A DNA stretch of 64,000 nt, taken from assembly GCF_014905115.1 (NCBI RefSeq), contig NZ_CP041235.1, positions 1,612,001 through 1,676,000 on the forward strand, in the 5' to 3' direction. Positions within the stretch are counted from its first letter, which is position 1; every line of letters starts with the position of its first letter. Shown one piece after another: positions 1-64,000 of this stretch. The translations under genes and the position numbers were made by a program. Below the pieces are notes generated by a model. That model was given only the letters and a program-made list of their open reading frames with translations, was not told the DNA's origin and did no database searches. The stretch comes from Sulfurimonas sediminis (GTDB taxonomy: Bacteria; Campylobacterota; Campylobacteria; Campylobacterales; Sulfurimonadaceae).

Positions 1-1483
<1,483 letters not shown>

Positions 1484-1493
1484 AAGTTATTCC

Positions 1494-3011
1494 TTAGTTA
1501 GCTACAAAGCTGGCTTTGAACTCTTCTAGTGCTTTCATCAATAGTGTTTTTGTTTCATCATCTACTTTTTTAGTACTTCTGATATTTTCAAAGATCTGAG
1601 GATATGATGCTTCTATAAACGGATAAAGTTCTGCTTCAAAACGAACAACATTTGATACATCCATATCATCCAAGAAACCTTCATTTCCGGCAAATATAAT
1701 AACAACCTGTTTTTCAGCAGGAAGTGGTGAGAAAGGCCCCTGTTTTAGGATTTCAACCATTCTTTGTCCACGCTCTAACTGCTTACGTGAAACTTCATCA
1801 AGATCAGATGCGAACTGGGCAAATGCCTGCAATTCTCTAAAAGATGCAAGATCGAGTCTTAATGTACCTGCCACCTGTTTTGTAGCTTTAATTTGCGCAG
1901 CACCACCAACACGAGATACTGAAAGACCGACATTGATCGCAGGACGAACACCTGAATTAAACAAGTCAGTTTCCAAGAAAATCTGACCATCAGTAATAGA
2001 GATAACATTTGTCGGAATATATGCCGCAACATCTCCGGCCTGTGTTTCAATAATAGGAAGAGCAGTTAAAGAACCGGCTCCGTTTTCATCAGACATTTTT
2101 GCAGCACGTTCAAGTAAACGAGAATGCACATAAAAAACATCACCAGGATAAGCTTCACGACCCGGAGGACGACGAAGAATCAGTGACATTTCACGATATG
2201 CAACCGCATGTTTTGACAAATCATCATAAACAATCAAACCATGTCTTGCATTGTCACGGAAATACTCACCCATAGTAACACCAGTATATGGTGCTAAAAA
2301 CTGAAGTGCAGCAGCTTCAGCGGCAGTTGCTGAAACAATAATTGTATATTCCATTGCTCCGTGATCTTCTAAACGACGAACGATTTGTGCAACAGTTGAC
2401 TCTTTTTGACCGATGGCAACATATATACATACAACACCGTTGCCTTTTTGGTTGATGATTGCATCTAGCGCAACTGTAGTTTTACCTGTTTGTCTGTCAC
2501 CGATGATAAGTTCACGTTGCCCGCGACCAATCGGAACCAGTGCATCAATTGCTTTGATACCCGTTGCAAGTGGTTCATGTACAGATTTTCTGTCCATAAT
2601 TCCAGGTGCTTTTTCTTCTACAAAACGAACTTCTGTAGTATCAATCGGACCTTTACCGTCAATCGGTTCACCAAGTGCATTCACAACACGACCAAGAAGG
2701 GCATCCCCTACAGGAACTTTTAAAAGTGTTCCCAAACGCTTCACGCTCATTCCTTCACGAAGCTCAGGACCAGAACCGAGAATAACAACACCAACGCTGC
2801 TCTCTTCCAGGTTTAGAACCAAACCTTTTGTTCCCTCTTCAAATTCTACCATTTCTCCTGCCATAACATTGCTCAGTCCGTAAACCTTCGCAACACCATC
2901 GGCATAAGAAACAATTTTACCTGTTTCATTGATATCAACACTTAGTTCAAAGTTGTCGATACGCTCTTTAATTATTGAGCTGATTTCATCAGCTTGAATT
3001 TTTGCTACCAC
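1494..3011 (-). CDS. atpA: F1 ATP synthase alpha subunit
   Basis: Non-catalytic, nucleotide-binding alpha subunit of F1. The 505 aa are full length. The P-loop GDRQTGKT lies near residue 170, and the signature [17 protein letters not shown] is present towards the C-terminus. It sits between atpH and atpG in the standard order and is presumably co-transcribed with them. Confidence 0.98.
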
Positions 3012-3034
3012 TATTGTTCTCCTCTCATTGAAAG

Positions 3035-3568
3035 TTAAATTGCTTTTATTATATGTTCTATAATTTGTCTGTCTATTCTGTCTTTGGAAAAATTAATTTC
3101 TATACCAAGACCTTCTACTTCTACTTTTATGCCGTTAAAGTCATTTTTAACAAATGTCAGGCTGATAGTTACATCATACTTTTTACCTAAACCGGCACTC
3201 AATTCTTCTATTACTTTTGAATCGATATCTGTATCACTGTAAATAACACCTTCATAGGTTTTAGCAGCTTTTGCCAAATCACTTTTCAATTCCTGTGCAA
3301 TTACCGGAATAATATTGATACGTTTGTTCTCTACCAACAGTTTGATAAAGTTATTGATTTTATCAGAGTTGGCACTTTTTACCGCCTCTAACAAAATATT
3401 TGATTTTTCTTGAGCTTTTATGCTTGGGTTAGCAATAATACTGACAAACTTGTCATTTTTAAATGACTCTGCCAAGGCAGAAAATACTGTTGTCATATTT
3501 TGCATAGATGCTAAGTCAGAACCCATACCTAAAGCTTTTATATATCGTTTTGCAATCAGTTCTTCCAT
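3035..3568 (-). CDS. atpH: F1 ATP synthase delta subunit
   Basis: Peripheral-stalk delta (OSCP) subunit that ties the top of F1 to the b/b' stator. At 177 aa it is the normal length, with the family pattern of an alpha-helical N-terminal domain and a C-terminal region ending [19 protein letters not shown]. It abuts atpF exactly (3568/3569), which suggests tight co-translation. Identification rests on position and family pattern, since delta subunits diverge quickly. Confidence 0.93.
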
Positions 3569-4081
3569 TTAGGCAACCTTTTTCAAAATGATATTAGCCA
3601 TAGTTTCTCTGTCAAAACTATCACTGCTTTGTTTCAATGTCTCTTTTATGACATCTTCAACAACACTGCGAATCATTTTCTTTTCTTCAAATTCTTTTTT
3701 GAGAGCAAATTTTTTCACCATAGCTTCAATATCACTTTCTGCCTGTGCAATAATTGTGTCATTCAAAATTTTGTTCTCTTTTTTAGAAACAATCGCCAAC
3801 TCTTCAGCAAACTTTTCAGCCTCAGAAATTTTTGCCAATGCCTCTTTTTTAAGAGCGATTGATTCATTCAGCTTTTCCTGAACCTTTTTCAGTTCGTCAG
3901 CTATTGCCTGACTTCTTGATGCAAAGAAATTCTTTACAGGTTCCCCAACTAGATACCAAACAAGCCCGGCAAACAGCAAAAAGTTCACAGTTCTTTGAAC
4001 TATGTCTGTTCCTGCATGCTCGTGCCCAGATGCCAATGCATAAGTTGATATCATTAGCATTAATACTAAAATTCTACTCAC
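3569..4081 (-). CDS. atpF: Fo ATP synthase subunit b
   Basis: Membrane-anchored peripheral stalk subunit. The 170 aa begin with a cleavable-looking hydrophobic N-terminus (MSRILVLMLMISTYALASG), then a membrane segment (TVNFLLFAGLVWYLVG) and a long charged coiled coil. A leader-like N-terminus on subunit b is seen in Campylobacterota. It is paired with a second b-type subunit (b') immediately upstream. Confidence 0.93.
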   Translation of the reverse strand: MSRILVLMLMISTYALASGHEHAGTDIVQRTVNFLLFAGLVWYLVGEPVKNFFASRSQAIADELKKVQEKLNESIALKKEALAKISEAEKFAEELAIVSKKENKILNDTIIAQAESDIEAMVKKFALKKEFEEKKMIRSVVEDVIKETLKQSSDSFDRETMANIILKKVA

Positions 4082-4090
4082 ATTACACCT

Positions 4091-4513
4091 TTATATCTGA
4101 CTAAATTTAGCTTTTACAGCTTCTTTAAATACCGGAACTTGTGACATTAAGTCAGAAGTCAACTCATCTTTAGATTTTGCAAGTGATTGCTCAAACTCTA
4201 AATACTCTGCCGCGAGTTCAGCACGTTTTGATTCTAACTTACTGTCAGCTAATTCCTTAGCATCCGCGATAACTTTTTCTCTTAGGGCCGCAGCTTCCAG
4301 CTTGGCATTCATAATTATTGACTCTGCTTTTGCTTTGAGCTCATTGATTTCATTGTCATTTGATCCTACTTTTTCAAGATCTTTTTTAATGTCATCATCA
4401 CGCTTTTGCATAAAAGAAAGTAATGGGTTATAAAGCCAACTGTTCAGAACGGCTATAAGGGAAACAAATACAACAAATGTAGCCAAAAGTAGTATTGGAT
4501 TTATATCTAACAT
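4091..4513 (-). CDS. atpF': Fo ATP synthase subunit b'
   Basis: Second b-type stalk subunit. The 140 aa have one N-terminal membrane helix (ILLLATFVVFVSLIAVLNSWLY) followed by a heptad-rich coiled coil (KRDDDIKKDLEKVGSNDNE...). An AGGAGG ribosome site precedes the start, and a -10-like TATAAT lies at 4536-4541. It is the first gene of the atp cluster. Subunits a and c are not here, as in relatives where they lie elsewhere. Confidence 0.93.
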   Translation of the reverse strand: MLDINPILLLATFVVFVSLIAVLNSWLYNPLLSFMQKRDDDIKKDLEKVGSNDNEINELKAKAESIIMNAKLEAAALREKVIADAKELADSKLESKRAELAAEYLEFEQSLAKSKDELTSDLMSQVPVFKEAVKAKFSQI

Positions 4514-4535
4514 AGCACCTCCTAAAAGTTGCGTG

Positions 4536-4541
4536 ATTATA
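4536..4541 (-). promoter_or_regulatory. Putative -10 box for the atpF' operon
   Basis: TATAAT on the minus strand, about 22 bases upstream of the atpF' start. A second TATAAT lies at 4544-4549. No clear -35 box is visible, which is usual for Campylobacterota sigma70 promoters. Confidence 0.5.
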
Positions 4542-4597
4542 CTATTATAAAATTGAAACGATAGTTAAATGGAGGTATAAATTTGTTATTTGAGTGA

Positions 4598-5446
4598 TTA
4601 GTTTCTAAAATGTGTCAAAAATTCATCAATTTCATCTTGTGATACAAAACTGACGGTTATTTTATTTTTAGAAGCTTTTACATGTAATCCGAGTGCACTG
4701 AATTTTTCTTTTAGCTGTGCAAAATCATAATTTGCATCACTCTTTTTTACAGAATCAGTTGGTGCAGGCTCTACATTTTTCATGCTTTTTATCATAGCTT
4801 CAACTTCGCGTACACTCAGTTTCTGCCCTATAATCGAATTGAGTATCAGTTGCTGGTCTTTTTCATTTAAGCCAACCATTACTTTTGCATGCCCTGCCGA
4901 AATCTTTTTTTCAACCAGTGCTTTTTGTGTTTTTGGAGCAAGCTGCAGCAGACGCAGGGTATTTGTAATATGGGTTCTGCTTTTGTGAATAATATTGGCA
5001 AGTTCGTCATGTGTTACATCATGCAGCTTTATAAGTTCTGTATAGGCCTCTGCCAGTTCTACAGCATTTAACTCTTCTCTTTGAATATTTTCAATCAAAG
5101 CGAACTGGCGCATTTTTTGTTCATCAGAGTTGAGAACTACTGCCCGTATCTCTTTGAGTTTTGCAAGCTTTGAAGCACGAAGTCGTCGCTCTCCCGCAAT
5201 TAGGATATAGCCGTCAATATCTTCTGTTACAACGATGGGCTGAATCAGTCCGTCATTTTTTATAGATTCGGCAAGTTCCAAAAGTGCAGTTTCGTCAAAT
5301 GATTTTCTTGGTTGAAAAGGATTCGGCCGGATATCTTTGAGCGGAATCTCCAATACAGCATCATATTGGCTTCCTTCATTTTCATATGCCTCGTCTATTT
5401 CTCCAAGAAGAGCGTCCAGCCCTCTGCCTAATTTTTGTGACTTCAT
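4598..5446 (-). CDS. parB: Chromosome partitioning protein ParB
   Basis: DNA-binding CTPase that loads on parS sites and works with ParA in chromosome segregation. The 282 aa include the N-terminal ParB/Srx domain (IRPNPFQPRK, then AGERRLRASKLA at about residues 38-90), a central helix-turn-helix (HDELANIIHKSRTHITNTLRLL) and a C-terminal dimerisation region. Its start overlaps the parA stop by one base, so the two are translationally coupled. I saw no convincing parS site nearby. Confidence 0.96.
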   Translation of the reverse strand: MKSQKLGRGLDALLGEIDEAYENEGSQYDAVLEIPLKDIRPNPFQPRKSFDETALLELAESIKNDGLIQPIVVTEDIDGYILIAGERRLRASKLAKLKEIRAVVLNSDEQKMRQFALIENIQREELNAVELAEAYTELIKLHDVTHDELANIIHKSRTHITNTLRLLQLAPKTQKALVEKKISAGHAKVMVGLNEKDQQLILNSIIGQKLSVREVEAMIKSMKNVEPAPTDSVKKSDANYDFAQLKEKFSALGLHVKASKNKITVSFVSQDEIDEFLTHFRN

Positions 5447-6228
5447 TATCGTATAATCGCCTGTGCTAAATTTTGGTATGCAATGGAACCGCTTGATTTT
5501 ACATCATACAAAATTGCAGGTTTTCCGAATGACGGAGATTCTGCAAGTCTTACATTACGCGGTACCACTATATATTTATCTGCTGCATCTTTAAACAGTT
5601 TGCCTTTAAAATGCTGACGCAAATCGGCAAATACCTGTTTGGACAAATTGTTTTGTGATGAAAACATCGTTGGCAGAAAGCCTCTTACAGCAAGTTTCGG
5701 ATTAATTGATTTTCTTACCAATTTGACAGTATTGAGAAGCTGTGCTAACCCTTCAAGTGCAAAAAATTCACACTGTATAGGAATAATGACCGAGTTTGCC
5801 GCTGAAAGCGCATTGATAGTCATCGGACCAAGCGCTGGCGGAGAATCTATAATAATATAATCATACTCTTTTTGTACATTTGCAATTGCTTTTTTCAAAA
5901 CAAGTTCACGCCCTTTTGCTTTGTCTGCATCATAATACTCTTTTTCTATTCCCACAAGGCCTATGTTTGAAGGTGCCAAATGCAGTGTAGGCAAGTCTGA
6001 TTTCAAAATAATCTCTTTGAGCTTTTTTGTGCCTATAAGTACATGATAAATATTAAACTCATAATCATTTCTGTGAAAGCCCAATGATGTCGTGGCATTT
6101 GCCTGCGGATCTGAGTCAATCAAAAGCACTTTTTTTTCTGCTACAGCAAGTGACGCTGCCAAGTTTACAGCGGTAGTCGTTTTGCCTACTCCGCCCTTTT
6201 GATTTGCAATTACTATTACTTCACTCAT
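5446..6228 (-). CDS. parA: Chromosome partitioning ATPase ParA/Soj
   Basis: Deviant-Walker ATPase that drives origin segregation with ParB. The 260 aa carry the motif KGGVGKTT at residues 11-18, the Walker A' and B regions (LIDSDPQANATTSLG, IIIDSPPALG), and no N-terminal DNA-binding extension, so it is the chromosomal Soj type. It overlaps birA by 4 bases upstream and parB by 1 base downstream. Confidence 0.97.
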   Translation of the reverse strand: MSEVIVIANQKGGVGKTTTAVNLAASLAVAEKKVLLIDSDPQANATTSLGFHRNDYEFNIYHVLIGTKKLKEIILKSDLPTLHLAPSNIGLVGIEKEYYDADKAKGRELVLKKAIANVQKEYDYIIIDSPPALGPMTINALSAANSVIIPIQCEFFALEGLAQLLNTVKLVRKSINPKLAVRGFLPTMFSSQNNLSKQVFADLRQHFKGKLFKDAADKYIVVPRNVRLAESPSFGKPAILYDVKSSGSIAYQNLAQAIIR

Positions 6229-6860
6229 CGCCTGCTGTATATCCTCTCACCATTTATATTCAAACTGCCATCACTCTCGAGTACACAAGACTCAAGTGAT
6301 ATTTTCTTACCATCACTATGGGTAAAAAACTCCTTGTTGTTTTCAAATTCTAACTTATATTTGCTAAAAACTTGCTTCCATAAAACCTTTTTTTCTACTT
6401 TTTTTAAATATGCTGTAATTAATGTTTTTCTGTTGAGCATAATATCCAATGATACAAAGCCCTGTGGTGCCGTTACAAGGTTTATTCCCACACCGCAGAT
6501 AAGTGTATCGTCCACCCTGTTTGTAATCATTCCGCCTGTTTTTTTTGTACCGATATAAAAATCATTCGGCCACTTTAAAAAAACTTTTGAACCAAATTCA
6601 GATAAAGTTTCTTTGAGTAGATAAGAAAAATACAGTGATACAGATTCTAATTTTAAATCATGAGGCAATTGTTCTGTATTGAGGGCAAAGGACAAAAAAA
6701 GATTTCCTTTTTGGGAACTCCATTCGTTATTTCGACTGCCGATTCCTTTTGTCTGAATATCTGCAACCACAGCTACAGGAGCAGTTAGCTTCTTGTTTTT
6801 CAACTCTTCTTTTAAAAAAAGCTGCGTTGATGGCAGTGTATTATAGTAATGTATCTTCAA
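6225..6860 (-). CDS. birA: Biotin--[acetyl-CoA-carboxylase] ligase
   Basis: Attaches biotin to the carboxyl carrier protein. The protein lacks the N-terminal repressor helix-turn-helix, so it is a monofunctional ligase. Visible motifs are TLPSTQLFLKEEL, the nucleotide loop region QTKGIGSRNNEWSSQKGNL, and KWPNDFYIG. The reading frame is open further upstream (to 6965, inside fmt). I chose the TTG at 6858-6860 because it places the family N-terminus (LKIHYYNTLPSTQ) at the protein start and leaves only a 20-base overlap with fmt; this start is uncertain. Confidence 0.88.
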   Translation of the reverse strand: MKIHYYNTLPSTQLFLKEELKNKKLTAPVAVVADIQTKGIGSRNNEWSSQKGNLFLSFALNTEQLPHDLKLESVSLYFSYLLKETLSEFGSKVFLKWPNDFYIGTKKTGGMITNRVDDTLICGVGINLVTAPQGFVSLDIMLNRKTLITAYLKKVEKKVLWKQVFSKYKLEFENNKEFFTHSDGKKISLESCVLESDGSLNINGERIYSRR

Positions 6861-7755
6861 GTCCGAGTCTTTTCCCGTTAATATAAGAGATAACATCCAT
6901 CTCTTTTTTTGACTGTGGCTGTACCTTATAAATGCGAAGAGCCCCCTGCTTACATGTAACAACAATACTTTTTTTGTCTATTGCAGTTATTTTGCCGGCA
7001 TCAGCATGTTCTTCATCTTTTTTTTCAAGTTCTATCTCTTTTAATTTCAGTCCGCTTGCAAGATAAATTCCCGGCCACGGGGTAAAGGCACGGTATTTGT
7101 TATAAATCTCCTGTGCATTGTCAAAAACAACAGCACCGTCTGCTTTTGTTATTTTTTTACAATGTGAAGCCTGTGCATCATCCTGTTTTTTGGGCGTATA
7201 TGTATGAAAATTACGCAGCACATCTATCGTCAGATCAGCAGCAGTCTGGGTAAGCTTTTCAAACAACTCTTCAACCATCATCTTCTCATCGACAGAGACT
7301 TTCTCAATTTTTAAAATGTCACCCGTATCAAGCCCCTCTTCCATAAGCATGGCAGTTACACCGGTTACATTGTCGCCGTTTAGCAAGGTTTGCTGTATCG
7401 GGCTTGCTCCGCGATATTGCGGTAAAATCGAAGCGTGAAGATTGATACAGGGTGCATGATCTAAAATTTCTCGTGGCAAAATCTGTCCGTATGCAGCCAC
7501 CACTATAAAATCACAGGGAATTTCCAGAATCTCTTTTACAGTTTCCTCATCCTGAAGTTTTTTTGGCTGGTAGAGTGGAATGTTATACTCTTGCGCAGTA
7601 AGCTTCACAGGGGGAGGCGTCAGTACTTTTTTACGCCCGACCGGTTTGTCAGGCTGTGTATAGACGGCAACAACATTTATATCTTCTGTTGCTATCACTT
7701 TTTGAAGAATTTTCTGGGCATACTCAGGTGTCCCCATAAATATTATATTTTTCAT
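6841..7755 (-). CDS. fmt: Methionyl-tRNA formyltransferase
   Basis: Formylates initiator Met-tRNA using 10-formyl-THF. At 304 aa it is the usual length. The N-terminus IIFMGTPEYA and the active-site signature LHASILPQYRGASPIQ are clear, and the C-terminal OB-like domain follows. It lies 2 bases downstream of proB and overlaps birA. The palindrome TTACATGTAA at 6950-6959 encodes Thr-Cys-Lys near its C-terminus. Confidence 0.97.
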   Translation of the reverse strand: MKNIIFMGTPEYAQKILQKVIATEDINVVAVYTQPDKPVGRKKVLTPPPVKLTAQEYNIPLYQPKKLQDEETVKEILEIPCDFIVVAAYGQILPREILDHAPCINLHASILPQYRGASPIQQTLLNGDNVTGVTAMLMEEGLDTGDILKIEKVSVDEKMMVEELFEKLTQTAADLTIDVLRNFHTYTPKKQDDAQASHCKKITKADGAVVFDNAQEIYNKYRAFTPWPGIYLASGLKLKEIELEKKDEEHADAGKITAIDKKSIVVTCKQGALRIYKVQPQSKKEMDVISYINGKRLGLEDTLL

Positions 7756-7757
7756 TG

Positions 7758-8519
7758 CTAACCTTTACATGTAAAGAGAGTACCGCCCTTGTGGGAGCCT
7801 TCAAGCATAAAACTTTTCACATCACTTAAATCAAAACCACTGGCAAGAAATGTATCTATGTTTGCCTGCAGGAGATATTCTGCAGCTTTGAGTTTCGTAA
7901 CGATACCGCCTGTTGCAAAAACATTGTTTGGAGTAACTTCTTTGTGCAGCTCTTCTTCACTGATTTTGTTTACTGTTTTGAATGCTTTTGCCTCGGGGTT
8001 TTTTCTTGGATCGCTGTCATAGTAGGCATCAATATCTGAAAGAATAACAAGCATATCGGCTTGCATGTCTTTTGCTATGTATGCTGAGAGTTGGTCATTG
8101 TCACCAAGCTCAAGTTCATCTGTTGCCGTTGCATCATTTTCATTGACAATAGGAAGCACACTGTTTTTCAAAAGCGTTTCAACAGTTGCGCGCACACGCT
8201 TAATATCGGAGGGAGTATTCAGATTTGCAGCAGTCACTAACACCTGTGCTGTCAGTATTTCGTATTTTGCAAACTTGTTCGCATATTTATTCATTAAAAT
8301 AGGCTGACCTATTGCGGCTAAAGCCTGTTTGTTCGCGATGTTGTTTCTATCGAGTTTTAGCTCGGTATATCCGCCCGCAACTGCACCTGAAGAGACCAAA
8401 ATCACTTCATGCTCTTGTTTTAACTCGCTTAGAAATTCTACGAGAGAACGCATACGATCAAGTGCTATATTGCCATCCTGGGTCAAGACGGCACTGCCTA
8501 CTTTGACTACAACACGCAT
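7758..8519 (-). CDS. proB: Glutamate 5-kinase, short form without PUA domain
   Basis: First step of proline synthesis, phosphorylating glutamate. Motifs include VVKVGSAVLTQDG, LVSSGAVAGG and VNENDATATDELELGDNDQLSA of the amino-acid kinase fold. The 253 aa end right after the kinase domain, lacking the C-terminal PUA domain found in enterobacterial ProB, as is common in Campylobacterota. It sits 4 bases after obg. TTACATGTAA at 7765-7774 encodes the penultimate Thr-Cys-Lys. Confidence 0.95.
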   Translation of the reverse strand: MRVVVKVGSAVLTQDGNIALDRMRSLVEFLSELKQEHEVILVSSGAVAGGYTELKLDRNNIANKQALAAIGQPILMNKYANKFAKYEILTAQVLVTAANLNTPSDIKRVRATVETLLKNSVLPIVNENDATATDELELGDNDQLSAYIAKDMQADMLVILSDIDAYYDSDPRKNPEAKAFKTVNKISEEELHKEVTPNNVFATGGIVTKLKAAEYLLQANIDTFLASGFDLSDVKSFMLEGSHKGGTLFTCKG

Positions 8520-8523
8520 GAAA

Positions 8524-9624
8524 TTACTGCCTTGTCTGCTGTACTAAATTAAAGAGTGCGTACTTTAAGGGTTCAATATTTTTGTTGATTGCGGAAGAAA
8601 TAGGAACGATAAAATAAGGCTTTTCAATATCATACCCTAATGTTTCATCTGCACTTTCTTGAATGAAGTACGGCAAATCTTTGTCAAAGTCAAATTCACT
8701 GCCCTTGCTTGGTTTAAGATCAAGCATTTTAATAAACTCTGCAACTTTTTCATTTACCTCTTCTTGAGGTACAATATCTGTTCGGGTAAGTGCTATTGCA
8801 TAACGAGAAGCTCCCAATTTTTCAGAAAAAGAGACTACTTCATTCTTTAATGTTTCTATCTGCTCTTTGAGGTCCCGGTATGAAGCTAAATCAATCATAA
8901 ACAGCAATATTTTCGTTCGCTCAATATGACGTAAAAATTCTATACCCAAGCCTTTGCCTTCATGCGCTCCACCTATTATTCCAGGAATATCCGCCATAAC
9001 AAATGATTCATAATCCCCGATATTTACCTGACCGAGTTTCGGTGTTAATGTTGTAAATTCATAATTTGCAATTTCCGGTCTTGCGTTTGACACAGTAGAA
9101 ATAAGCGTAGATTTTCCGACATTTGGAAAACCGACCAGTCCGATATCTGCAATAAGTTTCAAATCAAGCTTGATATTTCTTGTTTCACCTTTTTCTCCGG
9201 GCTGTGCGTATGTCGGTCTTTGGTTTGTCGGTGACTTAAAGTGTGTATTGCCGAGTCCGCCTTTTCCGCCTTGCAGAAATTTCACTTCCTGTCCGTCTTC
9301 AAGCATATCAAAAAGAACTTCTCCGCTTTCCTGGTCAATAATCTGTGTTCCAGGTGGTACAATGATTACTTTTTTTGCACCTGATTTCCCGGTACAGTTC
9401 GAACCTTCGCCAGGTTTGCCGTTTTCAGCCTTTATATGCATTTTTCTTTGGAAGTGTGAAAGTGTATGTGTATTGTTGTCACATTTGAACCATACATCAC
9501 CGCCTTTTCCACCGTCTCCACCGTTTGGACCACCATTGAGTACAAACTTTTCACGACGGAAAGCCACACATCCCTGTCCGCCTTTTCCAGAACTAACTGT
9601 TAATTCTACACTATCTGTAAACAT
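8524..9624 (-). CDS. obgE: Obg/CgtA family GTPase
   Basis: Ribosome-associated GTPase involved in large-subunit assembly and stress control. The 366 aa show the glycine-rich Obg domain (residues 1-155, many GG pairs), then the G domain: GFPNVGKST (G1), [17 protein letters not shown] (G3) and TRTD (G4). Its place downstream of L21 and L27 is widely conserved and fits a ribosomal role. Confidence 0.97.
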
Positions 9625-9730
9625 TTGTGAAATCCTTTTTTATGACTCTGTGCCATGTTAAATACTTAAGAAAATACTATGAATTATAAAGTAATTTATT
9701 AAATATTTTGAAATTTTCTTTGTGGAATAT

Positions 9731-9754
9731 GTTTCCATCGGATATGATGGAAAC
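9731..9754. other. Stem-loop between rpmA and obg
   Basis: A perfect 9-bp stem (GTTTCCATC / GATGGAAAC) with a 6-base loop in the spacer between L27 and obg. There is no long U tract on either strand, so it may be an attenuating or processing hairpin and not a full terminator. Confidence 0.5.
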
Positions 9755-9776
9755 AAGAGGTTTTATACTGTAGAAA

Positions 9777-10034
9777 TTACGCAGCAGGTATAATGGAAAC
9801 TTGTTGGCGTTTTTTGTCTTTTCTCTCAAACGCAACAACACCGTCAACCAAAGCAAATATAGTATGATCTTTTCCCATACCTACATTTTTACCCGGATGA
9901 ACTTTTGTTCCTCTTTGACGAATAATGATGTTACCGGCTATAACAGCCTCTCCACCAAATTTTTTTACACCAAGTCTTCTACCAGCCGAATCACGATTAT
10001 TCTGTGTACTACCCTGACCTTTCTTATGTGCCAT
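9777..10034 (-). CDS. rpmA: 50S ribosomal protein L27
   Basis: Large-subunit protein near the peptidyl-transferase centre. The 85 aa begin [22 protein letters not shown] and contain [19 protein letters not shown], both diagnostic. It lies downstream of L21, in the conserved rplU-rpmA-obg arrangement. The N-terminus is the plain, non-extended form. Confidence 0.98.
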
Positions 10035-10092
10035 TACTTATCTCCTTAAATTTAGTTCCTAAATTGAAGGAACCTTTTCATTGATTATAGTA

Positions 10093-10156
10093 CGCAGAAG
10101 GAACAAAGTCCCTTCTGCTACGCTAACGCTGAGTTTTCCTCAGCGGAAAGCTCACG
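10093..10156. repeat. Structured repeat, copy 1 (rplU-rpmA spacer)
   Basis: Two consecutive hairpins that are more GC-rich than their surroundings. The first is GCAGAAGG/CCTTCTGC around a GAACAAAGTC core. The second is CGCTGAG/CTCAGCG. It shares CTACGCTAACGCT and the CTCAGCG arm with copy 3 at 59014-59070, and the first-hairpin core with copy 2 at 53781-53852. Confidence 0.55.
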
Positions 10157-10182
10157 CAACTAATTGCTCTATGTTGTGTTGA

Positions 10183-10491
10183 TTACGCTGCTATTTTCGT
10201 GATTTTAACACGAGTATAGTCTCTTCTGAAACCACGTTTAACTTTAGAATCTTTACGACGACGCTTTTTGAAAATTACAACTTTCTTGTCACGTCCTTCT
10301 GCAATAACTTCAGCAGTTACAACTGCACCCTCTACAAAAGGAGTTCCGATCTTAAGCTCTCCGGCATTTACAGCCAGAACCTCTTTAATCTCTACCGTAG
10401 CACCAGTGTCAAGAGATAATTTATCTAAGGATAAAACATCACCTTCTTGAACTTTATACTGCTTACCACCATTTTTAATAATTGCGTACAT
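10183..10491 (-). CDS. rplU: 50S ribosomal protein L21
   Basis: Large-subunit protein binding 23S rRNA. The 102 aa start [18 protein letters not shown] and include [24 protein letters not shown], typical of L21. It is the first gene of rplU-rpmA-obg-proB-fmt reading leftward, with a TATAAT 48 bases upstream. An insertion sequence lies about 100 bases upstream, beyond the promoter. Confidence 0.98.
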
Positions 10492-10538
10492 CTATGGTCC
10501 TTACATATATTTAGCTTGTATTTCTACAAAAGTCCGGA

Positions 10539-10544
10539 ATTATA
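10539..10544 (-). promoter_or_regulatory. Putative -10 box for rplU
   Basis: TATAAT on the minus strand upstream of rplU (GGGTATAATTCC context). It is separated from the insertion sequence end by about 50 bases, so the native promoter seems intact. Confidence 0.55.
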
Positions 10545-10595
10545 CCCATTCAAGCTTTAAGTCTTGATTAAACAAAAAGGAATATAACTTAAAAA

Positions 10596-11904
10596 TAGGT
10601 AAATCCCACGAAAAATAAAACAAATCTTAATCAGCATAGTTTGATTCAATCAATTGAACACTAAAATCATCACGATAAAGAGCATTTCTTTTAATATCTG
10701 CCATTGTAGTTTTACCGGTTAGGAGTACCTTTTTATCTTTGTTCTCATTTAAAAACAACTGATAAAGATTAACAGTAAAACTTCTAAGAATAGCTATAGA
10801 GAAAGGCTCTTTATATGCTATATGGTCATCTTCTTCAGTAAGCATATCTAAGTGATAGTGATATGTTTCCACTCTCCAATGTTGCAGTATCTTTTGAAGA
10901 AACTCTTTTGCAGTTGTTTTAAAGTTAGCCATTAAATATTGAGTTGAAATTGTAACTTCACCAGTCTGTGCATTTGTTAATGTTTTCGTCACTTTAATGA
11001 GTGATTGAATATTTTGAAAGTTCTCATGATACATAACTAAATCAGCACTTTTATTTTGAAAAACTTCTACTTTTCGAGAGACTCTTTTGTTGTTTTCAGT
11101 TAAATAGCTATCTTCATCATCAACTCTATCTGTAGGCTGATTAAACTCTTCTATGGTCTTTATAGCTTTCTCTTTGAGGTGTTTCTGGTTATCTTTGAGT
11201 TTTGCTATATATCTGTTACCTTGCTCATCAATAGTGTTGAGAATCTCTGATTGAGTAAGCAGTGCATCAAAGGAAAATATCTGTCCTTCATTGCTAAAAA
11301 TATTATCGTTTAAAACCTCTTTGAGTGCAGTAATTTCGCTACTCTTATTTTTATCTAAAAACTTGTGAGCAAACACTATTTTTATATCTTTATCCAAGAT
11401 ATTTAGTATTGCTTTATGTCTTTCCTGTGTGTATTGACCATTCACGTCGCTACCTCTCAGCCACTTCCCGTCAATAGCAATATTTTCTTGTGCAATGAAT
11501 GGAAAAAAGAACTCTCTAAATACTTTTTCCAAAGCATTATTATCTGTGTTTATCAATAAACGATGATATGTTGATTTGGAAGGAATCGTTATCTCTTCTT
11601 TATCAAAAATCTCTTTGAGTATTGCATTGTCTTTGTTATATATCATCCATGAAAATATATCCTTAAAAGTTGTATTTCCTTTGATAAGTGCAAAAAGTGT
11701 CATGAAAAGAACTTCGTGCAATGGATATTCTATCTTCCCTGTATCTACTCTATAGTCTGGGATACTTTTTAGCGATTGAAGTAAGGCTTTTGTGCGTATT
11801 AATTTGATGGTAAACTCCTTGTTTTAGGAGTCTAAGCAATATTTCTTCCAGTTTTTTTGAATCTATTGATTAAGATTTGTTTTATTTTTCGTGGGATTTA
11901 CCTA
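10596..11904 (-). mobile_element. ISAs1-type insertion sequence, copy 1 (1309 bp)
   Basis: The ends are perfect inverted repeats beginning TAGGTAAATCCCACGAAAAA and running about 38 bp. A 9-bp target duplication, ACTTAAAAA, flanks it (10587-10595 and 11905-11913), with a tenth base ambiguous. It encodes one transposase. It landed at the very 3' end of the ridA gene, leaving the ridA stop intact. It is about 99% identical to copy 2 at 31832-33140; the few differences I see lie in the outer ~100 bases of each end. Confidence 0.95.
10627..11808 (-). CDS. ISAs1 family DDE transposase
   Basis: Moves the surrounding element by cut-and-paste or copy mechanisms typical of DDE transposases. The protein has the family N-terminal region (LLQSLKSIPDYRVDTGKIEYPLHEVLFMTLFAL) and a core with AIDGKWLRGS, FSFDALLTQSE and QHWRVETYHYHLD. 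No ATG or GTG lies at the expected N-terminus. The frame is open from a stop at 11824, and an AAGGAG site lies 6 bases before an ATC codon at 11806-11808, which I take as a possible start (393 aa). The first ordinary start is the TTG at 11719-11721, which would cut off the conserved N-terminal segment. Confidence 0.85.
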   Translation of the reverse strand: MKLIRTKALLQSLKSIPDYRVDTGKIEYPLHEVLFMTLFALIKGNTTFKDIFSWMIYNKDNAILKEIFDKEEITIPSKSTYHRLLINTDNNALEKVFREFFFPFIAQENIAIDGKWLRGSDVNGQYTQERHKAILNILDKDIKIVFAHKFLDKNKSSEITALKEVLNDNIFSNEGQIFSFDALLTQSEILNTIDEQGNRYIAKLKDNQKHLKEKAIKTIEEFNQPTDRVDDEDSYLTENNKRVSRKVEVFQNKSADLVMYHENFQNIQSLIKVTKTLTNAQTGEVTISTQYLMANFKTTAKEFLQKILQHWRVETYHYHLDMLTEEDDHIAYKEPFSIAILRSFTVNLYQLFLNENKDKKVLLTGKTTMADIKRNALYRDDFSVQLIESNYAD

Positions 11905-11906
11905 AC

Positions 11907-12299
11907 TTAAAAAGAGTAGTCTGTCACTAATGCCACGGCATCTATTTCAACCAAAGCATTCTTAGGCAGTGTTTTTACCGCTACTGTTGCACGCGCTGGC
12001 TTATGTTCACCGAATGCTTTTTCATAGATTGCATTGACTGTGGCAAAATCATTCATATCTGCCAGAAAAATTGTTGTTTTTACAACATCATTTAAAGAAC
12101 TTCCCGCTTCTTCTAAAACCGCCTGAAGATTTTTTAAAACTGCAACAGCCTGTACCCCTACATCTTCTTTTAACAGTTCATCTCCACCCTCAGGTGTTAA
12201 TGCAATCTGTCCTGATGTATATACCATTCCGTTTGTTACTATAGCTTGTGAGTAAGGGCCAATAGCCGAAGGTGCTTTATTTGTCTGTACTTGTTTCAT
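11907..12299 (-). CDS. ridA: RidA family reactive intermediate/imine deaminase
   Basis: Hydrolyses reactive enamines and imines such as 2-aminoacrylate formed by PLP enzymes. It has the family landmarks APSAIGPYSQA near the N-terminus, MVYTSGQIAL, and the arginine-containing KPARATVAVKTLP with LVEIDAVA towards the C-terminus. I prefer the start at 12297-12299 (130 aa), with AAGGA 8 bases upstream, over the in-frame ATG at 12308. It overlaps the upstream thioredoxin-like gene. The insertion sequence sits directly after its stop. Confidence 0.93.
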   Translation of the reverse strand: MKQVQTNKAPSAIGPYSQAIVTNGMVYTSGQIALTPEGGDELLKEDVGVQAVAVLKNLQAVLEEAGSSLNDVVKTTIFLADMNDFATVNAIYEKAFGEHKPARATVAVKTLPKNALVEIDAVALVTDYSF

Positions 12300-12708
12300 A
12301 GTTTTCATCCTTTAATATTTCATAATGTTCCTGGGCATTGTCCATAAATGCATTGAACATCTCTTCGTCTCTGTATCCTAAAGATGCATACAGTATTTTT
12401 CCTGTTTCATCCAAAAAATAGTGTCTTGGAACAGGAGATGTTTTCAAAAATTTTGGTATTGCATGTCTGTCTCTTGAGAGTAAAACAGTAACAAATTCTT
12501 TATTAACTCTCTCTTTAATCTTTGTATTTTGCAAAGTTGTCTTTTCAAATTTTTTGCACCACCCGCATGTGTCAGAAACGATTAGCACATAGATGAGTTT
12601 ATGCTCTTTTTTTGCCTCTGACAATGCTTTAAAATAGTCATGACTCCACTGAAGCGGTGCGCAAAAAAGACTCACACTGAAAAAAAGCAGTATAAAAAGA
12701 GATTTCAC
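12277..12708 (-). CDS. Exported thioredoxin-fold protein (CGWCK motif)
   Basis: Predicted periplasmic thioredoxin-like protein of about 143 aa. A signal peptide (KSLFILLFFSVSLFCAP) is followed by a thioredoxin fold with redox motif CGWCKKFEKTTL, a KEFVTVLLSRD strand and the cis-proline context TSPVPRHYFLDETGKIL. I choose the GTG at 12706-12708, which overlaps the dapE stop as GTGA, over the GTG at 12720. The substrate is unknown; it resembles thioredoxin_7/DUF255-like proteins. Confidence 0.8.
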   Translation of the reverse strand: MKSLFILLFFSVSLFCAPLQWSHDYFKALSEAKKEHKLIYVLIVSDTCGWCKKFEKTTLQNTKIKERVNKEFVTVLLSRDRHAIPKFLKTSPVPRHYFLDETGKILYASLGYRDEEMFNAFMDNAQEHYEILKDENYETSTDK

Positions 12709-13811
12709 TGCCTGTTCCACTCGCTGATAAGAGTTTTAAAAACGCTATAGAGATCTTGCACCTCTTTTTTTGTTGTTCTCTCGTTTATCGAGTGAATGGT
12801 ATCATTTTTCACACCAAACTCCACTACATCTATACCAAGTGGTGCAATGAATCTTGCATCGCTTGTTCCGCCTGCTGTAGAGTGTTTTGGCACTTTACAT
12901 GTAACCATTTCTATAGCTGTGTCGATTTTTTTGACAAGTTTCGTATCCGTATCTGTTTTAAAAGGATAGGAACCCTGTGTCAGACGCAGTTCATAGTCCA
13001 GGCCCTGCAAATGTCTGGCAACAAATTCTTCTACCTCTTTTTGTGTGGTTTTTGTATTGTTGCGAACATTAAACATCATTTTCAGCTCATTGGGTGTAAC
13101 ATTTGTCACCTGCATACCAGAACGGATATCGGTAATGACAAACTTTGAAGGCGCAAAAAACTCATCTCCCTCATCCAAATCAACACCTGCCATATCACCC
13201 AAAACGTTTGCTATTTGGTGTATAGGGTTTACCGCTTTTTCAGGATAAGCCGCATGCCCCTGTTTTCCTTTAAGGGTCAGATATCCGTTAATGGAACCGC
13301 GTCGCCCTACTTTTATGGCATCGCCAAACTCATTTTCACATGTCGGTTCTGCTACCACACAGGCATCGGGAAGCAGTTTATGCTCTTGCAAATACTCCAA
13401 CACTTTGACAGTGCCGTTTGTTGCTTCTCCCTCTTCATCCGAAGTTAAAAGCAAAGAGAGCGTGCCTTTAAAGTTTTTCGTATCTTTTACGGCCTGAATA
13501 AAAGCGGCGAGTCCGCTTTTCATATCCTGTGCACCCCGTCCGTATATATAGTCCTCTTTTTCTACAGCTTCGTACGGATTTGTATTCCACCCTTTTCCTG
13601 CCGGAACAACATCAACATGCCCGGCAAAACAAAGATGTTCACCCTCGGAAAATTTTTTATAGATAAAAAGATTTTTGACATCTTCTATATCAATTCTTAT
13701 CGCTTCAAAACCTTCAAGGTAATCCTCAACAAAATTCAAAATACCGCCATCATCCGGTGTTTCACTTTTTGAGTTGATTAAATATTTAAACAGTTGAATC
13801 ACATCCATCAT
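12705..13811 (-). CDS. dapE: Succinyl-diaminopimelate desuccinylase
   Basis: Zinc-dependent M20 hydrolase in lysine/meso-DAP synthesis. Metal and catalytic motifs are visible: FAGHVDVVPAG (His/Asp), YGRGAQDMKSG (bridging Asp), TSDEEGEATNGT (catalytic Glu pair), VAEPT and HSTAGGTSDARFI (C-terminal His ligand). The 368 aa are full length. It overlaps the next gene by 4 bases and follows a small lipoprotein gene directly. TTACATGTAA at 12895-12904 encodes Thr-Cys-Lys. Confidence 0.96.
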   Translation of the reverse strand: MMDVIQLFKYLINSKSETPDDGGILNFVEDYLEGFEAIRIDIEDVKNLFIYKKFSEGEHLCFAGHVDVVPAGKGWNTNPYEAVEKEDYIYGRGAQDMKSGLAAFIQAVKDTKNFKGTLSLLLTSDEEGEATNGTVKVLEYLQEHKLLPDACVVAEPTCENEFGDAIKVGRRGSINGYLTLKGKQGHAAYPEKAVNPIHQIANVLGDMAGVDLDEGDEFFAPSKFVITDIRSGMQVTNVTPNELKMMFNVRNNTKTTQKEVEEFVARHLQGLDYELRLTQGSYPFKTDTDTKLVKKIDTAIEMVTCKVPKHSTAGGTSDARFIAPLGIDVVEFGVKNDTIHSINERTTKKEVQDLYSVFKTLISEWNRQ

Positions 13812-14162
13812 TTAGTTCTTTGGATTTTCATAAAACACATAGGGTGTTGAAAAATTACTGATTTCAAAGTAGACTTTTTTCTCCCCTTTATCAACAACAA
13901 GATTTCTGTTGGTATCTATATAACCATACCCGTAACGATAATTTCTCGGTGTATTTCCGTCCGTACTTGTAGCTGTTGTCAGTTTATCAATTTTTATAAA
14001 TCTTTGAACAAGCTGTCCACCCATATAAATATCAAGTACACCGTTTGTTCCTGTCCAGTTTTGGATAGAGCGTCCTATTTTATTTTGTGCTTCTTGCGTA
14101 CATCCGTTCAAAAAGAACATTGTTACTGCAAAAAGCAGAATAATAATTTTATTTTTTTTCAT
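13812..14162 (-). CDS. Small predicted lipoprotein, function unknown
   Basis: 116 aa with a lipoprotein signal peptide ending LNGC (Cys about residue 21), so it is probably anchored to the cell envelope. The mature part has a glycine/tyrosine run ([20 protein letters not shown]) resembling a calcium-loop-like turn and ends in [14 protein letters not shown] do not recognise a family. It overlaps the trpC stop by 14 bases and abuts dapE. Confidence 0.75.
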
Positions 14163-14952
14163 AATTTTCTCCGAATTTCAGTTTTTTTAATGCCAACTCT
14201 TCATCTTCTTGGCGCATTAATGATTCACCGACCAAAAATGCGTCTACTCCTGCTTTGCTTAAATCTTCAAGCTGTCCATGCTCATATATGCCACTCTCGG
14301 CCACAATAATTTTTCCGTTTGGTATCAAAGGAATCAATTCATAGCAAAGGTTCATATTCATCTCAAAAGTCTGCAGATTTCTGTGATTTATCCCGATAAT
14401 GTCCGCTCCGGCGTAAATGGCTTTTACCAAATCTTTTTTGTCATGCACCTCAACCAAAATTTCCAATCCCAAGTGCCTTGCATAACCCAGTAAATCTTTG
14501 AGCTCTTTCTTGCTTAAAGCTGCCGCAATAAGCAAAATAAAATCAGCTCCGAAAACCAGGGCTTCAAGTACCTGATATTTTGAAATAATAAAATCTTTTC
14601 TTAAAAGAGGAACAGAAACATATCTGCGAATACCGGCAAGATAATCAAGAGAACCTTGAAAAAAGTGCGGTTCAGTTAAAACAGAAATAGCACTTGCCCC
14701 TCCGCGTTCATACGCCTGAGCAATGGCAAGCGGATCAAAATCTTCACGAATAACACCCTTTGAAGGTGAAGCTTTTTTCACCTCGGCAATAATTCTGTAG
14801 GGGTCTTCCTCTGTAGCTTTTAAAAACGGAATCACATCACGCGGCTGTCTAGCATTAAAAGCCAGTGAGCGTCCCAACCAGTCCAGCGAAAACTCTTTCT
14901 CTCTTTGTACCAGATCTTCTTTTGTTTTTTTAATAATGTCATCTAAAATCAT
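14149..14952 (-). CDS. trpC: Indole-3-glycerol phosphate synthase
   Basis: TIM-barrel enzyme of tryptophan synthesis, closing the indole ring of CdRP. The 267 aa include [21 protein letters not shown] (catalytic Lys and substrate loop), [26 protein letters not shown] and VAESGIY. It is monofunctional (no PRAI domain). Its start overlaps the stop of the upstream lipoprotein gene by 4 bases. It is away from other trp genes here. Confidence 0.96.
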
Positions 14953-16244
14953 CTTTTCTTCTTCCCTTTATTGTGTTCTAAGCTCTTTTTGTAGCATGCA
15001 TCTATCTTCTTTACATGTAAGAGTACTTCAGGATTGTCTCCGCCTTCCATATTAACTACCCTGTCCATCACTTTTTTCGCTTCAACGCACTTTCCCAGCT
15101 TATAATAGCCCCATGCCAGAGAATCCAGATAAAATGCAGAATCCGGATTTGTTTTTAAAACTTTTTTGATGTAGTCCATGCCTTTTTTGACATCCAGGTC
15201 ATGATCAATCAGAATATAGCCCAAATAATTCAGATAGAGTGGCTCATCTGTCTCTTTGGCAACTTTTGTCAACTTTTTTACTATAGATGCCAAAAGCTTT
15301 TTTGTCATTTTCTTGCTGTGTGCCTCATATTCATAAATAGCACTTTGTCCCAAATATTTTATATCTCCGCTTTTTTCATACAGTTTCTGTGCCAGAGCAC
15401 TTGCTTTTTCATAATTTTTCCCTGTCATATAAAGTTCTAAAAGTACCGTATCATCCGCATGTGTCTCTTCCAAAAAGTCAATAAGTTTGACATAGTCTCT
15501 TTTGTAGGCATATATACGGATTATTTTTTGTGCGACTGATTTGTCTTTTTTTAAACTATAAAGTCTTTTGTATACAGAAAGCAGGCCTTCGATGTTGTTT
15601 TCATTACTGTAAATTCCGATTAAACGGTTACATATAAGCTGTGAGCATCCGTGCATGCGTGTATGTGTCTCAAGATAGGCAATCGCATCTTTTTTCCTAT
15701 GCAGATTAACATACAGAATAATTGCCATTTTATCAAGTATTTTTTCATTATACTCTTTCATATACGCACTGTTAAGATACTTTAACGCGACATCAAACTC
15801 CTGGTTTTTGATATACACATCACTGGCTAAAAGGTAATCCTCTGCTTTTTGTGTTTTTTTTGCAAGGGCAATTGAGAGTTTTTTTGCATAATCGAGTTTT
15901 CCCATTTCCATCAAAGCAATGATTTTTAAACGGATGAGCGCCGGATCAGAGAAAGTACCCTGTGTTATTTCATCAACTTTTTCAATCACTTTTTCATTCT
16001 CTTTTGCCACAAGATAGTTATGCAAAGAGCGATACAGATACTCTTTTTTGGATGCTTTGTCATAAAGTTCTTCAAAGCGTCTTGCCGCTACATCATAATG
16101 TTTTGTAAGTTCAGCATTTAACGCAAGCATGATATACAGATCTTCACCCTCAAAAGCTTTTTCATTTGGACTTATCGGTCTGGGATGCGTTGCGCATGAA
16201 ACAAAGAACAGCGACACTGTTACTAAAAGGAGAATTCTAATCAT
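14949..16244 (-). CDS. TPR-repeat lipoprotein
   Basis: 431 aa beginning with a lipoprotein signal ([13 protein letters not shown], Cys about residue 17), followed by helix-turn-helix repeats of the tetratricopeptide type. Examples are [28 protein letters not shown] and, near the C-terminus, [31 protein letters not shown]. It is probably an outer-membrane or periplasmic scaffold. The partner is not known. TTACATGTAA at 15011-15020 encodes Leu-His-Val. Confidence 0.82.
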
Positions 16245-16617
16245 CTATTATTCCTGGACACTCAAGTTTTAGCTCATCAACTCTGGTTTTGTAATAATCC
16301 CAAAAAGGAAATGTTTTACACTGATTTGGACGGGCATTGTATATTTTACACCCATTTGTTTTTCTGTCATAAAAAACACATTCATAGGAGTCATTGATTT
16401 TGTTTTCTCTGATAGAGTATTTATACCCTTTCTTAAAGAGATATTTTAACGCAAATTCATTAACATCCATTGCTAAAACTTCTGCAATTGCAAATATTTC
16501 ATTTTTAGTGACATATATGTAGCCACTCTCACCCGTACAGCATCTGCCTTCACATGTAGCACATGCACTGGTATCAAAAGCATAGGGATAATTTTCTTTT
16601 TTTATTATATTTGACAT
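16237..16617 (-). CDS. YkgJ family cysteine-cluster protein
   Basis: 126 aa with the cysteine pattern of the YkgJ/zinc- or iron-chelating family: CATCEGRCC near the N-terminus, CVFYDRKTNGCKIYNARPNQCKTFPFW in the second half, and a final Cys. The biochemical role of this family is not settled. It overlaps its neighbours on both sides (8 and 13 bases), so it sits within an operon reading from the methyltransferase. Confidence 0.85.
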   Translation of the reverse strand: MSNIIKKENYPYAFDTSACATCEGRCCTGESGYIYVTKNEIFAIAEVLAMDVNEFALKYLFKKGYKYSIRENKINDSYECVFYDRKTNGCKIYNARPNQCKTFPFWDYYKTRVDELKLECPGIIDD

Positions 16618-17300
16618 TTTATACTCTGTGTATTGGCTTTTTTATAAATGTTTTGTACTTTTTGTGAAGGATTGTCTCCCTCAAAACTTATCAACGGAGG
16701 CCAGACTTTCATCATTGCCTTTGAACCGTTTCTTGCATGTATCATTACCAGTGATGCACTCCTGTCAATTTTGGGGTGGACAAACTGCACATCCACTATC
16801 TTCATTTTGACTCTCTCAAGTTCAACGCAGACATTTCCAAACTGCGAGGCATCATAACAAAATATAAAATGTGAATGTGGTCGCAACAAACGCGATACTT
16901 TTTTAAAAAACTTCTCTAAAGGGAGGTGCACATTATAGCGTGCATTAAATAATATCTCATTTTGGCTTTTTTGTACACCAGCAGGATAAAACGGCGGATT
17001 TGAAATAATATAGTCATATTTCTGTACTTCTTGCATATCCAAAAAATCACACTCATGCAGTCTATACGCTATTTTGTTGACTCGGGCATTTGTTTTGGAA
17101 AAATGCCTGAAAACTTCCTGCTTTTCTACTGCTTCAAGTTCTACTTTTTCATTGTCTCTTGCAACAAGCAGCCCTACGACTCCGCAACCTGCACCTACAT
17201 CCAGAACTTTCCCTTTGGGATGAAAAGAGTTGATAAAATCATACAAAAAAAGAGAATCGCTGTTATAGCAGTAACCAGAATTCGGTTGGTAAAGAAGCAT
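16605..17300 (-). CDS. tRNA1(Val) adenine-N6-methyltransferase-like protein (TrmN6)
   Basis: SAM-dependent N6-adenine methyltransferase of about 231 aa. The SAM motif VLDVGAGCGVVGLLVA and the catalytic NPPFYPAG are clear. Length and motif order match TrmN6/YfiC, which modifies A37 of tRNA-Val, but substrate choice is inferred only from family resemblance. Its promoter overlaps that of the divergent kdsB. Confidence 0.85.
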   Translation of the reverse strand: MLLYQPNSGYCYNSDSLFLYDFINSFHPKGKVLDVGAGCGVVGLLVARDNEKVELEAVEKQEVFRHFSKTNARVNKIAYRLHECDFLDMQEVQKYDYIISNPPFYPAGVQKSQNEILFNARYNVHLPLEKFFKKVSRLLRPHSHFIFCYDASQFGNVCVELERVKMKIVDVQFVHPKIDRSASLVMIHARNGSKAMMKVWPPLISFEGDNPSQKVQNIYKKANTQSIKCQI

Positions 17301-17319
17301 GAATTAAAGTCCCTTGGGT

Positions 17320-17325
17320 TATAAT
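17320..17325 (+). promoter_or_regulatory. Putative -10 box for kdsB
   Basis: TATAAT on the plus strand, 30 bases before the kdsB start. It lies just beside the opposite-strand box for the methyltransferase gene, giving back-to-back promoters. Confidence 0.5.
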
Positions 17326-17331
17326 ATTGCA

Positions 17332-17337
17332 ATTATA
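17332..17337 (-). promoter_or_regulatory. Putative -10 box for the TrmN6-like gene
   Basis: TATAAT on the minus strand, about 32 bases upstream of the start at 17300. The two divergent promoters overlap, so RNA polymerase may not occupy both at once. Confidence 0.5.
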
Positions 17338-17355
17338 TCATAAGGGCAGATTAAT

Positions 17356-18072
17356 ATGATTATTATTCCGGCAAGATTGGCATCCACACGGTTTCCGCAA
17401 AAGGTTTTAGCAGACATAGGAGGCGTGCCTATGGTTGTAAGAACGGCACAAAGAGTATCACATTTGGATGATGTAGTTGTCGCCTGCGATGATGAACGCA
17501 TCATTACTACATGTAAAGAGCATGGAATCAAAGCCATGCTGACATCCACAACACACAAAAGCGGTACAGACAGAATTCACGAATGTGCCACTATTTTAAA
17601 TTTGCCGGATGAGGAACTTGTTATCAATGTCCAGGCAGATGAACCTTTTATAGAGCCTGATGTTGTTGAAGCACTTATAAAAAAACTCAAAGAACTGCAA
17701 AAAGAAAAAAAAGAGTTTATTATGGGAAGCTGTTATAACGCTATAAATGCACAAGCGGCAGAGGATTCCAATCTCGTTAAAGTTGTGCTCGATGCAAACA
17801 GCAATGCCGTCTATTTTTCCCGTGCTAAAATACCATACAATCAAAGCGGAGAAGCTGTCTATTTCGGACATATCGGTATTTACGGCTTTTCTAAAAAAAG
17901 CTTGAAAGAGTTTTGTTCACTCCCTGATGCTCCCATTGAAGACATTGAAAAACTAGAGCAGCTTCGTGCAATATACCATGGAAAAAATATAGCTATGGTC
18001 AAAGTGGCAAGTACAGGTTTTGGAATTGATACAGAGGATGATTTAAAAAGAGCGATTGAGATTTTTTTATAA
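17356..18072 (+). CDS. kdsB: 3-deoxy-manno-octulosonate cytidylyltransferase
   Basis: Activates Kdo as CMP-Kdo for lipopolysaccharide core synthesis. The 238 aa begin IIIPARLASTRFPQKVLADIGG (nucleotide binding) and contain INVQADEPFIEP and the C-terminal GFGIDTEDDLKRA. It stands alone on the plus strand, ending at a shared terminator with rpsO. Confidence 0.97.
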   Translation: MIIIPARLASTRFPQKVLADIGGVPMVVRTAQRVSHLDDVVVACDDERIITTCKEHGIKAMLTSTTHKSGTDRIHECATILNLPDEELVINVQADEPFIEPDVVEALIKKLKELQKEKKEFIMGSCYNAINAQAAEDSNLVKVVLDANSNAVYFSRAKIPYNQSGEAVYFGHIGIYGFSKKSLKEFCSLPDAPIEDIEKLEQLRAIYHGKNIAMVKVASTGFGIDTEDDLKRAIEIFL

Positions 18073-18079
18073 AAGCGGA

Positions 18080-18089
18080 TTACATGTAA
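18080..18089. repeat. TTACATGTAA palindrome (intergenic copy)
   Basis: One of 14 exact copies of this 10-bp palindrome in the window, here between kdsB and rpsO, next to the terminator. Confidence 0.8.
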
Positions 18090-18093
18090 AGAG

Positions 18094-18118
18094 AAAGTCC
18101 CAAAAAAAAAGGGACTTT
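18094..18118. terminator. Bidirectional terminator between kdsB and rpsO
   Basis: A perfect 8-bp stem AAAGTCCC/GGGACTTT with a nine-A loop. Flanking A/T stretches make it usable from both strands, fitting the convergent genes. Confidence 0.8.
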
Positions 18119-18136
18119 AAAGAAAAAGTTTAAAAC

Positions 18137-18412
18137 TTAGATATTGTCACGAATACCTAAATCTTCGATGAGTTTCATATAGGCGTCTTTGTCTTTTCTT
18201 TTGAAATATTTCATCAAACGACGACGCTGACCAACTAATTTCAGTAATCCCAAACGAGATGCATGATCTTTTTTGAAAACTTTTAAGTGTTCTGTTAACT
18301 CTTTAATTCTTTCAGTTAAAAGTGCAATTTGAACTTCACTTGAACCAGTGTCATTTTCACTGCGACCGTATTTCGCAACTATTTCTTGTTTTTTAGCCGA
18401 ATCTAAAGCCAT
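18137..18412 (-). CDS. rpsO: 30S ribosomal protein S15
   Basis: Small-subunit protein binding the central domain of 16S rRNA. The 91 aa contain [21 protein letters not shown] and the [21 protein letters not shown] signature. It has its own TATAAT (18476-18481) and a strong AGGAGG site. It stands alone, not followed by pnp. Confidence 0.98.
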
Positions 18413-18475
18413 AATAGCCTCCTGATAGGTATAATAATCTAACTCAAATGCACAATGCAGAAGAATTGAAGCGTG

Positions 18476-18481
18476 ATTATA
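18476..18481 (-). promoter_or_regulatory. Putative -10 box for rpsO
   Basis: TATAAT on the minus strand, about 64 bases before the rpsO start, leaving a short leader that could bind S15 for autoregulation. Confidence 0.5.
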
Positions 18482-18533
18482 GCAAAACTTTTCTTTAAAT
18501 TTTATTTTTGTTTATTTCGGCAATAATTTTGGA

Positions 18534-18539
18534 TATAAT
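18534..18539 (+). promoter_or_regulatory. Putative -10 box for the Rrf2 gene
   Basis: TATAAT in GGATATAATATC on the plus strand, 36 bases before the regulator start. Confidence 0.5.
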
Positions 18540-18574
18540 ATCATTTTAAAAGTTTAAATAATGAAAGTAAATAC

Positions 18575-18979
18575 ATGCTTATAACCCGTGCCAGCGAATA
18601 TGCCATCTTATCACTTATACTACTTTGCAAAGCAGAAGCGCCAATGGACAGTGATACTCTTTCCAAAGAGCTCTCTATCTCCAAAAGTTTTTTGGCAAAA
18701 ATTCTTCAGTCCATGGCAAAAGCACAGATTTTAAACTCATACAAAGGTGTCAATGGTGGTTTTGCTCTGAACAAAGATCCCAAAGATATCAATATGCTTA
18801 GTGTCGCGTCCTGTGTAGAAGGCAAAGCACCTACTGTTTTTGAGTGTGCTCCCTCTTTGGGAGACTGTCCTTCCGAAAAAGCCAGTACATGTACAATATG
18901 GCCTTTTTTACACAGACTCCAGGGGAAAATAGATTTGTTTTTGGCAAACTTGACTTTGGCAGACTTACTCGACGACTAA
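18575..18979 (+). CDS. Rrf2 family transcriptional regulator
   Basis: 134-aa winged-helix regulator. The N-terminus MLITRASEYAILSLILLCK and the recognition region (LSKELSISKSFLAKILQSMAKAQIL, KGVNGGFALNKDP) are typical. The C-terminal half has four cysteines (one in SCVEG, then CAPSLGDCPSEKASTC), consistent with an Fe-S cluster as in IscR/NsrR/RsrR-type sensors. The target genes are unknown. It lies just upstream of flhA on the same strand. Confidence 0.9.
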   Translation: MLITRASEYAILSLILLCKAEAPMDSDTLSKELSISKSFLAKILQSMAKAQILNSYKGVNGGFALNKDPKDINMLSVASCVEGKAPTVFECAPSLGDCPSEKASTCTIWPFLHRLQGKIDLFLANLTLADLLDD

Positions 18980-18999
18980 ATTTGGTGAGACACTGACAC

Positions 19000-21185
19000 T
19001 TGGCAAGAAAATTGACAACAAAACAAAAAATCGGAACTTCCCTTAACTTTTTACTAGGCAAACGTGATCTTGGTGTTGTCTTTTTTGTAATGGCTATTTT
19101 GGCGATTATTATCGTGCCTCTGCCTTCTTCCGTTTTAGATGTTTTGTTGACGATTTCTATAGCTTTATCTGTTTTAATTTTGCTTATTTCATTATATGTG
19201 CCAAAACCGACAGATTTGACAACTTTCCAACACTCATACTTATTCTTACCCTTTTTAGACTTTCACTAAATATTGCTACAACAAGAATGATTTTAAGTCA
19301 TGGGTATGAAGGACCCGAACAGGTCAGTGATGTTATTACAAGTTTTGGTGATTTTGTTGTCGGAGGAAATTATGTCATTGGGATTATCGTTTTTTCCATT
19401 TTGGTTCTTATAAACTTTATGGTCATCACAAAAGGTTCCACAAGGGTTGCAGAAGTTGCAGCACGTTTTGTACTTGACTCTATGCCCGGAAAGCAGATGG
19501 CTGTTGATGCAGATTTAAATGCAGGACTTATAGACGATGCCGAAGCCAAACAACGCCGTGCGGAAATTCTTCAGGATGCCAATTTTTACGGGGCAATGGA
19601 TGGTTCTTCAAAATTTGTCAAAGGGGATGCCGTTGCAGGTATAATTATTACTCTTATAAATATCATCGGCGGTTTTCTCATCGGTGTTTTCCAGTACGAT
19701 ATGAGCGTTACAGACAGCGCTTCTACCTTTACACTTCTTACAATCGGTGACGGTCTTGTCAGCCAGATTCCGGCACTCATTACCTCAACGGCAACCGGTA
19801 TTATCATTACCCGTTCCTCAAGTGACGGTGACAATTTTGCCGAAGGCACTATCTCACAGATGATAGGCAATGCAAAGATTATGATGATAGTCGGCTTCAT
19901 CATGCTCTTATTTGCTCTTGTTCCTGGCCTGCCAACTGCCTCTATGGGGTTTGTCGGGATAATCTTCGCCCTGCTTGGGTGGTCTATCTACAAATATGAA
20001 AAAGGAGAACTTTCCATTTTGGATGTTGAAAATCTCCTTGGTGTCAAGACAAAAGAAGAGGTAGAAAAAGAGAAAGAGAGAATCAAACCGAAAAAAACGA
20101 ACGAAGAGATTGCCAAAGAAGAGGAAAATGCGCTTGATGACATACTCAAAGTAGAAATGCTTGAACTGACTTTGGGATATCAACTTATAAAACTGGCCGA
20201 CAGTTCTCAGGGTGGTGATTTGCTTGAACGTATTCGTTCTATGCGAAGAAAAATAGCAAATGACTATGGATTTTTAATGCCGCAGGTCAGAATACGTGAC
20301 AACTTACATCTCAAACCTAACCAATATCAGGTACTGCTTAAAGGTATTGCCATTGGTGAGGGGGAAATCATGCCTGATAAATTTCTTGCGATGGACAGCG
20401 GTATGGCTACAGGAGAGATTCAGGGAGAACCGACAAAAGAACCTGCTTTTGGACTCGATGCTCTGTGGATAGCACCAGAACAAAAAGAAGATGCAATTAT
20501 TAACGGATATACCGTTGTTGATCCTGCTACAGTAATCTCCACACATATGAGTGAACTCATCAAGCGTAATGCAGAAGAGCTTTTAACCCGTCAAGAAGTG
20601 CAGTCACTTATTGATAAAATAAAAGATGATTATCCTGTAATCATTGATGATGTTTTAAAAGTGGCTTCCATCGGTCTTATTCAAAGAGTTCTCAAAGCAC
20701 TGTTGCATGAAAAAATTCCGCTTAAAGATATGCTTACTATTTTGGAGACAATTGCAGATATTGCCGAATATACAAAAAATGTTGACCTTATAACAGAACA
20801 GGTCAGAGCCAGACTTTCTCGCGTCATTACCCAAATGTATGCAGGGGATGATGGGGTGATACGCCTTTTGACATTTGATACACAGACAGAGCAGTTGTTA
20901 CTGCAAAAATCACAAGAACAAGACGGTGTGAGAAATCTCATGCTCAATGTAGGAGAAATAAATGCTCTGATTCAGGCAACAAGCACAAAGGCTGCAGACT
21001 TACTGCAAAAAGGGATTTCCCCTGTTATTATTATCGTCGATCCACAAATCCGTCGCAGTGTTGCAGAAATATTTGAGAGATTTTCTCTTGATGTTGTAAC
21101 ACTCTCTCATGCAGAAATTGACTCGAGTGCTACATTTGAAGTGATGGGCTCTATTTCAATTCAAACACAAGAAACAAATAACTAA
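19000..21185 (+). pseudogene. flhA: Flagellar export gate protein FlhA, interrupted by a frameshift
   Basis: Export gate of the flagellar type III secretion system. The N-terminal reading frame (19000-19269, 89 codons) ends in a stop. The rest (residues from MILSHGYEG on) continues in another frame to 21185. After DLTTF the expected [20 protein letters not shown] is encoded out of frame from 19227, so one T is missing in the short T run at 19224-19226. With one base restored the protein would be about 728 aa, full length. The membrane domain, FHIPEP-type loop region and cytoplasmic domain are otherwise intact. The start is a TTG. It could be a sequencing error, a phase-variable or a real null allele. 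Confidence 0.9.
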
Positions 21186-21195
21186 AAGGGTACAA

Positions 21196-22275
21196 ATGAA
21201 AAACAGAACTATTCATCATCTTTCACACATTGATTTGGATGGCTACAGCTGCCAGCTGGTCATGCAGTACACACCGTACAAAAGATTTAACTACAACTCC
21301 AATTACGGGGCAGAAGTGAAACAAAAGCTCGATCTTATGCTGGAAAACATCAGAAAAGCAAAAGAAAAAGCTTACATACTCATCACGGACCTGAATCTTA
21401 CAGCGGATGAATCCCGTTGGCTCAGCCATGAGGTAAAAAAAATGAATGACGGTGCCTTTGATGTCAAGTTACAACTTCTTGATCACCACGGAAGCGGGGA
21501 AGAGAGTGCAAAAAAGCATGAATGGTACTATCTTGATACCAGTCGCTGCGCTACAAAAATCACCTATGACTACGCAAAAGAACACTTTGAACTCAACGAA
21601 CCTGCATGGATGGAGAAGTATGTTGATGTGGTCAATGCGGTAGATTTATGGAAACAGGAAGAACATGATAATTTTGAATACGGGAAAGTCTGTATGCGTC
21701 TTGTAACAGAAACAAAAGAACTCAACCGAATAATGTTTCCTGATGAAGACTCAAACTACAAACTCACACTGTTGCATAAAGCGGCAAAATTCATTCATGA
21801 ACCTGATGCCCCTATCTTACTTGATGAAAAAATCCACTCTTTAAAAAAGAATTTTTTCAGACGCGACAAAGATGATACACTCGATAATCTTGCCACACGA
21901 TATGTTGTTGAGCTTATGGGCAAAGCCAGAAGTGAAAAAACAATCTATTACAAGGGATACAGAGGCTACCTGAGTTATGGTATAGGAAACACCTCCATAG
22001 TCGGCAACGGATTTTTAACAGCCTACCCTGAATATGATTTTATTGTGGATGTCAGCTACAGAGGAACAATGAGCCTGCGCGCAAGCGACAAGGTAAGTGT
22101 TGCACAGATATCCAAAGAGTGGGCAAACGGCGGAGGACACCCAAATGCTGCCGGAGGAAGAATCATGGGCTTTAAAGAGCAGTTTCGTTATGACAAAGTC
22201 AAACAGCAGATTGAAAAAGTCATCAACGACAAAGAAGCGGTTGCCGGTGATTTGGAATATAAAAAAGAGGACTAA
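21196..22275 (+). CDS. DHH family phosphoesterase
   Basis: 359-aa protein of the DHH/DHHA1 superfamily, metal-dependent phosphoesterases that include nanoRNases, pAp phosphatases and RecJ. Visible motifs are HLSHIDLDGYSCQ (motif I), LITDLNL, the DHHGSG motif III, and the C-terminal GGGHPNAAGGRI of DHHA1. Exact substrate cannot be told from sequence alone. It lies 10 bases after flhA and converged on the amidase gene before the island at 22290-24987 was inserted. Confidence 0.88.
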   Translation: MKNRTIHHLSHIDLDGYSCQLVMQYTPYKRFNYNSNYGAEVKQKLDLMLENIRKAKEKAYILITDLNLTADESRWLSHEVKKMNDGAFDVKLQLLDHHGSGEESAKKHEWYYLDTSRCATKITYDYAKEHFELNEPAWMEKYVDVVNAVDLWKQEEHDNFEYGKVCMRLVTETKELNRIMFPDEDSNYKLTLLHKAAKFIHEPDAPILLDEKIHSLKKNFFRRDKDDTLDNLATRYVVELMGKARSEKTIYYKGYRGYLSYGIGNTSIVGNGFLTAYPEYDFIVDVSYRGTMSLRASDKVSVAQISKEWANGGGHPNAAGGRIMGFKEQFRYDKVKQQIEKVINDKEAVAGDLEYKKED

Positions 22276-22289
22276 GCCTCAAGGCTGCT

Positions 22290-22317
22290 TTATCTTTTTT
22301 GAGAATTTATAAAATAG
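22290..22317. repeat. Left direct repeat of the island (attL-like)
   Basis: 28 bp identical to 24960-24987, beginning TTATCTTTTTTG. The right copy is the stop codon and last nine codons of the amidase gene; the left copy is a displaced duplicate. This is what site-specific integration at a gene 3' end leaves behind. Confidence 0.75.
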
Positions 22318-22399
22318 TATTCTATCAATACTAAAGCAGACATAAAGCTGTCACTTAAGAAGTTTAAACTATCTTATAAAAAATAGACGGAGAACCTAA

Positions 22400-22924
22400 A
22401 TGGAAAAATTTGAACTAAGAGAAATAAATGAAACAATAGATAAAAAGACTTTATACCCATATATTGATGCTACAGAGTTTAATGATAAAATAAAAAAAGC
22501 TATAAAAAGAATGCTTGGGGTTGTTATCCCAAGTGGTGATAATGATATAAATCTTGATTTTGATGATGTGAAAATCATTATGCGTCATGGAGGAATGGGA
22601 TTTAGTGGTGTTGGAGAACATGATGGTGAAAATTCAGCAGTCGAAGCCCTGAAAAAAGCAATAGTAGATTCATCATTGGATTATAATTTCATGAATCAAG
22701 TGTCAGGTATATTGATACATTTTGAACTTCATCCAGATTTACCTATTATAAATATTGCAGAAGCAATGGATATCATACATAAAAATACTAACAATGAAGC
22801 TGATATCGCCTGGGGAACAACAACCGATAGGTCAATTAGTAAAAATTATGTAAAAGTCACTATTTTGTTTACCGGATTTGAAAAAAACAAGCTTAAGCAT
22901 ATGGCTGTTAATAATATTTATTAA
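22400..22924 (+). CDS. Orphan FtsZ C-terminal-domain-like protein
   Basis: 174 aa resembling the second half of FtsZ without the GTP-binding domain. After a short unique N-terminus (residues 1-25), helix H7/H8-like sequence leads to NLDFDD at residues 51-56, matching the FtsZ T7-loop motif NxDxxD. Then come VKIIMRHGGMGFSGVGEHDGEN, the ISGILIHFE-like strand and the AEAMDIIHKN...ADIAWGTTTD...VKVTILFTGF strands of the tubulin/FtsZ C-terminal sandwich. No tubulin signature (GGGTGS/T-G) is present. It has a GGAG site before the ATG. It sits first in a small island with a nuclease. It might cap or poison FtsZ filaments, but that is inference. Confidence 0.72.
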   Translation: MEKFELREINETIDKKTLYPYIDATEFNDKIKKAIKRMLGVVIPSGDNDINLDFDDVKIIMRHGGMGFSGVGEHDGENSAVEALKKAIVDSSLDYNFMNQVSGILIHFELHPDLPIINIAEAMDIIHKNTNNEADIAWGTTTDRSISKNYVKVTILFTGFEKNKLKHMAVNNIY

Positions 22925-23217
22925 AGTTCATAATGAATCAATCATTTTCATCCTATATTCCAGAAATTTAATTTTAAATAACAAGTTGACAGCCTTAGCA
23001 TCGGATGTGTACAAAGAAGCTACAAAGATTAATTTTATTGCAAAGAAGAAGATGGTCCTTGTATCTGTTGGATTGAGGGTATAAAAAGTAACTTTGACAA
23101 TAGTACTAAAATTTGGAATATTGATGATGCTAAGTACCTATCCAAAAATAAAACCAATTAATTAACCCGAATGTCATAGTTCACTATCAATATATAAAAA
23201 CAATAAGGAATACAAAG
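22925..23217 (+). other. Non-coding or decayed gene stretch in the island
   Basis: About 290 bases without a full gene. A 39-codon open stretch ending at 23161 (reading KEEDGPCICWIEGIKSN...) looks like the tail of a broken gene that I cannot identify. The stretch is AT-rich and its reading frames are interrupted. Confidence 0.45.
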
Positions 23218-23277
23218 ATGGGAAAAGACAAAAAACATTTTTTAGATATAAGTATACAGCAAAGACTCTACGTATGA
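23218..23277 (+). CDS. Possible 19-aa leader peptide coupled to the nuclease gene
   Basis: ATG at 23218 with AAGGAA 7 bases upstream, reading MGKDKKHFLDISIQQRLYV and stopping in an ATGA overlap with the nuclease start at 23274. The nuclease has no good ribosome site of its own, so translational coupling is plausible. It may also be a remnant. Confidence 0.4.
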   Translation: MGKDKKHFLDISIQQRLYV

Positions 23278-24584
23278 AAGAAAAAAATTTATTAGAACAA
23301 ATCAAAGTAATTCAGAAAAAATACTATGAGATAAATAAAATTACAGGTGAGAATTTCAATATTTTTGAAGCTGGACATATAGGGCATATAGAGACTTTCC
23401 ATACAAGACTGATTGCTGAATTATTATGCAAAAAGGGTTCACATAATCAAGGAGATACTTTTTTAAAACTTTTTTTTAATAAGCTCAAATTAAAAACAAA
23501 TTATGAAAATACAAAAGTCTATTCTGAATACCAAACTGACAATGGGAGAAGAATTGATATTGTTATTGAAAATGAAAAATTAATTATTGGAATTGAAGCA
23601 AAAATTTATGCAAAAGATCAAGATAAACAGATTCAGGATTATTACACTTATTTAACAAATAAAAATAAAAAAGTTTATCTAATCTATTTAACACTTGATG
23701 GTCATTTACCAGATGAACAAAGTAAAGGAGAAGTAAGTCACGATCAAATAATAATTATGTCCTTTAAAACTGAAATATATGATTGGATTATACTTTGCAT
23801 CAAAGAGGTATATGATAAGATTAATTTAAGAGAATCGTTATTGATTTACAAAAATTTGTTGGAAAAATTAACAAATCAGAATCTAAAAAAGGAAATTGAA
23901 ATGGTCAAAATTTTAAATAGTAAAGAAAATATTGAATCAGCTTTTAACTTATTTGATGTATATGAAAGAGCTTGGGCAGAGAAGGAATATAATTTCTGGT
24001 GTGATTTGTATGCAAAGGTTGAGAAAAACATTGGTTCTCAATGGGAAGATGGTGATGATATATTTTTGAAAGAAAAAGATAAAAGTGTCTGGTATAAGAG
24101 TGATGGTGAACCTTATGATACAGAAGAGAGTATTAAACAAATTAAAAGCCTGCGATATGGATCAACAAATAAATTATTCGGTATTGCTTTTAAACAAAAT
24201 TGTGATGGTCGAAATATTTATCTGATTGTTGCTTATGCGAATTCTTCTGAAGTTGGTTGGCTGTATATAGAAATTAAATCTAATGATAATAAAAATTTCA
24301 ATCATACTCAAATACGAGAATTGCTAATAGACAATAATGATGTTCTCCTAGATTTTAAAGACTTTGACGATACTTCTGTGTATAAAATAATTGAAGAAAT
24401 AAAATTTCCTTCATACAAAAATAGAATGGGAAACTTTGAGTTATTTGGCGAAAGTAAGTATAAAACAATTATCAATAAATTATCAAAAGAATTAATTTGT
24501 AAACTTAATGAAATTGATAAAATATTAAGAAGAAATAATGAGAGCGTAAAAAATTCTGTGTCAGCTACCATTTGTAACACCTAA
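23274..24584 (+). CDS. PD-(D/E)XK nuclease family protein, C-terminus altered by IS insertion
   Basis: 436 aa. The N-terminal half carries the nuclease core: ETFHTRLIAELL, GRRIDIVIEN (Asp95) and IIGIEAKIYAKDQDKQIQDYY (Glu108-x-Lys110), as in the PDDEXK_4 group. The remainder is a lysine-rich region of unknown function with a WE...DDIFLKEKDK segment. From codon 423 (24541) the sequence is the end of an IS256-type element, so the last 14 residues (ESVKNSVSATICNT) are probably borrowed and the native C-terminus is lost. It is very AT-rich against its neighbours, suggesting transfer. Confidence 0.75.
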   Translation: MKEKNLLEQIKVIQKKYYEINKITGENFNIFEAGHIGHIETFHTRLIAELLCKKGSHNQGDTFLKLFFNKLKLKTNYENTKVYSEYQTDNGRRIDIVIENEKLIIGIEAKIYAKDQDKQIQDYYTYLTNKNKKVYLIYLTLDGHLPDEQSKGEVSHDQIIIMSFKTEIYDWIILCIKEVYDKINLRESLLIYKNLLEKLTNQNLKKEIEMVKILNSKENIESAFNLFDVYERAWAEKEYNFWCDLYAKVEKNIGSQWEDGDDIFLKEKDKSVWYKSDGEPYDTEESIKQIKSLRYGSTNKLFGIAFKQNCDGRNIYLIVAYANSSEVGWLYIEIKSNDNKNFNHTQIRELLIDNNDVLLDFKDFDDTSVYKIIEEIKFPSYKNRMGNFELFGESKYKTIINKLSKELICKLNEIDKILRRNNESVKNSVSATICNT

Positions 24585-24848
24585 CTACAACTCTAAATAC
24601 TCATCCAGCCTCCCCTCGAAAAAGATAGCTAATTGCGAAATAGTTTGACTCCAGTTATGCACTGGCTGAGTCCATTTTTCCTGTGCATTTTGAATGCCCA
24701 TATAAAGTAGCTTCAGTAAAGAATCTTGACTCGGAAAAGCTCCTTTCGTTTTTGTAAGTTTACGAAACTGTCTATGTACAGATTCAATAATATTCGTTGT
24801 GTACATAATTTTTCTGATTGGATATGGGTACTTGAAATAGTGAGACAA
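24585..24848 (-). pseudogene. IS256 family transposase, C-terminal fragment
   Basis: About 87 codons ending the transposase: WENLSHYFKYPYPIRKIMYTTN, then ESVHRQFRKLTKTKGAFPSQ and KWTQPVHNWSQTISQLAIFF. This is the conserved C-terminus of Mutator-type transposases (IYTTN.IES..RQ.RK.TK.KGAFP). A stop lies just upstream, within the repeated IS-end sequence, and the catalytic N-terminal two-thirds is gone. Confidence 0.85.
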
Positions 24849-24879
24849 GTTCTCCCATTTATTATGGGAGTGTTCAAAA

Positions 24880-24954
24880 GGGAGTGTTCAAAATTCTTTA
24901 TCAACCTTTTATATTCTTATTATATCAGGCTAATAAAGAATTTTGAACACTCCC
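24880..24954. repeat. 75-bp MITE-like inverted repeat
   Basis: 22-bp perfect inverted repeats starting GGGAGTGTTCAAAATTC at 24880-24901 and 24933-24954, with a 31-base centre that includes a TATAAT-like box. It is built from the IS256-type end. It sits 5 bases from the right direct repeat of the island. Confidence 0.7.
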
Positions 24955-24959
24955 CTCCC

Positions 24960-24987
24960 TTATCTTTTTTGAGAATTTATAAAATAG
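24960..24987. repeat. Right direct repeat of the island (attR-like)
   Basis: 28 bp inside the 3' end of the amidase gene, identical to 22290-22317. It contains the amidase stop codon, so integration would keep the gene intact. Confidence 0.75.
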
Positions 24988-26318
24988 CGCTCCACTCCAT
25001 TGGCAAGTCCCTGTGCCATTGTTTTTTGGTAACTTCTGCTTACAAGCCGTCTGGCTTCTGTCGGATGCGTTATAAATCCGACTTCAACCAGGACAGAAGG
25101 CATTTGGGCCCCTACCAGTACCCAAAACGGCCCTTCTCTGACCCCTGCATCTTTCACATTCTTGTATCTGCTTTTGAGTGTTGCTAACGCCCCTCTTTGC
25201 AGATCAATTGCCAGCTTATTTGATGCAACAATGTTGTGTGAATTTATGGTGTTTAAAAAGCTTTGCTTTCCGTAATAATCCATCTCATCCAAATCTGCCG
25301 AATTTTCCATTTCTGCTACTTTTTTTGCCCTGCTTGAGCGGGATTTTGAGAGAAAATAGCATTCCAGTCCAGAAACTCTTTTGGCATCTTTGCGTCCAAC
25401 TGCATTGGCATGGATACTGATAAAAATATCTGCATTTTTTCTGTTTGCATATTTTGTTCTGTTTCTTAATTTTATAAAGCGGTCACTGTCACGCGTCATG
25501 TACACTGTAAAACCTCTTGCGCGAAGTATACGCTTTAGCTCTCTGGCTATACTCAAGACCACAATTTTTTCTCTGTATTTTCTGTATCCTATGGCTCCAG
25601 GGTCTTTTCCGCCGTGCCCTGCATCTATGACTATAACTTTATTTCTGTCGAGTCTTTTGGGTGATTTTTTCTTTGTTTTTGCTGATTTGTTGATGATTTT
25701 TATAGAAAGCACTTTGCCTTTTTTAAAAAAACGGATTTTTAAAGGCGTTTTGTTTTGAATAACCAGCCGCAATGTATTTGGATTGTACTGTGCCAGTTTA
25801 ATTTTATCAACCCCCTCTTGCTTGAGAGTATTTGACTTCTTCAGCATGGAAGCATGTATATCAAAAACATATTTATAGATGCTCTTTTTTTTATCACTCA
25901 GCGTAAAATAGTTCACCTGTTTCTTTTGAAGATTTTTATCAAACTGTAACACCAGTCTTTTATTATAAAAGCGAACTGATTTTAATTTATGTGAAGATGT
26001 AACTTGAATGTTTTTTTTTGCTTTGTAATTTTTTTTGGAAATGTGTGAGAGGTGTTTATACTCCTGTTCATATCTTTTTACATCAATATGTAATCTATGT
26101 CCACTGGAGATTATCCCTTTTAGAGCGGAGTGTTTAAGTTTGTTGTCTCCGTGCAACAATGCTCTTAAGTAGAGGTTTTTATAATCATTATATGCACGAA
26201 ACTGATTGCTTTTACTCGAAGATTTTAAAAAAGAATCTGCCCTTTTTAAAATCTCCTGATCATTGACAGCATATAAAGCAGTAATAAAAAAAAGTATGAG
26301 AGCAAAAACTTTTATCAT
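24960..26318 (-). CDS. N-acetylmuramoyl-L-alanine amidase
   Basis: Periplasmic zinc amidase that cleaves the peptide from peptidoglycan glycan strands, used for daughter-cell separation. The 452 aa have a signal peptide (VFALILFFITALYAVN), a lysine-rich AMIN-like region, and an Amidase_3 domain from about residue 225. The zinc ligands are visible in VIVIDAGHGGKDPGAIG, the FISIHANAVG motif and LVEVGFITHP (catalytic Glu). It resembles AmiC/AmiA of Campylobacterota. Its 3' end is the insertion target of the neighbouring island. Confidence 0.93.
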   Translation of the reverse strand: MIKVFALILFFITALYAVNDQEILKRADSFLKSSSKSNQFRAYNDYKNLYLRALLHGDNKLKHSALKGIISSGHRLHIDVKRYEQEYKHLSHISKKNYKAKKNIQVTSSHKLKSVRFYNKRLVLQFDKNLQKKQVNYFTLSDKKKSIYKYVFDIHASMLKKSNTLKQEGVDKIKLAQYNPNTLRLVIQNKTPLKIRFFKKGKVLSIKIINKSAKTKKKSPKRLDRNKVIVIDAGHGGKDPGAIGYRKYREKIVVLSIARELKRILRARGFTVYMTRDSDRFIKLRNRTKYANRKNADIFISIHANAVGRKDAKRVSGLECYFLSKSRSSRAKKVAEMENSADLDEMDYYGKQSFLNTINSHNIVASNKLAIDLQRGALATLKSRYKNVKDAGVREGPFWVLVGAQMPSVLVEVGFITHPTEARRLVSRSYQKTMAQGLANGVERYFINSQKR

Positions 26319-26324
26319 ACAGTA

Positions 26325-27416
26325 TTATTCACCGTGCATAAGCTTGTCAATAAGTTCTTTTACTGTAATAATTTCATTTAATTTATAGCCATTGGTTCCA
26401 GAGAAAAAGAGTCCTGTTTCCAGGTTTCCCTCATAAGCATCACTTAATCTGTCTGCAATACAAAAACCGACAACTTTAGCCTCTTCTCCCCGGTTACATG
26501 GTGCAACACAGTTTGAAATACACTTAATTGCAGGACCTTCTCTTTTTTCTACCATGCGTGTGAGATTTGTCACAACTCCCTGTGCAGGATATCCCACAGG
26601 AGAACCCATAAGTTTTATATCACCCTCTTTTGCATCAAGAAGTACTTTTTTAAAGTTTGCATGCGCATCACACTCATAGGTACCGATAAAACGAGTTCCC
26701 ATCTGCACACCGCTCGCACCGAGTTCCATCATCGCTTCTATGTCGTTTTTGTCCCAAACACCACCTGCAGCAATTACCGGCATGCCACCCCATTGCGCTG
26801 CTTCTTCTACAACAGGTTTTACAAGGTTTTCCAATTGATATTGTGGCATTGAACATTGCTCATAGGTAAAACCCTGATGCCCACCGCTTTTTGGACCTTC
26901 GAGAATAACGGCATCAGGAAGACGGTTATAGCGCTTTTGCCATCTTTTACAAATAATTTTCAAAGCTTTTGCAGACGATACAATAGGCACTAACGCTACA
27001 TCAGGATACCCTTCAGTGAACTCCGGCATATTTGTCGGCAGTCCTGCCCCTGTGATTACAATATTAATACCGGCTTCACAGGCATCACGAACAACACGTC
27101 CGTAGTCATTGATAGCATACAAAACATTTGCGGCCAAAGGCTTGTCGCCACAGATTTTTCTGGCATTTTTTATTATCTCTGTAAAGCCATCTTTTGAGTA
27201 AAAGTTTGCTTCGCTCAAAGGCCTGTCTGCTACCAGTTTTTTTGCAAACTCTTTATCTTTGTAGTATCCTGTTCCAACAGAACTGATAACTCCAAGTCCG
27301 CCTTCTTTTGAAACAGTACCAGCTAACTGATCCCAACTGATTCCAACACCCATACCACCTTGTACTATTGGCTTTTCTATCTCATATTTACCAATTTTTA
27401 AAGACTTGAAATTCAT
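26325..27416 (-). CDS. Nitronate monooxygenase (2-nitropropane dioxygenase-like)
   Basis: FMN-dependent TIM-barrel oxidoreductase of 363 aa. Motifs are IVQGGMGVGISWDQLAG at the N-terminus, LEGPKSGGHQGFTYEQ with the catalytic His, and PVIAAGGVWDK...GASGVQMGTRF for FMN phosphate. Members detoxify nitronates, but a related family (FabK-like enoyl reductases) shares this pattern, so the substrate is not proved. It lies 1 base downstream of tyrS. Confidence 0.87.
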   Translation of the reverse strand: MNFKSLKIGKYEIEKPIVQGGMGVGISWDQLAGTVSKEGGLGVISSVGTGYYKDKEFAKKLVADRPLSEANFYSKDGFTEIIKNARKICGDKPLAANVLYAINDYGRVVRDACEAGINIVITGAGLPTNMPEFTEGYPDVALVPIVSSAKALKIICKRWQKRYNRLPDAVILEGPKSGGHQGFTYEQCSMPQYQLENLVKPVVEEAAQWGGMPVIAAGGVWDKNDIEAMMELGASGVQMGTRFIGTYECDAHANFKKVLLDAKEGDIKLMGSPVGYPAQGVVTNLTRMVEKREGPAIKCISNCVAPCNRGEEAKVVGFCIADRLSDAYEGNLETGLFFSGTNGYKLNEIITVKELIDKLMHGE

Positions 27417-27417
27417 T

Positions 27418-28617
27418 TTACTTTACCTTTAACTTTGCAAATTTTCTTTTTCCAACCTGTAACAGGTATTCTCCTGATGACAATTCCAGCTTTTCATCAG
27501 ATACTTTTTTCTGGTCTATTTTAACACCACCCTGCTTGATGTCTCTTCTGGCCTGGGATGTTGAGGGTTCCATTTTGCAATCAACCAAAGCTTTTGCAAT
27601 CCAAATCGGTCCCTCACAGCTAAACTCTGAAATATCATTTGGAATTTGGCTTTTTGAATGGATTCTGTCAAACTCTTCTTTTGCATTTTGTGCTGCTTCT
27701 TTATCATGAAAACGCGCTGTGATTTCCAATGCCAAGTCTTCTTTTACTTTTTTCGGATGTAATTTTCCTTCTTTTACTGCCCTCTCTAGCGCTGCAATCT
27801 CATCAAGACTTTTGTCGCTCAAAAGCTCAAAATACCTCCACATTAACTCATCGGATATACTTAAAACTTTACCAAACATATCATTTGGTTCATCTGAAAC
27901 ACCAATATAATTTCCCAGAGACTTACTCATTTTCTGGACACCGTCAAGACCTTCGAGAATAGGCATCATTAAAATGGCCTGTTGTTTCTTAATATTGTAT
28001 ACTTTTTGCAGTTGTCGTCCCATCAAAAGATTAAACTTTTGATCGGTTCCGCCTATTTCTATGTCAGATTTCAGGTAAACACTGTCATAACCCTGCAGCA
28101 GCGGATACATAAATTCACTCGTTGCAATTGCGACATTTGTTTTAAATCTTTTTGAAAAATCATCACGCTCAAGCATACGCGCCACTGTTAAATTTGAGGC
28201 AAGCGCTATTAAATCAGCTGCACTCATTTTTCCCAGCCAGTCATCATTATATACTATGTCTGTTTTACTCTCATCTAAAATTTTAAAAGCCTGTGTCGTA
28301 TAACTCTCAATATTTTTGATTATATCTTCTTTTGACAATACTTTTCGTGTGGCATTTTTCCCTGTCGGATCACCAATTGTTGCCGTAAAACTTCCTATAA
28401 GAAACTGCACTCTTGCACCGTATTTTTGAAATGTTGCAAGTTTTTGCAAAAGAACAGTATGTCCAAGGTGCAAATCCGGTGCCGTCGGGTCAAAACCGGC
28501 TTTTACCGTATATGTCTTTCCCTCTTGAAAATAAGCTTTTAAAAGTTTTTCTATTCTTTCGTTGTCAATAATCTCTGCACAACCTCTGTTTATCTCTCTT
28601 AAAGCTTCATCTATCAT
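27418..28617 (-). CDS. tyrS: Tyrosyl-tRNA synthetase
   Basis: Charges tRNA-Tyr. The 399 aa have the HIGH-like motif DLHLGHTVLLQKL, the KMSKS motif (QKMSKSLGNYIG) and a C-terminal S4 RNA-binding domain (SQARRDIKQGGVKIDQKKV). It is the TyrRS form with KMSKS typical of TyrZ-type enzymes. It precedes the nitronate monooxygenase gene and follows spoT. Confidence 0.97.
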   Translation of the reverse strand: MIDEALREINRGCAEIIDNERIEKLLKAYFQEGKTYTVKAGFDPTAPDLHLGHTVLLQKLATFQKYGARVQFLIGSFTATIGDPTGKNATRKVLSKEDIIKNIESYTTQAFKILDESKTDIVYNDDWLGKMSAADLIALASNLTVARMLERDDFSKRFKTNVAIATSEFMYPLLQGYDSVYLKSDIEIGGTDQKFNLLMGRQLQKVYNIKKQQAILMMPILEGLDGVQKMSKSLGNYIGVSDEPNDMFGKVLSISDELMWRYFELLSDKSLDEIAALERAVKEGKLHPKKVKEDLALEITARFHDKEAAQNAKEEFDRIHSKSQIPNDISEFSCEGPIWIAKALVDCKMEPSTSQARRDIKQGGVKIDQKKVSDEKLELSSGEYLLQVGKRKFAKLKVK

Positions 28618-28636
28618 TTTTTCTCTCTATATTTAT

Positions 28637-30775
28637 TTAATTTTTATAAGCATCATCGGTTCTCACCAAATTGACAACTTTTATTTTAGACTCTATTTTA
28701 GCACGAAGTGAATTAATATCAGCTTCTTTTGCCTCAAAAACAAGCTCACAGTACTTAATATAATCAGCGCTCTCTTTGCCCAGTTCAATTGCATTGATAT
28801 CCACATCCAGTTTAACCAGAAAACTCAAAAACTCAGCCAAAGCACCTTTTTCATTGTGCAAAGAGGCAATCAGTTTGTATCGGTAAATTTTTTCCTGCTT
28901 CCAGCGGACAAATACCATCGGCTCATGGGCATCGAGCATTTTTGTAGCATTGTTACACAGTTTATGATGGACATGCACCTTTGTTTTATCCAAAAATCCC
29001 ATAATTTCATCCCCGTGTTTGGGATGACAGCAATAATCAAATACTATATCGGTAATGTTTGTTGTAGAAAATATCTCAATGCCTGCAACTTCATACCCTT
29101 TGAGTTTGAATCTGTGTCGGGAAATAAACTTTTTAAATCTGTTGTTTTTACTGATATCTACTATATATTTATGAATAACATTCTTAAAATGTTCTATGTC
29201 GTTAGGAATAGAGGTCACACTGTCACACTGATGTTTCAAAAACCATTCCTGCACTCTCGCGAAATTCAGCTTCATTGCAGTTGCAACAATACTCACGGCC
29301 ACTTTTGCATTAAGATCGCGTATTCTTGCATTGCAGTTTAATTTCATATTTGTTTTGGCTTTTGATGTTTTAACCGCATCAATCCAGGAACATCTTGTAA
29401 TAATTTCATCTCCGGTAATTATTTTTACAATATCACCATTATTGAGTTCGCTCATTAAAGAGGCTTTTGTTTTATTGATTAAAGCGCTCACAGCTTTATT
29501 TCCGACTTCTGAGTGTACAGCGTAAGCAAAATCAAGTGCCACTGCTCCGCGGGGAAGAGTAAAAGCATCACCCGACGGAGAGAAAACCGAAATATCTTCA
29601 GAATACAAATCATTTTTAATGAGTGCATAAAAATCTTCTACAGATTCATTTTGGTACTGCAGGCTGTCTAACCAGTCCAGCTTGATGTTGTTGCCGCCGC
29701 TTTTATATTTCCAGTGTGCGGCAACTCCAAGTTCAGCAGTTTTATGCATATCGTAGGTTCGAATCTGTACTTCAAAAATTGCGGCATCATGAAAAACAGT
29801 TGTATGAATGGTCTGGTATCCATTGTCCTTTGCAACAGCAATATAATCTTTAAAACGTGAAGCAAGCGGACGAAAATTAAGATGAATAAGCCCCAGAATC
29901 GTATAACACTTTACAGGGTCTTTGGTAAGAATCCGCACAGCCAAAAGATCCAGCACCTCATCAATACTCACACCTTTTCTCTGCATCTTCAGATAAATAG
30001 AATATTTATGTTTTATTCTTGACAAAATCTCAAAATCATCTTCACAAAAGCCATTTTTCACAAGAATCTTCATAATTGATTCTTTGATTGCATCAAGTTT
30101 CATCTCAATAGCATGATAGTTTGTCTGAAGATAATTTTCTATTTCCTGCTTTTCCTTGGGGAACAAATAGCCGAAACTCAAGTCTTCAAGTATATTTTTC
30201 AAAAATGAAATCCCCAACCTGTGTGCAATAGGGGCATACACAACCAATGTCTCTTCGGCAATTCGTTTTTGCTTGTGAGGGGGCAAGGCATCAAGGGTGA
30301 GCATATTGTGCAGTCTGTCACACAGTTTGACAACAAGAACCCGTACATCATGAATACTGGCAATAAGCATTTTTCTAAAAGAGAGTGCCGATACGACAAG
30401 CTTTTCATCAGAATTGGAGGGAATGAGTTCATGGTCTCTAATCGTATCTATTTTTGTAAGTCCCTCCACCAAATGGGCAACATCCTTGCCAAACAAATCT
30501 TCTATCTGTTCAATAGTCACAGGGGTGTCTTCAACAACATCATGCAATAAAGCGGCAATAGCCATCGACTCATCATTTGTTATAGAAACAACAATGGAGG
30601 CTACTAAAACAGGATGGATTATGTAAGCTTCCCCACTTTTTCTATACTGCCCTTCATGTGCTTTTATAGAAAAGTCCAATGCTTTTTCAAGTGGTTCACT
30701 TTGAGGTATTTGAGAAAAAAGATAAGCAATTGCAGATTCAACATCATTGATGTGTTTAACCTGTTCTATATCCAT
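28637..30775 (-). CDS. spoT: Bifunctional (p)ppGpp synthase/hydrolase
   Basis: Makes and degrades (p)ppGpp in the stringent response. The HD hydrolase domain is intact (HPVLVASIVVSI, ALLHDVVEDTP, LCDRLHNMLTL), the synthetase domain shows DNGYQTIHTTVF, and TGS (VFSPSGDAFTLPRGAVALDFAYAVH) and ACT domains follow. It is the single long RSH enzyme expected in Campylobacterota. I use the ATG at 30773-30775 (712 aa). A TTG at 30790 is an alternative. It follows rpoZ as in many bacteria. Confidence 0.95.
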   Translation of the reverse strand: MDIEQVKHINDVESAIAYLFSQIPQSEPLEKALDFSIKAHEGQYRKSGEAYIIHPVLVASIVVSITNDESMAIAALLHDVVEDTPVTIEQIEDLFGKDVAHLVEGLTKIDTIRDHELIPSNSDEKLVVSALSFRKMLIASIHDVRVLVVKLCDRLHNMLTLDALPPHKQKRIAEETLVVYAPIAHRLGISFLKNILEDLSFGYLFPKEKQEIENYLQTNYHAIEMKLDAIKESIMKILVKNGFCEDDFEILSRIKHKYSIYLKMQRKGVSIDEVLDLLAVRILTKDPVKCYTILGLIHLNFRPLASRFKDYIAVAKDNGYQTIHTTVFHDAAIFEVQIRTYDMHKTAELGVAAHWKYKSGGNNIKLDWLDSLQYQNESVEDFYALIKNDLYSEDISVFSPSGDAFTLPRGAVALDFAYAVHSEVGNKAVSALINKTKASLMSELNNGDIVKIITGDEIITRCSWIDAVKTSKAKTNMKLNCNARIRDLNAKVAVSIVATAMKLNFARVQEWFLKHQCDSVTSIPNDIEHFKNVIHKYIVDISKNNRFKKFISRHRFKLKGYEVAGIEIFSTTNITDIVFDYCCHPKHGDEIMGFLDKTKVHVHHKLCNNATKMLDAHEPMVFVRWKQEKIYRYKLIASLHNEKGALAEFLSFLVKLDVDINAIELGKESADYIKYCELVFEAKEADINSLRAKIESKIKVVNLVRTDDAYKN

Positions 30776-30794
30776 TTGACTCAAAGACAAAAAC

Positions 30795-31016
30795 TTATTT
30801 CTCTTTGTCGCTAAAGCCTTTGACTCTGATAAGTCCTTCAGCTATTTCCATAAGTGCCAAATCAGTTGACTTGATACTGCTTGTATTGACATTTAATTTG
30901 CTTGGAGCACCGTTTTCCAGTTCATCACATCTTTTTGCAACTGCAATTGCCAGTTGATATCTATCCATACTTGGATTTTCATCTAAAACTTTCGCTGTTA
31001 ATTCTTCAACTTTCAT
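30795..31016 (-). CDS. rpoZ: RNA polymerase omega subunit
   Basis: Small RNA polymerase assembly subunit and part of the ppGpp-binding site. The 73 aa begin MKVEELTAKVLDENPSMDRYQLAIAVAKRC, the omega signature, and continue through AEGLIRVKG. It lies between pyrH and spoT, a conserved order. Confidence 0.93.
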   Translation of the reverse strand: MKVEELTAKVLDENPSMDRYQLAIAVAKRCDELENGAPSKLNVNTSSIKSTDLALMEIAEGLIRVKGFSDKEK

Positions 31017-31035
31017 TCTCTGTTTTTCCTTTAGT

Positions 31036-31758
<723 letters not shown>

Positions 31759-31773
31759 TTATAAAATCTGTGA

Positions 31774-31779
31774 ATTATA
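31774..31779 (-). promoter_or_regulatory. Putative -10 box for pyrH
   Basis: TATAAT on the minus strand, 28 bases before the pyrH start and just downstream of the broken GGDEF gene's stop codon. Confidence 0.5.
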
Positions 31780-31831
31780 CTTAAAAATGGCTTTTGTTTT
31801 GCTTTGAACTATTTTAATCTCTGTCAATTGC

Positions 31832-33140
31832 TAGGTAAATCCCACAAAAAATAAAACAAATCTTAATCAATATAGTTTGATTCAATCAATTGAACACTAA
31901 AATCATCACGATAAAGAGCATTTCTTTTAATATCTGCCATTGTAGTTTTACCGGTTAGGAGTACCTTTTTATCTTTGTTCTCATTTAAAAACAACTGATA
32001 AAGATTAACAGTAAAACTTCTAAGAATAGCTATAGAGAAAGGCTCTTTATATGCTATATGGTCATCTTCTTCAGTAAGCATATCTAAGTGATAGTGATAT
32101 GTTTCCACTCTCCAATGTTGCAGTATCTTTTGAAGAAACTCTTTTGCAGTTGTTTTAAAGTTAGCCATTAAATATTGAGTTGAAATTGTAACTTCACCAG
32201 TCTGTGCATTTGTTAATGTTTTCGTCACTTTAATGAGTGATTGAATATTTTGAAAGTTCTCATGATACATAACTAAATCAGCACTTTTATTTTGAAAAAC
32301 TTCTACTTTTCGAGAGACTCTTTTGTTGTTTTCAGTTAAATAGCTATCTTCATCATCAACTCTATCTGTAGGCTGATTAAACTCTTCTATGGTCTTTATA
32401 GCTTTCTCTTTGAGGTGTTTCTGGTTATCTTTGAGTTTTGCTATATATCTGTTACCTTGCTCATCAATAGTGTTGAGAATCTCTGATTGAGTAAGCAGTG
32501 CATCAAAGGAAAATATCTGTCCTTCATTGCTAAAAATATTATCGTTTAAAACCTCTTTGAGTGCAGTAATTTCGCTACTCTTATTTTTATCTAAAAACTT
32601 GTGAGCAAACACTATTTTTATATCTTTATCCAAGATATTTAGTATTGCTTTATGTCTTTCCTGTGTGTATTGACCATTCACGTCGCTACCTCTCAGCCAC
32701 TTCCCGTCAATAGCAATATTTTCTTGTGCAATGAATGGAAAAAAGAACTCTCTAAATACTTTTTCCAAAGCATTATTATCTGTGTTTATCAATAAACGAT
32801 GATATGTTGATTTGGAAGGAATCGTTATCTCTTCTTTATCAAAAATCTCTTTGAGTATTGCATTGTCTTTGTTATATATCATCCATGAAAATATATCCTT
32901 AAAAGTTGTATTTCCTTTGATAAGTGCAAAAAGTGTCATGAAAAGAACTTCGTGCAATGGATATTCTATCTTCCCTGTATCTACTCTATAGTCTGGGATA
33001 CTTTTTAGCGATTCAAGTAAGGCTTTTGTGCGTGTTAATTTGATGGTAAACTCCTTGTTTTAGGAGTCTAAGCAATATTTCTTCCAGTTCTTTTGAATCT
33101 ATTGATTAAGATTTATTTTATTTTTCGTGGGATTTACCTA
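31832..33140 (-). mobile_element. ISAs1-type insertion sequence, copy 2 (1309 bp)
   Basis: Same length and orientation as copy 1, ends TAGGTAAATCCCAC / inverted at 33140, with a 10-bp target duplication TGTCAATTGC (31822-31831 and 33141-33150). About seven base differences from copy 1, at the ends. It inserted into the last codons of the GGDEF gene. The two copies have different target duplications, so they arrived independently. Confidence 0.95.
31863..33044 (-). CDS. ISAs1 family DDE transposase
   Basis: Same protein as in copy 1 except for one C-terminal residue (SNYID against SNYAD). As in copy 1, the conserved N-terminal segment has no ATG/GTG/TTG start. AAGGAG lies 6 bases before an ATC at 33042-33044. 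The in-frame ATA present in copy 1 is ACA here, which argues against ATA as the shared start. The first ordinary start is the TTG at 32957. Confidence 0.85.
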   Translation of the reverse strand: MKLTRTKALLESLKSIPDYRVDTGKIEYPLHEVLFMTLFALIKGNTTFKDIFSWMIYNKDNAILKEIFDKEEITIPSKSTYHRLLINTDNNALEKVFREFFFPFIAQENIAIDGKWLRGSDVNGQYTQERHKAILNILDKDIKIVFAHKFLDKNKSSEITALKEVLNDNIFSNEGQIFSFDALLTQSEILNTIDEQGNRYIAKLKDNQKHLKEKAIKTIEEFNQPTDRVDDEDSYLTENNKRVSRKVEVFQNKSADLVMYHENFQNIQSLIKVTKTLTNAQTGEVTISTQYLMANFKTTAKEFLQKILQHWRVETYHYHLDMLTEEDDHIAYKEPFSIAILRSFTVNLYQLFLNENKDKKVLLTGKTTMADIKRNALYRDDFSVQLIESNYID

Positions 33141-33765
33141 TGTCAATTGCAGCCTTTCTCGCTTTTTCCATTAAGGCATCCGGGCTTGCAGCCTGATCCG
33201 GATACACAGATGTACCTATGGAAATCTTAAAATCTACAGTATATTTTGTATTGAGCTCGGGAGCCTATGCAAATGACTCCTCTACTCTTTGACACACTCT
33301 CTTGTAATTTTCTTCTTGTAAATATTCATTAAATACAATCATAAAAGAGTCATCACTGATATGTCCGATTATATCCTCACTCCGTGTACTTTGCAGCAGT
33401 CTGTTACTTGCTTCAAGCATAAATTCCTCTGCCAGCACTTTTGAATGCAGCTGAACTTCATAAAAATTTTTTATTTTTATTACCATAACCAAAAAAGATT
33501 TATTATGTCGCAAAGCTCTTTGTATCTGTTCAGAAATTACTATTTTAACATTTTCTTTATTCGGGAGAGAGGTGACAGGATGATAGTAGGCATTTTTTAT
33601 GAGTCTGTTTTCATCTTCCAAGCGTTTTTTTATCTTTTTCCTGTATTTGATATTAAAAAACAGACTTGCAAGCAAAAGTATACTTCCTGCAAAAAGAGTG
33701 TATTGATACAGTTCACATTCCTGCATAATTATGACCGCCATTTTTGAAGTTTTGGGGAGGCAATG

Positions 33766-33801
33766 CCATTAAGTTAAGAAAAAAACTGTTTAACTTAATG
33801 G
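33766..33801. other. 12-bp perfect stem-loop between narB-like and GGDEF genes
   Basis: CCATTAAGTTAA / TTAACTTAATGG with a 12-base loop. No U tract follows on the minus strand, so it is not a textbook terminator for the reductase operon. The stem contains GTTAA/TTAAC half sites. Confidence 0.5.
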
Positions 33802-33838
33802 GATTTGAAAGGACCCGTAAATAATTATAACATAACTT

Positions 33839-36130
33839 CTATTGTTGCAAATGCACCTCTTTTTCTTTATAGCCAACCCCTTCATAAACGACCTTATGAT
33901 GTGCAATCGCTCCGCTTGAGTGTTCCTCTTCAAGTGTCAGACCCTCAGGCACCTCCTGTGAGTGAAGCTGTATTGCCGTTTGTTTGAAATTCGGTTCTCC
34001 TGATTTTGGACAAAAACTTTCATTTGTCAAAGTATTGACAAGCTGTTCGTTGAAATGAAACGGGACAAATACCGTGCCTTCGCGTACACTTGATGTGACC
34101 CGTACAATAACATCATCAACGCGTCCTCTCGGAGATGAAAGACTCATTCTGTCACCGCTTTTTACTTTGAGTTTAGCCGCATCTTTTGGAGAAATATCTA
34201 CCCAGGCTTCAGGAGCCAAATTGTCAAGAATGGCAATATCTCTTGTTTTTGTTCTCGTATGCCACTGTTCAACTGTTCTTCCTGTGTTTAAAATAACAGG
34301 AAACTCAGGGCTCACAGGCTCTGCCATCGGATGCCACTCCACACATACAAGTTTCGCTTTTTTATCTGCTGTTCTAAACGGAATATCTTTGGTATAAAGT
34401 CTTTTGCTCCCCTTTGGAAACTGTTCATTACACGGCCATTGAATCCCGCCCAACTCTTCTATAAGCTCATAACTCATACCGCTGTAGTCACACAACTGCC
34501 CTTTACTGACTTTTTTCCACTCCTCAAAAGCATCGCGGGGTTGGCTCCAGTTTGGAAAAAGCATCTCATTCACACCCTCAAAATATTTTGAAAATTCAAG
34601 AATGATATCAAAATCGCTTTTTGCCTCACCTATCGGTTCTACTGCTTTGTTCGCCTTGTTACAGCGACGTTCGGAATTCGTATAGACACCCTCTTTCTCA
34701 CCCCAGGTCGCAGCAGCGAAAACAACATCTGCTATTTGTGCCGTATCGCCTAAAAAAGCATCCTGCACAACCAGCAAATCAAGTTTTGTCAGTGTTTTTC
34801 GCAGTTTGTCCTGATTGACAAAACTCACCAGCGGATTGGTCGCCGTTATCCAAAGCGCTTTTATCTCGCCTCTGTCAATGGCATCAATAATTTCGGCATA
34901 TTTATAGCCGCGTTCACGCGGAATAATCTCCTCCGGGACATTGACAATTTTCGCATACTCTATTAAAGCTTCTTCATCCCCAAAGTTTCTGTATCCCGGA
35001 AGAGATGAAGTGAACCCAGTTTCGCGTGTTCCCATCGCATTACACTGTCCCGTAATGCTAAAAGGTCCTGTGCCCTCTCGTCCGATATGCCCTGTCAAAA
35101 GATGCAGATTGATAATTGCACTGACAGTATCTGTTCCCATAAAAGACTGGTTCACGCCCATCGTCCAACCGGTGATAACACTTTTGCTTGAAACAAATTC
35201 CCGTGCGAGTTCATAAAGCGTTTTGACATCAATGCCTGTAATGTTTGCCACCTCTTGGGGCGGATAATCCTGCAGATGTTTTCTGAGTTCTTTATAGCCG
35301 TTTGTATTTGCTTTGATATACCCCTCGTCTTCCCAGCCCTGCTCCATCACTATGTAAGCCAGACCGTTGTAAAGCGCCAGATCCGTACGAGGTTTTATAG
35401 GCACATAAACATCTGCCATCTGGGATGTTTTAGAAGCTCTCGGGTCTATAACGATGACTTTTTTCTTAGGATTTTTGTTTACATGTAAAGTCAGTATCGG
35501 ATGATTGTCCGCAATGTTGGCTCCGACCAAAAAGATAGTATCGGCAAGGGCAAAATCTTCATACGAGCTTGTCGGACCGTCACTGCCAAGAGACTGTTTG
35601 TAGCCCATAACGGCAGATGCCATACACAAGGTTGTGTTGCCGTCATAATTATTTGTGCGAAGACCAAGCTGGACAAATTTACCCAAAGTGTAAAATTCTT
35701 CTGTCAAAAACTGCCCTGTTCCAATGACTGCAACAGCTTTGTGTCCATGCTCTTTTTGAATTCTCTTAAATTCACTGCTGACTTTCGTGAAGGCTTCATC
35801 CCAGGTTACAGGTTTCAGCTCACCGTTTTGTTTTATCAAAGGTGTCTGGATTCTATGGGGAGAGTTCAGCATTTGATGTTCACTCAAACCTTTTGGACAG
35901 AGTGTTCCCTGATTGACAAAATGTTTTGGATTTCCTTTGGTATAAACAGCTTTGCCGTCTTTGACACCGATGTAGAGTCCACAGCCGACACCACAGTATC
36001 CACAGGTCGAAAAGACCCATTTGTCGGGTTTTTTTGCATCAGCTATCATGCCGAATGTTTCATCATGCGAAAGTTTGTATTTCTCTTCTTTTATATCAAA
36101 CCTTAAAAAATCTTTTAATCTACTTATCAT
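33839..36130 (-). CDS. Molybdopterin nitrate reductase catalytic subunit (NasC/NarB-like)
   Basis: 763-aa bis-MGD oxidoreductase. A [4Fe-4S] motif CGYCGVGCGL...GTLCPKG opens the protein, TTLCMASAVMGYKQSLG holds the probable Mo-ligand cysteine, and the C-terminal MGD-binding domain includes NTGRTVEQWHTRTKTRD. This pattern is that of assimilatory-type nitrate reductases. It lacks the C-terminal [2Fe-2S] domain of NasC. No Tat signal is visible, so it is probably cytoplasmic. It overlaps the FeS/anchor gene by 4 bases, which suggests electrons come from the quinol pool. TTACATGTAA at 35479-35488 encodes Leu-His-Val. Formate dehydrogenase is a less likely alternative. Confidence 0.85.
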   Translation of the reverse strand: MISRLKDFLRFDIKEEKYKLSHDETFGMIADAKKPDKWVFSTCGYCGVGCGLYIGVKDGKAVYTKGNPKHFVNQGTLCPKGLSEHQMLNSPHRIQTPLIKQNGELKPVTWDEAFTKVSSEFKRIQKEHGHKAVAVIGTGQFLTEEFYTLGKFVQLGLRTNNYDGNTTLCMASAVMGYKQSLGSDGPTSSYEDFALADTIFLVGANIADNHPILTLHVNKNPKKKVIVIDPRASKTSQMADVYVPIKPRTDLALYNGLAYIVMEQGWEDEGYIKANTNGYKELRKHLQDYPPQEVANITGIDVKTLYELAREFVSSKSVITGWTMGVNQSFMGTDTVSAIINLHLLTGHIGREGTGPFSITGQCNAMGTRETGFTSSLPGYRNFGDEEALIEYAKIVNVPEEIIPRERGYKYAEIIDAIDRGEIKALWITATNPLVSFVNQDKLRKTLTKLDLLVVQDAFLGDTAQIADVVFAAATWGEKEGVYTNSERRCNKANKAVEPIGEAKSDFDIILEFSKYFEGVNEMLFPNWSQPRDAFEEWKKVSKGQLCDYSGMSYELIEELGGIQWPCNEQFPKGSKRLYTKDIPFRTADKKAKLVCVEWHPMAEPVSPEFPVILNTGRTVEQWHTRTKTRDIAILDNLAPEAWVDISPKDAAKLKVKSGDRMSLSSPRGRVDDVIVRVTSSVREGTVFVPFHFNEQLVNTLTNESFCPKSGEPNFKQTAIQLHSQEVPEGLTLEEEHSSGAIAHHKVVYEGVGYKEKEVHLQQ

Positions 36131-37692
36131 CGTTGTTTCCCTACAAAAAATCCACCTGCCATTCCAAGAGGAACAACCGTGGTATAAAATAAAAATCTAT
36201 CACTTATTTCACTGACAAAGGCAATAATGATTGCCAAAAAGAGCATTACAGAAGCCGTTACATGTAACGATGCGCTTACAAAGACCAAAGTAAACAGCGG
36301 CAACACTACACCACCGAGTATCAACGTGGCAAAACGAATCATTTTGACCTTATGAAAATTTTCATTTAAAAGTCTTTTTGTCCGTTGCAGTTGGTATTCA
36401 TTCTCTTTTGCATCAAGACTCCTAATATCTTCATAAGAGAAAAAAAGCTGTGCCAAAGCACCAAGCATACCCAAGGTCGTCAAAGGAATAATCGCTTCAT
36501 GCACGCTTGATACGGAGCTGATAAATGCAACTAAAAAGATTCCGATATATGCCACACCGAAGAACTTGAAATTTGTTGTAATCCTGTTCCAGGAAGGACG
36601 AGCACGAATACGGTAAATCATACTTTGTGCATAAATTCCATAGATTCCCACAGCTAAAGTCAGTGCTTCAAGCAACAAACGCAATACACTGGAAATATCG
36701 AAAAAGTATGTTGCCACCACAGCACTCATAAGCCCTGTAAAAACGCCCAAAGCCAAAGCCTCACGAGAGAGCCACGAGGTTTTTATATTTTTCATAGCTG
36801 TCATCGCCAAAAACGGGCGTCCGAGATGCAAGGCCGAGAGGGGCAGACCGATTGCCGCAGGAAGCATCACAAGCAGTGCCATAATCCAGTTAGTACTCTC
36901 AAATCCGAACAGACTCATAAAATCACCTAAAAAGAGTGCCAAAAAACCACCGAGGGAAATTTGCGTCAACACTGTCATAAAAACAAGAGGCAGTTCCTTA
37001 TGTGCAGGTTTTAAGATGTGTTCATCCATCTCTTTCATATCATCTGGAAGATTCTCTGGAAGTGTGTAACGCGTTGTAGAATTTGTTATGCGTGCATCTG
37101 GTAAAAACGGCATATTTGCCTGCTCATCAATGTCACGCTCCAGCCACTCTTTGACATTGACAACTTCAATTTCAATTGCCCCTGCAGGACAGGCTTGTAC
37201 ACAAGCAGGAGATTCACCTACATCAAGCCGTTCGTGGCACATATGACATTTTGTAACAATATTTCTCTCTTCATGAAACACAGGCACACCGTATGGACAG
37301 TTCCATGTACAGTATTGGCACCCTATACATGTATCGTCATCATGCACGACTATCCCTGTTTCAGCTATCTTTATATAAGACTCTGTCGGACAGCCTATGA
37401 GACATTCAGGATCTATACAGTGGTTACAGCTCATAGAGTTGAGCATTTGGGTAAAAGCCGGAAAATCTCCGCCTTCCATCTCTCCGACACGACGCCATTT
37501 TATATCCGCAGGATTGTTGTTTTGTTCATTACAAGCGACTTCACAACATCGACACCCAACACAGGCAACAGCGTCAAAATGAAAACGGTACTGTTCCCCC
37601 TCTTTTAACGGCGGTATATCTATAGAGTAATTCCCACATTGCATCCCTGTATCGGCTTTATACTCTATAAAATTTTCTAAAGGTGTCTGCAT
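36127..37692 (-). CDS. Fused DmsB-DmsC-like iron-sulfur and membrane-anchor subunit
   Basis: 521 aa combining two usual separate subunits. Residues about 45-190 carry four cysteine clusters (CVGCRCCEVAC, CNHCIDPECLIGC, CIGCQYCTWNCP, CHMCHERL...CVQACP) as in DmsB/NrfC. From about 245 on are eight hydrophobic helices of a DmsC-type quinol anchor (for example LPLVFMTVLTQISLGGFLAL). I use the ATG at 37690-37692, with GGAG 9 bases upstream and a -10 box just beyond. It probably feeds electrons to the catalytic subunit it overlaps. Confidence 0.88.
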   Translation of the reverse strand: MQTPLENFIEYKADTGMQCGNYSIDIPPLKEGEQYRFHFDAVACVGCRCCEVACNEQNNNPADIKWRRVGEMEGGDFPAFTQMLNSMSCNHCIDPECLIGCPTESYIKIAETGIVVHDDDTCIGCQYCTWNCPYGVPVFHEERNIVTKCHMCHERLDVGESPACVQACPAGAIEIEVVNVKEWLERDIDEQANMPFLPDARITNSTTRYTLPENLPDDMKEMDEHILKPAHKELPLVFMTVLTQISLGGFLALFLGDFMSLFGFESTNWIMALLVMLPAAIGLPLSALHLGRPFLAMTAMKNIKTSWLSREALALGVFTGLMSAVVATYFFDISSVLRLLLEALTLAVGIYGIYAQSMIYRIRARPSWNRITTNFKFFGVAYIGIFLVAFISSVSSVHEAIIPLTTLGMLGALAQLFFSYEDIRSLDAKENEYQLQRTKRLLNENFHKVKMIRFATLILGGVVLPLFTLVFVSASLHVTASVMLFLAIIIAFVSEISDRFLFYTTVVPLGMAGGFFVGKQR

Positions 37693-37722
37693 GTAAGGTA
37701 TCTCCATATATAAAGTGATGAA

Positions 37723-37728
37723 ATTATA
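37723..37728 (-). promoter_or_regulatory. Putative -10 box for the nitrate reductase operon
   Basis: TATAAT on the minus strand, 31 bases before the chosen start at 37692. Its position supports that start over the longer open frame reaching 37746. Confidence 0.5.
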
Positions 37729-37769
37729 CTCTACGCAAATGGACATTTTCCTAATTCTTTGTTTAATTT

Positions 37770-37862
37770 TTAATCATTCATATCCTCTTTGTCCATAACT
37801 GCCCCGACAATGAGCAATCCTATGACAAACAGGCTCACGGCTCCAATAAAAAAATAGTGCAT
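37770..37862 (-). CDS. 30-aa single-helix membrane peptide
   Basis: Starts in a TAATG overlap with the stop of the YcxB-like gene. It reads MHYFFIGAVSLFVIGLLIV, then GAVMDKEDMND, one membrane helix and an acidic tail. It resembles the small helper subunits of oxidases and reductases in form, but I cannot name a family. Confidence 0.5.
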   Translation of the reverse strand: MHYFFIGAVSLFVIGLLIVGAVMDKEDMND

Positions 37863-38365
37863 TACAGTTTTCCTTTTTCTTTTGCCAGTGCCAAAAACTG
37901 TTGTAGTTCATCCGCAGATCCAAAGGCAGAGTTTTGAAAAAAAAGCGTATCATGCAGGCTTTGCACCAAAATCCCGTTTTCAAGTTTTACTATCCTTGTA
38001 ATTTCTTCCCAGGGAATGTGCTTTTTATCTTTATGCAAGCCTTTTGTGTCAATAATAAAATGCACTTCTGTATCTTGAGACATATTTTTCTTGTAAAAAT
38101 TTAACAGCATTCTTTTTCGCAAAAACCATCTTCCAAAATACCAGTAAAAGATCAAAAAGGTGGAAAGATACAAAATACCGTAGCTCTCATGTTTCAAAGC
38201 ACCGACAATACCAAACTGTACCAAAGCGACAAAAAACCAGCCTATATATCTTTTGGCAGAATGACGCATATCATAATCATAAAAAAGCTTGCTTGTCTGC
38301 AGTGCCAGTTCTTTGTTCCAGATATAATCAACACTGATTGTTTTAGACATGTTCTTCACACTCAT
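37862..38365 (-). CDS. YcxB-like membrane protein, function unknown
   Basis: 167 aa with two predicted membrane helices (YIGWFFVALVQFGIVGAL and YGILYLSTFLIFYWYFG), then a soluble domain (VHFIIDTKGLHKDKKHIPWEEITRIVKLENGILV) resembling the YcxB-like/PH-type fold. The ATG at 38350 is an alternative start. It overlaps the upstream gene and is coupled to the 30-aa peptide downstream. Confidence 0.65.
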   Translation of the reverse strand: MSVKNMSKTISVDYIWNKELALQTSKLFYDYDMRHSAKRYIGWFFVALVQFGIVGALKHESYGILYLSTFLIFYWYFGRWFLRKRMLLNFYKKNMSQDTEVHFIIDTKGLHKDKKHIPWEEITRIVKLENGILVQSLHDTLFFQNSAFGSADELQQFLALAKEKGKL

Positions 38366-38948
38366 GAATCAATAAGTCCTCTTTTTTGATACACTCTTTT
38401 TCTTCCAGTGCTTCGAGGAGTTGTAATGTCTGCAGATAAAGCACTTCGTAGCGCTGCTTGTTTTTTGCATACAGTCTGCTCTGCTTTTTTCCATACCAGT
38501 AGGCAAAAGCAACAGAAGATGCAAAGAGTGAATATATCCACCATTGCCACTCTTTGAGATTTAGCAACACTATAAAATACTGTACAGAAAAAAGAACAAA
38601 AAACTCAATGGAAAAAATGATGACAAGCGTAGCACTCTGTTCAAAATCAAGCGTATATTTTTCCAAGGCACGCAATTTTTCCAGATTTTCATTAAAAGTC
38701 TGTGCTTCCTGTCTGCATTCATCTTTGAGATTTTGCACATTGATATCTTTGAGATGGATATTGCTCAAATTATATTCGACATTTGTCTGCATATAGTCTT
38801 GCAGAATTTCCGGATTTTTCTCTAATATTTGAAGAATTTTTGCTTCATCTACTCTGTTTTTTCCGGCAATTCTTTGCACATCCTGCAAAACCAAATCGTA
38901 CAGTCCTATAGTCTTGATTTCACGCGCTACTCGATTCAAATTTATCAA
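38343..38948 (-). CDS. Unrecognised two-helix membrane protein
   Basis: 201 aa with a helical N-terminal region (KILQILEKNPEILQDYMQTN...), two close membrane helices in the middle (LVIIFSIEFFVLFSVQYFIVLL and WWIYSLFASSVAFAYWYG) and a charged coiled-coil tail ending ECEEHV. I do not recognise the family. It begins a small gene set between the NOR-like oxidase and the nitrate reductase. Confidence 0.65.
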   Translation of the reverse strand: MINLNRVAREIKTIGLYDLVLQDVQRIAGKNRVDEAKILQILEKNPEILQDYMQTNVEYNLSNIHLKDINVQNLKDECRQEAQTFNENLEKLRALEKYTLDFEQSATLVIIFSIEFFVLFSVQYFIVLLNLKEWQWWIYSLFASSVAFAYWYGKKQSRLYAKNKQRYEVLYLQTLQLLEALEEKECIKKEDLLIHECEEHV

Positions 38949-39033
38949 CTGTTTTTTCCTACTATTTAGTATTTAAATATTCCAGCCATTTCAGCCCAGG
39001 TTAAAATCCGGGTTCCTCAAAAGTATGAGACTT

Positions 39034-40722
39034 TTACTGCACAAATGCCGGGTCATCTGCCGGTTCCAGCTCTTCTTCTATCCCATAAGAAGCCGTTGCA
39101 TCTTTTGCAGGCAAAAATATGCCAATCAGTCCTTTGATTCCTACACTCATAATAATATTGTATAAGAATACTGCCCAGGCAACAAGCAGCATCGTTCCAA
39201 AAAGAGCGGCAAATATCATGTCTGGGTTAAACTGCCCGTCCACATAAAGATGACGACGGAGCATCCCGTCAAGTCCTGCCATTCCCATAAATGCGCCCAT
39301 ACCGATACCGCCTATAAGATGCAGCCAAAAATGTGTATTTGCCAACTTGTGTGAATAAAGTTTCGTGTTGTTTGTCACCAATGGCCATAAAACATACAGA
39401 GCCGAATAGAGTGTCATATACAATCCGACAATCAAAGCAATATGCACATGCGCACCGATAATCCACTGCGTATTGTGCAGTACTCTGTTCATCCCCATAT
39501 CTGCCTGGATAATTGCAGCAGGAACGGCCAAACCAAAACCTACAAGTCCTCCAAGCAGATATTTTAACTCCATAGTCATTTTCAGAGGTCGGGCCTTCCA
39601 AAGCGTCACAAGGGTAATAAAGAGTGCCAAGCCTTGCGTAAGCAGTTCAAAAGCAGTCACCATCTCACCCGAGATAAGTTTCATCATTTCAGGTTGTCCC
39701 TGATCACCAAGGAGGTGATGCGACCAGACCATCCAGGAAACCAAAAGCTCAAGCATTAACGCCGCACGGGCAACATTTTCCATAAAAAGCTTTTGTCCTG
39801 TAATTAAAGTAGCAAGCAAATACCATGAACCGGCCACATAAATCAGTACAAGTCCGTCCGCAACCAAATCAAGCCCCCACCAAAAAAAGTTCTTGTATAA
39901 AAGGGCATCAATCGCCGTGACATCAAGAGCATGTCCGCTTGCATCAAAAAGAAGATAAACCAAAATCAAAATACCTGCACCCAAAATCACCAGTGCATCT
40001 AAGAAGGTATCTACCGTACCACGGAAGATTGCCACAACAGGCAGCGCCAAAGCCGGCTCTTTTGTATAGGGCTGTTTGCCTCGCAGCTTGTTGATCAGAT
40101 TTAAAAATCCGTCTATACCAAAACCGGAGATAAGCAGCTCTTTTGTTGTTTTGTTTTTATGAATCCCCACACGCGCAAAAATTGTCGCATAAATATTGTA
40201 AATAAACCCCAAAGTACCGACCATGATCAAAGCGACACCAAGGATAAACATAATACCACCAATAACATTAAACTGGTGTGTATCCGCAGGAAGCGGCCAG
40301 TATAATGTATATAACGGCGCATACTGCCATACAAATGCGGCTATCCATGCCAAAGCAGTCCCTAAAGTAATCAATATCCAGGTCCAGTTGGCAAGTTTTA
40401 CGCTGTAGAGCGGTTTTTTTGTCAGATATGGCACCAAAAAGGTAAAGGCACCAAAGACCAGCTGATAGGTTGAACCAAATATACCGACAATCGGGTGTAC
40501 CGTCATAATGGAAAAGAAATGTTCCGGATGAAAAAACTGCTCAGGCAGAGGATTGAGCGGCACATGTCCGACCTCAACCATTCGCATAATCATACCCTCC
40601 AAGGCAACCAGTCCGTAAAATAAAAATGCCATGACAACCGGTCTGAGTGTTACCTTTTGCAAAGCATTTAAGCCTTTATGGTCAAAATTTGTTCCGTTTA
40701 TTAATGTATTTATATAACTCAT
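39034..40722 (-). CDS. NOR-like haem-copper oxidase catalytic subunit (gNOR type)
   Basis: 562-aa, multi-helix subunit I. The low-spin haem ligand His76 (TVHPIVGIFG), the metal ligands His335-His336 (WSHHLLGDQG) and the helix-X pair His425/His427 (GAHVHIALIVG) match the superfamily. In helix VI the usual HPEVY or HLWVEG reads DLVADG (Asp285...Asp289), so the third metal-ligand His is replaced by Asp. I recall this as the mark of the gNOR group reported in Campylobacterota. It overlaps its subunit II gene by 4 bases. Expected to reduce NO at the membrane, but activity is inferred. Confidence 0.82.
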   Translation of the reverse strand: MSYINTLINGTNFDHKGLNALQKVTLRPVVMAFLFYGLVALEGMIMRMVEVGHVPLNPLPEQFFHPEHFFSIMTVHPIVGIFGSTYQLVFGAFTFLVPYLTKKPLYSVKLANWTWILITLGTALAWIAAFVWQYAPLYTLYWPLPADTHQFNVIGGIMFILGVALIMVGTLGFIYNIYATIFARVGIHKNKTTKELLISGFGIDGFLNLINKLRGKQPYTKEPALALPVVAIFRGTVDTFLDALVILGAGILILVYLLFDASGHALDVTAIDALLYKNFFWWGLDLVADGLVLIYVAGSWYLLATLITGQKLFMENVARAALMLELLVSWMVWSHHLLGDQGQPEMMKLISGEMVTAFELLTQGLALFITLVTLWKARPLKMTMELKYLLGGLVGFGLAVPAAIIQADMGMNRVLHNTQWIIGAHVHIALIVGLYMTLYSALYVLWPLVTNNTKLYSHKLANTHFWLHLIGGIGMGAFMGMAGLDGMLRRHLYVDGQFNPDMIFAALFGTMLLVAWAVFLYNIIMSVGIKGLIGIFLPAKDATASYGIEEELEPADDPAFVQ

Positions 40723-41333
40723 TGAATGCCTCCATTATCTTTACACCCTACGACTTTAACGAAATCTTTTACCAGCATTAAATCTTTCCCGTCTTCGCTG
40801 TACTGTCTGGGTCCGGAATATTCCGTGGATGTTAAATCAAAAACACCGTTATGATTAAATGTCCATAAAATATCATTGGAATCCAAAATACCGTTGACAT
40901 CCGTACCGGGATTGACCTGCATCTGCATCACCATGGAACCGTCTTGACGAAAGAGTCCAAATCCATACACCAGGTCTCTGCTGTGCACATCAAATTCAAC
41001 CGTTTGCCCACACTGTATCACTATCTGTTTTGGCAGTCCTATCCACTTATGATCTTTAATCTCAAACTCATACTTCACATCCGGTGTTATATTGTGCCTG
41101 TCGATATCCTGTGACACCCAAGGTATTGTATTGTATGTAAAAATATGGTGTCCCACACCGCCTGCAACCAAAAATGCCATATACCAGTAAAACGGAATAC
41201 GAAACACCGATTTGGCATCTTTTTTTGTCAGGTTATACCCAAACCATGCAACAACAGAAATAATCATTGCAGCATATATAGAGTAAGCAACCCAGTGAAA
41301 AGACAACAATTCAGCCGAATTTGTAAATGTCAT
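40719..41333 (-). CDS. Cupredoxin-like subunit II lacking CuA ligands
   Basis: 204 aa: two N-terminal membrane helices and a cytochrome-oxidase subunit II-like cupredoxin domain. The first ligand His117 region (VHSRDLVYGFG) is kept. The second ligand loop reads STEYSGPRQ at 169-177, where CuA centres have C-x-E-x-C-G-x-x-H, so both Cys are Ser and the His is Gln. No CuA can form there. Quinol or another donor is implied, as in CyoA. The ribosome site is AAGGAG, with an FNR-type box upstream. Confidence 0.82.
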   Translation of the reverse strand: MTFTNSAELLSFHWVAYSIYAAMIISVVAWFGYNLTKKDAKSVFRIPFYWYMAFLVAGGVGHHIFTYNTIPWVSQDIDRHNITPDVKYEFEIKDHKWIGLPKQIVIQCGQTVEFDVHSRDLVYGFGLFRQDGSMVMQMQVNPGTDVNGILDSNDILWTFNHNGVFDLTSTEYSGPRQYSEDGKDLMLVKDFVKVVGCKDNGGIQ

Positions 41334-41362
41334 GATAATGCTCTCCTTAAATTTTCACAAAT

Positions 41363-41368
41363 TGTATA
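41363..41368 (-). promoter_or_regulatory. Putative -10 box for the NOR-like operon
   Basis: TATACA on the minus strand, about 30 bases before the subunit II start. The likely transcription start near 41356 puts the FNR-type box about 40 bases upstream. Confidence 0.45.
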
Positions 41369-41388
41369 AAAAACGAGAATTGAGAAAA

Positions 41389-41402
41389 TTGATATATATC
41401 AA
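41389..41402. promoter_or_regulatory. Perfect FNR-type palindrome
   Basis: TTGATATATATCAA, an exact match to the FNR consensus TTGAT-N4-ATCAA. Centred near -40 relative to the inferred NOR-like promoter, the place used for class II activation. It may also affect the divergent transporter gene. Confidence 0.75.
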
Positions 41403-41508
41403 GAAAATTACTCTTTAATATGAAAATTGTATAATTTCTAATCTTTTGAAAATTCCAAATTGATTATTTTTTAACCAATAATATTTTTAAATTAGAAATA
41501 TTTTTCAC

Positions 41509-41514
41509 TATAAT
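41509..41514 (+). promoter_or_regulatory. Putative -10 box for the nitrate transporter operon
   Basis: TATAAT in CACTATAATTAC on the plus strand, 34 bases before the transporter start at 41548. No convincing -35 box. Confidence 0.5.
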
Positions 41515-41547
41515 TACACTATTAAATTGCATTGGAGAATATATAAT

Positions 41548-42828
41548 ATGGCAAGTTTTAAAGCCCTCAAAGGTCAAGGCGACGCAAAAACACTTTTTGC
41601 AGCTTTTCTTTATTTTGATTTTAGCTTTATGGTCTGGACCATGCTAGGCCCATTGGCAACAGAAATCAGTGAATCATTGGCAATGCACGGATTTATCATG
41701 AGTGCCTCACAAAAAGCCACACTGCTTTCTATTCCGATTTTGGCAGGAGCACTGCTTCGTATTGTACTTGGATTTGGCGTTGATAAATTCGGTGCGAAAA
41801 AAACAGCGCTGATGAGCCAGGCAGTTGTTATATCTGTGCTGTTTTACGCCTACTTCAGAGGAGAGACCATTACCTATAATGAACTCCTGATTGTAGCTGT
41901 CGGTCTCGGATTTGCAGGTGCTTCTTTTGCGGTTGCATTGCCACAGGCAGGACAGTGGTATCCGCCAAAACTGCAGGGAGTCGTTTTGGGAATTGCAGGT
42001 GCCGGCAATATTGGTGTTGTCATTGACTTTATGTTTGCTCCAAAGATAGCAGAACTTTGGGGATGGCAGGCAGTCTTTTTGGTTGGTGGAGCATTATCAA
42101 CCCTAATTTTTGCAACATACATCTTTTTGGCAAAAGATGCCCCTAAAGAGGTTTACACGCCCCGTCCTAAAAAACTCAAAGATTATGCCAAACTCTTACG
42201 TGACAGAGACACATGGTGGTTTAACCTTTTCTATGCAGTAAGCTTTGGAGGATTTGTCGGATTTGCGGGATATATGAAAGTTTATCTTATGAATACTTAT
42301 CAAGCCGATATGAGCAGTTTTGGACTCAGTGTATTTAATGAACCCAATGTTAAAGTCATTGCCGGTTATTTTGGAGCGCTGACAATTTTTGCCGGTGCAG
42401 TCTTAAGACCTGTCGGTGGTGCTGTTGCAGATAAAATGGGTGGTGTCAAATCACTTTATATCTTTTTTGGTATTGTCGCCGCATTGGCAATTGTAAATGC
42501 AACTGTCACTCTGCCGTTTTGGCTGGCAATTGCAGTACTCTTTGCAATAATGGCAAACCTTGGCATGGCAAACGGGGCAGTTTTTCAACTTGTACCTCAG
42601 CGATTTGGCAAAGATATTGGAATCATGACAGGAATTATCGGTGCAGCCGGCGGACTCGGGGGTACAGCACTTATTAAAACGCTTGGATGGTCAAAAGGTG
42701 CCTTTGACGGTTATTCGGCAGGTTTTATGATATTTGCCGGTGTTGTACTTGTAGCTATCATGGGGATAAGTTTGGTAAAAACACGATGGAGAACAACCTG
42801 GGGCGTTGCAGCCGGCGGAAGAATATAA
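41548..42828 (+). CDS. Nitrate/nitrite MFS transporter (NarK/NasA type)
   Basis: Inner-membrane transporter of the major facilitator family, about 426 aa and 12 helices. NNP-family features include FLYFDFSFMVWTMLGPLA in helix 1, the glycine-rich GLGFAGASFAVALPQAGQWYPP and NLGMANGAVFQLVPQRF. I start at the ATG at 41548, with GGAG 10 bases upstream. It is divergent from the NOR-like operon and 8 bases before the nitrite reductase gene, so it probably brings nitrate in for assimilation. Confidence 0.92.
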   Translation: MASFKALKGQGDAKTLFAAFLYFDFSFMVWTMLGPLATEISESLAMHGFIMSASQKATLLSIPILAGALLRIVLGFGVDKFGAKKTALMSQAVVISVLFYAYFRGETITYNELLIVAVGLGFAGASFAVALPQAGQWYPPKLQGVVLGIAGAGNIGVVIDFMFAPKIAELWGWQAVFLVGGALSTLIFATYIFLAKDAPKEVYTPRPKKLKDYAKLLRDRDTWWFNLFYAVSFGGFVGFAGYMKVYLMNTYQADMSSFGLSVFNEPNVKVIAGYFGALTIFAGAVLRPVGGAVADKMGGVKSLYIFFGIVAALAIVNATVTLPFWLAIAVLFAIMANLGMANGAVFQLVPQRFGKDIGIMTGIIGAAGGLGGTALIKTLGWSKGAFDGYSAGFMIFAGVVLVAIMGISLVKTRWRTTWGVAAGGRI

Positions 42829-42836
42829 ATAAGATA

Positions 42837-44771
42837 ATGGAGAATATTTTGCAATTACAAGTATTAGAAAAAGCATATGAAGCGAGAAGTAAAAAAGTCA
42901 ATAAAATCGAAACAGTCAAAAGCCTTAAAAATCCTATGGAGGCTTTTGAAAAAATAGCAGAGTATGCACGAGAAGGGTATGATGCAATTCCTGATGAAGA
43001 CAAGAAATATTTTCTGAAATGTTTTGGAATCTTTGACAAAGACGGTCTCACGCCAAAGCAGTTTATGATGAGAGTCAGAGTTGCAGGGGGACACCTCAAC
43101 GCAATTCAGGCAAAAAAAATCGGAGAAATTGCAAAAAATTTCGGTCAAGACTATATTGATATCACAACCAGAGCACAAATTGAACTTCGTTTTTTAAATA
43201 TCGAAGATATGCCTGCAATTTTAAACGGGCTTGAAGAAGTCGGACTCACTTCCTATCAGACAGGTGTGGACAACTTTAGAAATATCGTTACAGACCCATT
43301 TGATAAAGAGGGTTTTGACAATGTGCTTCCTTCGTATGATTTACTCAAAAAAATCGAAAAAACATTCTTAAAAAATCCGGATTGGATTTCAACACTGCCG
43401 AGAAAATTCAATACTGGAATTTCAGGATCTCTCGCAAACAGATGTAATGTTTTTGGACATGACTGTTCTCTCGTGCTTGCACAAAAAGACGGAGTATACG
43501 GTTACAATATGTTTCTTGGCGGCAGAGTCGGTATGATTGCAAAAAATGCAGACATATTTTTGGCAAACGAAGAAGAGGTTTTACAGGCCTACGGTGCACT
43601 TATAGCAATCTTTCAAAAGTACGGTTTCCGTGACAACAGAAACAAAAACAGACTGCACTTTCTCATTGAGGCTGTCGGTATGGCTGAAATTTCTGCAGCG
43701 ATTCGTGATGTTGCAGGCGTAAATTTTGCCACCGCCGGTGATACAATGACACAGATAGATCCAGTAGATTCAGAACACGGAAAAATCCAACTTCGAGACG
43801 GTTCATTTGGAGTACAGATTATTGTGCCTTCGGGAATATTTACAGGAAGTGATCTTATAAAAGTATCCGAGTTAAGCCAAAATCACGGCAATAACGAAAT
43901 CAGATTCAGTGTTGAACAAAATATCTACATTTTAGGTGTCAAAAACACGGCTACCCTTTTAGAAGATCCCTTTTTTACAAAATATAAAAATATAAACACG
44001 CCTTACTTTAACAACCTTGTCGCCTGTGCAGGAACCAAACACTGTGCATTTGGCGTTATTGAGAACAAAGAGGATGCTATAGAAATGGCTGCATATTTAA
44101 GCAAAGCCGTTCCTCTTGAATCAGGGAGAGTACGCATGTACTGGTCAGCCTGCGTCAAAGGCTGCGGAACACATGAAATAGGAGACATCGGTTTTGAAGG
44201 CTGCAAGGCAAAAGTAAACGGACAAACTGAAGATGGTGTCCACATAACCATAGGCGGGAAAATCGTGAGTGAAGGGAAAAACGGGTATACCGTTATCAAA
44301 TCTGCTCCACTGAAATTTTCTAAATATTTTGTTGAGACACTCGTGTCGGAATATAAAAAACTGCGTTTAAAAAGCGAATCATTTGAAGCATTTCATGACA
44401 GAATTTTAGCACAGTATTCTCATGCATATATCGGTTTTTATATGCAGCTCCAGGCTTATTTACGATTAAAAAACATTGATATTGATTTAAACATCAATAA
44501 AATTCCGAAAACAGGACATATTGAAGAGTTTGAACTTTTTGAACTTGGCCGTAAACTCTATTTTGCCCTTTCCAAACAAGAACCGTATACGGCATACAAC
44601 AGATTTACAAATGAAAATCCAAGAGAAAAACTGATACCTCTCAATAAGATAGTTTTCGATATCGATAAAAATATCAATGAACTCGTCTTTAAGATGCTTG
44701 ATGTTGAAGCAAAAAGAGCCGTTGTCTTTTCGGAATTGCTTCCATTGATCAGTTTGGCTGACAATGATTAA
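42837..44771 (+). CDS. Siroheme nitrite/sulfite reductase (NirA-like)
   Basis: Six-electron reductase taking nitrite to ammonia. Two ferredoxin-like repeats (TTRAQIELRFLNIED early, NNEIRFSVEQNIYILG later) and the siroheme/[4Fe-4S] cysteines CAGTKHC and CVKGC are present. At about 644 aa it is longer than most NirA proteins, with extra sequence at the C-terminus. Sulfite reductase is the alternative; the nitrate neighbours favour nitrite. A TTG at 42849 with GGAG 6 bases upstream is another possible start. Confidence 0.88.
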   Translation: MENILQLQVLEKAYEARSKKVNKIETVKSLKNPMEAFEKIAEYAREGYDAIPDEDKKYFLKCFGIFDKDGLTPKQFMMRVRVAGGHLNAIQAKKIGEIAKNFGQDYIDITTRAQIELRFLNIEDMPAILNGLEEVGLTSYQTGVDNFRNIVTDPFDKEGFDNVLPSYDLLKKIEKTFLKNPDWISTLPRKFNTGISGSLANRCNVFGHDCSLVLAQKDGVYGYNMFLGGRVGMIAKNADIFLANEEEVLQAYGALIAIFQKYGFRDNRNKNRLHFLIEAVGMAEISAAIRDVAGVNFATAGDTMTQIDPVDSEHGKIQLRDGSFGVQIIVPSGIFTGSDLIKVSELSQNHGNNEIRFSVEQNIYILGVKNTATLLEDPFFTKYKNINTPYFNNLVACAGTKHCAFGVIENKEDAIEMAAYLSKAVPLESGRVRMYWSACVKGCGTHEIGDIGFEGCKAKVNGQTEDGVHITIGGKIVSEGKNGYTVIKSAPLKFSKYFVETLVSEYKKLRLKSESFEAFHDRILAQYSHAYIGFYMQLQAYLRLKNIDIDLNINKIPKTGHIEEFELFELGRKLYFALSKQEPYTAYNRFTNENPREKLIPLNKIVFDIDKNINELVFKMLDVEAKRAVVFSELLPLISLADND

Positions 44772-44845
44772 AAATTAATCATTTTAAACCTATTAAATAT
44801 ACAGATTTGAGCTATACTTATTAAATAAAATTAAAAGGAATTCAT

Positions 44846-45637
44846 ATGAGTTATGTAAAACCAGAGGTAGTTGTAGATGGAATGGTAACAGCCGGAGTAT
44901 ACAAATCAGGATTGGGTGTAAAAGATTTATTGATACGCGGTTCCCTTGCGGGTGCCCTTCTTGGAGTTGCTACAACCCTGGCCATTGTTGCTTCCACACA
45001 GACACATCTGCCTATTGTCGGAGCACTTATTTTCCCTGTCGGTTTTGTTATGATTGTTTTGCTGGGACTGGAGCTTGTCACCGGAAGTTTTGCACTGCTG
45101 ACAACCTCTTTGTTTGACAGAAAAATTGGGTTTGCAAAACTCTCTGTAAACTGGTTCTGGGTCTTTACCGGAAATCTGCTGGGCAGCCTGCTTTTTGCAG
45201 CTCTTTACACTCTGGTTGCTACAAAATTCGGACATGTGGAATCATCTCCTGTCATAGACATGATCAAGCATATTGCAGAAGCAAAAACAATCGGATATGA
45301 AAAAATAGGTGCAGACGGTATTTATACCGTCTTTTTAAAAGCTGTTTTTTGTAACTGGATGGTATCTCTGGGTGTCGTTATGGCATTGACAGCTACAACA
45401 ACAATAGGGAAAATTGCAGCTATGTGGCTCCCAATTCTTACTTTCTTTGGACAGGGCTTTGAACACGCCGTTGTAAATATGTTTGTTATTCCTGCGGGTA
45501 TAATGCTTGGTGCAAATGTAAGTGTGTCACAGTGGTGGTTGTGGAATGAAATTCCGGTAACTTTGGGAAATATTGTTGGCGGAGCGATTTGTACAGGTAT
45601 GGCTTTATATTACACACATAGAAAAAACCAGGCATAA
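44846..45637 (+). CDS. Formate/nitrite transporter family channel (NirC/FocA-like)
   Basis: 263-aa pentameric membrane channel, six helices. The FNT features ILGLE-like LGLELVTGSFAL, SVNWFWVFTGNLLGS and VFCNWMVSLGVVMAL are present. In this locus nitrite uptake or export is the natural role. It follows the nitrite reductase by 74 bases with its own AAAGGA site. Confidence 0.9.
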   Translation: MSYVKPEVVVDGMVTAGVYKSGLGVKDLLIRGSLAGALLGVATTLAIVASTQTHLPIVGALIFPVGFVMIVLLGLELVTGSFALLTTSLFDRKIGFAKLSVNWFWVFTGNLLGSLLFAALYTLVATKFGHVESSPVIDMIKHIAEAKTIGYEKIGADGIYTVFLKAVFCNWMVSLGVVMALTATTTIGKIAAMWLPILTFFGQGFEHAVVNMFVIPAGIMLGANVSVSQWWLWNEIPVTLGNIVGGAICTGMALYYTHRKNQA

Positions 45638-45676
45638 AAACTCTTTAAAATAAATGCCGTTTTGCTATAATCTACT

Positions 45677-45686
45677 TTACATGTAA
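45677..45686. repeat. TTACATGTAA palindrome (intergenic copy)
   Basis: Exact copy 10 bases before the kinase/phosphatase start codon, just ahead of its GGGG ribosome site. Confidence 0.8.
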
Positions 45687-45695
45687 AGGGGCAAT

Positions 45696-47336
45696 ATGGC
45701 AAAAAGTAATATTAAAACTTCCGGGTTCTCACTTGCAAAGACCAAAGAACTGACAGGAGATGATTTTTATGATATGGCAACTATCGGCAACCTGAGTGTT
45801 GCTATAGTCTGTGATGGTGTCGGGAGTGCCGAAGAAGGTGCCGAGGCAGCAAAAAGAGTGACTTCCTATCTTATAAACAACTTTAAGATTCGGCCAAAGT
45901 CATGGTCCATCGAAAAATCTATAAAAACGTTTATCAATTCCATAAATACAATTCTTTATAAAGAATCACAACTCAATTATGAACGCAGTGAACTTATCAC
46001 AACCCTGGCTCTCGTTGTTATAGAAGGAAACCGTTTATACGGTGTAAATGTCGGAGACAGCAGAGTCTATCTCCTCAGAGACGCTTCGCTGACACAGCTT
46101 TCATCTGACCATGCCATGCAAGAAGAAGGATACGAAAATGTTCTGACCCAGGCTATTGGTATCAGTGAGGATGTGGAACCCTACTATTTTGAAAATATTA
46201 TTCAGAAAAATGACAAAATTCTTCTTTGCAGCGACGGTTTGTACAATGTACTTTCCCAAAGTGAAATAAAAGACAATATTTCAAAAGGAGCTATTGCTCT
46301 TGTCAAGCAAGCAAGTAAACGTACAAAAGACCATCTTCCCGATGATACAACAGCAGTTGTATTGGAAATACTCAATGCTGATGAAATAGAGATACTCAAA
46401 CAGCAAAAACTGGATATTCCACGATTACTCAAAGCAGGGCAAACCATAGACGGCTATACACTTGAAAAATCTCTCATACAAAATGAAAGAACCTGGCTTG
46501 TAAGTAAAAAAACAAAGCAATATGTTATGAAGTTTGCACCAATTGAATCAAAAGAAGATAATCAGATCTTAGATCTGTTTGTCAAAGAGGCATGGAATGC
46601 CAAACGTCTCAAAGCAAAGTTTTTCCCAAAGGCTGTCATTCCAAAAAACAGAAGCGCCCGATACTATGTTATGCAACTCTTTGATGGAGAAGATTTAAAT
46701 AATTACCTGGCATCACACTTACATGTAACGATAGATGATGCTGTAGAACTTGCGCAGACGCTTTTAAACATGTCTCAGTTTTTGCTTAAATATGATCTTG
46801 TACACGGTGATATCAAGCCAAACAATATCATGATTGCCAAAATTGACGATGATAATACAGAATACAAGGTTATTGATTTTGGCAGTATTACAGAGATATT
46901 TTCAGAAGAGTCCCGCGCTGGTACACCGAGTTTTTTAGCACCTGAACGATTTCAAGGCGAGTCTATAAGTGAAACAAGCGAAATATTTGCCATTGGTGTG
47001 ACACTCTATTTAAGTCTTACGGGAAAGTACCCTTACGGCGAGATAGAACCCTTTCAAAACCCGACATTCAAAGAAGCCAAAAAACCGAGTTATTACAATT
47101 CAAATATACCTGATTGGCTTGACAGTGTTATCATGCGTGCTATTGCACTTCAAAAAGACCAAAGGTATGAGCATTACTCTGAAATGAAATATGAACTTAC
47201 ACATCCGCAGAAGGTAAAACCCTACTTTATTAAAAATGCACCACTCATTGAAAAATCACCCTTACTCTTTTATAAGAGGGCTTTTACTATAATGACAGTT
47301 ATAAACTTTATACTTATCTATTTGGTATTAAAATAA
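45696..47336 (+). CDS. PP2C phosphatase-Ser/Thr kinase fusion, membrane anchored
   Basis: 546 aa with opposing activities in one chain. Residues about 1-235 are a PP2C phosphatase (GDDFYDM, VCDGVGSAEEG, VNVGDSRVYLL, LLCSDGLYN, DDTTAVVL). Residues about 250-510 are a kinase: QYVMKFAP (ATP Lys), LVHGDIKPNN (catalytic loop, HGD), IDFGSITE (DFG) and GTPSFLAPERF. A final helix (FTIMTVINFILIYLVL) anchors it. From memory, a similar fusion sits in the nitrate-assimilation operon of Pseudomonas aeruginosa. Here it follows the nitrite channel and leads a tight gene run. Its target is unknown. Confidence 0.9.
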   Translation: MAKSNIKTSGFSLAKTKELTGDDFYDMATIGNLSVAIVCDGVGSAEEGAEAAKRVTSYLINNFKIRPKSWSIEKSIKTFINSINTILYKESQLNYERSELITTLALVVIEGNRLYGVNVGDSRVYLLRDASLTQLSSDHAMQEEGYENVLTQAIGISEDVEPYYFENIIQKNDKILLCSDGLYNVLSQSEIKDNISKGAIALVKQASKRTKDHLPDDTTAVVLEILNADEIEILKQQKLDIPRLLKAGQTIDGYTLEKSLIQNERTWLVSKKTKQYVMKFAPIESKEDNQILDLFVKEAWNAKRLKAKFFPKAVIPKNRSARYYVMQLFDGEDLNNYLASHLHVTIDDAVELAQTLLNMSQFLLKYDLVHGDIKPNNIMIAKIDDDNTEYKVIDFGSITEIFSEESRAGTPSFLAPERFQGESISETSEIFAIGVTLYLSLTGKYPYGEIEPFQNPTFKEAKKPSYYNSNIPDWLDSVIMRAIALQKDQRYEHYSEMKYELTHPQKVKPYFIKNAPLIEKSPLLFYKRAFTIMTVINFILIYLVLK

Positions 47337-47346
47337 AAGGAAATGT

Positions 47347-48660
47347 ATGAGTTGGTTTCACTTTTTCCGGCCAAAGTCTTATTGTTCAAAAAGCTTTGGA
47401 AGAGGTATTCATGCAGATGTTGCAGAAAATGAAGAAGAACTCTTTAACAAAGCCTATGAAGCCTTTGAAAAAAAAGAAATTTTAAATGCCTATACATTCT
47501 TTTTCAACTCTTTAATGAATTACAAAAACGGCCTCCCCAATCAAAATATTATACTCACCCGGGAAAAAGAGTCTTTGAAATTTATCATATATCAAGGCAG
47601 TGCAAAGATCAACGGCTTCACAACAAACAAAAAACTCTACGCCGAAGTGACTATGGTCAAAGCAAAAAATGCAAATGTTGCTCTCAAACGCTACGCACTT
47701 GAAAGAAATTACCAGTTTACCTATGTAAATTACTGCAGTGACGGCGACTATATTAAATTAAAACTCAATCTTGACAATATTACTATGACCCCCAAGAAAG
47801 CTTTTTATCCTTTAAGAGAATTGGCACTCAATGCAGACTATGACAAAGAACACATGCTCAGTGAATTCGAACAAAAAGAGTTAGAGGACATCGGTCATAT
47901 TCAAAAACTTGACGCTGCCGAGTTACATGTAAAGTATAAGTATCTACATATTTGGATAGAAGAGCTTCATGCAAAAATACAGACATTGCCTGCAGAGGAC
48001 AGTATAGGTATGCAGGCATTTCTCTATCTAAACTTTTTATTTAAAATTGACTATCTTTTGGTACCAAAATCTAAAATTTATCAAAAAATGACAAAAAAAC
48101 TTCAAAATTATTTTGCAGAGGAAGATGCACTGCCTGAAGTAAAAAATGCGGAGCTTGCAAAATATATTTTAAGTCTTGAAAAGCTTGATTTTGATGAATT
48201 CAGTCAAAACTTTTATGAAGCCAAATACACATTCAGCCAAATTGAAAAAAGTTCTTATGATGAGTTTGTTGACTTCATAGAAGAATCACTTATAAAACTC
48301 AGATGGTACAAGAACAACCGTCATCCTCAAATCATACCGACCATTTACAGTTATATAGCCTTGTATGCTCTGTATAACTACGGATTAAATCCTGCGGCCA
48401 GAAAATTACTCCATATTTATATTTGTGTCATTTATGCTGAGTATATGAATGCGCTGGGATGTAAAGGATATTATGATACGCAAAAGAACCGGTTTTTAGA
48501 AAGTGAGATAATTGCTCAAATTGACGAAACAGTTGCCAGATACAAACATCAGTATAAACTGCTGAGCGCTTTTGGTGATGAACTTGATTTCAGTTCACTC
48601 AATGATTTTTCAAACAGTTACTTCAGTGCATTAAAAAATCTGGATTTTCATGAGGCATAA
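47347..48660 (+). CDS. Unrecognised 437-aa protein in the kinase operon
   Basis: I do not recognise a family. The N-terminus is short and hydrophobic-aromatic (MSWFHFFRPK), then helical segments (EELFNKAYEAFEKKEILNAYTFF) that could be TPR-like, with a tyrosine-rich second half (IYSYIALYALYNYGLN). No signal peptide or membrane helix is clear, so it is probably cytoplasmic. It starts 10 bases after the kinase/phosphatase and ends 3 bases before the protease gene. TTACATGTAA at 47933-47942 encodes Leu-His-Val. Confidence 0.7.
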   Translation: MSWFHFFRPKSYCSKSFGRGIHADVAENEEELFNKAYEAFEKKEILNAYTFFFNSLMNYKNGLPNQNIILTREKESLKFIIYQGSAKINGFTTNKKLYAEVTMVKAKNANVALKRYALERNYQFTYVNYCSDGDYIKLKLNLDNITMTPKKAFYPLRELALNADYDKEHMLSEFEQKELEDIGHIQKLDAAELHVKYKYLHIWIEELHAKIQTLPAEDSIGMQAFLYLNFLFKIDYLLVPKSKIYQKMTKKLQNYFAEEDALPEVKNAELAKYILSLEKLDFDEFSQNFYEAKYTFSQIEKSSYDEFVDFIEESLIKLRWYKNNRHPQIIPTIYSYIALYALYNYGLNPAARKLLHIYICVIYAEYMNALGCKGYYDTQKNRFLESEIIAQIDETVARYKHQYKLLSAFGDELDFSSLNDFSNSYFSALKNLDFHEA

Positions 48661-48663
48661 CAA

Positions 48664-49752
48664 ATGAATACGCAAACTCTTTTAGAAACCTACATTGAAA
48701 ATATTATACAGATAATGACGCCCTATGGCAGTGGAACAGGTTTTATTATAGATAATCTTATAATTACAAATTCGCATGTATGCTCGGGGCTGAGAGAAGT
48801 TGTAATCAAAGCAGAGCACTTTGAGCGAAGTATTGCAAAAGTTATTTATGATGACCCCTATTATGATTTGGCATTTATAAAATATGAATTCAAGCAACCC
48901 AAAAATCCGCTCAAACTTGCCAAAAGCAATGTGGAAAACGGTGATACCACCATAGCTATCGGACACCCTTACGGTCTAAACTATACAGCGACAGAGGGAA
49001 TAGTTTCCCGCGCAGCCAGACTTATGGGAGACCTTGAATATATTCAGATTGATGCTGCCATCAACCCCGGAAACAGCGGAGGTCCTCTGTTAAATGACAA
49101 AGGAGAAGTTACAGGAGTCAATACTTTCATTATTCAAAATGCAAATAATTTGGGTTTTGCACTCCCTGTGCACTATCTTCAAGATGCACTCACCGCTTTT
49201 AAACAACTCGGAGTAGAAAATGTCATCAAATGCCCTTCGTGCAAAAATCTTATTCAAGAAAAAGATATAAAAAATGACTACTGCCCAAAATGTGGAGTAG
49301 AACTTGAAATAGCCAGACTCAGACGAAAAGGCTATACACCTATAGGACCGACAAAACTCATAGAAGATATACTGGAGTCCCTGGGCATCAATGTAACCCT
49401 GGCAAGAAGAAGCCAGTCATCCTGGAGAATAGACAAGGGAACTGCAAGAATCAATATTAACTATTATGAAAACGGCATTATTATAGGAGATGCCAAACTT
49501 TGCGGTATTCCCAAAGAAAACATTGAAAAGATGTATGATTTTTTGCTCCAGGAGAACAACAAACTCTCCTATTTACAGTTTTCTATCAATGAAAACAGCG
49601 TGTATCTTTCCTATCTGGTTGTAGACTCTTCCTTAACAAAAGAAGAAGGAAAAACTGCAATAGAAAAGTTAATCAAAGATGCAAATAAGTATGATAATAT
49701 TCTCATAAACAAATACGGTGCCCTGCGACAGAAAAAAGACACTGAGGACTAA
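48664..49752 (+). CDS. Trypsin-like protease with zinc ribbon and YbjN-like C-terminus
   Basis: 362 aa with three parts. Residues about 15-175 form a trypsin/HtrA-like protease with intact triad: NSHVC (His38), YYDLAF (Asp68) and GNSGGP (Ser138). No PDZ domain. Residues 190-210 form a zinc ribbon (CPSC...CPKC). Residues about 225-362 look like the YbjN/type III chaperone fold. There is no signal peptide, so it is probably cytoplasmic, unusual for an HtrA relative. It follows the 437-aa protein by 3 bases and belongs to the same gene run. Confidence 0.82.
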   Translation: MNTQTLLETYIENIIQIMTPYGSGTGFIIDNLIITNSHVCSGLREVVIKAEHFERSIAKVIYDDPYYDLAFIKYEFKQPKNPLKLAKSNVENGDTTIAIGHPYGLNYTATEGIVSRAARLMGDLEYIQIDAAINPGNSGGPLLNDKGEVTGVNTFIIQNANNLGFALPVHYLQDALTAFKQLGVENVIKCPSCKNLIQEKDIKNDYCPKCGVELEIARLRRKGYTPIGPTKLIEDILESLGINVTLARRSQSSWRIDKGTARININYYENGIIIGDAKLCGIPKENIEKMYDFLLQENNKLSYLQFSINENSVYLSYLVVDSSLTKEEGKTAIEKLIKDANKYDNILINKYGALRQKKDTED

Positions 49753-49764
49753 AGGAAAACATAT

Positions 49765-51717
49765 ATGACAAAATTTTTACAATTTGATTGTGACCTAGAT
49801 ACTTTCATAGAAGAACTGAAAAAACATCTCAATAAAAATAACAAAAAGATAGAAACCTTACTTGCACAGAAAGAAAAAACCTATGCAAACTTTGTCAAAC
49901 CACTAGAGATGATGGATGAGTATTTGGAACAGTTTTTTACACCACTCTCTCATCTCAATGCTGTAAACAACTCCGAGAAAACACAAAAGGTTTATACAGA
50001 AGCCCTTCCTCTTGTTACAGAGTACTCGACACAGCTTTCACAAAACATTGAAATATACAATGCCTATAAAGAAATAATGCAAAAGGAACAGACATCCCTC
50101 AACAGTGAACAAAAAAGAGTTTTAGCATTAAATATTTTACATTTTGAATTAAGCGGTGCCCATCTGGATAAAAAAACAAAACAGAGGCTTCAGGAAATAA
50201 ACTTAAAAAAGAGTGAACTTTCCAATAACTTTTCTCAAAATCTGCTTGATGCAACAAATGCCTACGAATATATAATTACTGATGAATCCGATATAGAAGG
50301 TTTGCCAAAAAGTGAAATAGAAAATGCCAAATTTGAAGACAATGGCGTTATAAAATACAAATTGACACTGCAAATGCCATCGTACATAGCCTATATGACC
50401 TATGGAAAGAACAGAGCAATTCGGGAAGAACTCTACCGTGCCTATGTTTCACGCGCACCACAGAATGCAAAAATAATTGATGAACTGTTGGCACTGCGAC
50501 AGGAGATGAGTCAGCTTTTAGGGTTCAAAAACTATGCAGAACTTTCTCTTGCTACAAAAATGGCCGAAGATACAAAAAGTGTTTTAGGATTTTTAGAAAA
50601 TTTACTTGAAAATTCAATTCCCCAGGCAAAAAATGAACTGCAGGAACTGCAAAATATCGCGCCACACAAACTTGAGAGTCATGATACTTCTTACTATGCA
50701 GAAATATTAAAAAAAGAGCAATACGACATCGATGAAGAGGAGTATCGCCCTTATTTTGAACAAAAAAATGTTATTGCAGGGATGTTTACTTTTTTAGACA
50801 AACTTTTTAATGTTACATGTAAACAGGTAAAAGAGAAATTGTGGCATGAAAAAGCCTATGCCTATGATGTGTATGAAAACGACATCCTCAAAGCCCGTAT
50901 TTATCTTGATTTAGAAGCAAGAGAATCAAAACGGGGCGGAGCATGGATGCATAACTGGCAAACACACTGCACAGATGAAGCAGGCAAAAAACCGCTGGCC
51001 TCAGCCTTTATAGTATGCAGTTTTCCTCCATCAAATGATACAAATCCTTCACTGCTTCGACATGATGATGTTGTCACTCTTTTTCATGAAACAGGGCATA
51101 CTTTGCATCATATCCTGAGTGAAGTAAATGAAAATGAAGTAAGCGGTGTCAATGGAGTAGAATGGGATGCTGTTGAATTTCCTTCTCAGTTTTTGGAAAA
51201 TTTTGCCTATGAGCCTCAGGTTCTCAAAATGTTTGCAAAACACTATGAAACAAATGAAACTATTTCAGATGAAATGATAGATAAGCTGGTAAAAAGTAAA
51301 AACTTTTTATCTGCAATGGGAATGCTGAGACAATTGGAATTTTCACTCTTTGATTTTAAACTGCATACTAAAGTGTATCAGGGAGATGAAGTACAAAATC
51401 TGCTTGACACCATACGGGAAAAAACTGCACTGATAAAACCACCAAAATACAATAAGTTCCAAAACGGATTTTCCCATATATTTTCAGGTGGATATGCTGC
51501 AGGATACTACAGCTACAAATGGGCCGAAGTTCTGAGCGCAGATACTTTTTACACCGTAGTAGATGAAAATATTTTTAATTCCCCTACAGCAAAAAAATAT
51601 CAAAATATCATTTTACACCGTGGCGGTTCGCAAAGTATGCAAGAACTTTTTCATGAACTGATGGGTAGAGATGCCGATACAACGCAGCTGTTAAGACTCA
51701 ACGGTATAGTAGAGTGA
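49765..51717 (+). CDS. M3 family oligopeptidase A-like metallopeptidase
   Basis: 650-aa cytoplasmic zinc peptidase that degrades short peptides. The zinc motif LFHETGHTLHH near residue 450 and the downstream ESFAYE-like NFAYEPQVL are clear, as is the ending GGSQSMQELFHELMGRDAD. It is like PrlC/OpdA. TTACATGTAA at 50813-50822 encodes Thr-Cys-Lys. Twelve bases follow the protease gene; its stop overlaps the next start as GTGA. Confidence 0.93.
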   Translation: MTKFLQFDCDLDTFIEELKKHLNKNNKKIETLLAQKEKTYANFVKPLEMMDEYLEQFFTPLSHLNAVNNSEKTQKVYTEALPLVTEYSTQLSQNIEIYNAYKEIMQKEQTSLNSEQKRVLALNILHFELSGAHLDKKTKQRLQEINLKKSELSNNFSQNLLDATNAYEYIITDESDIEGLPKSEIENAKFEDNGVIKYKLTLQMPSYIAYMTYGKNRAIREELYRAYVSRAPQNAKIIDELLALRQEMSQLLGFKNYAELSLATKMAEDTKSVLGFLENLLENSIPQAKNELQELQNIAPHKLESHDTSYYAEILKKEQYDIDEEEYRPYFEQKNVIAGMFTFLDKLFNVTCKQVKEKLWHEKAYAYDVYENDILKARIYLDLEARESKRGGAWMHNWQTHCTDEAGKKPLASAFIVCSFPPSNDTNPSLLRHDDVVTLFHETGHTLHHILSEVNENEVSGVNGVEWDAVEFPSQFLENFAYEPQVLKMFAKHYETNETISDEMIDKLVKSKNFLSAMGMLRQLEFSLFDFKLHTKVYQGDEVQNLLDTIREKTALIKPPKYNKFQNGFSHIFSGGYAAGYYSYKWAEVLSADTFYTVVDENIFNSPTAKKYQNIILHRGGSQSMQELFHELMGRDADTTQLLRLNGIVE

Positions 51718-52718
51718 GAGTATTCTTTCTTTTAGCTCTGCTCATCTCATTAATGTATGGAGAAACAACTTTGAAAATTGCAACATATAATGTTGAAAAT
51801 CTTTTTGATTTGCAACGAAACGGACATGAGTATAAAGAATATATTCCTTATGCAAAATCAAACTGGAATGATAAAAACTATAGGAAAAAACTTAAAAATA
51901 TTGCAAAGGTCATCAAAGATATCAACCCAGATATCATTGGACTCCAAGAGATAGAATCTCTTCAGGCACTCAAAGATCTACGATATACTCTAAAAAGAGA
52001 AGGCGTTTATTACCAGTACTATAAAATTGCCAACTTAAAATCTACAACAATCAAAGTAGCCATTTTGAGTAAAATTCCATTTGTATATACACATGAAATT
52101 GCTGTCACCTCTTCCCATAGATATAGAAATATTTTAGAAGTGAAATTCAAAATAAACAATGAAGATTTGTATATTCTAATTAATCATTGGAAATCAAAAG
52201 CAGGTCCGGAAAGTATGCGTATCGTCTCTGCAAAAAAACTCAGAAAAAGAATTGAGGAACTGGGAAAAAACAAAAATATCATCGCACTTGGTGATTTTAA
52301 TTCTGATTATGAAGAGTATGAAATTTTTAAAAGAAAAAGAAAACATAATGACACAGATGGAATAACAGGTATCAATCATATACTGGGTACTATCAAGTAT
52401 CAGAATTCATCACAAAATATACATCTGGCACCTTATGATTTTTACAACTTATGGTATGACACTGAATTAGAAAAAAGATACAGCTATATCTATAGAGGTA
52501 AAAAAGAAGCAATGGACAGTATCTTAGTCACAGCTGCACTTCTTGATAAAAAAGGCATTGATTATAAACCACACAGTATTGCTGCTTTTGAAAAGCCCTA
52601 TTTGTTTAAAGGAAAAGCAATTTACAGATGGCAAACAACAAGGAGCAGATTAAGACGTCATAAAGGCAAAGGCTATTCAGATCATCTGCCTGTCATAGCA
52701 GAGTTTGTTCTACACTGA
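51714..52718 (+). CDS. Endonuclease/exonuclease/phosphatase family protein, exported
   Basis: 334 aa with a signal peptide (VFFLLALLISLMYGETT) and the EEP fold motifs in order: ATYNVENLFD, IIGLQEIESL, ILINHWKSKAGP, ALGDFNSDYEEYE and the final GYSDHLPVIAEF. All catalytic residues look present, so it is probably a secreted or periplasmic nuclease. The GTG start overlaps the peptidase stop. The gene converges on ung with a 26-base overlap. Confidence 0.88.
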   Translation: MRVFFLLALLISLMYGETTLKIATYNVENLFDLQRNGHEYKEYIPYAKSNWNDKNYRKKLKNIAKVIKDINPDIIGLQEIESLQALKDLRYTLKREGVYYQYYKIANLKSTTIKVAILSKIPFVYTHEIAVTSSHRYRNILEVKFKINNEDLYILINHWKSKAGPESMRIVSAKKLRKRIEELGKNKNIIALGDFNSDYEEYEIFKRKRKHNDTDGITGINHILGTIKYQNSSQNIHLAPYDFYNLWYDTELEKRYSYIYRGKKEAMDSILVTAALLDKKGIDYKPHSIAAFEKPYLFKGKAIYRWQTTRSRLRRHKGKGYSDHLPVIAEFVLH

Positions 52719-53376
52719 GACACCATGCAACAGGCTTTTTCTTATGTTTGATCAAATACTCATTTGCTCTGGAAAAAGGCTTTGAATGAAAAAAACCTCT
52801 GTATGCCGAGAGCGGAGAAGGATGAGGAGATTTAATAATACAATGTTTTGTTGTATCAATTAGAAACTCTTTTTTTTGTGACGGGCCGCCCCATAATATA
52901 AAGACCAAATGTTCTTTTTCATCAGAGAGTTTTTTAATAACGGCATCAGTAAACTTTTGCCAGCCAAAATCTTTATGGGAGTTTGCCTTCCCCTGTTCAA
53001 CAGTTAAAACAGCATTTATCAACAAAACTCCCTCTTTTGCCCATTGTGTCAAATCCCCGTTTTTCGGATATTTACAACCTATATCATCGACTAACTCTTT
53101 GTATATATTTTTTAATGAAGGTGGAATATTACATTTTGGACAAACAGAAAATGCAAGTCCGGTAGCCTGATTGAGACCATGATAAGGGTCTTGTCCTATA
53201 ATTACAACTTTTACTTCAGAAGGGTTTACTAAATTAAAGGCTCTAAATATATTTTCAGAATTGGGAAACACAGTTTTTGATTTATATTCCAAAGATACTT
53301 TTTTCAAAAGTTTGATAAAATATTCTTTATAAATTTCATCATTGAGAAAATTTTTCCATTCGTTTTCTAATAACAT
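52693..53376 (-). CDS. ung: Uracil-DNA glycosylase
   Basis: Removes uracil from DNA. The 227 aa contain the catalytic GQDPYHGLNQATGLAFSV (Asp general base) and HPSPLSAYRGFF (active-site His and leucine loop). Full length. Its 3' end overlaps the convergent EEP gene by 26 bases. Confidence 0.97.
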   Translation of the reverse strand: MLLENEWKNFLNDEIYKEYFIKLLKKVSLEYKSKTVFPNSENIFRAFNLVNPSEVKVVIIGQDPYHGLNQATGLAFSVCPKCNIPPSLKNIYKELVDDIGCKYPKNGDLTQWAKEGVLLINAVLTVEQGKANSHKDFGWQKFTDAVIKKLSDEKEHLVFILWGGPSQKKEFLIDTTKHCIIKSPHPSPLSAYRGFFHSKPFSRANEYLIKHKKKPVAWCLSVEQTLL

Positions 53377-53432
53377 TCTCTTTCCATTTTTTTATAATTA
53401 TATAGAAATAATACTATGGATAAGGTTAGTGG

Positions 53433-53442
53433 TTACATGTAA
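53433..53442. repeat. TTACATGTAA palindrome (intergenic copy)
   Basis: Exact copy between ung and the 5S rRNA gene. Confidence 0.8.
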
Positions 53443-53478
53443 AGAGTGTTAATGATTGTAAAATAGTTGGGGTGTGAA

Positions 53479-53492
53479 TAAAAAATCTGATC
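53479..53492 (-). terminator. Probable end of the rRNA operon transcript
   Basis: Past the 5S 3' end the minus strand reads GATCAGATTTTTTATTC. GATCAGA can pair with TCTGATC just before the 5S 5' end, and a T6 run follows, so the extended 5S stalk plus U tract may terminate transcription. Confidence 0.5.
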
Positions 53493-53494
53493 AA

Positions 53495-53611
53495 CTAGGC
53501 AGCGACCTACATTCCCACAAGTGAAACCTGCAGTATTATCAGCGATGAGAGGCTTAGCTTCTGGGTTCGGAATGGGGGCCAGGCGTTTCCCTCTCTCTAT
53601 AGCCACCTAGA
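53495..53611 (-). rRNA. rrf: 5S ribosomal RNA
   Basis: About 117 bases. The 5' CTAGGTGGCTATAGAG and the 3' GCTGCCTAG arms pair to form the terminal stem. The central loop CCATTCCGAACCCAGAAGCT is typical of 5S. It lies last in the operon after 23S. Ends are set by the stem and may be off by a base or two. Confidence 0.95.
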
Positions 53612-53780
53612 CAAGATCAGATATAAAGACATGAGTTACATGTATTTATATCTAATCTCATAAGGATCAGTTGAGTGAGTAATGAGTAAAAACTCATTAA
53701 GTTAAAATTGGTAAAATCAACAACAGTTAAATTAAATAACCTGACAAATCTTTCTCTTATTTAATGTGTTTATTAATCTG

Positions 53781-53852
53781 CTTCGTAAGAAGCTAGCTTT
53801 AGTCGCCTCAGCGGCGCAAGCGAGTAAAAGGGACAAGTTCCTTTTACGGACT
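53781..53852. repeat. Structured repeat, copy 2 (23S-5S spacer, inverted)
   Basis: Hairpins GCTTC/GAAGC, CGCC/GGCG and GTAAAAGG/CCTTTTAC. On the minus strand the last reads AAGGAACTTGTCCCTT, close to AAGGAACAAAGTCCCTT of copy 1, and is followed by a CGCTGAG-containing arm as in copy 1. Confidence 0.45.
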
Positions 53853-53904
53853 AACAAATATATACACTAAATAAGGTAGTGAAGCAATTGTGTTCACTTA
53901 AGAA

Positions 53905-56796
<2,892 letters not shown>

Positions 56797-57131
56797 TTTA
56801 TGTTATTAGCACGCAATCTGAACAAAGTCCAGATTACTACGTTAGACACTAGGTCACTAAAGTACAAAAAAGCTTTCGGCTTTTTCATAAAAAAGTTCTC
56901 TAATCTCCAACTAACTAATTATTCTATGTTGCGTTCACTACCTTATTTAATGTACTAATACACTAAACAAGATGAATGATCTGTTATTGTAGTTATTTAA
57001 TTTATAATAAATCTCTTTATTATAGTTGTTGACTTTAACAATTGTAATTTAATGAACAAGACTAATATAAATAAAAGTCTAATTTAAATTCTAAACACTT
57101 AGAACTTAAATTAAATTTTTACTTTTAGTAA
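56797..57131 (-). other. 23S-tRNA spacer
   Basis: About 335 AT-rich bases with no tRNA or gene. A small hairpin AAAAAAGC/GGCTTTTT lies near 56869-56888. The sequence near 56923-56940 (AACTAACTAATTATTCTATG) resembles the end of copy 1 of the structured repeat. Confidence 0.6.
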
Positions 57132-57208
57132 TGGTGGGCCTAGGAGGACTTGAACCTCCGACCTCACCCTTATCAGGGGTGCACTCTAACCAGCTGAGCT
57201 ATAGGCCC
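57132..57208 (-). tRNA. tRNA-Ile (GAT)
   Basis: 77 bases including encoded CCA. The acceptor stem is GGGCCTA/TAGGCCC, the anticodon stem-loop CCCCTGATAAGGG with anticodon GAT, and the T arm GGAGGTTCAAGTCC. It lies alone between 16S and 23S; no tRNA-Ala is found beside it. Confidence 0.97.
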
Positions 57209-57484
57209 TTTCTGGTGCTTTTAACTTTATTCTGCGTCAGAACCTTTACTTCAGTTGTCACGTACATTTGTACGCTCCGCCTTCAGCAAAGAACCTTTCT
57301 TGACTAAAGCTAAAATCCCTCAGAAAGCAAAGCCCTCTCAAGGTTACACCTTTGACATAATCGTAATTCAAATGAACACAGATCACTGAAAACTAAGCAA
57401 GTAAGATTACTTGAAATAACTAATGTCTCTTGTGAGATTTTCTTGTGTTGAGCCAATCAAACGAATGATTGCTCTTTACTCTAG
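57209..57484 (-). other. tRNA-Ile-16S spacer
   Basis: About 276 bases where tRNA-Ala would usually lie. I found no cloverleaf or TGC anticodon loop. It has a hairpin CGTACATTTGTACG near 57261-57274 and a repeated GAACCTTT string. Confidence 0.6.
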
Positions 57485-59003
<1,519 letters not shown>

Positions 59004-59458
59004 ATTGGTCGGTGTCGGAAGTAATTCCGTCACCTACGCTAACGCTTGGTTTCGCTCAGCGCGAGGCTCGAAGCACTGCTGCTTCTTGTCTTTTGCTTAT
59101 TGAACTCTACTTTACTATTAACTTTTATGAAAAGATAAGTAAACTTATTACTGATCTTTTGCCCAAGATTATTAAATCATTGGCTTTGTTATTTTAAGTC
59201 TTAATAAAACTGCTTAAGGTTTTATTACTAGACTGTATAGTTATCTATTACTATTAAGGGAACCATTCAGGTAAACCTGTATGGATTTCAAAATAGAATA
59301 GACGGTTGTTGTTTATTAGTTATTTCTAAGTAATTTATCTCTTTAACTCTAAAGTCAAAAAGTCTCTTACTTGCTTAGTTTTCAATGATCTCAAACATAT
59401 TCAGCGGCTTCAACTCGAAGTCTCTTTAGGCCTTTTAAACAAGGTCTCTCTGTTTGTG
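59004..59458 (-). other. Long rRNA leader region
   Basis: About 450 non-coding bases between the likely promoter and 16S. It contains copy 3 of the structured repeat and a hairpin CCAT-T-CAGGT/ACCTG-T-ATGG at 59263-59284. No gene found. Confidence 0.6.
59014..59070. repeat. Structured repeat, copy 3 (16S leader)
   Basis: Hairpin CGGAA/TTCCG within GGTG...CACC arms, then CTACGCTAACGCT identical to copy 1 at 10118-10130, and a GCTCAGCG arm like copy 1. Confidence 0.55.
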
Positions 59459-59465
59459 GATGGGA

Positions 59466-59471
59466 ATTATA
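59466..59471 (-). promoter_or_regulatory. Putative -10 box of the rRNA operon
   Basis: TATAAT in CTCCTATAATTCCC on the minus strand, about 460 bases upstream of 16S and just downstream of the pseudopilin gene. No obvious TTGACA is at the usual distance. Confidence 0.55.
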
Positions 59472-59562
59472 GGAGAGTCTTGCTTAGAAAGCGCTTAATG
59501 TTTGGTGGGTTTTTGAAAAAGTTTTTGAAACTGATTTTAATCAATATTTTTTCACTGTATAT

Positions 59563-60273
59563 CTACAAGATATGTGCATATCCTGTTTCCGGTTCTATTT
59601 TAATTACTATCTCATTCTTATTGTTGGCACTTTTTTTTGGATTAATACAAATGTCTGTACACAGTTTTATATAAACTGCTGAAGTTGTAATTCTATCTCC
59701 AGCAGAATTTAAAGCAGCTGCTGAAGTTGAACTTGTATTTCCTCTATAGGGTCTTCCCATATGATCAAATAAAATTCTTCTTGCACTTGACCCTGTACTG
59801 CCACCGCTGACAGTAATATTTTTAACAGCATATTTTTTACCGATATTTAATTCATTTGAAAGTTTTTTTGTTGCAGAATTGTCAAAAGAACCAAAAGGCA
59901 CACCAATTAGATATTTATTTTTTTTGAGAGGATTGCCTGCAACTTCTACATCCGTATATGTACTATTTGCACCAGGATTTCCATCATAGGCTCCACCGAC
60001 TGTAGCAGGAGAATCCGAAAATATCATGTAGGAGTTTGTTCCGGCAGCCGTAGAAAATGCCAATTGCCATTTTTGCCGAAACCAATATGGTTCATTCCGA
60101 TCAAACTTATCACCGATAGTTGCCAAGTGTTGTGTATACCTTATATGAGAAACCAACTGTATTGCAGCTTCCTGTAAAGGATTGGATCTTGTTTTTGGAA
60201 TTATGACTGCTGCTAGTATACCAATCATTACTACAACAAAAACAAGTTCTAAAAGTGTAAATGCTTTTTTCAT
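59563..60273 (-). CDS. Type IV pilin-like/pseudopilin protein
   Basis: 236 aa with a class III signal peptide: MKKA then FTLLELVFVVVMIGILAAVII, cleavage before the Phe with Glu at position +5. The position before the cut is Ala, not Gly. The hydrophobic helix is followed by a soluble domain with Gly/Ser/Thr-rich stretches and a possible disulfide (CTDIC). Such proteins build type II secretion or competence pseudopili. It stands apart from other pilus genes here. Confidence 0.88.
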   Translation of the reverse strand: MKKAFTLLELVFVVVMIGILAAVIIPKTRSNPLQEAAIQLVSHIRYTQHLATIGDKFDRNEPYWFRQKWQLAFSTAAGTNSYMIFSDSPATVGGAYDGNPGANSTYTDVEVAGNPLKKNKYLIGVPFGSFDNSATKKLSNELNIGKKYAVKNITVSGGSTGSSARRILFDHMGRPYRGNTSSTSAAALNSAGDRITTSAVYIKLCTDICINPKKSANNKNEIVIKIEPETGYAHIL

Positions 60274-60366
60274 ACTTAGAGTATATCAAAATAATTGCAA
60301 TTTTTAAGAAGAGGAGAAGGAAAGAAAGTCAGACAAAGAGATGCACTCTTTGTCTTAAAACAATAA

Positions 60367-62181
60367 TTAAATTTTTTCTGCTTTTTTTACATCGTATAGA
60401 ATATCATCCATCGGATGTCTGTACATTGGCATAGCAAGACGTTTTTCATCAAGAACATGCCCGATGAAACCTATTGAACGACCAACAATAAAGAATGAAT
60501 TGAGAGTACCTGATTCGATAAATTCATTAATTTCTTCTTCAGAGTATCCCAGTGCTCTCCACATATCAACCATCAAAATACCTATAGTACCATCAACATT
60601 TAAGATAAGATTTTCTTTTTTACTTGTTGTCAAGGCTTCAACAGTTTTTGCATAATCAAGCAATGGAGTACTTGGAAAATGTTCTGCTGCGTAATTCATA
60701 AGACCGGTTACACGAAGATCCGGATTTTTAAGAGATTTAATACGGTGACCGATACCTGGAATTGGCACACCTTCACTTTTCATATATGCTAAAAACTCTT
60801 TTGGAGAAAGATTGTTGTCATCAGCATATTTAAAATATTTAGCCGCACCGTCAATTGCACCACCAAATCTCGGACCAATTGTCAATAAACCTGTTACAAG
60901 TGATTCAACAACTGATTTGCCTGCACGTGCTGTTACTTTTGCATTATGCGCACCAGAAACCGCAGGACCATGGTCTGCTACTGTTTTAATAACAGTTTCT
61001 ATAAAATCTGTAGCCCATTTTGGATACTGTTTTTTAAACCATAGAAGTGAAATAACATCACCGATACCTTTACCTGTATCTGGAGTTGCAACAGATGAAA
61101 TAGGGAAGCCTGCATATGTAGCCTCTTCCCCTCTGTCATCAGAAATAGTACAGATAAAGTTTTTAGAACGGCGCATTTTAGGAATAACATTGATTTCAGG
61201 CTCTTCAATCTCTCCTATAATTCCTTTTGTTTTTAAATCATCATAAACTTCCATTATCGTTGCCGGTAAATCGTTAAATGTAGCCGGTACATGTATGCCT
61301 GCTTCAGCCATCGCTTTGTTTTTAGCTTCGGCAGTTTCACGCTCAGCATTTGCAGAAGCACCTGCATGTCCGAATTGAACACCGGAATCATAATATTTAG
61401 CGATTGTACCTATACACCATGCGATGATTGGTTTTGTAATTTTACCGGATTTTACCGCTTCGATTACCTTATACTCTTCAGTACCACCGACTTCACCAAG
61501 TAAAATCATATATTTTACATCCGGATTTTTTTCCATACGTAACAGGTTGTCAATAAATACCGAACCGACAAATCTGTCACCACCGATAGCAACACCCTCT
61601 GCAATACCGTCAGCATTAATTGCAATAATATTTGAAAGTTCGTTAAAAAGTCCACCAGAGCGTGTAACAAGTCCACATGAACCTGCACGGTGAAGTTTTG
61701 AGTTGATAATATTTTCGATAGTACCACCGATATTGGCAATTTTAAATGCACCCGGAACTATAGCACCAACAGTTGCCGGACCGATTACAGTAACATTTAA
61801 CTCTCTTGCATATGCGTTCATTCCGCGAGCCAGTCTTTCCGGAATTCCCTCAGCTGTGATCATGATTGTTTTAAATCCGCCAAGATTTAATGCTTCCATT
61901 GTCACATCATATGCCGTTCTGAATGATGCAAAATTTAAAAGTACATCAGCCTGTGGCTGCGCAGCTTTTGCCTCTGCTGTACTTTTGTAAATAGGCACCA
62001 TAATCTCATCTGCACCCCAAAAAAACTTTTCAAATTTGTTTGAACTTGTAGGTGCGACTATTGCCGCAACAGATGGTGTTTCTCTTTTGATTGTGTAATC
62101 ATAGTCAAGCATTCTCTGGATAGCAGTTTTGTTGTTATTCCAAAAAATTGCTTGTGTATCTCTAGTAAATAATTTTCCCAT
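60367..62181 (-). CDS. aclA: ATP-citrate lyase alpha subunit
   Basis: Large subunit of ATP-citrate lyase, which splits citrate to acetyl-CoA and oxaloacetate in the reductive TCA cycle. The 604 aa have a CoA-binding/succinyl-CoA-ligase-like N-terminal part with the phospho-His motif GHAGA near residue 270, and a citrate-synthase-like C-terminal domain (GIGHRIKSLKNPDLR). It lies 9 bases downstream of aclB. Its presence signals autotrophic carbon fixation. Confidence 0.95.
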   Translation of the reverse strand: MGKLFTRDTQAIFWNNNKTAIQRMLDYDYTIKRETPSVAAIVAPTSSNKFEKFFWGADEIMVPIYKSTAEAKAAQPQADVLLNFASFRTAYDVTMEALNLGGFKTIMITAEGIPERLARGMNAYARELNVTVIGPATVGAIVPGAFKIANIGGTIENIINSKLHRAGSCGLVTRSGGLFNELSNIIAINADGIAEGVAIGGDRFVGSVFIDNLLRMEKNPDVKYMILLGEVGGTEEYKVIEAVKSGKITKPIIAWCIGTIAKYYDSGVQFGHAGASANAERETAEAKNKAMAEAGIHVPATFNDLPATIMEVYDDLKTKGIIGEIEEPEINVIPKMRRSKNFICTISDDRGEEATYAGFPISSVATPDTGKGIGDVISLLWFKKQYPKWATDFIETVIKTVADHGPAVSGAHNAKVTARAGKSVVESLVTGLLTIGPRFGGAIDGAAKYFKYADDNNLSPKEFLAYMKSEGVPIPGIGHRIKSLKNPDLRVTGLMNYAAEHFPSTPLLDYAKTVEALTTSKKENLILNVDGTIGILMVDMWRALGYSEEEINEFIESGTLNSFFIVGRSIGFIGHVLDEKRLAMPMYRHPMDDILYDVKKAEKI

Positions 62182-62190
62182 CTCTTCTCC

Positions 62191-63531
62191 TTACTTCTCT
62201 TCTAATGCCATACGCACGATGTCTGTCACATGTGTTTCCGGACCATATACTTCAATGTTTAAACCTAATCTGTCAGCAGCTTCTTTAATGTCTTTTAAAC
62301 CTTTTTCATAGTTTGGACCACCACGTCTGACATAAATTTTTATACCTACATCTTTCATTTTATCAGCGTAATTTTCAAAAGCCTGAATAATACCTGTAAA
62401 TGTTTTTGCAACATCTGTAAAATTTGCAATCGCTCCACCAATGATTAAGATTTTATCACGACCTTCGGGATCTTTTTCTCTTGTCATTAAATCAAGAAGC
62501 GTTTCAGCATAAAATTTTGTTTCACCTGTTGTTGGACCACCTGAGTATTCACCATAGTTCGCTAAATCTTCAATACCCGCAAAATCAGCAATAGTATCAG
62601 CGTATACAACTGAAGCACCACCACCGGCAACCATAGTCCAGATTCTAGCTTCAGGCTTCAGTAGTGTAAGCTTGAGTGAAGCACCTGTTTTTGCATCTGC
62701 TTCCTCGATTGCTTCAACTTCCGGAGATTTTGCTTCCATACCAAATGCAGTTGGATATTCAACATCACCCCACTCTTCTACCATCATAAATCCGGCAGTA
62801 TCATCCAGTTTTGCAACCATGTCTAAAAGCTCAATTTTTGTTCCTTGCATAACAAATGGATTAATTTCAAGGTATGCAAAATTTAGTTCACGATACGCTT
62901 TAAAGAAACCGATTGCAAATTTTGCAAAATTTTCTTTATCTTCTTCTTTTACATCTGCAGGAATATTTGCTTTTATTTTCTCAGCGATCTCTTCTTCTGT
63001 AGCAGTAATTGGGAATGCAACTTCGGTAACTTTTTCATCCCATCCCTCTTCAACTTCCATACCACCTTCAGCTGACATGTAGAGAACATCTTCATCGCCT
63101 ACCACAGTTGCTGAAATATAATACTCTTCAGACTGATCATGCGGAGTAAATGGCTCAACAATAAAGTGAGTCAACCTGTCTACTTTTGGCTCACCAGTTG
63201 GAGTGTCACCATCAAAAGAAAAATAGACTGCCACATCTTCTTTCGCCTTTTCGTCAATCCATGCGGCTGCTTTTTCTAAAGTAACATCACCCGGCTTTTG
63301 ATCTTTAAAAAGCACTAAATTATTTTTACCACGTTTACCAAACAGCATATCCGGTTTTACAACTAATGGTTTTTCTTTTAACCATGGTTTTTCTTTTGCA
63401 GCTTCAAGTAGTTCCGCACCTGATGTCACCAGAACCGTCTCGTATGCATAAGTGAAATCTGGAAAGTATTTATTCCAATGTTTTGCTAAAATTGACTTCG
63501 CGTCATATTCTCGTATCGCTTTTTGAGCCAT
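62191..63531 (-). CDS. aclB: ATP-citrate lyase beta subunit
   Basis: Small subunit of ATP-citrate lyase, an ATP-grasp protein like the beta chain of succinyl-CoA synthetase. The 446 aa start MAQKAIREYDAKSILAKHW and include KPDMLFGKRGKNNLV, YLEINPFVMQ, WTMVAGGGASVVYAD and a C-terminal CoA-ligase-like domain (LIIGGAIANFTDVAKTFTG, YVRRGGPNYEKGL). Directly upstream of aclA, so one operon. Confidence 0.95.
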   Translation of the reverse strand: MAQKAIREYDAKSILAKHWNKYFPDFTYAYETVLVTSGAELLEAAKEKPWLKEKPLVVKPDMLFGKRGKNNLVLFKDQKPGDVTLEKAAAWIDEKAKEDVAVYFSFDGDTPTGEPKVDRLTHFIVEPFTPHDQSEEYYISATVVGDEDVLYMSAEGGMEVEEGWDEKVTEVAFPITATEEEIAEKIKANIPADVKEEDKENFAKFAIGFFKAYRELNFAYLEINPFVMQGTKIELLDMVAKLDDTAGFMMVEEWGDVEYPTAFGMEAKSPEVEAIEEADAKTGASLKLTLLKPEARIWTMVAGGGASVVYADTIADFAGIEDLANYGEYSGGPTTGETKFYAETLLDLMTREKDPEGRDKILIIGGAIANFTDVAKTFTGIIQAFENYADKMKDVGIKIYVRRGGPNYEKGLKDIKEAADRLGLNIEVYGPETHVTDIVRMALEEK

Positions 63532-63618
63532 AGAAACTCCCTATTTTGATATTTGTGGATTATTCTATCATAAAGTATCCAACAAATATCTTTGGTTTAT
63601 ATTAAGCATTAAATAGAT

Positions 63619-64000
63619 TTATTTATTGTTTATTTTAGTAACATTAGCCTTATACAGTATTTTATTTTTGTAACGTATCGTAACATCACTTCTTATACTT
63701 GAATGAGGTTGCAGTTCTTGTAAAACATTTTCATCACATTTATCAATAAAATAAAATTTTAATCTTTTTTGCATATCCTGGCTGGTTTTCACACACGATA
63801 TATTCATTGCTTTTAACTTGGTTGCAAGTTTTTTGGCAATATGCATTTTATATGCAAAATGTTTTTTTGGATTGTCTAAAAGTAAATACAGTTCTTTGTT
63901 AAACATTACAATTAAGGTATTAAAAATTAAAAATACAAAGGCCAACACAAATATTGCTCTGTATCTTTTTCTGAAGTTTGTCAGTCTTACCCTGTATGAA
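63619..64000 (-). CDS. Unknown membrane-anchored protein, 5' end outside window
   Basis: The frame is open to the right edge of the window, so the start is not visible. The readable part begins SYRVRLTNFRKRYRA, then a membrane helix (IFVLAFVFLIFNTLIVMF), and a basic soluble region with two cysteines (ISCVKTSQ, DKCDENV). Positive residues before the helix suggest the C-terminal part is periplasmic. I do not recognise the family. Confidence 0.65.
   Translation of the reverse strand, partial: SYRVRLTNFRKRYRAIFVLAFVFLIFNTLIVMFNKELYLLLDNPKKHFAYKMHIAKKLATKLKAMNISCVKTSQDMQKRLKFYFIDKCDENVLQELQPHSSIRSDVTIRYKNKILYKANVTKINNK

Follow-up and report, generated by a model that had tools for sequence, protein, structure and literature searches.

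The gene at positions 22400–22924 (forward strand) of the window, that is, the whole 64,000-nucleotide stretch of the Sulfurimonas sediminis chromosome analyzed here, encodes a stand-alone FtsZ half consisting of the T7 loop and the C-terminal domain (CTD), hereafter FtsZc. We showed that FtsZc is a horizontally acquired FtsZ C-terminal half under purifying selection, and that it belongs to a mobile regulon of defense-type cassettes in Sulfurimonas marked by the palindrome GACATAAAGNTGTC and, in most genomes, also by a WYL-domain regulator. Rather than a broken FtsZ copy, FtsZc is probably a functional component of an antiviral system. Whatever goes beyond a mobile, conserved FtsZ half within a regulon of defense-type genes that share an operator is our inference; our preferred reading, to which we give somewhat less than an even chance, is a mobile defense module in which FtsZc imitates the face of FtsZ to which division inhibitors of phages, such as Gp0.4 of T7, bind, and gates an effector.

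The 174-aa product, which starts at an ATG with a GGAG Shine-Dalgarno sequence, had been read in the initial annotation as the C-terminal half of FtsZ lacking the GTPase domain, and profile searches bore this out. In Pfam, FtsZ_C (PF12327) was the sole match, well above the cut-off (E 6.4e-14, residues 65–161, 52.5 bits against 27), with no match to Tubulin or any GTPase domain; the NCBIfam ftsZ profile (TIGR00065) was matched at positions 190–332 of 353 only (E 2e-22, under the family cut-off), and the phmmer matches in the PDB were FtsZ chains beginning at about the end of H7. The T7 loop reads NDINLDFDD, in agreement with the NLDFDD given initially. Homology begins at the end of H7, the GTPase domain with its GGGTGTG motif is absent, and so is the FtsZ tail peptide, the C-terminus being AVNNIY as against LDIPAYMRQQQD in the host FtsZ. 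An AlphaFold2 model of the product alone, built from a 25-row alignment of mainly FtsZ rows, had a mean pLDDT of 78 and about 90 across most of the CTD (with 6 rows only, the model was poor, at pLDDT 40); Foldseek assigned it the FtsZ C-terminal fold (E 7e-13), and VIA-align against Bacillus subtilis FtsZ gave Z 16.3 over 151 residues. Because the GTP site is missing, autonomous GTP-dependent polymerization by FtsZc is unlikely, judging from its sequence. The host genome carries a separate, normal and intact ftsZ of 371 aa elsewhere on the chromosome; its product is 48% identical to FtsZc over 133 aa, and these two proteins are the only FtsZ_C matches in the genome. A short terminal motif resembling VNNI or NNY (window positions 22903–22921) was observed in many divergent FtsZc proteins; NN also occurs in the host FtsZ linker at about the same place, and the motif may be inherited.

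Six other Sulfurimonas genomes encode the identical stand-alone architecture with identical ends, at 53–64% identity to the window FtsZc; additional close copies are frameshifted or interrupted by contig ends. Pairwise dN/dS in this close group was about 0.3 (for example, dN 0.21 and dS 0.65 against L023). Since the stand-alone form recurs in other Sulfurimonas at such a ratio, we concluded that FtsZc is not a decaying ftsZ fragment. About 30 more divergent versions exist, and the distant relatives, some from the genus and some from other families, form a series from a degenerate GTPase domain to none: a 314-aa form with a degenerate domain (GGLGGQTG, L026), forms of 277, 253, and 243 aa with an eroded one, and forms of about 105–190 aa without it. 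Constant absence of the N-terminal domain thus held for the close group, the domain being either degenerate or absent in the distant ones. The FtsZc paralogues diverge fast from one another, some islands carry more than one copy (L032, L062), and pseudogenes were found in L067 (frameshift) and as a second copy in genome G011. The FtsZc group is most closely related to the FtsZ proteins of the hosts themselves, at about 48% identity; the tree is poorly resolved and compatible with one or several origins.

Three candidate relatives were set aside. In L058, a second near-complete FtsZ of 459 aa (3715–5094) has an extra, OB-fold-like C-terminal stretch; next comes a 171-aa protein containing part of an FtsZ GTPase domain (5101–5616), and a 128-aa FtsZc and a WYL gene are nearby; in L068, from a related family, a degenerate 216-aa FtsZ copy (7460–8110) lies directly 3' of the host ftsZ and resembles a local tandem duplication. 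Both the 459-aa and the 216-aa proteins clustered with host FtsZ in the tree, as recent duplicates, and were excluded; L037, a FIST-type protein by eye, was judged a chance match. The suggestion of a phage origin was not supported, nor was a plasmid origin: matches in phage and plasmid records reached only 25–38% identity, the one examined "plasmid" match, from C. jejuni, was a normal ftsA-ftsZ locus, and no FtsZc was found in IMG/VR. An FtsZ-like protein was present in 31 IMG/VR viral contigs of up to about 100 kb (L154–L184); in L160 (1483–2418) and L183 (1474–2409), where its neighbors are alike, it has 311 aa and ends right after the CTD, and it appears to be a phage-encoded FtsZ lacking the C-terminal tail.

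FtsZc lies in an inserted island of 2.68 kb (22276–24959) between the genes for a DHH phosphoesterase (21196–22275) and an amidase (24960–26318), with a GC content of 0.284, lower than in the flanks (0.41 and 0.38). At least 14 Sulfurimonas genomes lack the island and have the two flanking genes side by side; in G011 these are 20 bp apart, and their products are 99.7% (DHH) and 94% (amidase) identical to those of the window, while the FtsZc of G011 itself resides at a different site and is only 60% identical to that of the window. The island also encodes a 436-aa PDDEXK_4 nuclease (23274–24584, forward strand; PF14281, 1.8e-32; PADLOC PDC-S26, 4e-79) with the motif RIDIVIE...GIEAK, so that the earlier impression of a mobile-looking island with a nuclease was well founded. 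It further contains, on the reverse strand, a Mutator-family (IS256-type) transposase fragment (24585–24848; PF00872, 3.8e-11, profile positions 320–378 of 379 only). FtsZc and the nuclease are separated by a decayed-looking gap of 349 bp, and their frames are not coupled. Weak traces of what may have been the N-terminal part of a DUF2779/RNase H gene (23169–23237, forward strand) were indicated by alignments of ECHSSLSIYKNNKEYKDGKRQKT to L099 (52% over 23 aa, E 0.015) and to the DUF2779 gene start in L067 (43%, E 0.07), both E-values being from a small search set; a DUF2779/RNase H gene lies near FtsZc in other loci. Elsewhere in the window, flhA (19000–21185) appeared by eye to be split into frames 19000–19269 and 19287–21185, owing either to a sequencing error or to a frameshift near position 19250, and a 364-aa ORF at 31863–32957 resembled an ISAs1-type transposase by eye.

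Comparison of the DNA upstream of FtsZc genes revealed a conserved block made up of an operator palindrome and a -10 box. In the window the operator, GACATAAAGCTGTC (GACA-N6-TGTC), occupies 22339–22352 on the forward strand and overlaps the expected -35 region. The GACATAAAGNTGTC palindrome lies 47 bp upstream of FtsZc and is the sole copy in the 2.32-Mb genome; even at one mismatch, no second operator copy was found in the window. At a fixed spacing from the operator is a predicted -10 box, TAAACT (22365–22370, forward strand), the genus consensus after 44 operator sites being TATACT (by position, T.84, A.89, T.50, A.84, C.64, T.91). Exact operator sites numbered 81 in 39 of the 135 genus genomes, compared with 3 for the reversed control pattern, and the FtsZc loci (494 kb) held 52 sites when one mismatch was allowed, where 0.8 would be expected. 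The operator-to-gene distance was mostly 39–50 bp (median distance to the start codon, 45 bp). This operator-promoter is common to the genes for FtsZc, AAA ATPases, LRR, PcfJ-like, SIR2, and PDDEXK_4 proteins, and WYL regulators; the operator-preceded AAA ATPases are IetA-like and also belong to the viral ATPase family phrog_10401. By PADLOC and Pfam, the defense-type partners of FtsZc include PDC-S26, SoFic, HEC-06, SIR2, and IetA-like AAA, and PADLOC gave no match for FtsZc itself. The proposed defense-type context was supported. The idea that every operator cassette contains FtsZc was rejected, because 25 further operator-containing stretches (L106–L130) had none; FtsZc is thus one cassette type among many.

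With genomes taken as independent, and with the FtsZc set including a few contig-edge fragments, the operator was present in 21 of the 26 FtsZc genomes versus 18 of the 109 others (p 9e-10), the WYL subfamily in 20 of 26 versus 16 of 109 (p 2e-9), and the two co-occurred across the genus genomes (p 2e-7). The WYL protein may bind the operator, and the pattern fits BrxR-type regulation (PMC9122601); judged by the context of its genes, the regulon would be antiviral. No regulator of this subfamily was matched in the window genome at E 1e-40; thus, the window FtsZc may be an orphan of the regulon. Given also the decayed 349-bp gap and the uncoupled frames, the window copy may represent a partly dismantled cassette.

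We then compared FtsZc with 16 whole FtsZ proteins from other families as controls. Expressed as a fraction of control identity, the T7 loop (0.87), S8-H10 loop (1.18), H10 (1.23), and S9 (0.88) were retained, whereas the end of H7 (0.38), H8 (0.39), S7 (0.51), and H9 (0.53) were lost. The T7 loop, S8-H10 loop, and H10 form what we take to be the polymer "bottom" face, which would contact the next FtsZ subunit, and this surface is the best-preserved part relative to whole FtsZ proteins. These three presumed interface elements were fixed as a set after an initial look at the per-element values. Of 133 circular shifts, 1 gave a contrast as extreme for the close group and 4 did so for all; the divergent subset in this test excluded the weakly similar proteins in L070–L073 (other families). 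The Asp equivalent to Escherichia coli D212 was kept in 27 of 28 FtsZc proteins, but the T7 Asn, present in all 16 controls, was found in only 43%, and several distant FtsZc proteins have lost parts of the T7 motif. From these residue patterns, the polymer face of FtsZc appears to be kept more than catalysis.

The frames of FtsZc overlap or adjoin about seven unrelated effector families: GIY-YIG-like (overlap -4; L054, L055), AAA (-1; L056), SIR2 (-23 in L057, +16 in L028), PcfJ-like (-37 and -4; L061 and L072), LRR (-4 and -16; L063 and L030), and Fic (-4; L065) proteins, together with PDDEXK_4 in a common gene run (L029, L031, L028). The PDDEXK_4 nuclease adjoins FtsZc or lies within two genes of it in L028, L029, L031, and L072. 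FtsZ halves thus recurred beside defense-type genes of many kinds; the GIY-YIG identity of the L054/L055 partner is a motif reading only (GLYQIYG...LLYIGRT), its Pfam and PDB searches having given no match. The regulon also contains stand-alone FtsZ GTPase halves without a CTD, FtsZ-N (L067, L115, L128, L132, L133, L034), with Pfam Tubulin matches down to 5e-27 and intact GGGGxN and GGGxGSG motifs. Most have an N-terminal hydrophobic helix, and they are described here as membrane-anchored; their partners, AAA and PcfJ-like proteins, are as for FtsZc. Clear FtsZ-N was found in only five genus genomes and not in the window genome; in G106 the gene order is AAA, FtsZ-N, and a frameshifted FtsZc, and in G068 one gene separates FtsZ-N from FtsZc. 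Beyond these genes, a cassette of two GmrSD_N (DUF262) proteins and a DUF2779/RNase H-like protein recurred in these islands (L027:10744–16300, L059, L067, L075, L076), in some loci under a GACATAAAGNTGTC-type operator; PADLOC matched one GmrSD protein to HEC-06 and, weakly, the DUF2779 protein to Cas4.

According to the decoy or sensor reading that we prefer, the T7-loop/H10 face kept in FtsZc would be the binding surface for phage division inhibitors such as Gp0.4 of T7, and also for SulA, and FtsZc without the GTP-binding half would not polymerize alone. An FtsZ inhibitor made by an invading phage would bind FtsZc, and the complex would change the state of the cognate effector, whereby infection would be stopped; this effector would most likely be the PDDEXK_4 nuclease here and a SIR2, Fic, GIY-YIG-like, PcfJ-like, AAA, or LRR protein elsewhere. 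Where present, the WYL regulator would raise cassette expression upon infection or DNA damage. Gp0.4 of T7 has been modeled onto the synergy-loop surface of FtsZ, and CapRel-Ebc is triggered only by the Gp0.4-FtsZ complex (PMC13423816). The balance tilts towards a sensor or regulatory subunit because FtsZ halves overlap the frames of many effector genes, and because the T7-loop/C-terminal face is the Gp0.4 target in CapRel-Ebc triggering (PMC13423816). A decoy or sensor would also fit a protein that keeps the face, appears unable to polymerize, couples to changing effectors, and diverges fast. We counted in its favor the shared operator-promoter, the co-occurrence of FtsZc with the operator and with the WYL regulator, the retention of the T7 loop, S8-H10 loop, and H10, the dN/dS of about 0.3, and the complementary FtsZ-N halves with AAA and PcfJ-like partners, and against it the decayed-looking 349 bp between FtsZc and the nuclease in the window, their uncoupled frames, the lack of this WYL subfamily in the window genome, and the T7 motif losses in several distant FtsZc proteins. 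We know of no phage inhibitor of Sulfurimonas FtsZ. The broader proposition of a new class of immune sensor, in which the essential division protein is cut into halves used as stand-alone decoys, with FtsZc and, separately, a membrane-bound GTPase half exchanged among many effectors that share an operator, and in which a phage attacking division would thereby trigger immunity, is one that we regard as possible but doubtful.

The initial annotation had instead suggested a division inhibitor that caps or destabilizes filaments. In a fuller form of this reading, FtsZc would be induced by infection or DNA damage and would bind through its T7 face to the GTP face of host FtsZ at the filament end; elongation would be blocked, and division would halt during the action of the nuclease or another effector. 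In keeping with a cap, FtsZc preserves the T7/H10 face and lacks the partner half; the D212-equivalent Asp is kept nearly throughout, the hosts' own FtsZ proteins are the nearest relatives, and in Caulobacter the division inhibitor didA is under the control of an HTH-WYL regulator of the DriD type (PMC4211646). However, frame-coupling to many different effectors would be left without explanation, distant FtsZc proteins would fit the top face of host FtsZ poorly, and, because more than half of FtsZc proteins have lost the T7 Asn, a GTPase-stimulating version is weakened; we consider capping the main rival, though rather unlikely. An antitoxin- or chaperone-like partner, which would keep a neighboring effector inactive until lost or displaced, with the FtsZ mimicry unused, would suit a small gene whose frame overlaps with Fic, SIR2, and other potentially toxic genes and which occurs in more than one copy in some islands; yet so many unrelated partners would each demand a new binding mode, and retention of the polymer face would go unexplained, which makes this reading improbable.

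A still smaller chance attaches to a split FtsZ, in which FtsZc and a separate membrane-anchored FtsZ-N would build a second filament system, possibly placing effectors at the membrane. The intact nucleotide-binding motifs and hydrophobic helix of FtsZ-N in the regulon, and the gene arrangements in G106 and G068, point in this direction, but a clear FtsZ-N was found in five genus genomes only, the window genome has none, and the FtsZc of G106 is frameshifted. Least probable of all is a relic, that is, a truncated ftsZ copy carried by insertion sequences and being lost. Broken copies do exist, and the window island has an insertion sequence fragment and a decayed gap; nevertheless, boundaries alike in several species, the low dN/dS, and the intact operator, promoter, and ribosome-binding site largely refute it.

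Phages often attack FtsZ, host FtsZ was shown in 2026 to act as co-sensor for CapRel-Ebc, and plants evolved decoy domains. A family of dedicated FtsZ halves tied to many effectors would suggest that bacteria evolved FtsZ decoys in a plant-like manner, and would offer a ready set of effectors; such a family would explain the recurrence in Campylobacterota of truncated "ftsZ" genes, which are easily dismissed as fragments. The shared operator makes further regulon cassettes findable by a simple DNA search.

Compared with FtsZ itself, FtsZc is alike in the end of H7, the T7 loop, H8, the C-terminal domain, and the predicted fold; it differs in that FtsZ has a GTPase domain and a tail peptide, whereas FtsZc is accessory, mobile, and extra to an intact chromosomal ftsZ. 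The window nuclease is a clear member of PADLOC PDC-S26 (4e-79), and the FtsZ half stands outside PADLOC. The open-access literature yielded neither a family of stand-alone FtsZ C-terminal domains nor any defense loci with FtsZ halves; WYL-regulated defense loci are already known, and FtsZ halves as their swappable members are new as far as could be checked. BrxR/CapW-type loci (PMC9122601, PMC9122589) likewise place an HTH-WYL regulator by diverse defense genes with an inverted-repeat operator, but the Sulfurimonas regulon has one short operator across many separate cassettes, FtsZ halves included, and the window genome is without the regulator. FtsZl1 and FtsZl2 (PMC2875224) and the tubulins of NTPase conflict systems (PMC7159879) are likewise extra FtsZ/tubulin-superfamily proteins outside division, some in conflict systems; they are defined by the GTPase domain, whereas FtsZc has lost it and keeps the other half only, the conserved nucleotide-binding core domain that defines FtsZl1 and FtsZl2 (PMC2875224) being absent. 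Capping inhibitors of the SulA/MciZ type differ from FtsZc in origin, and the retained T7 face is the sole pointer to a putative binding of FtsZ by FtsZc. In CapRel-Ebc (PMC13423816), phage defense senses the T7-loop/C-terminal face of FtsZ, the face that FtsZc keeps; no CapRel homologue was seen here, and the co-sensor in CapRel-Ebc is the host's own FtsZ, whereas in Sulfurimonas it would be a dedicated extra FtsZ half.
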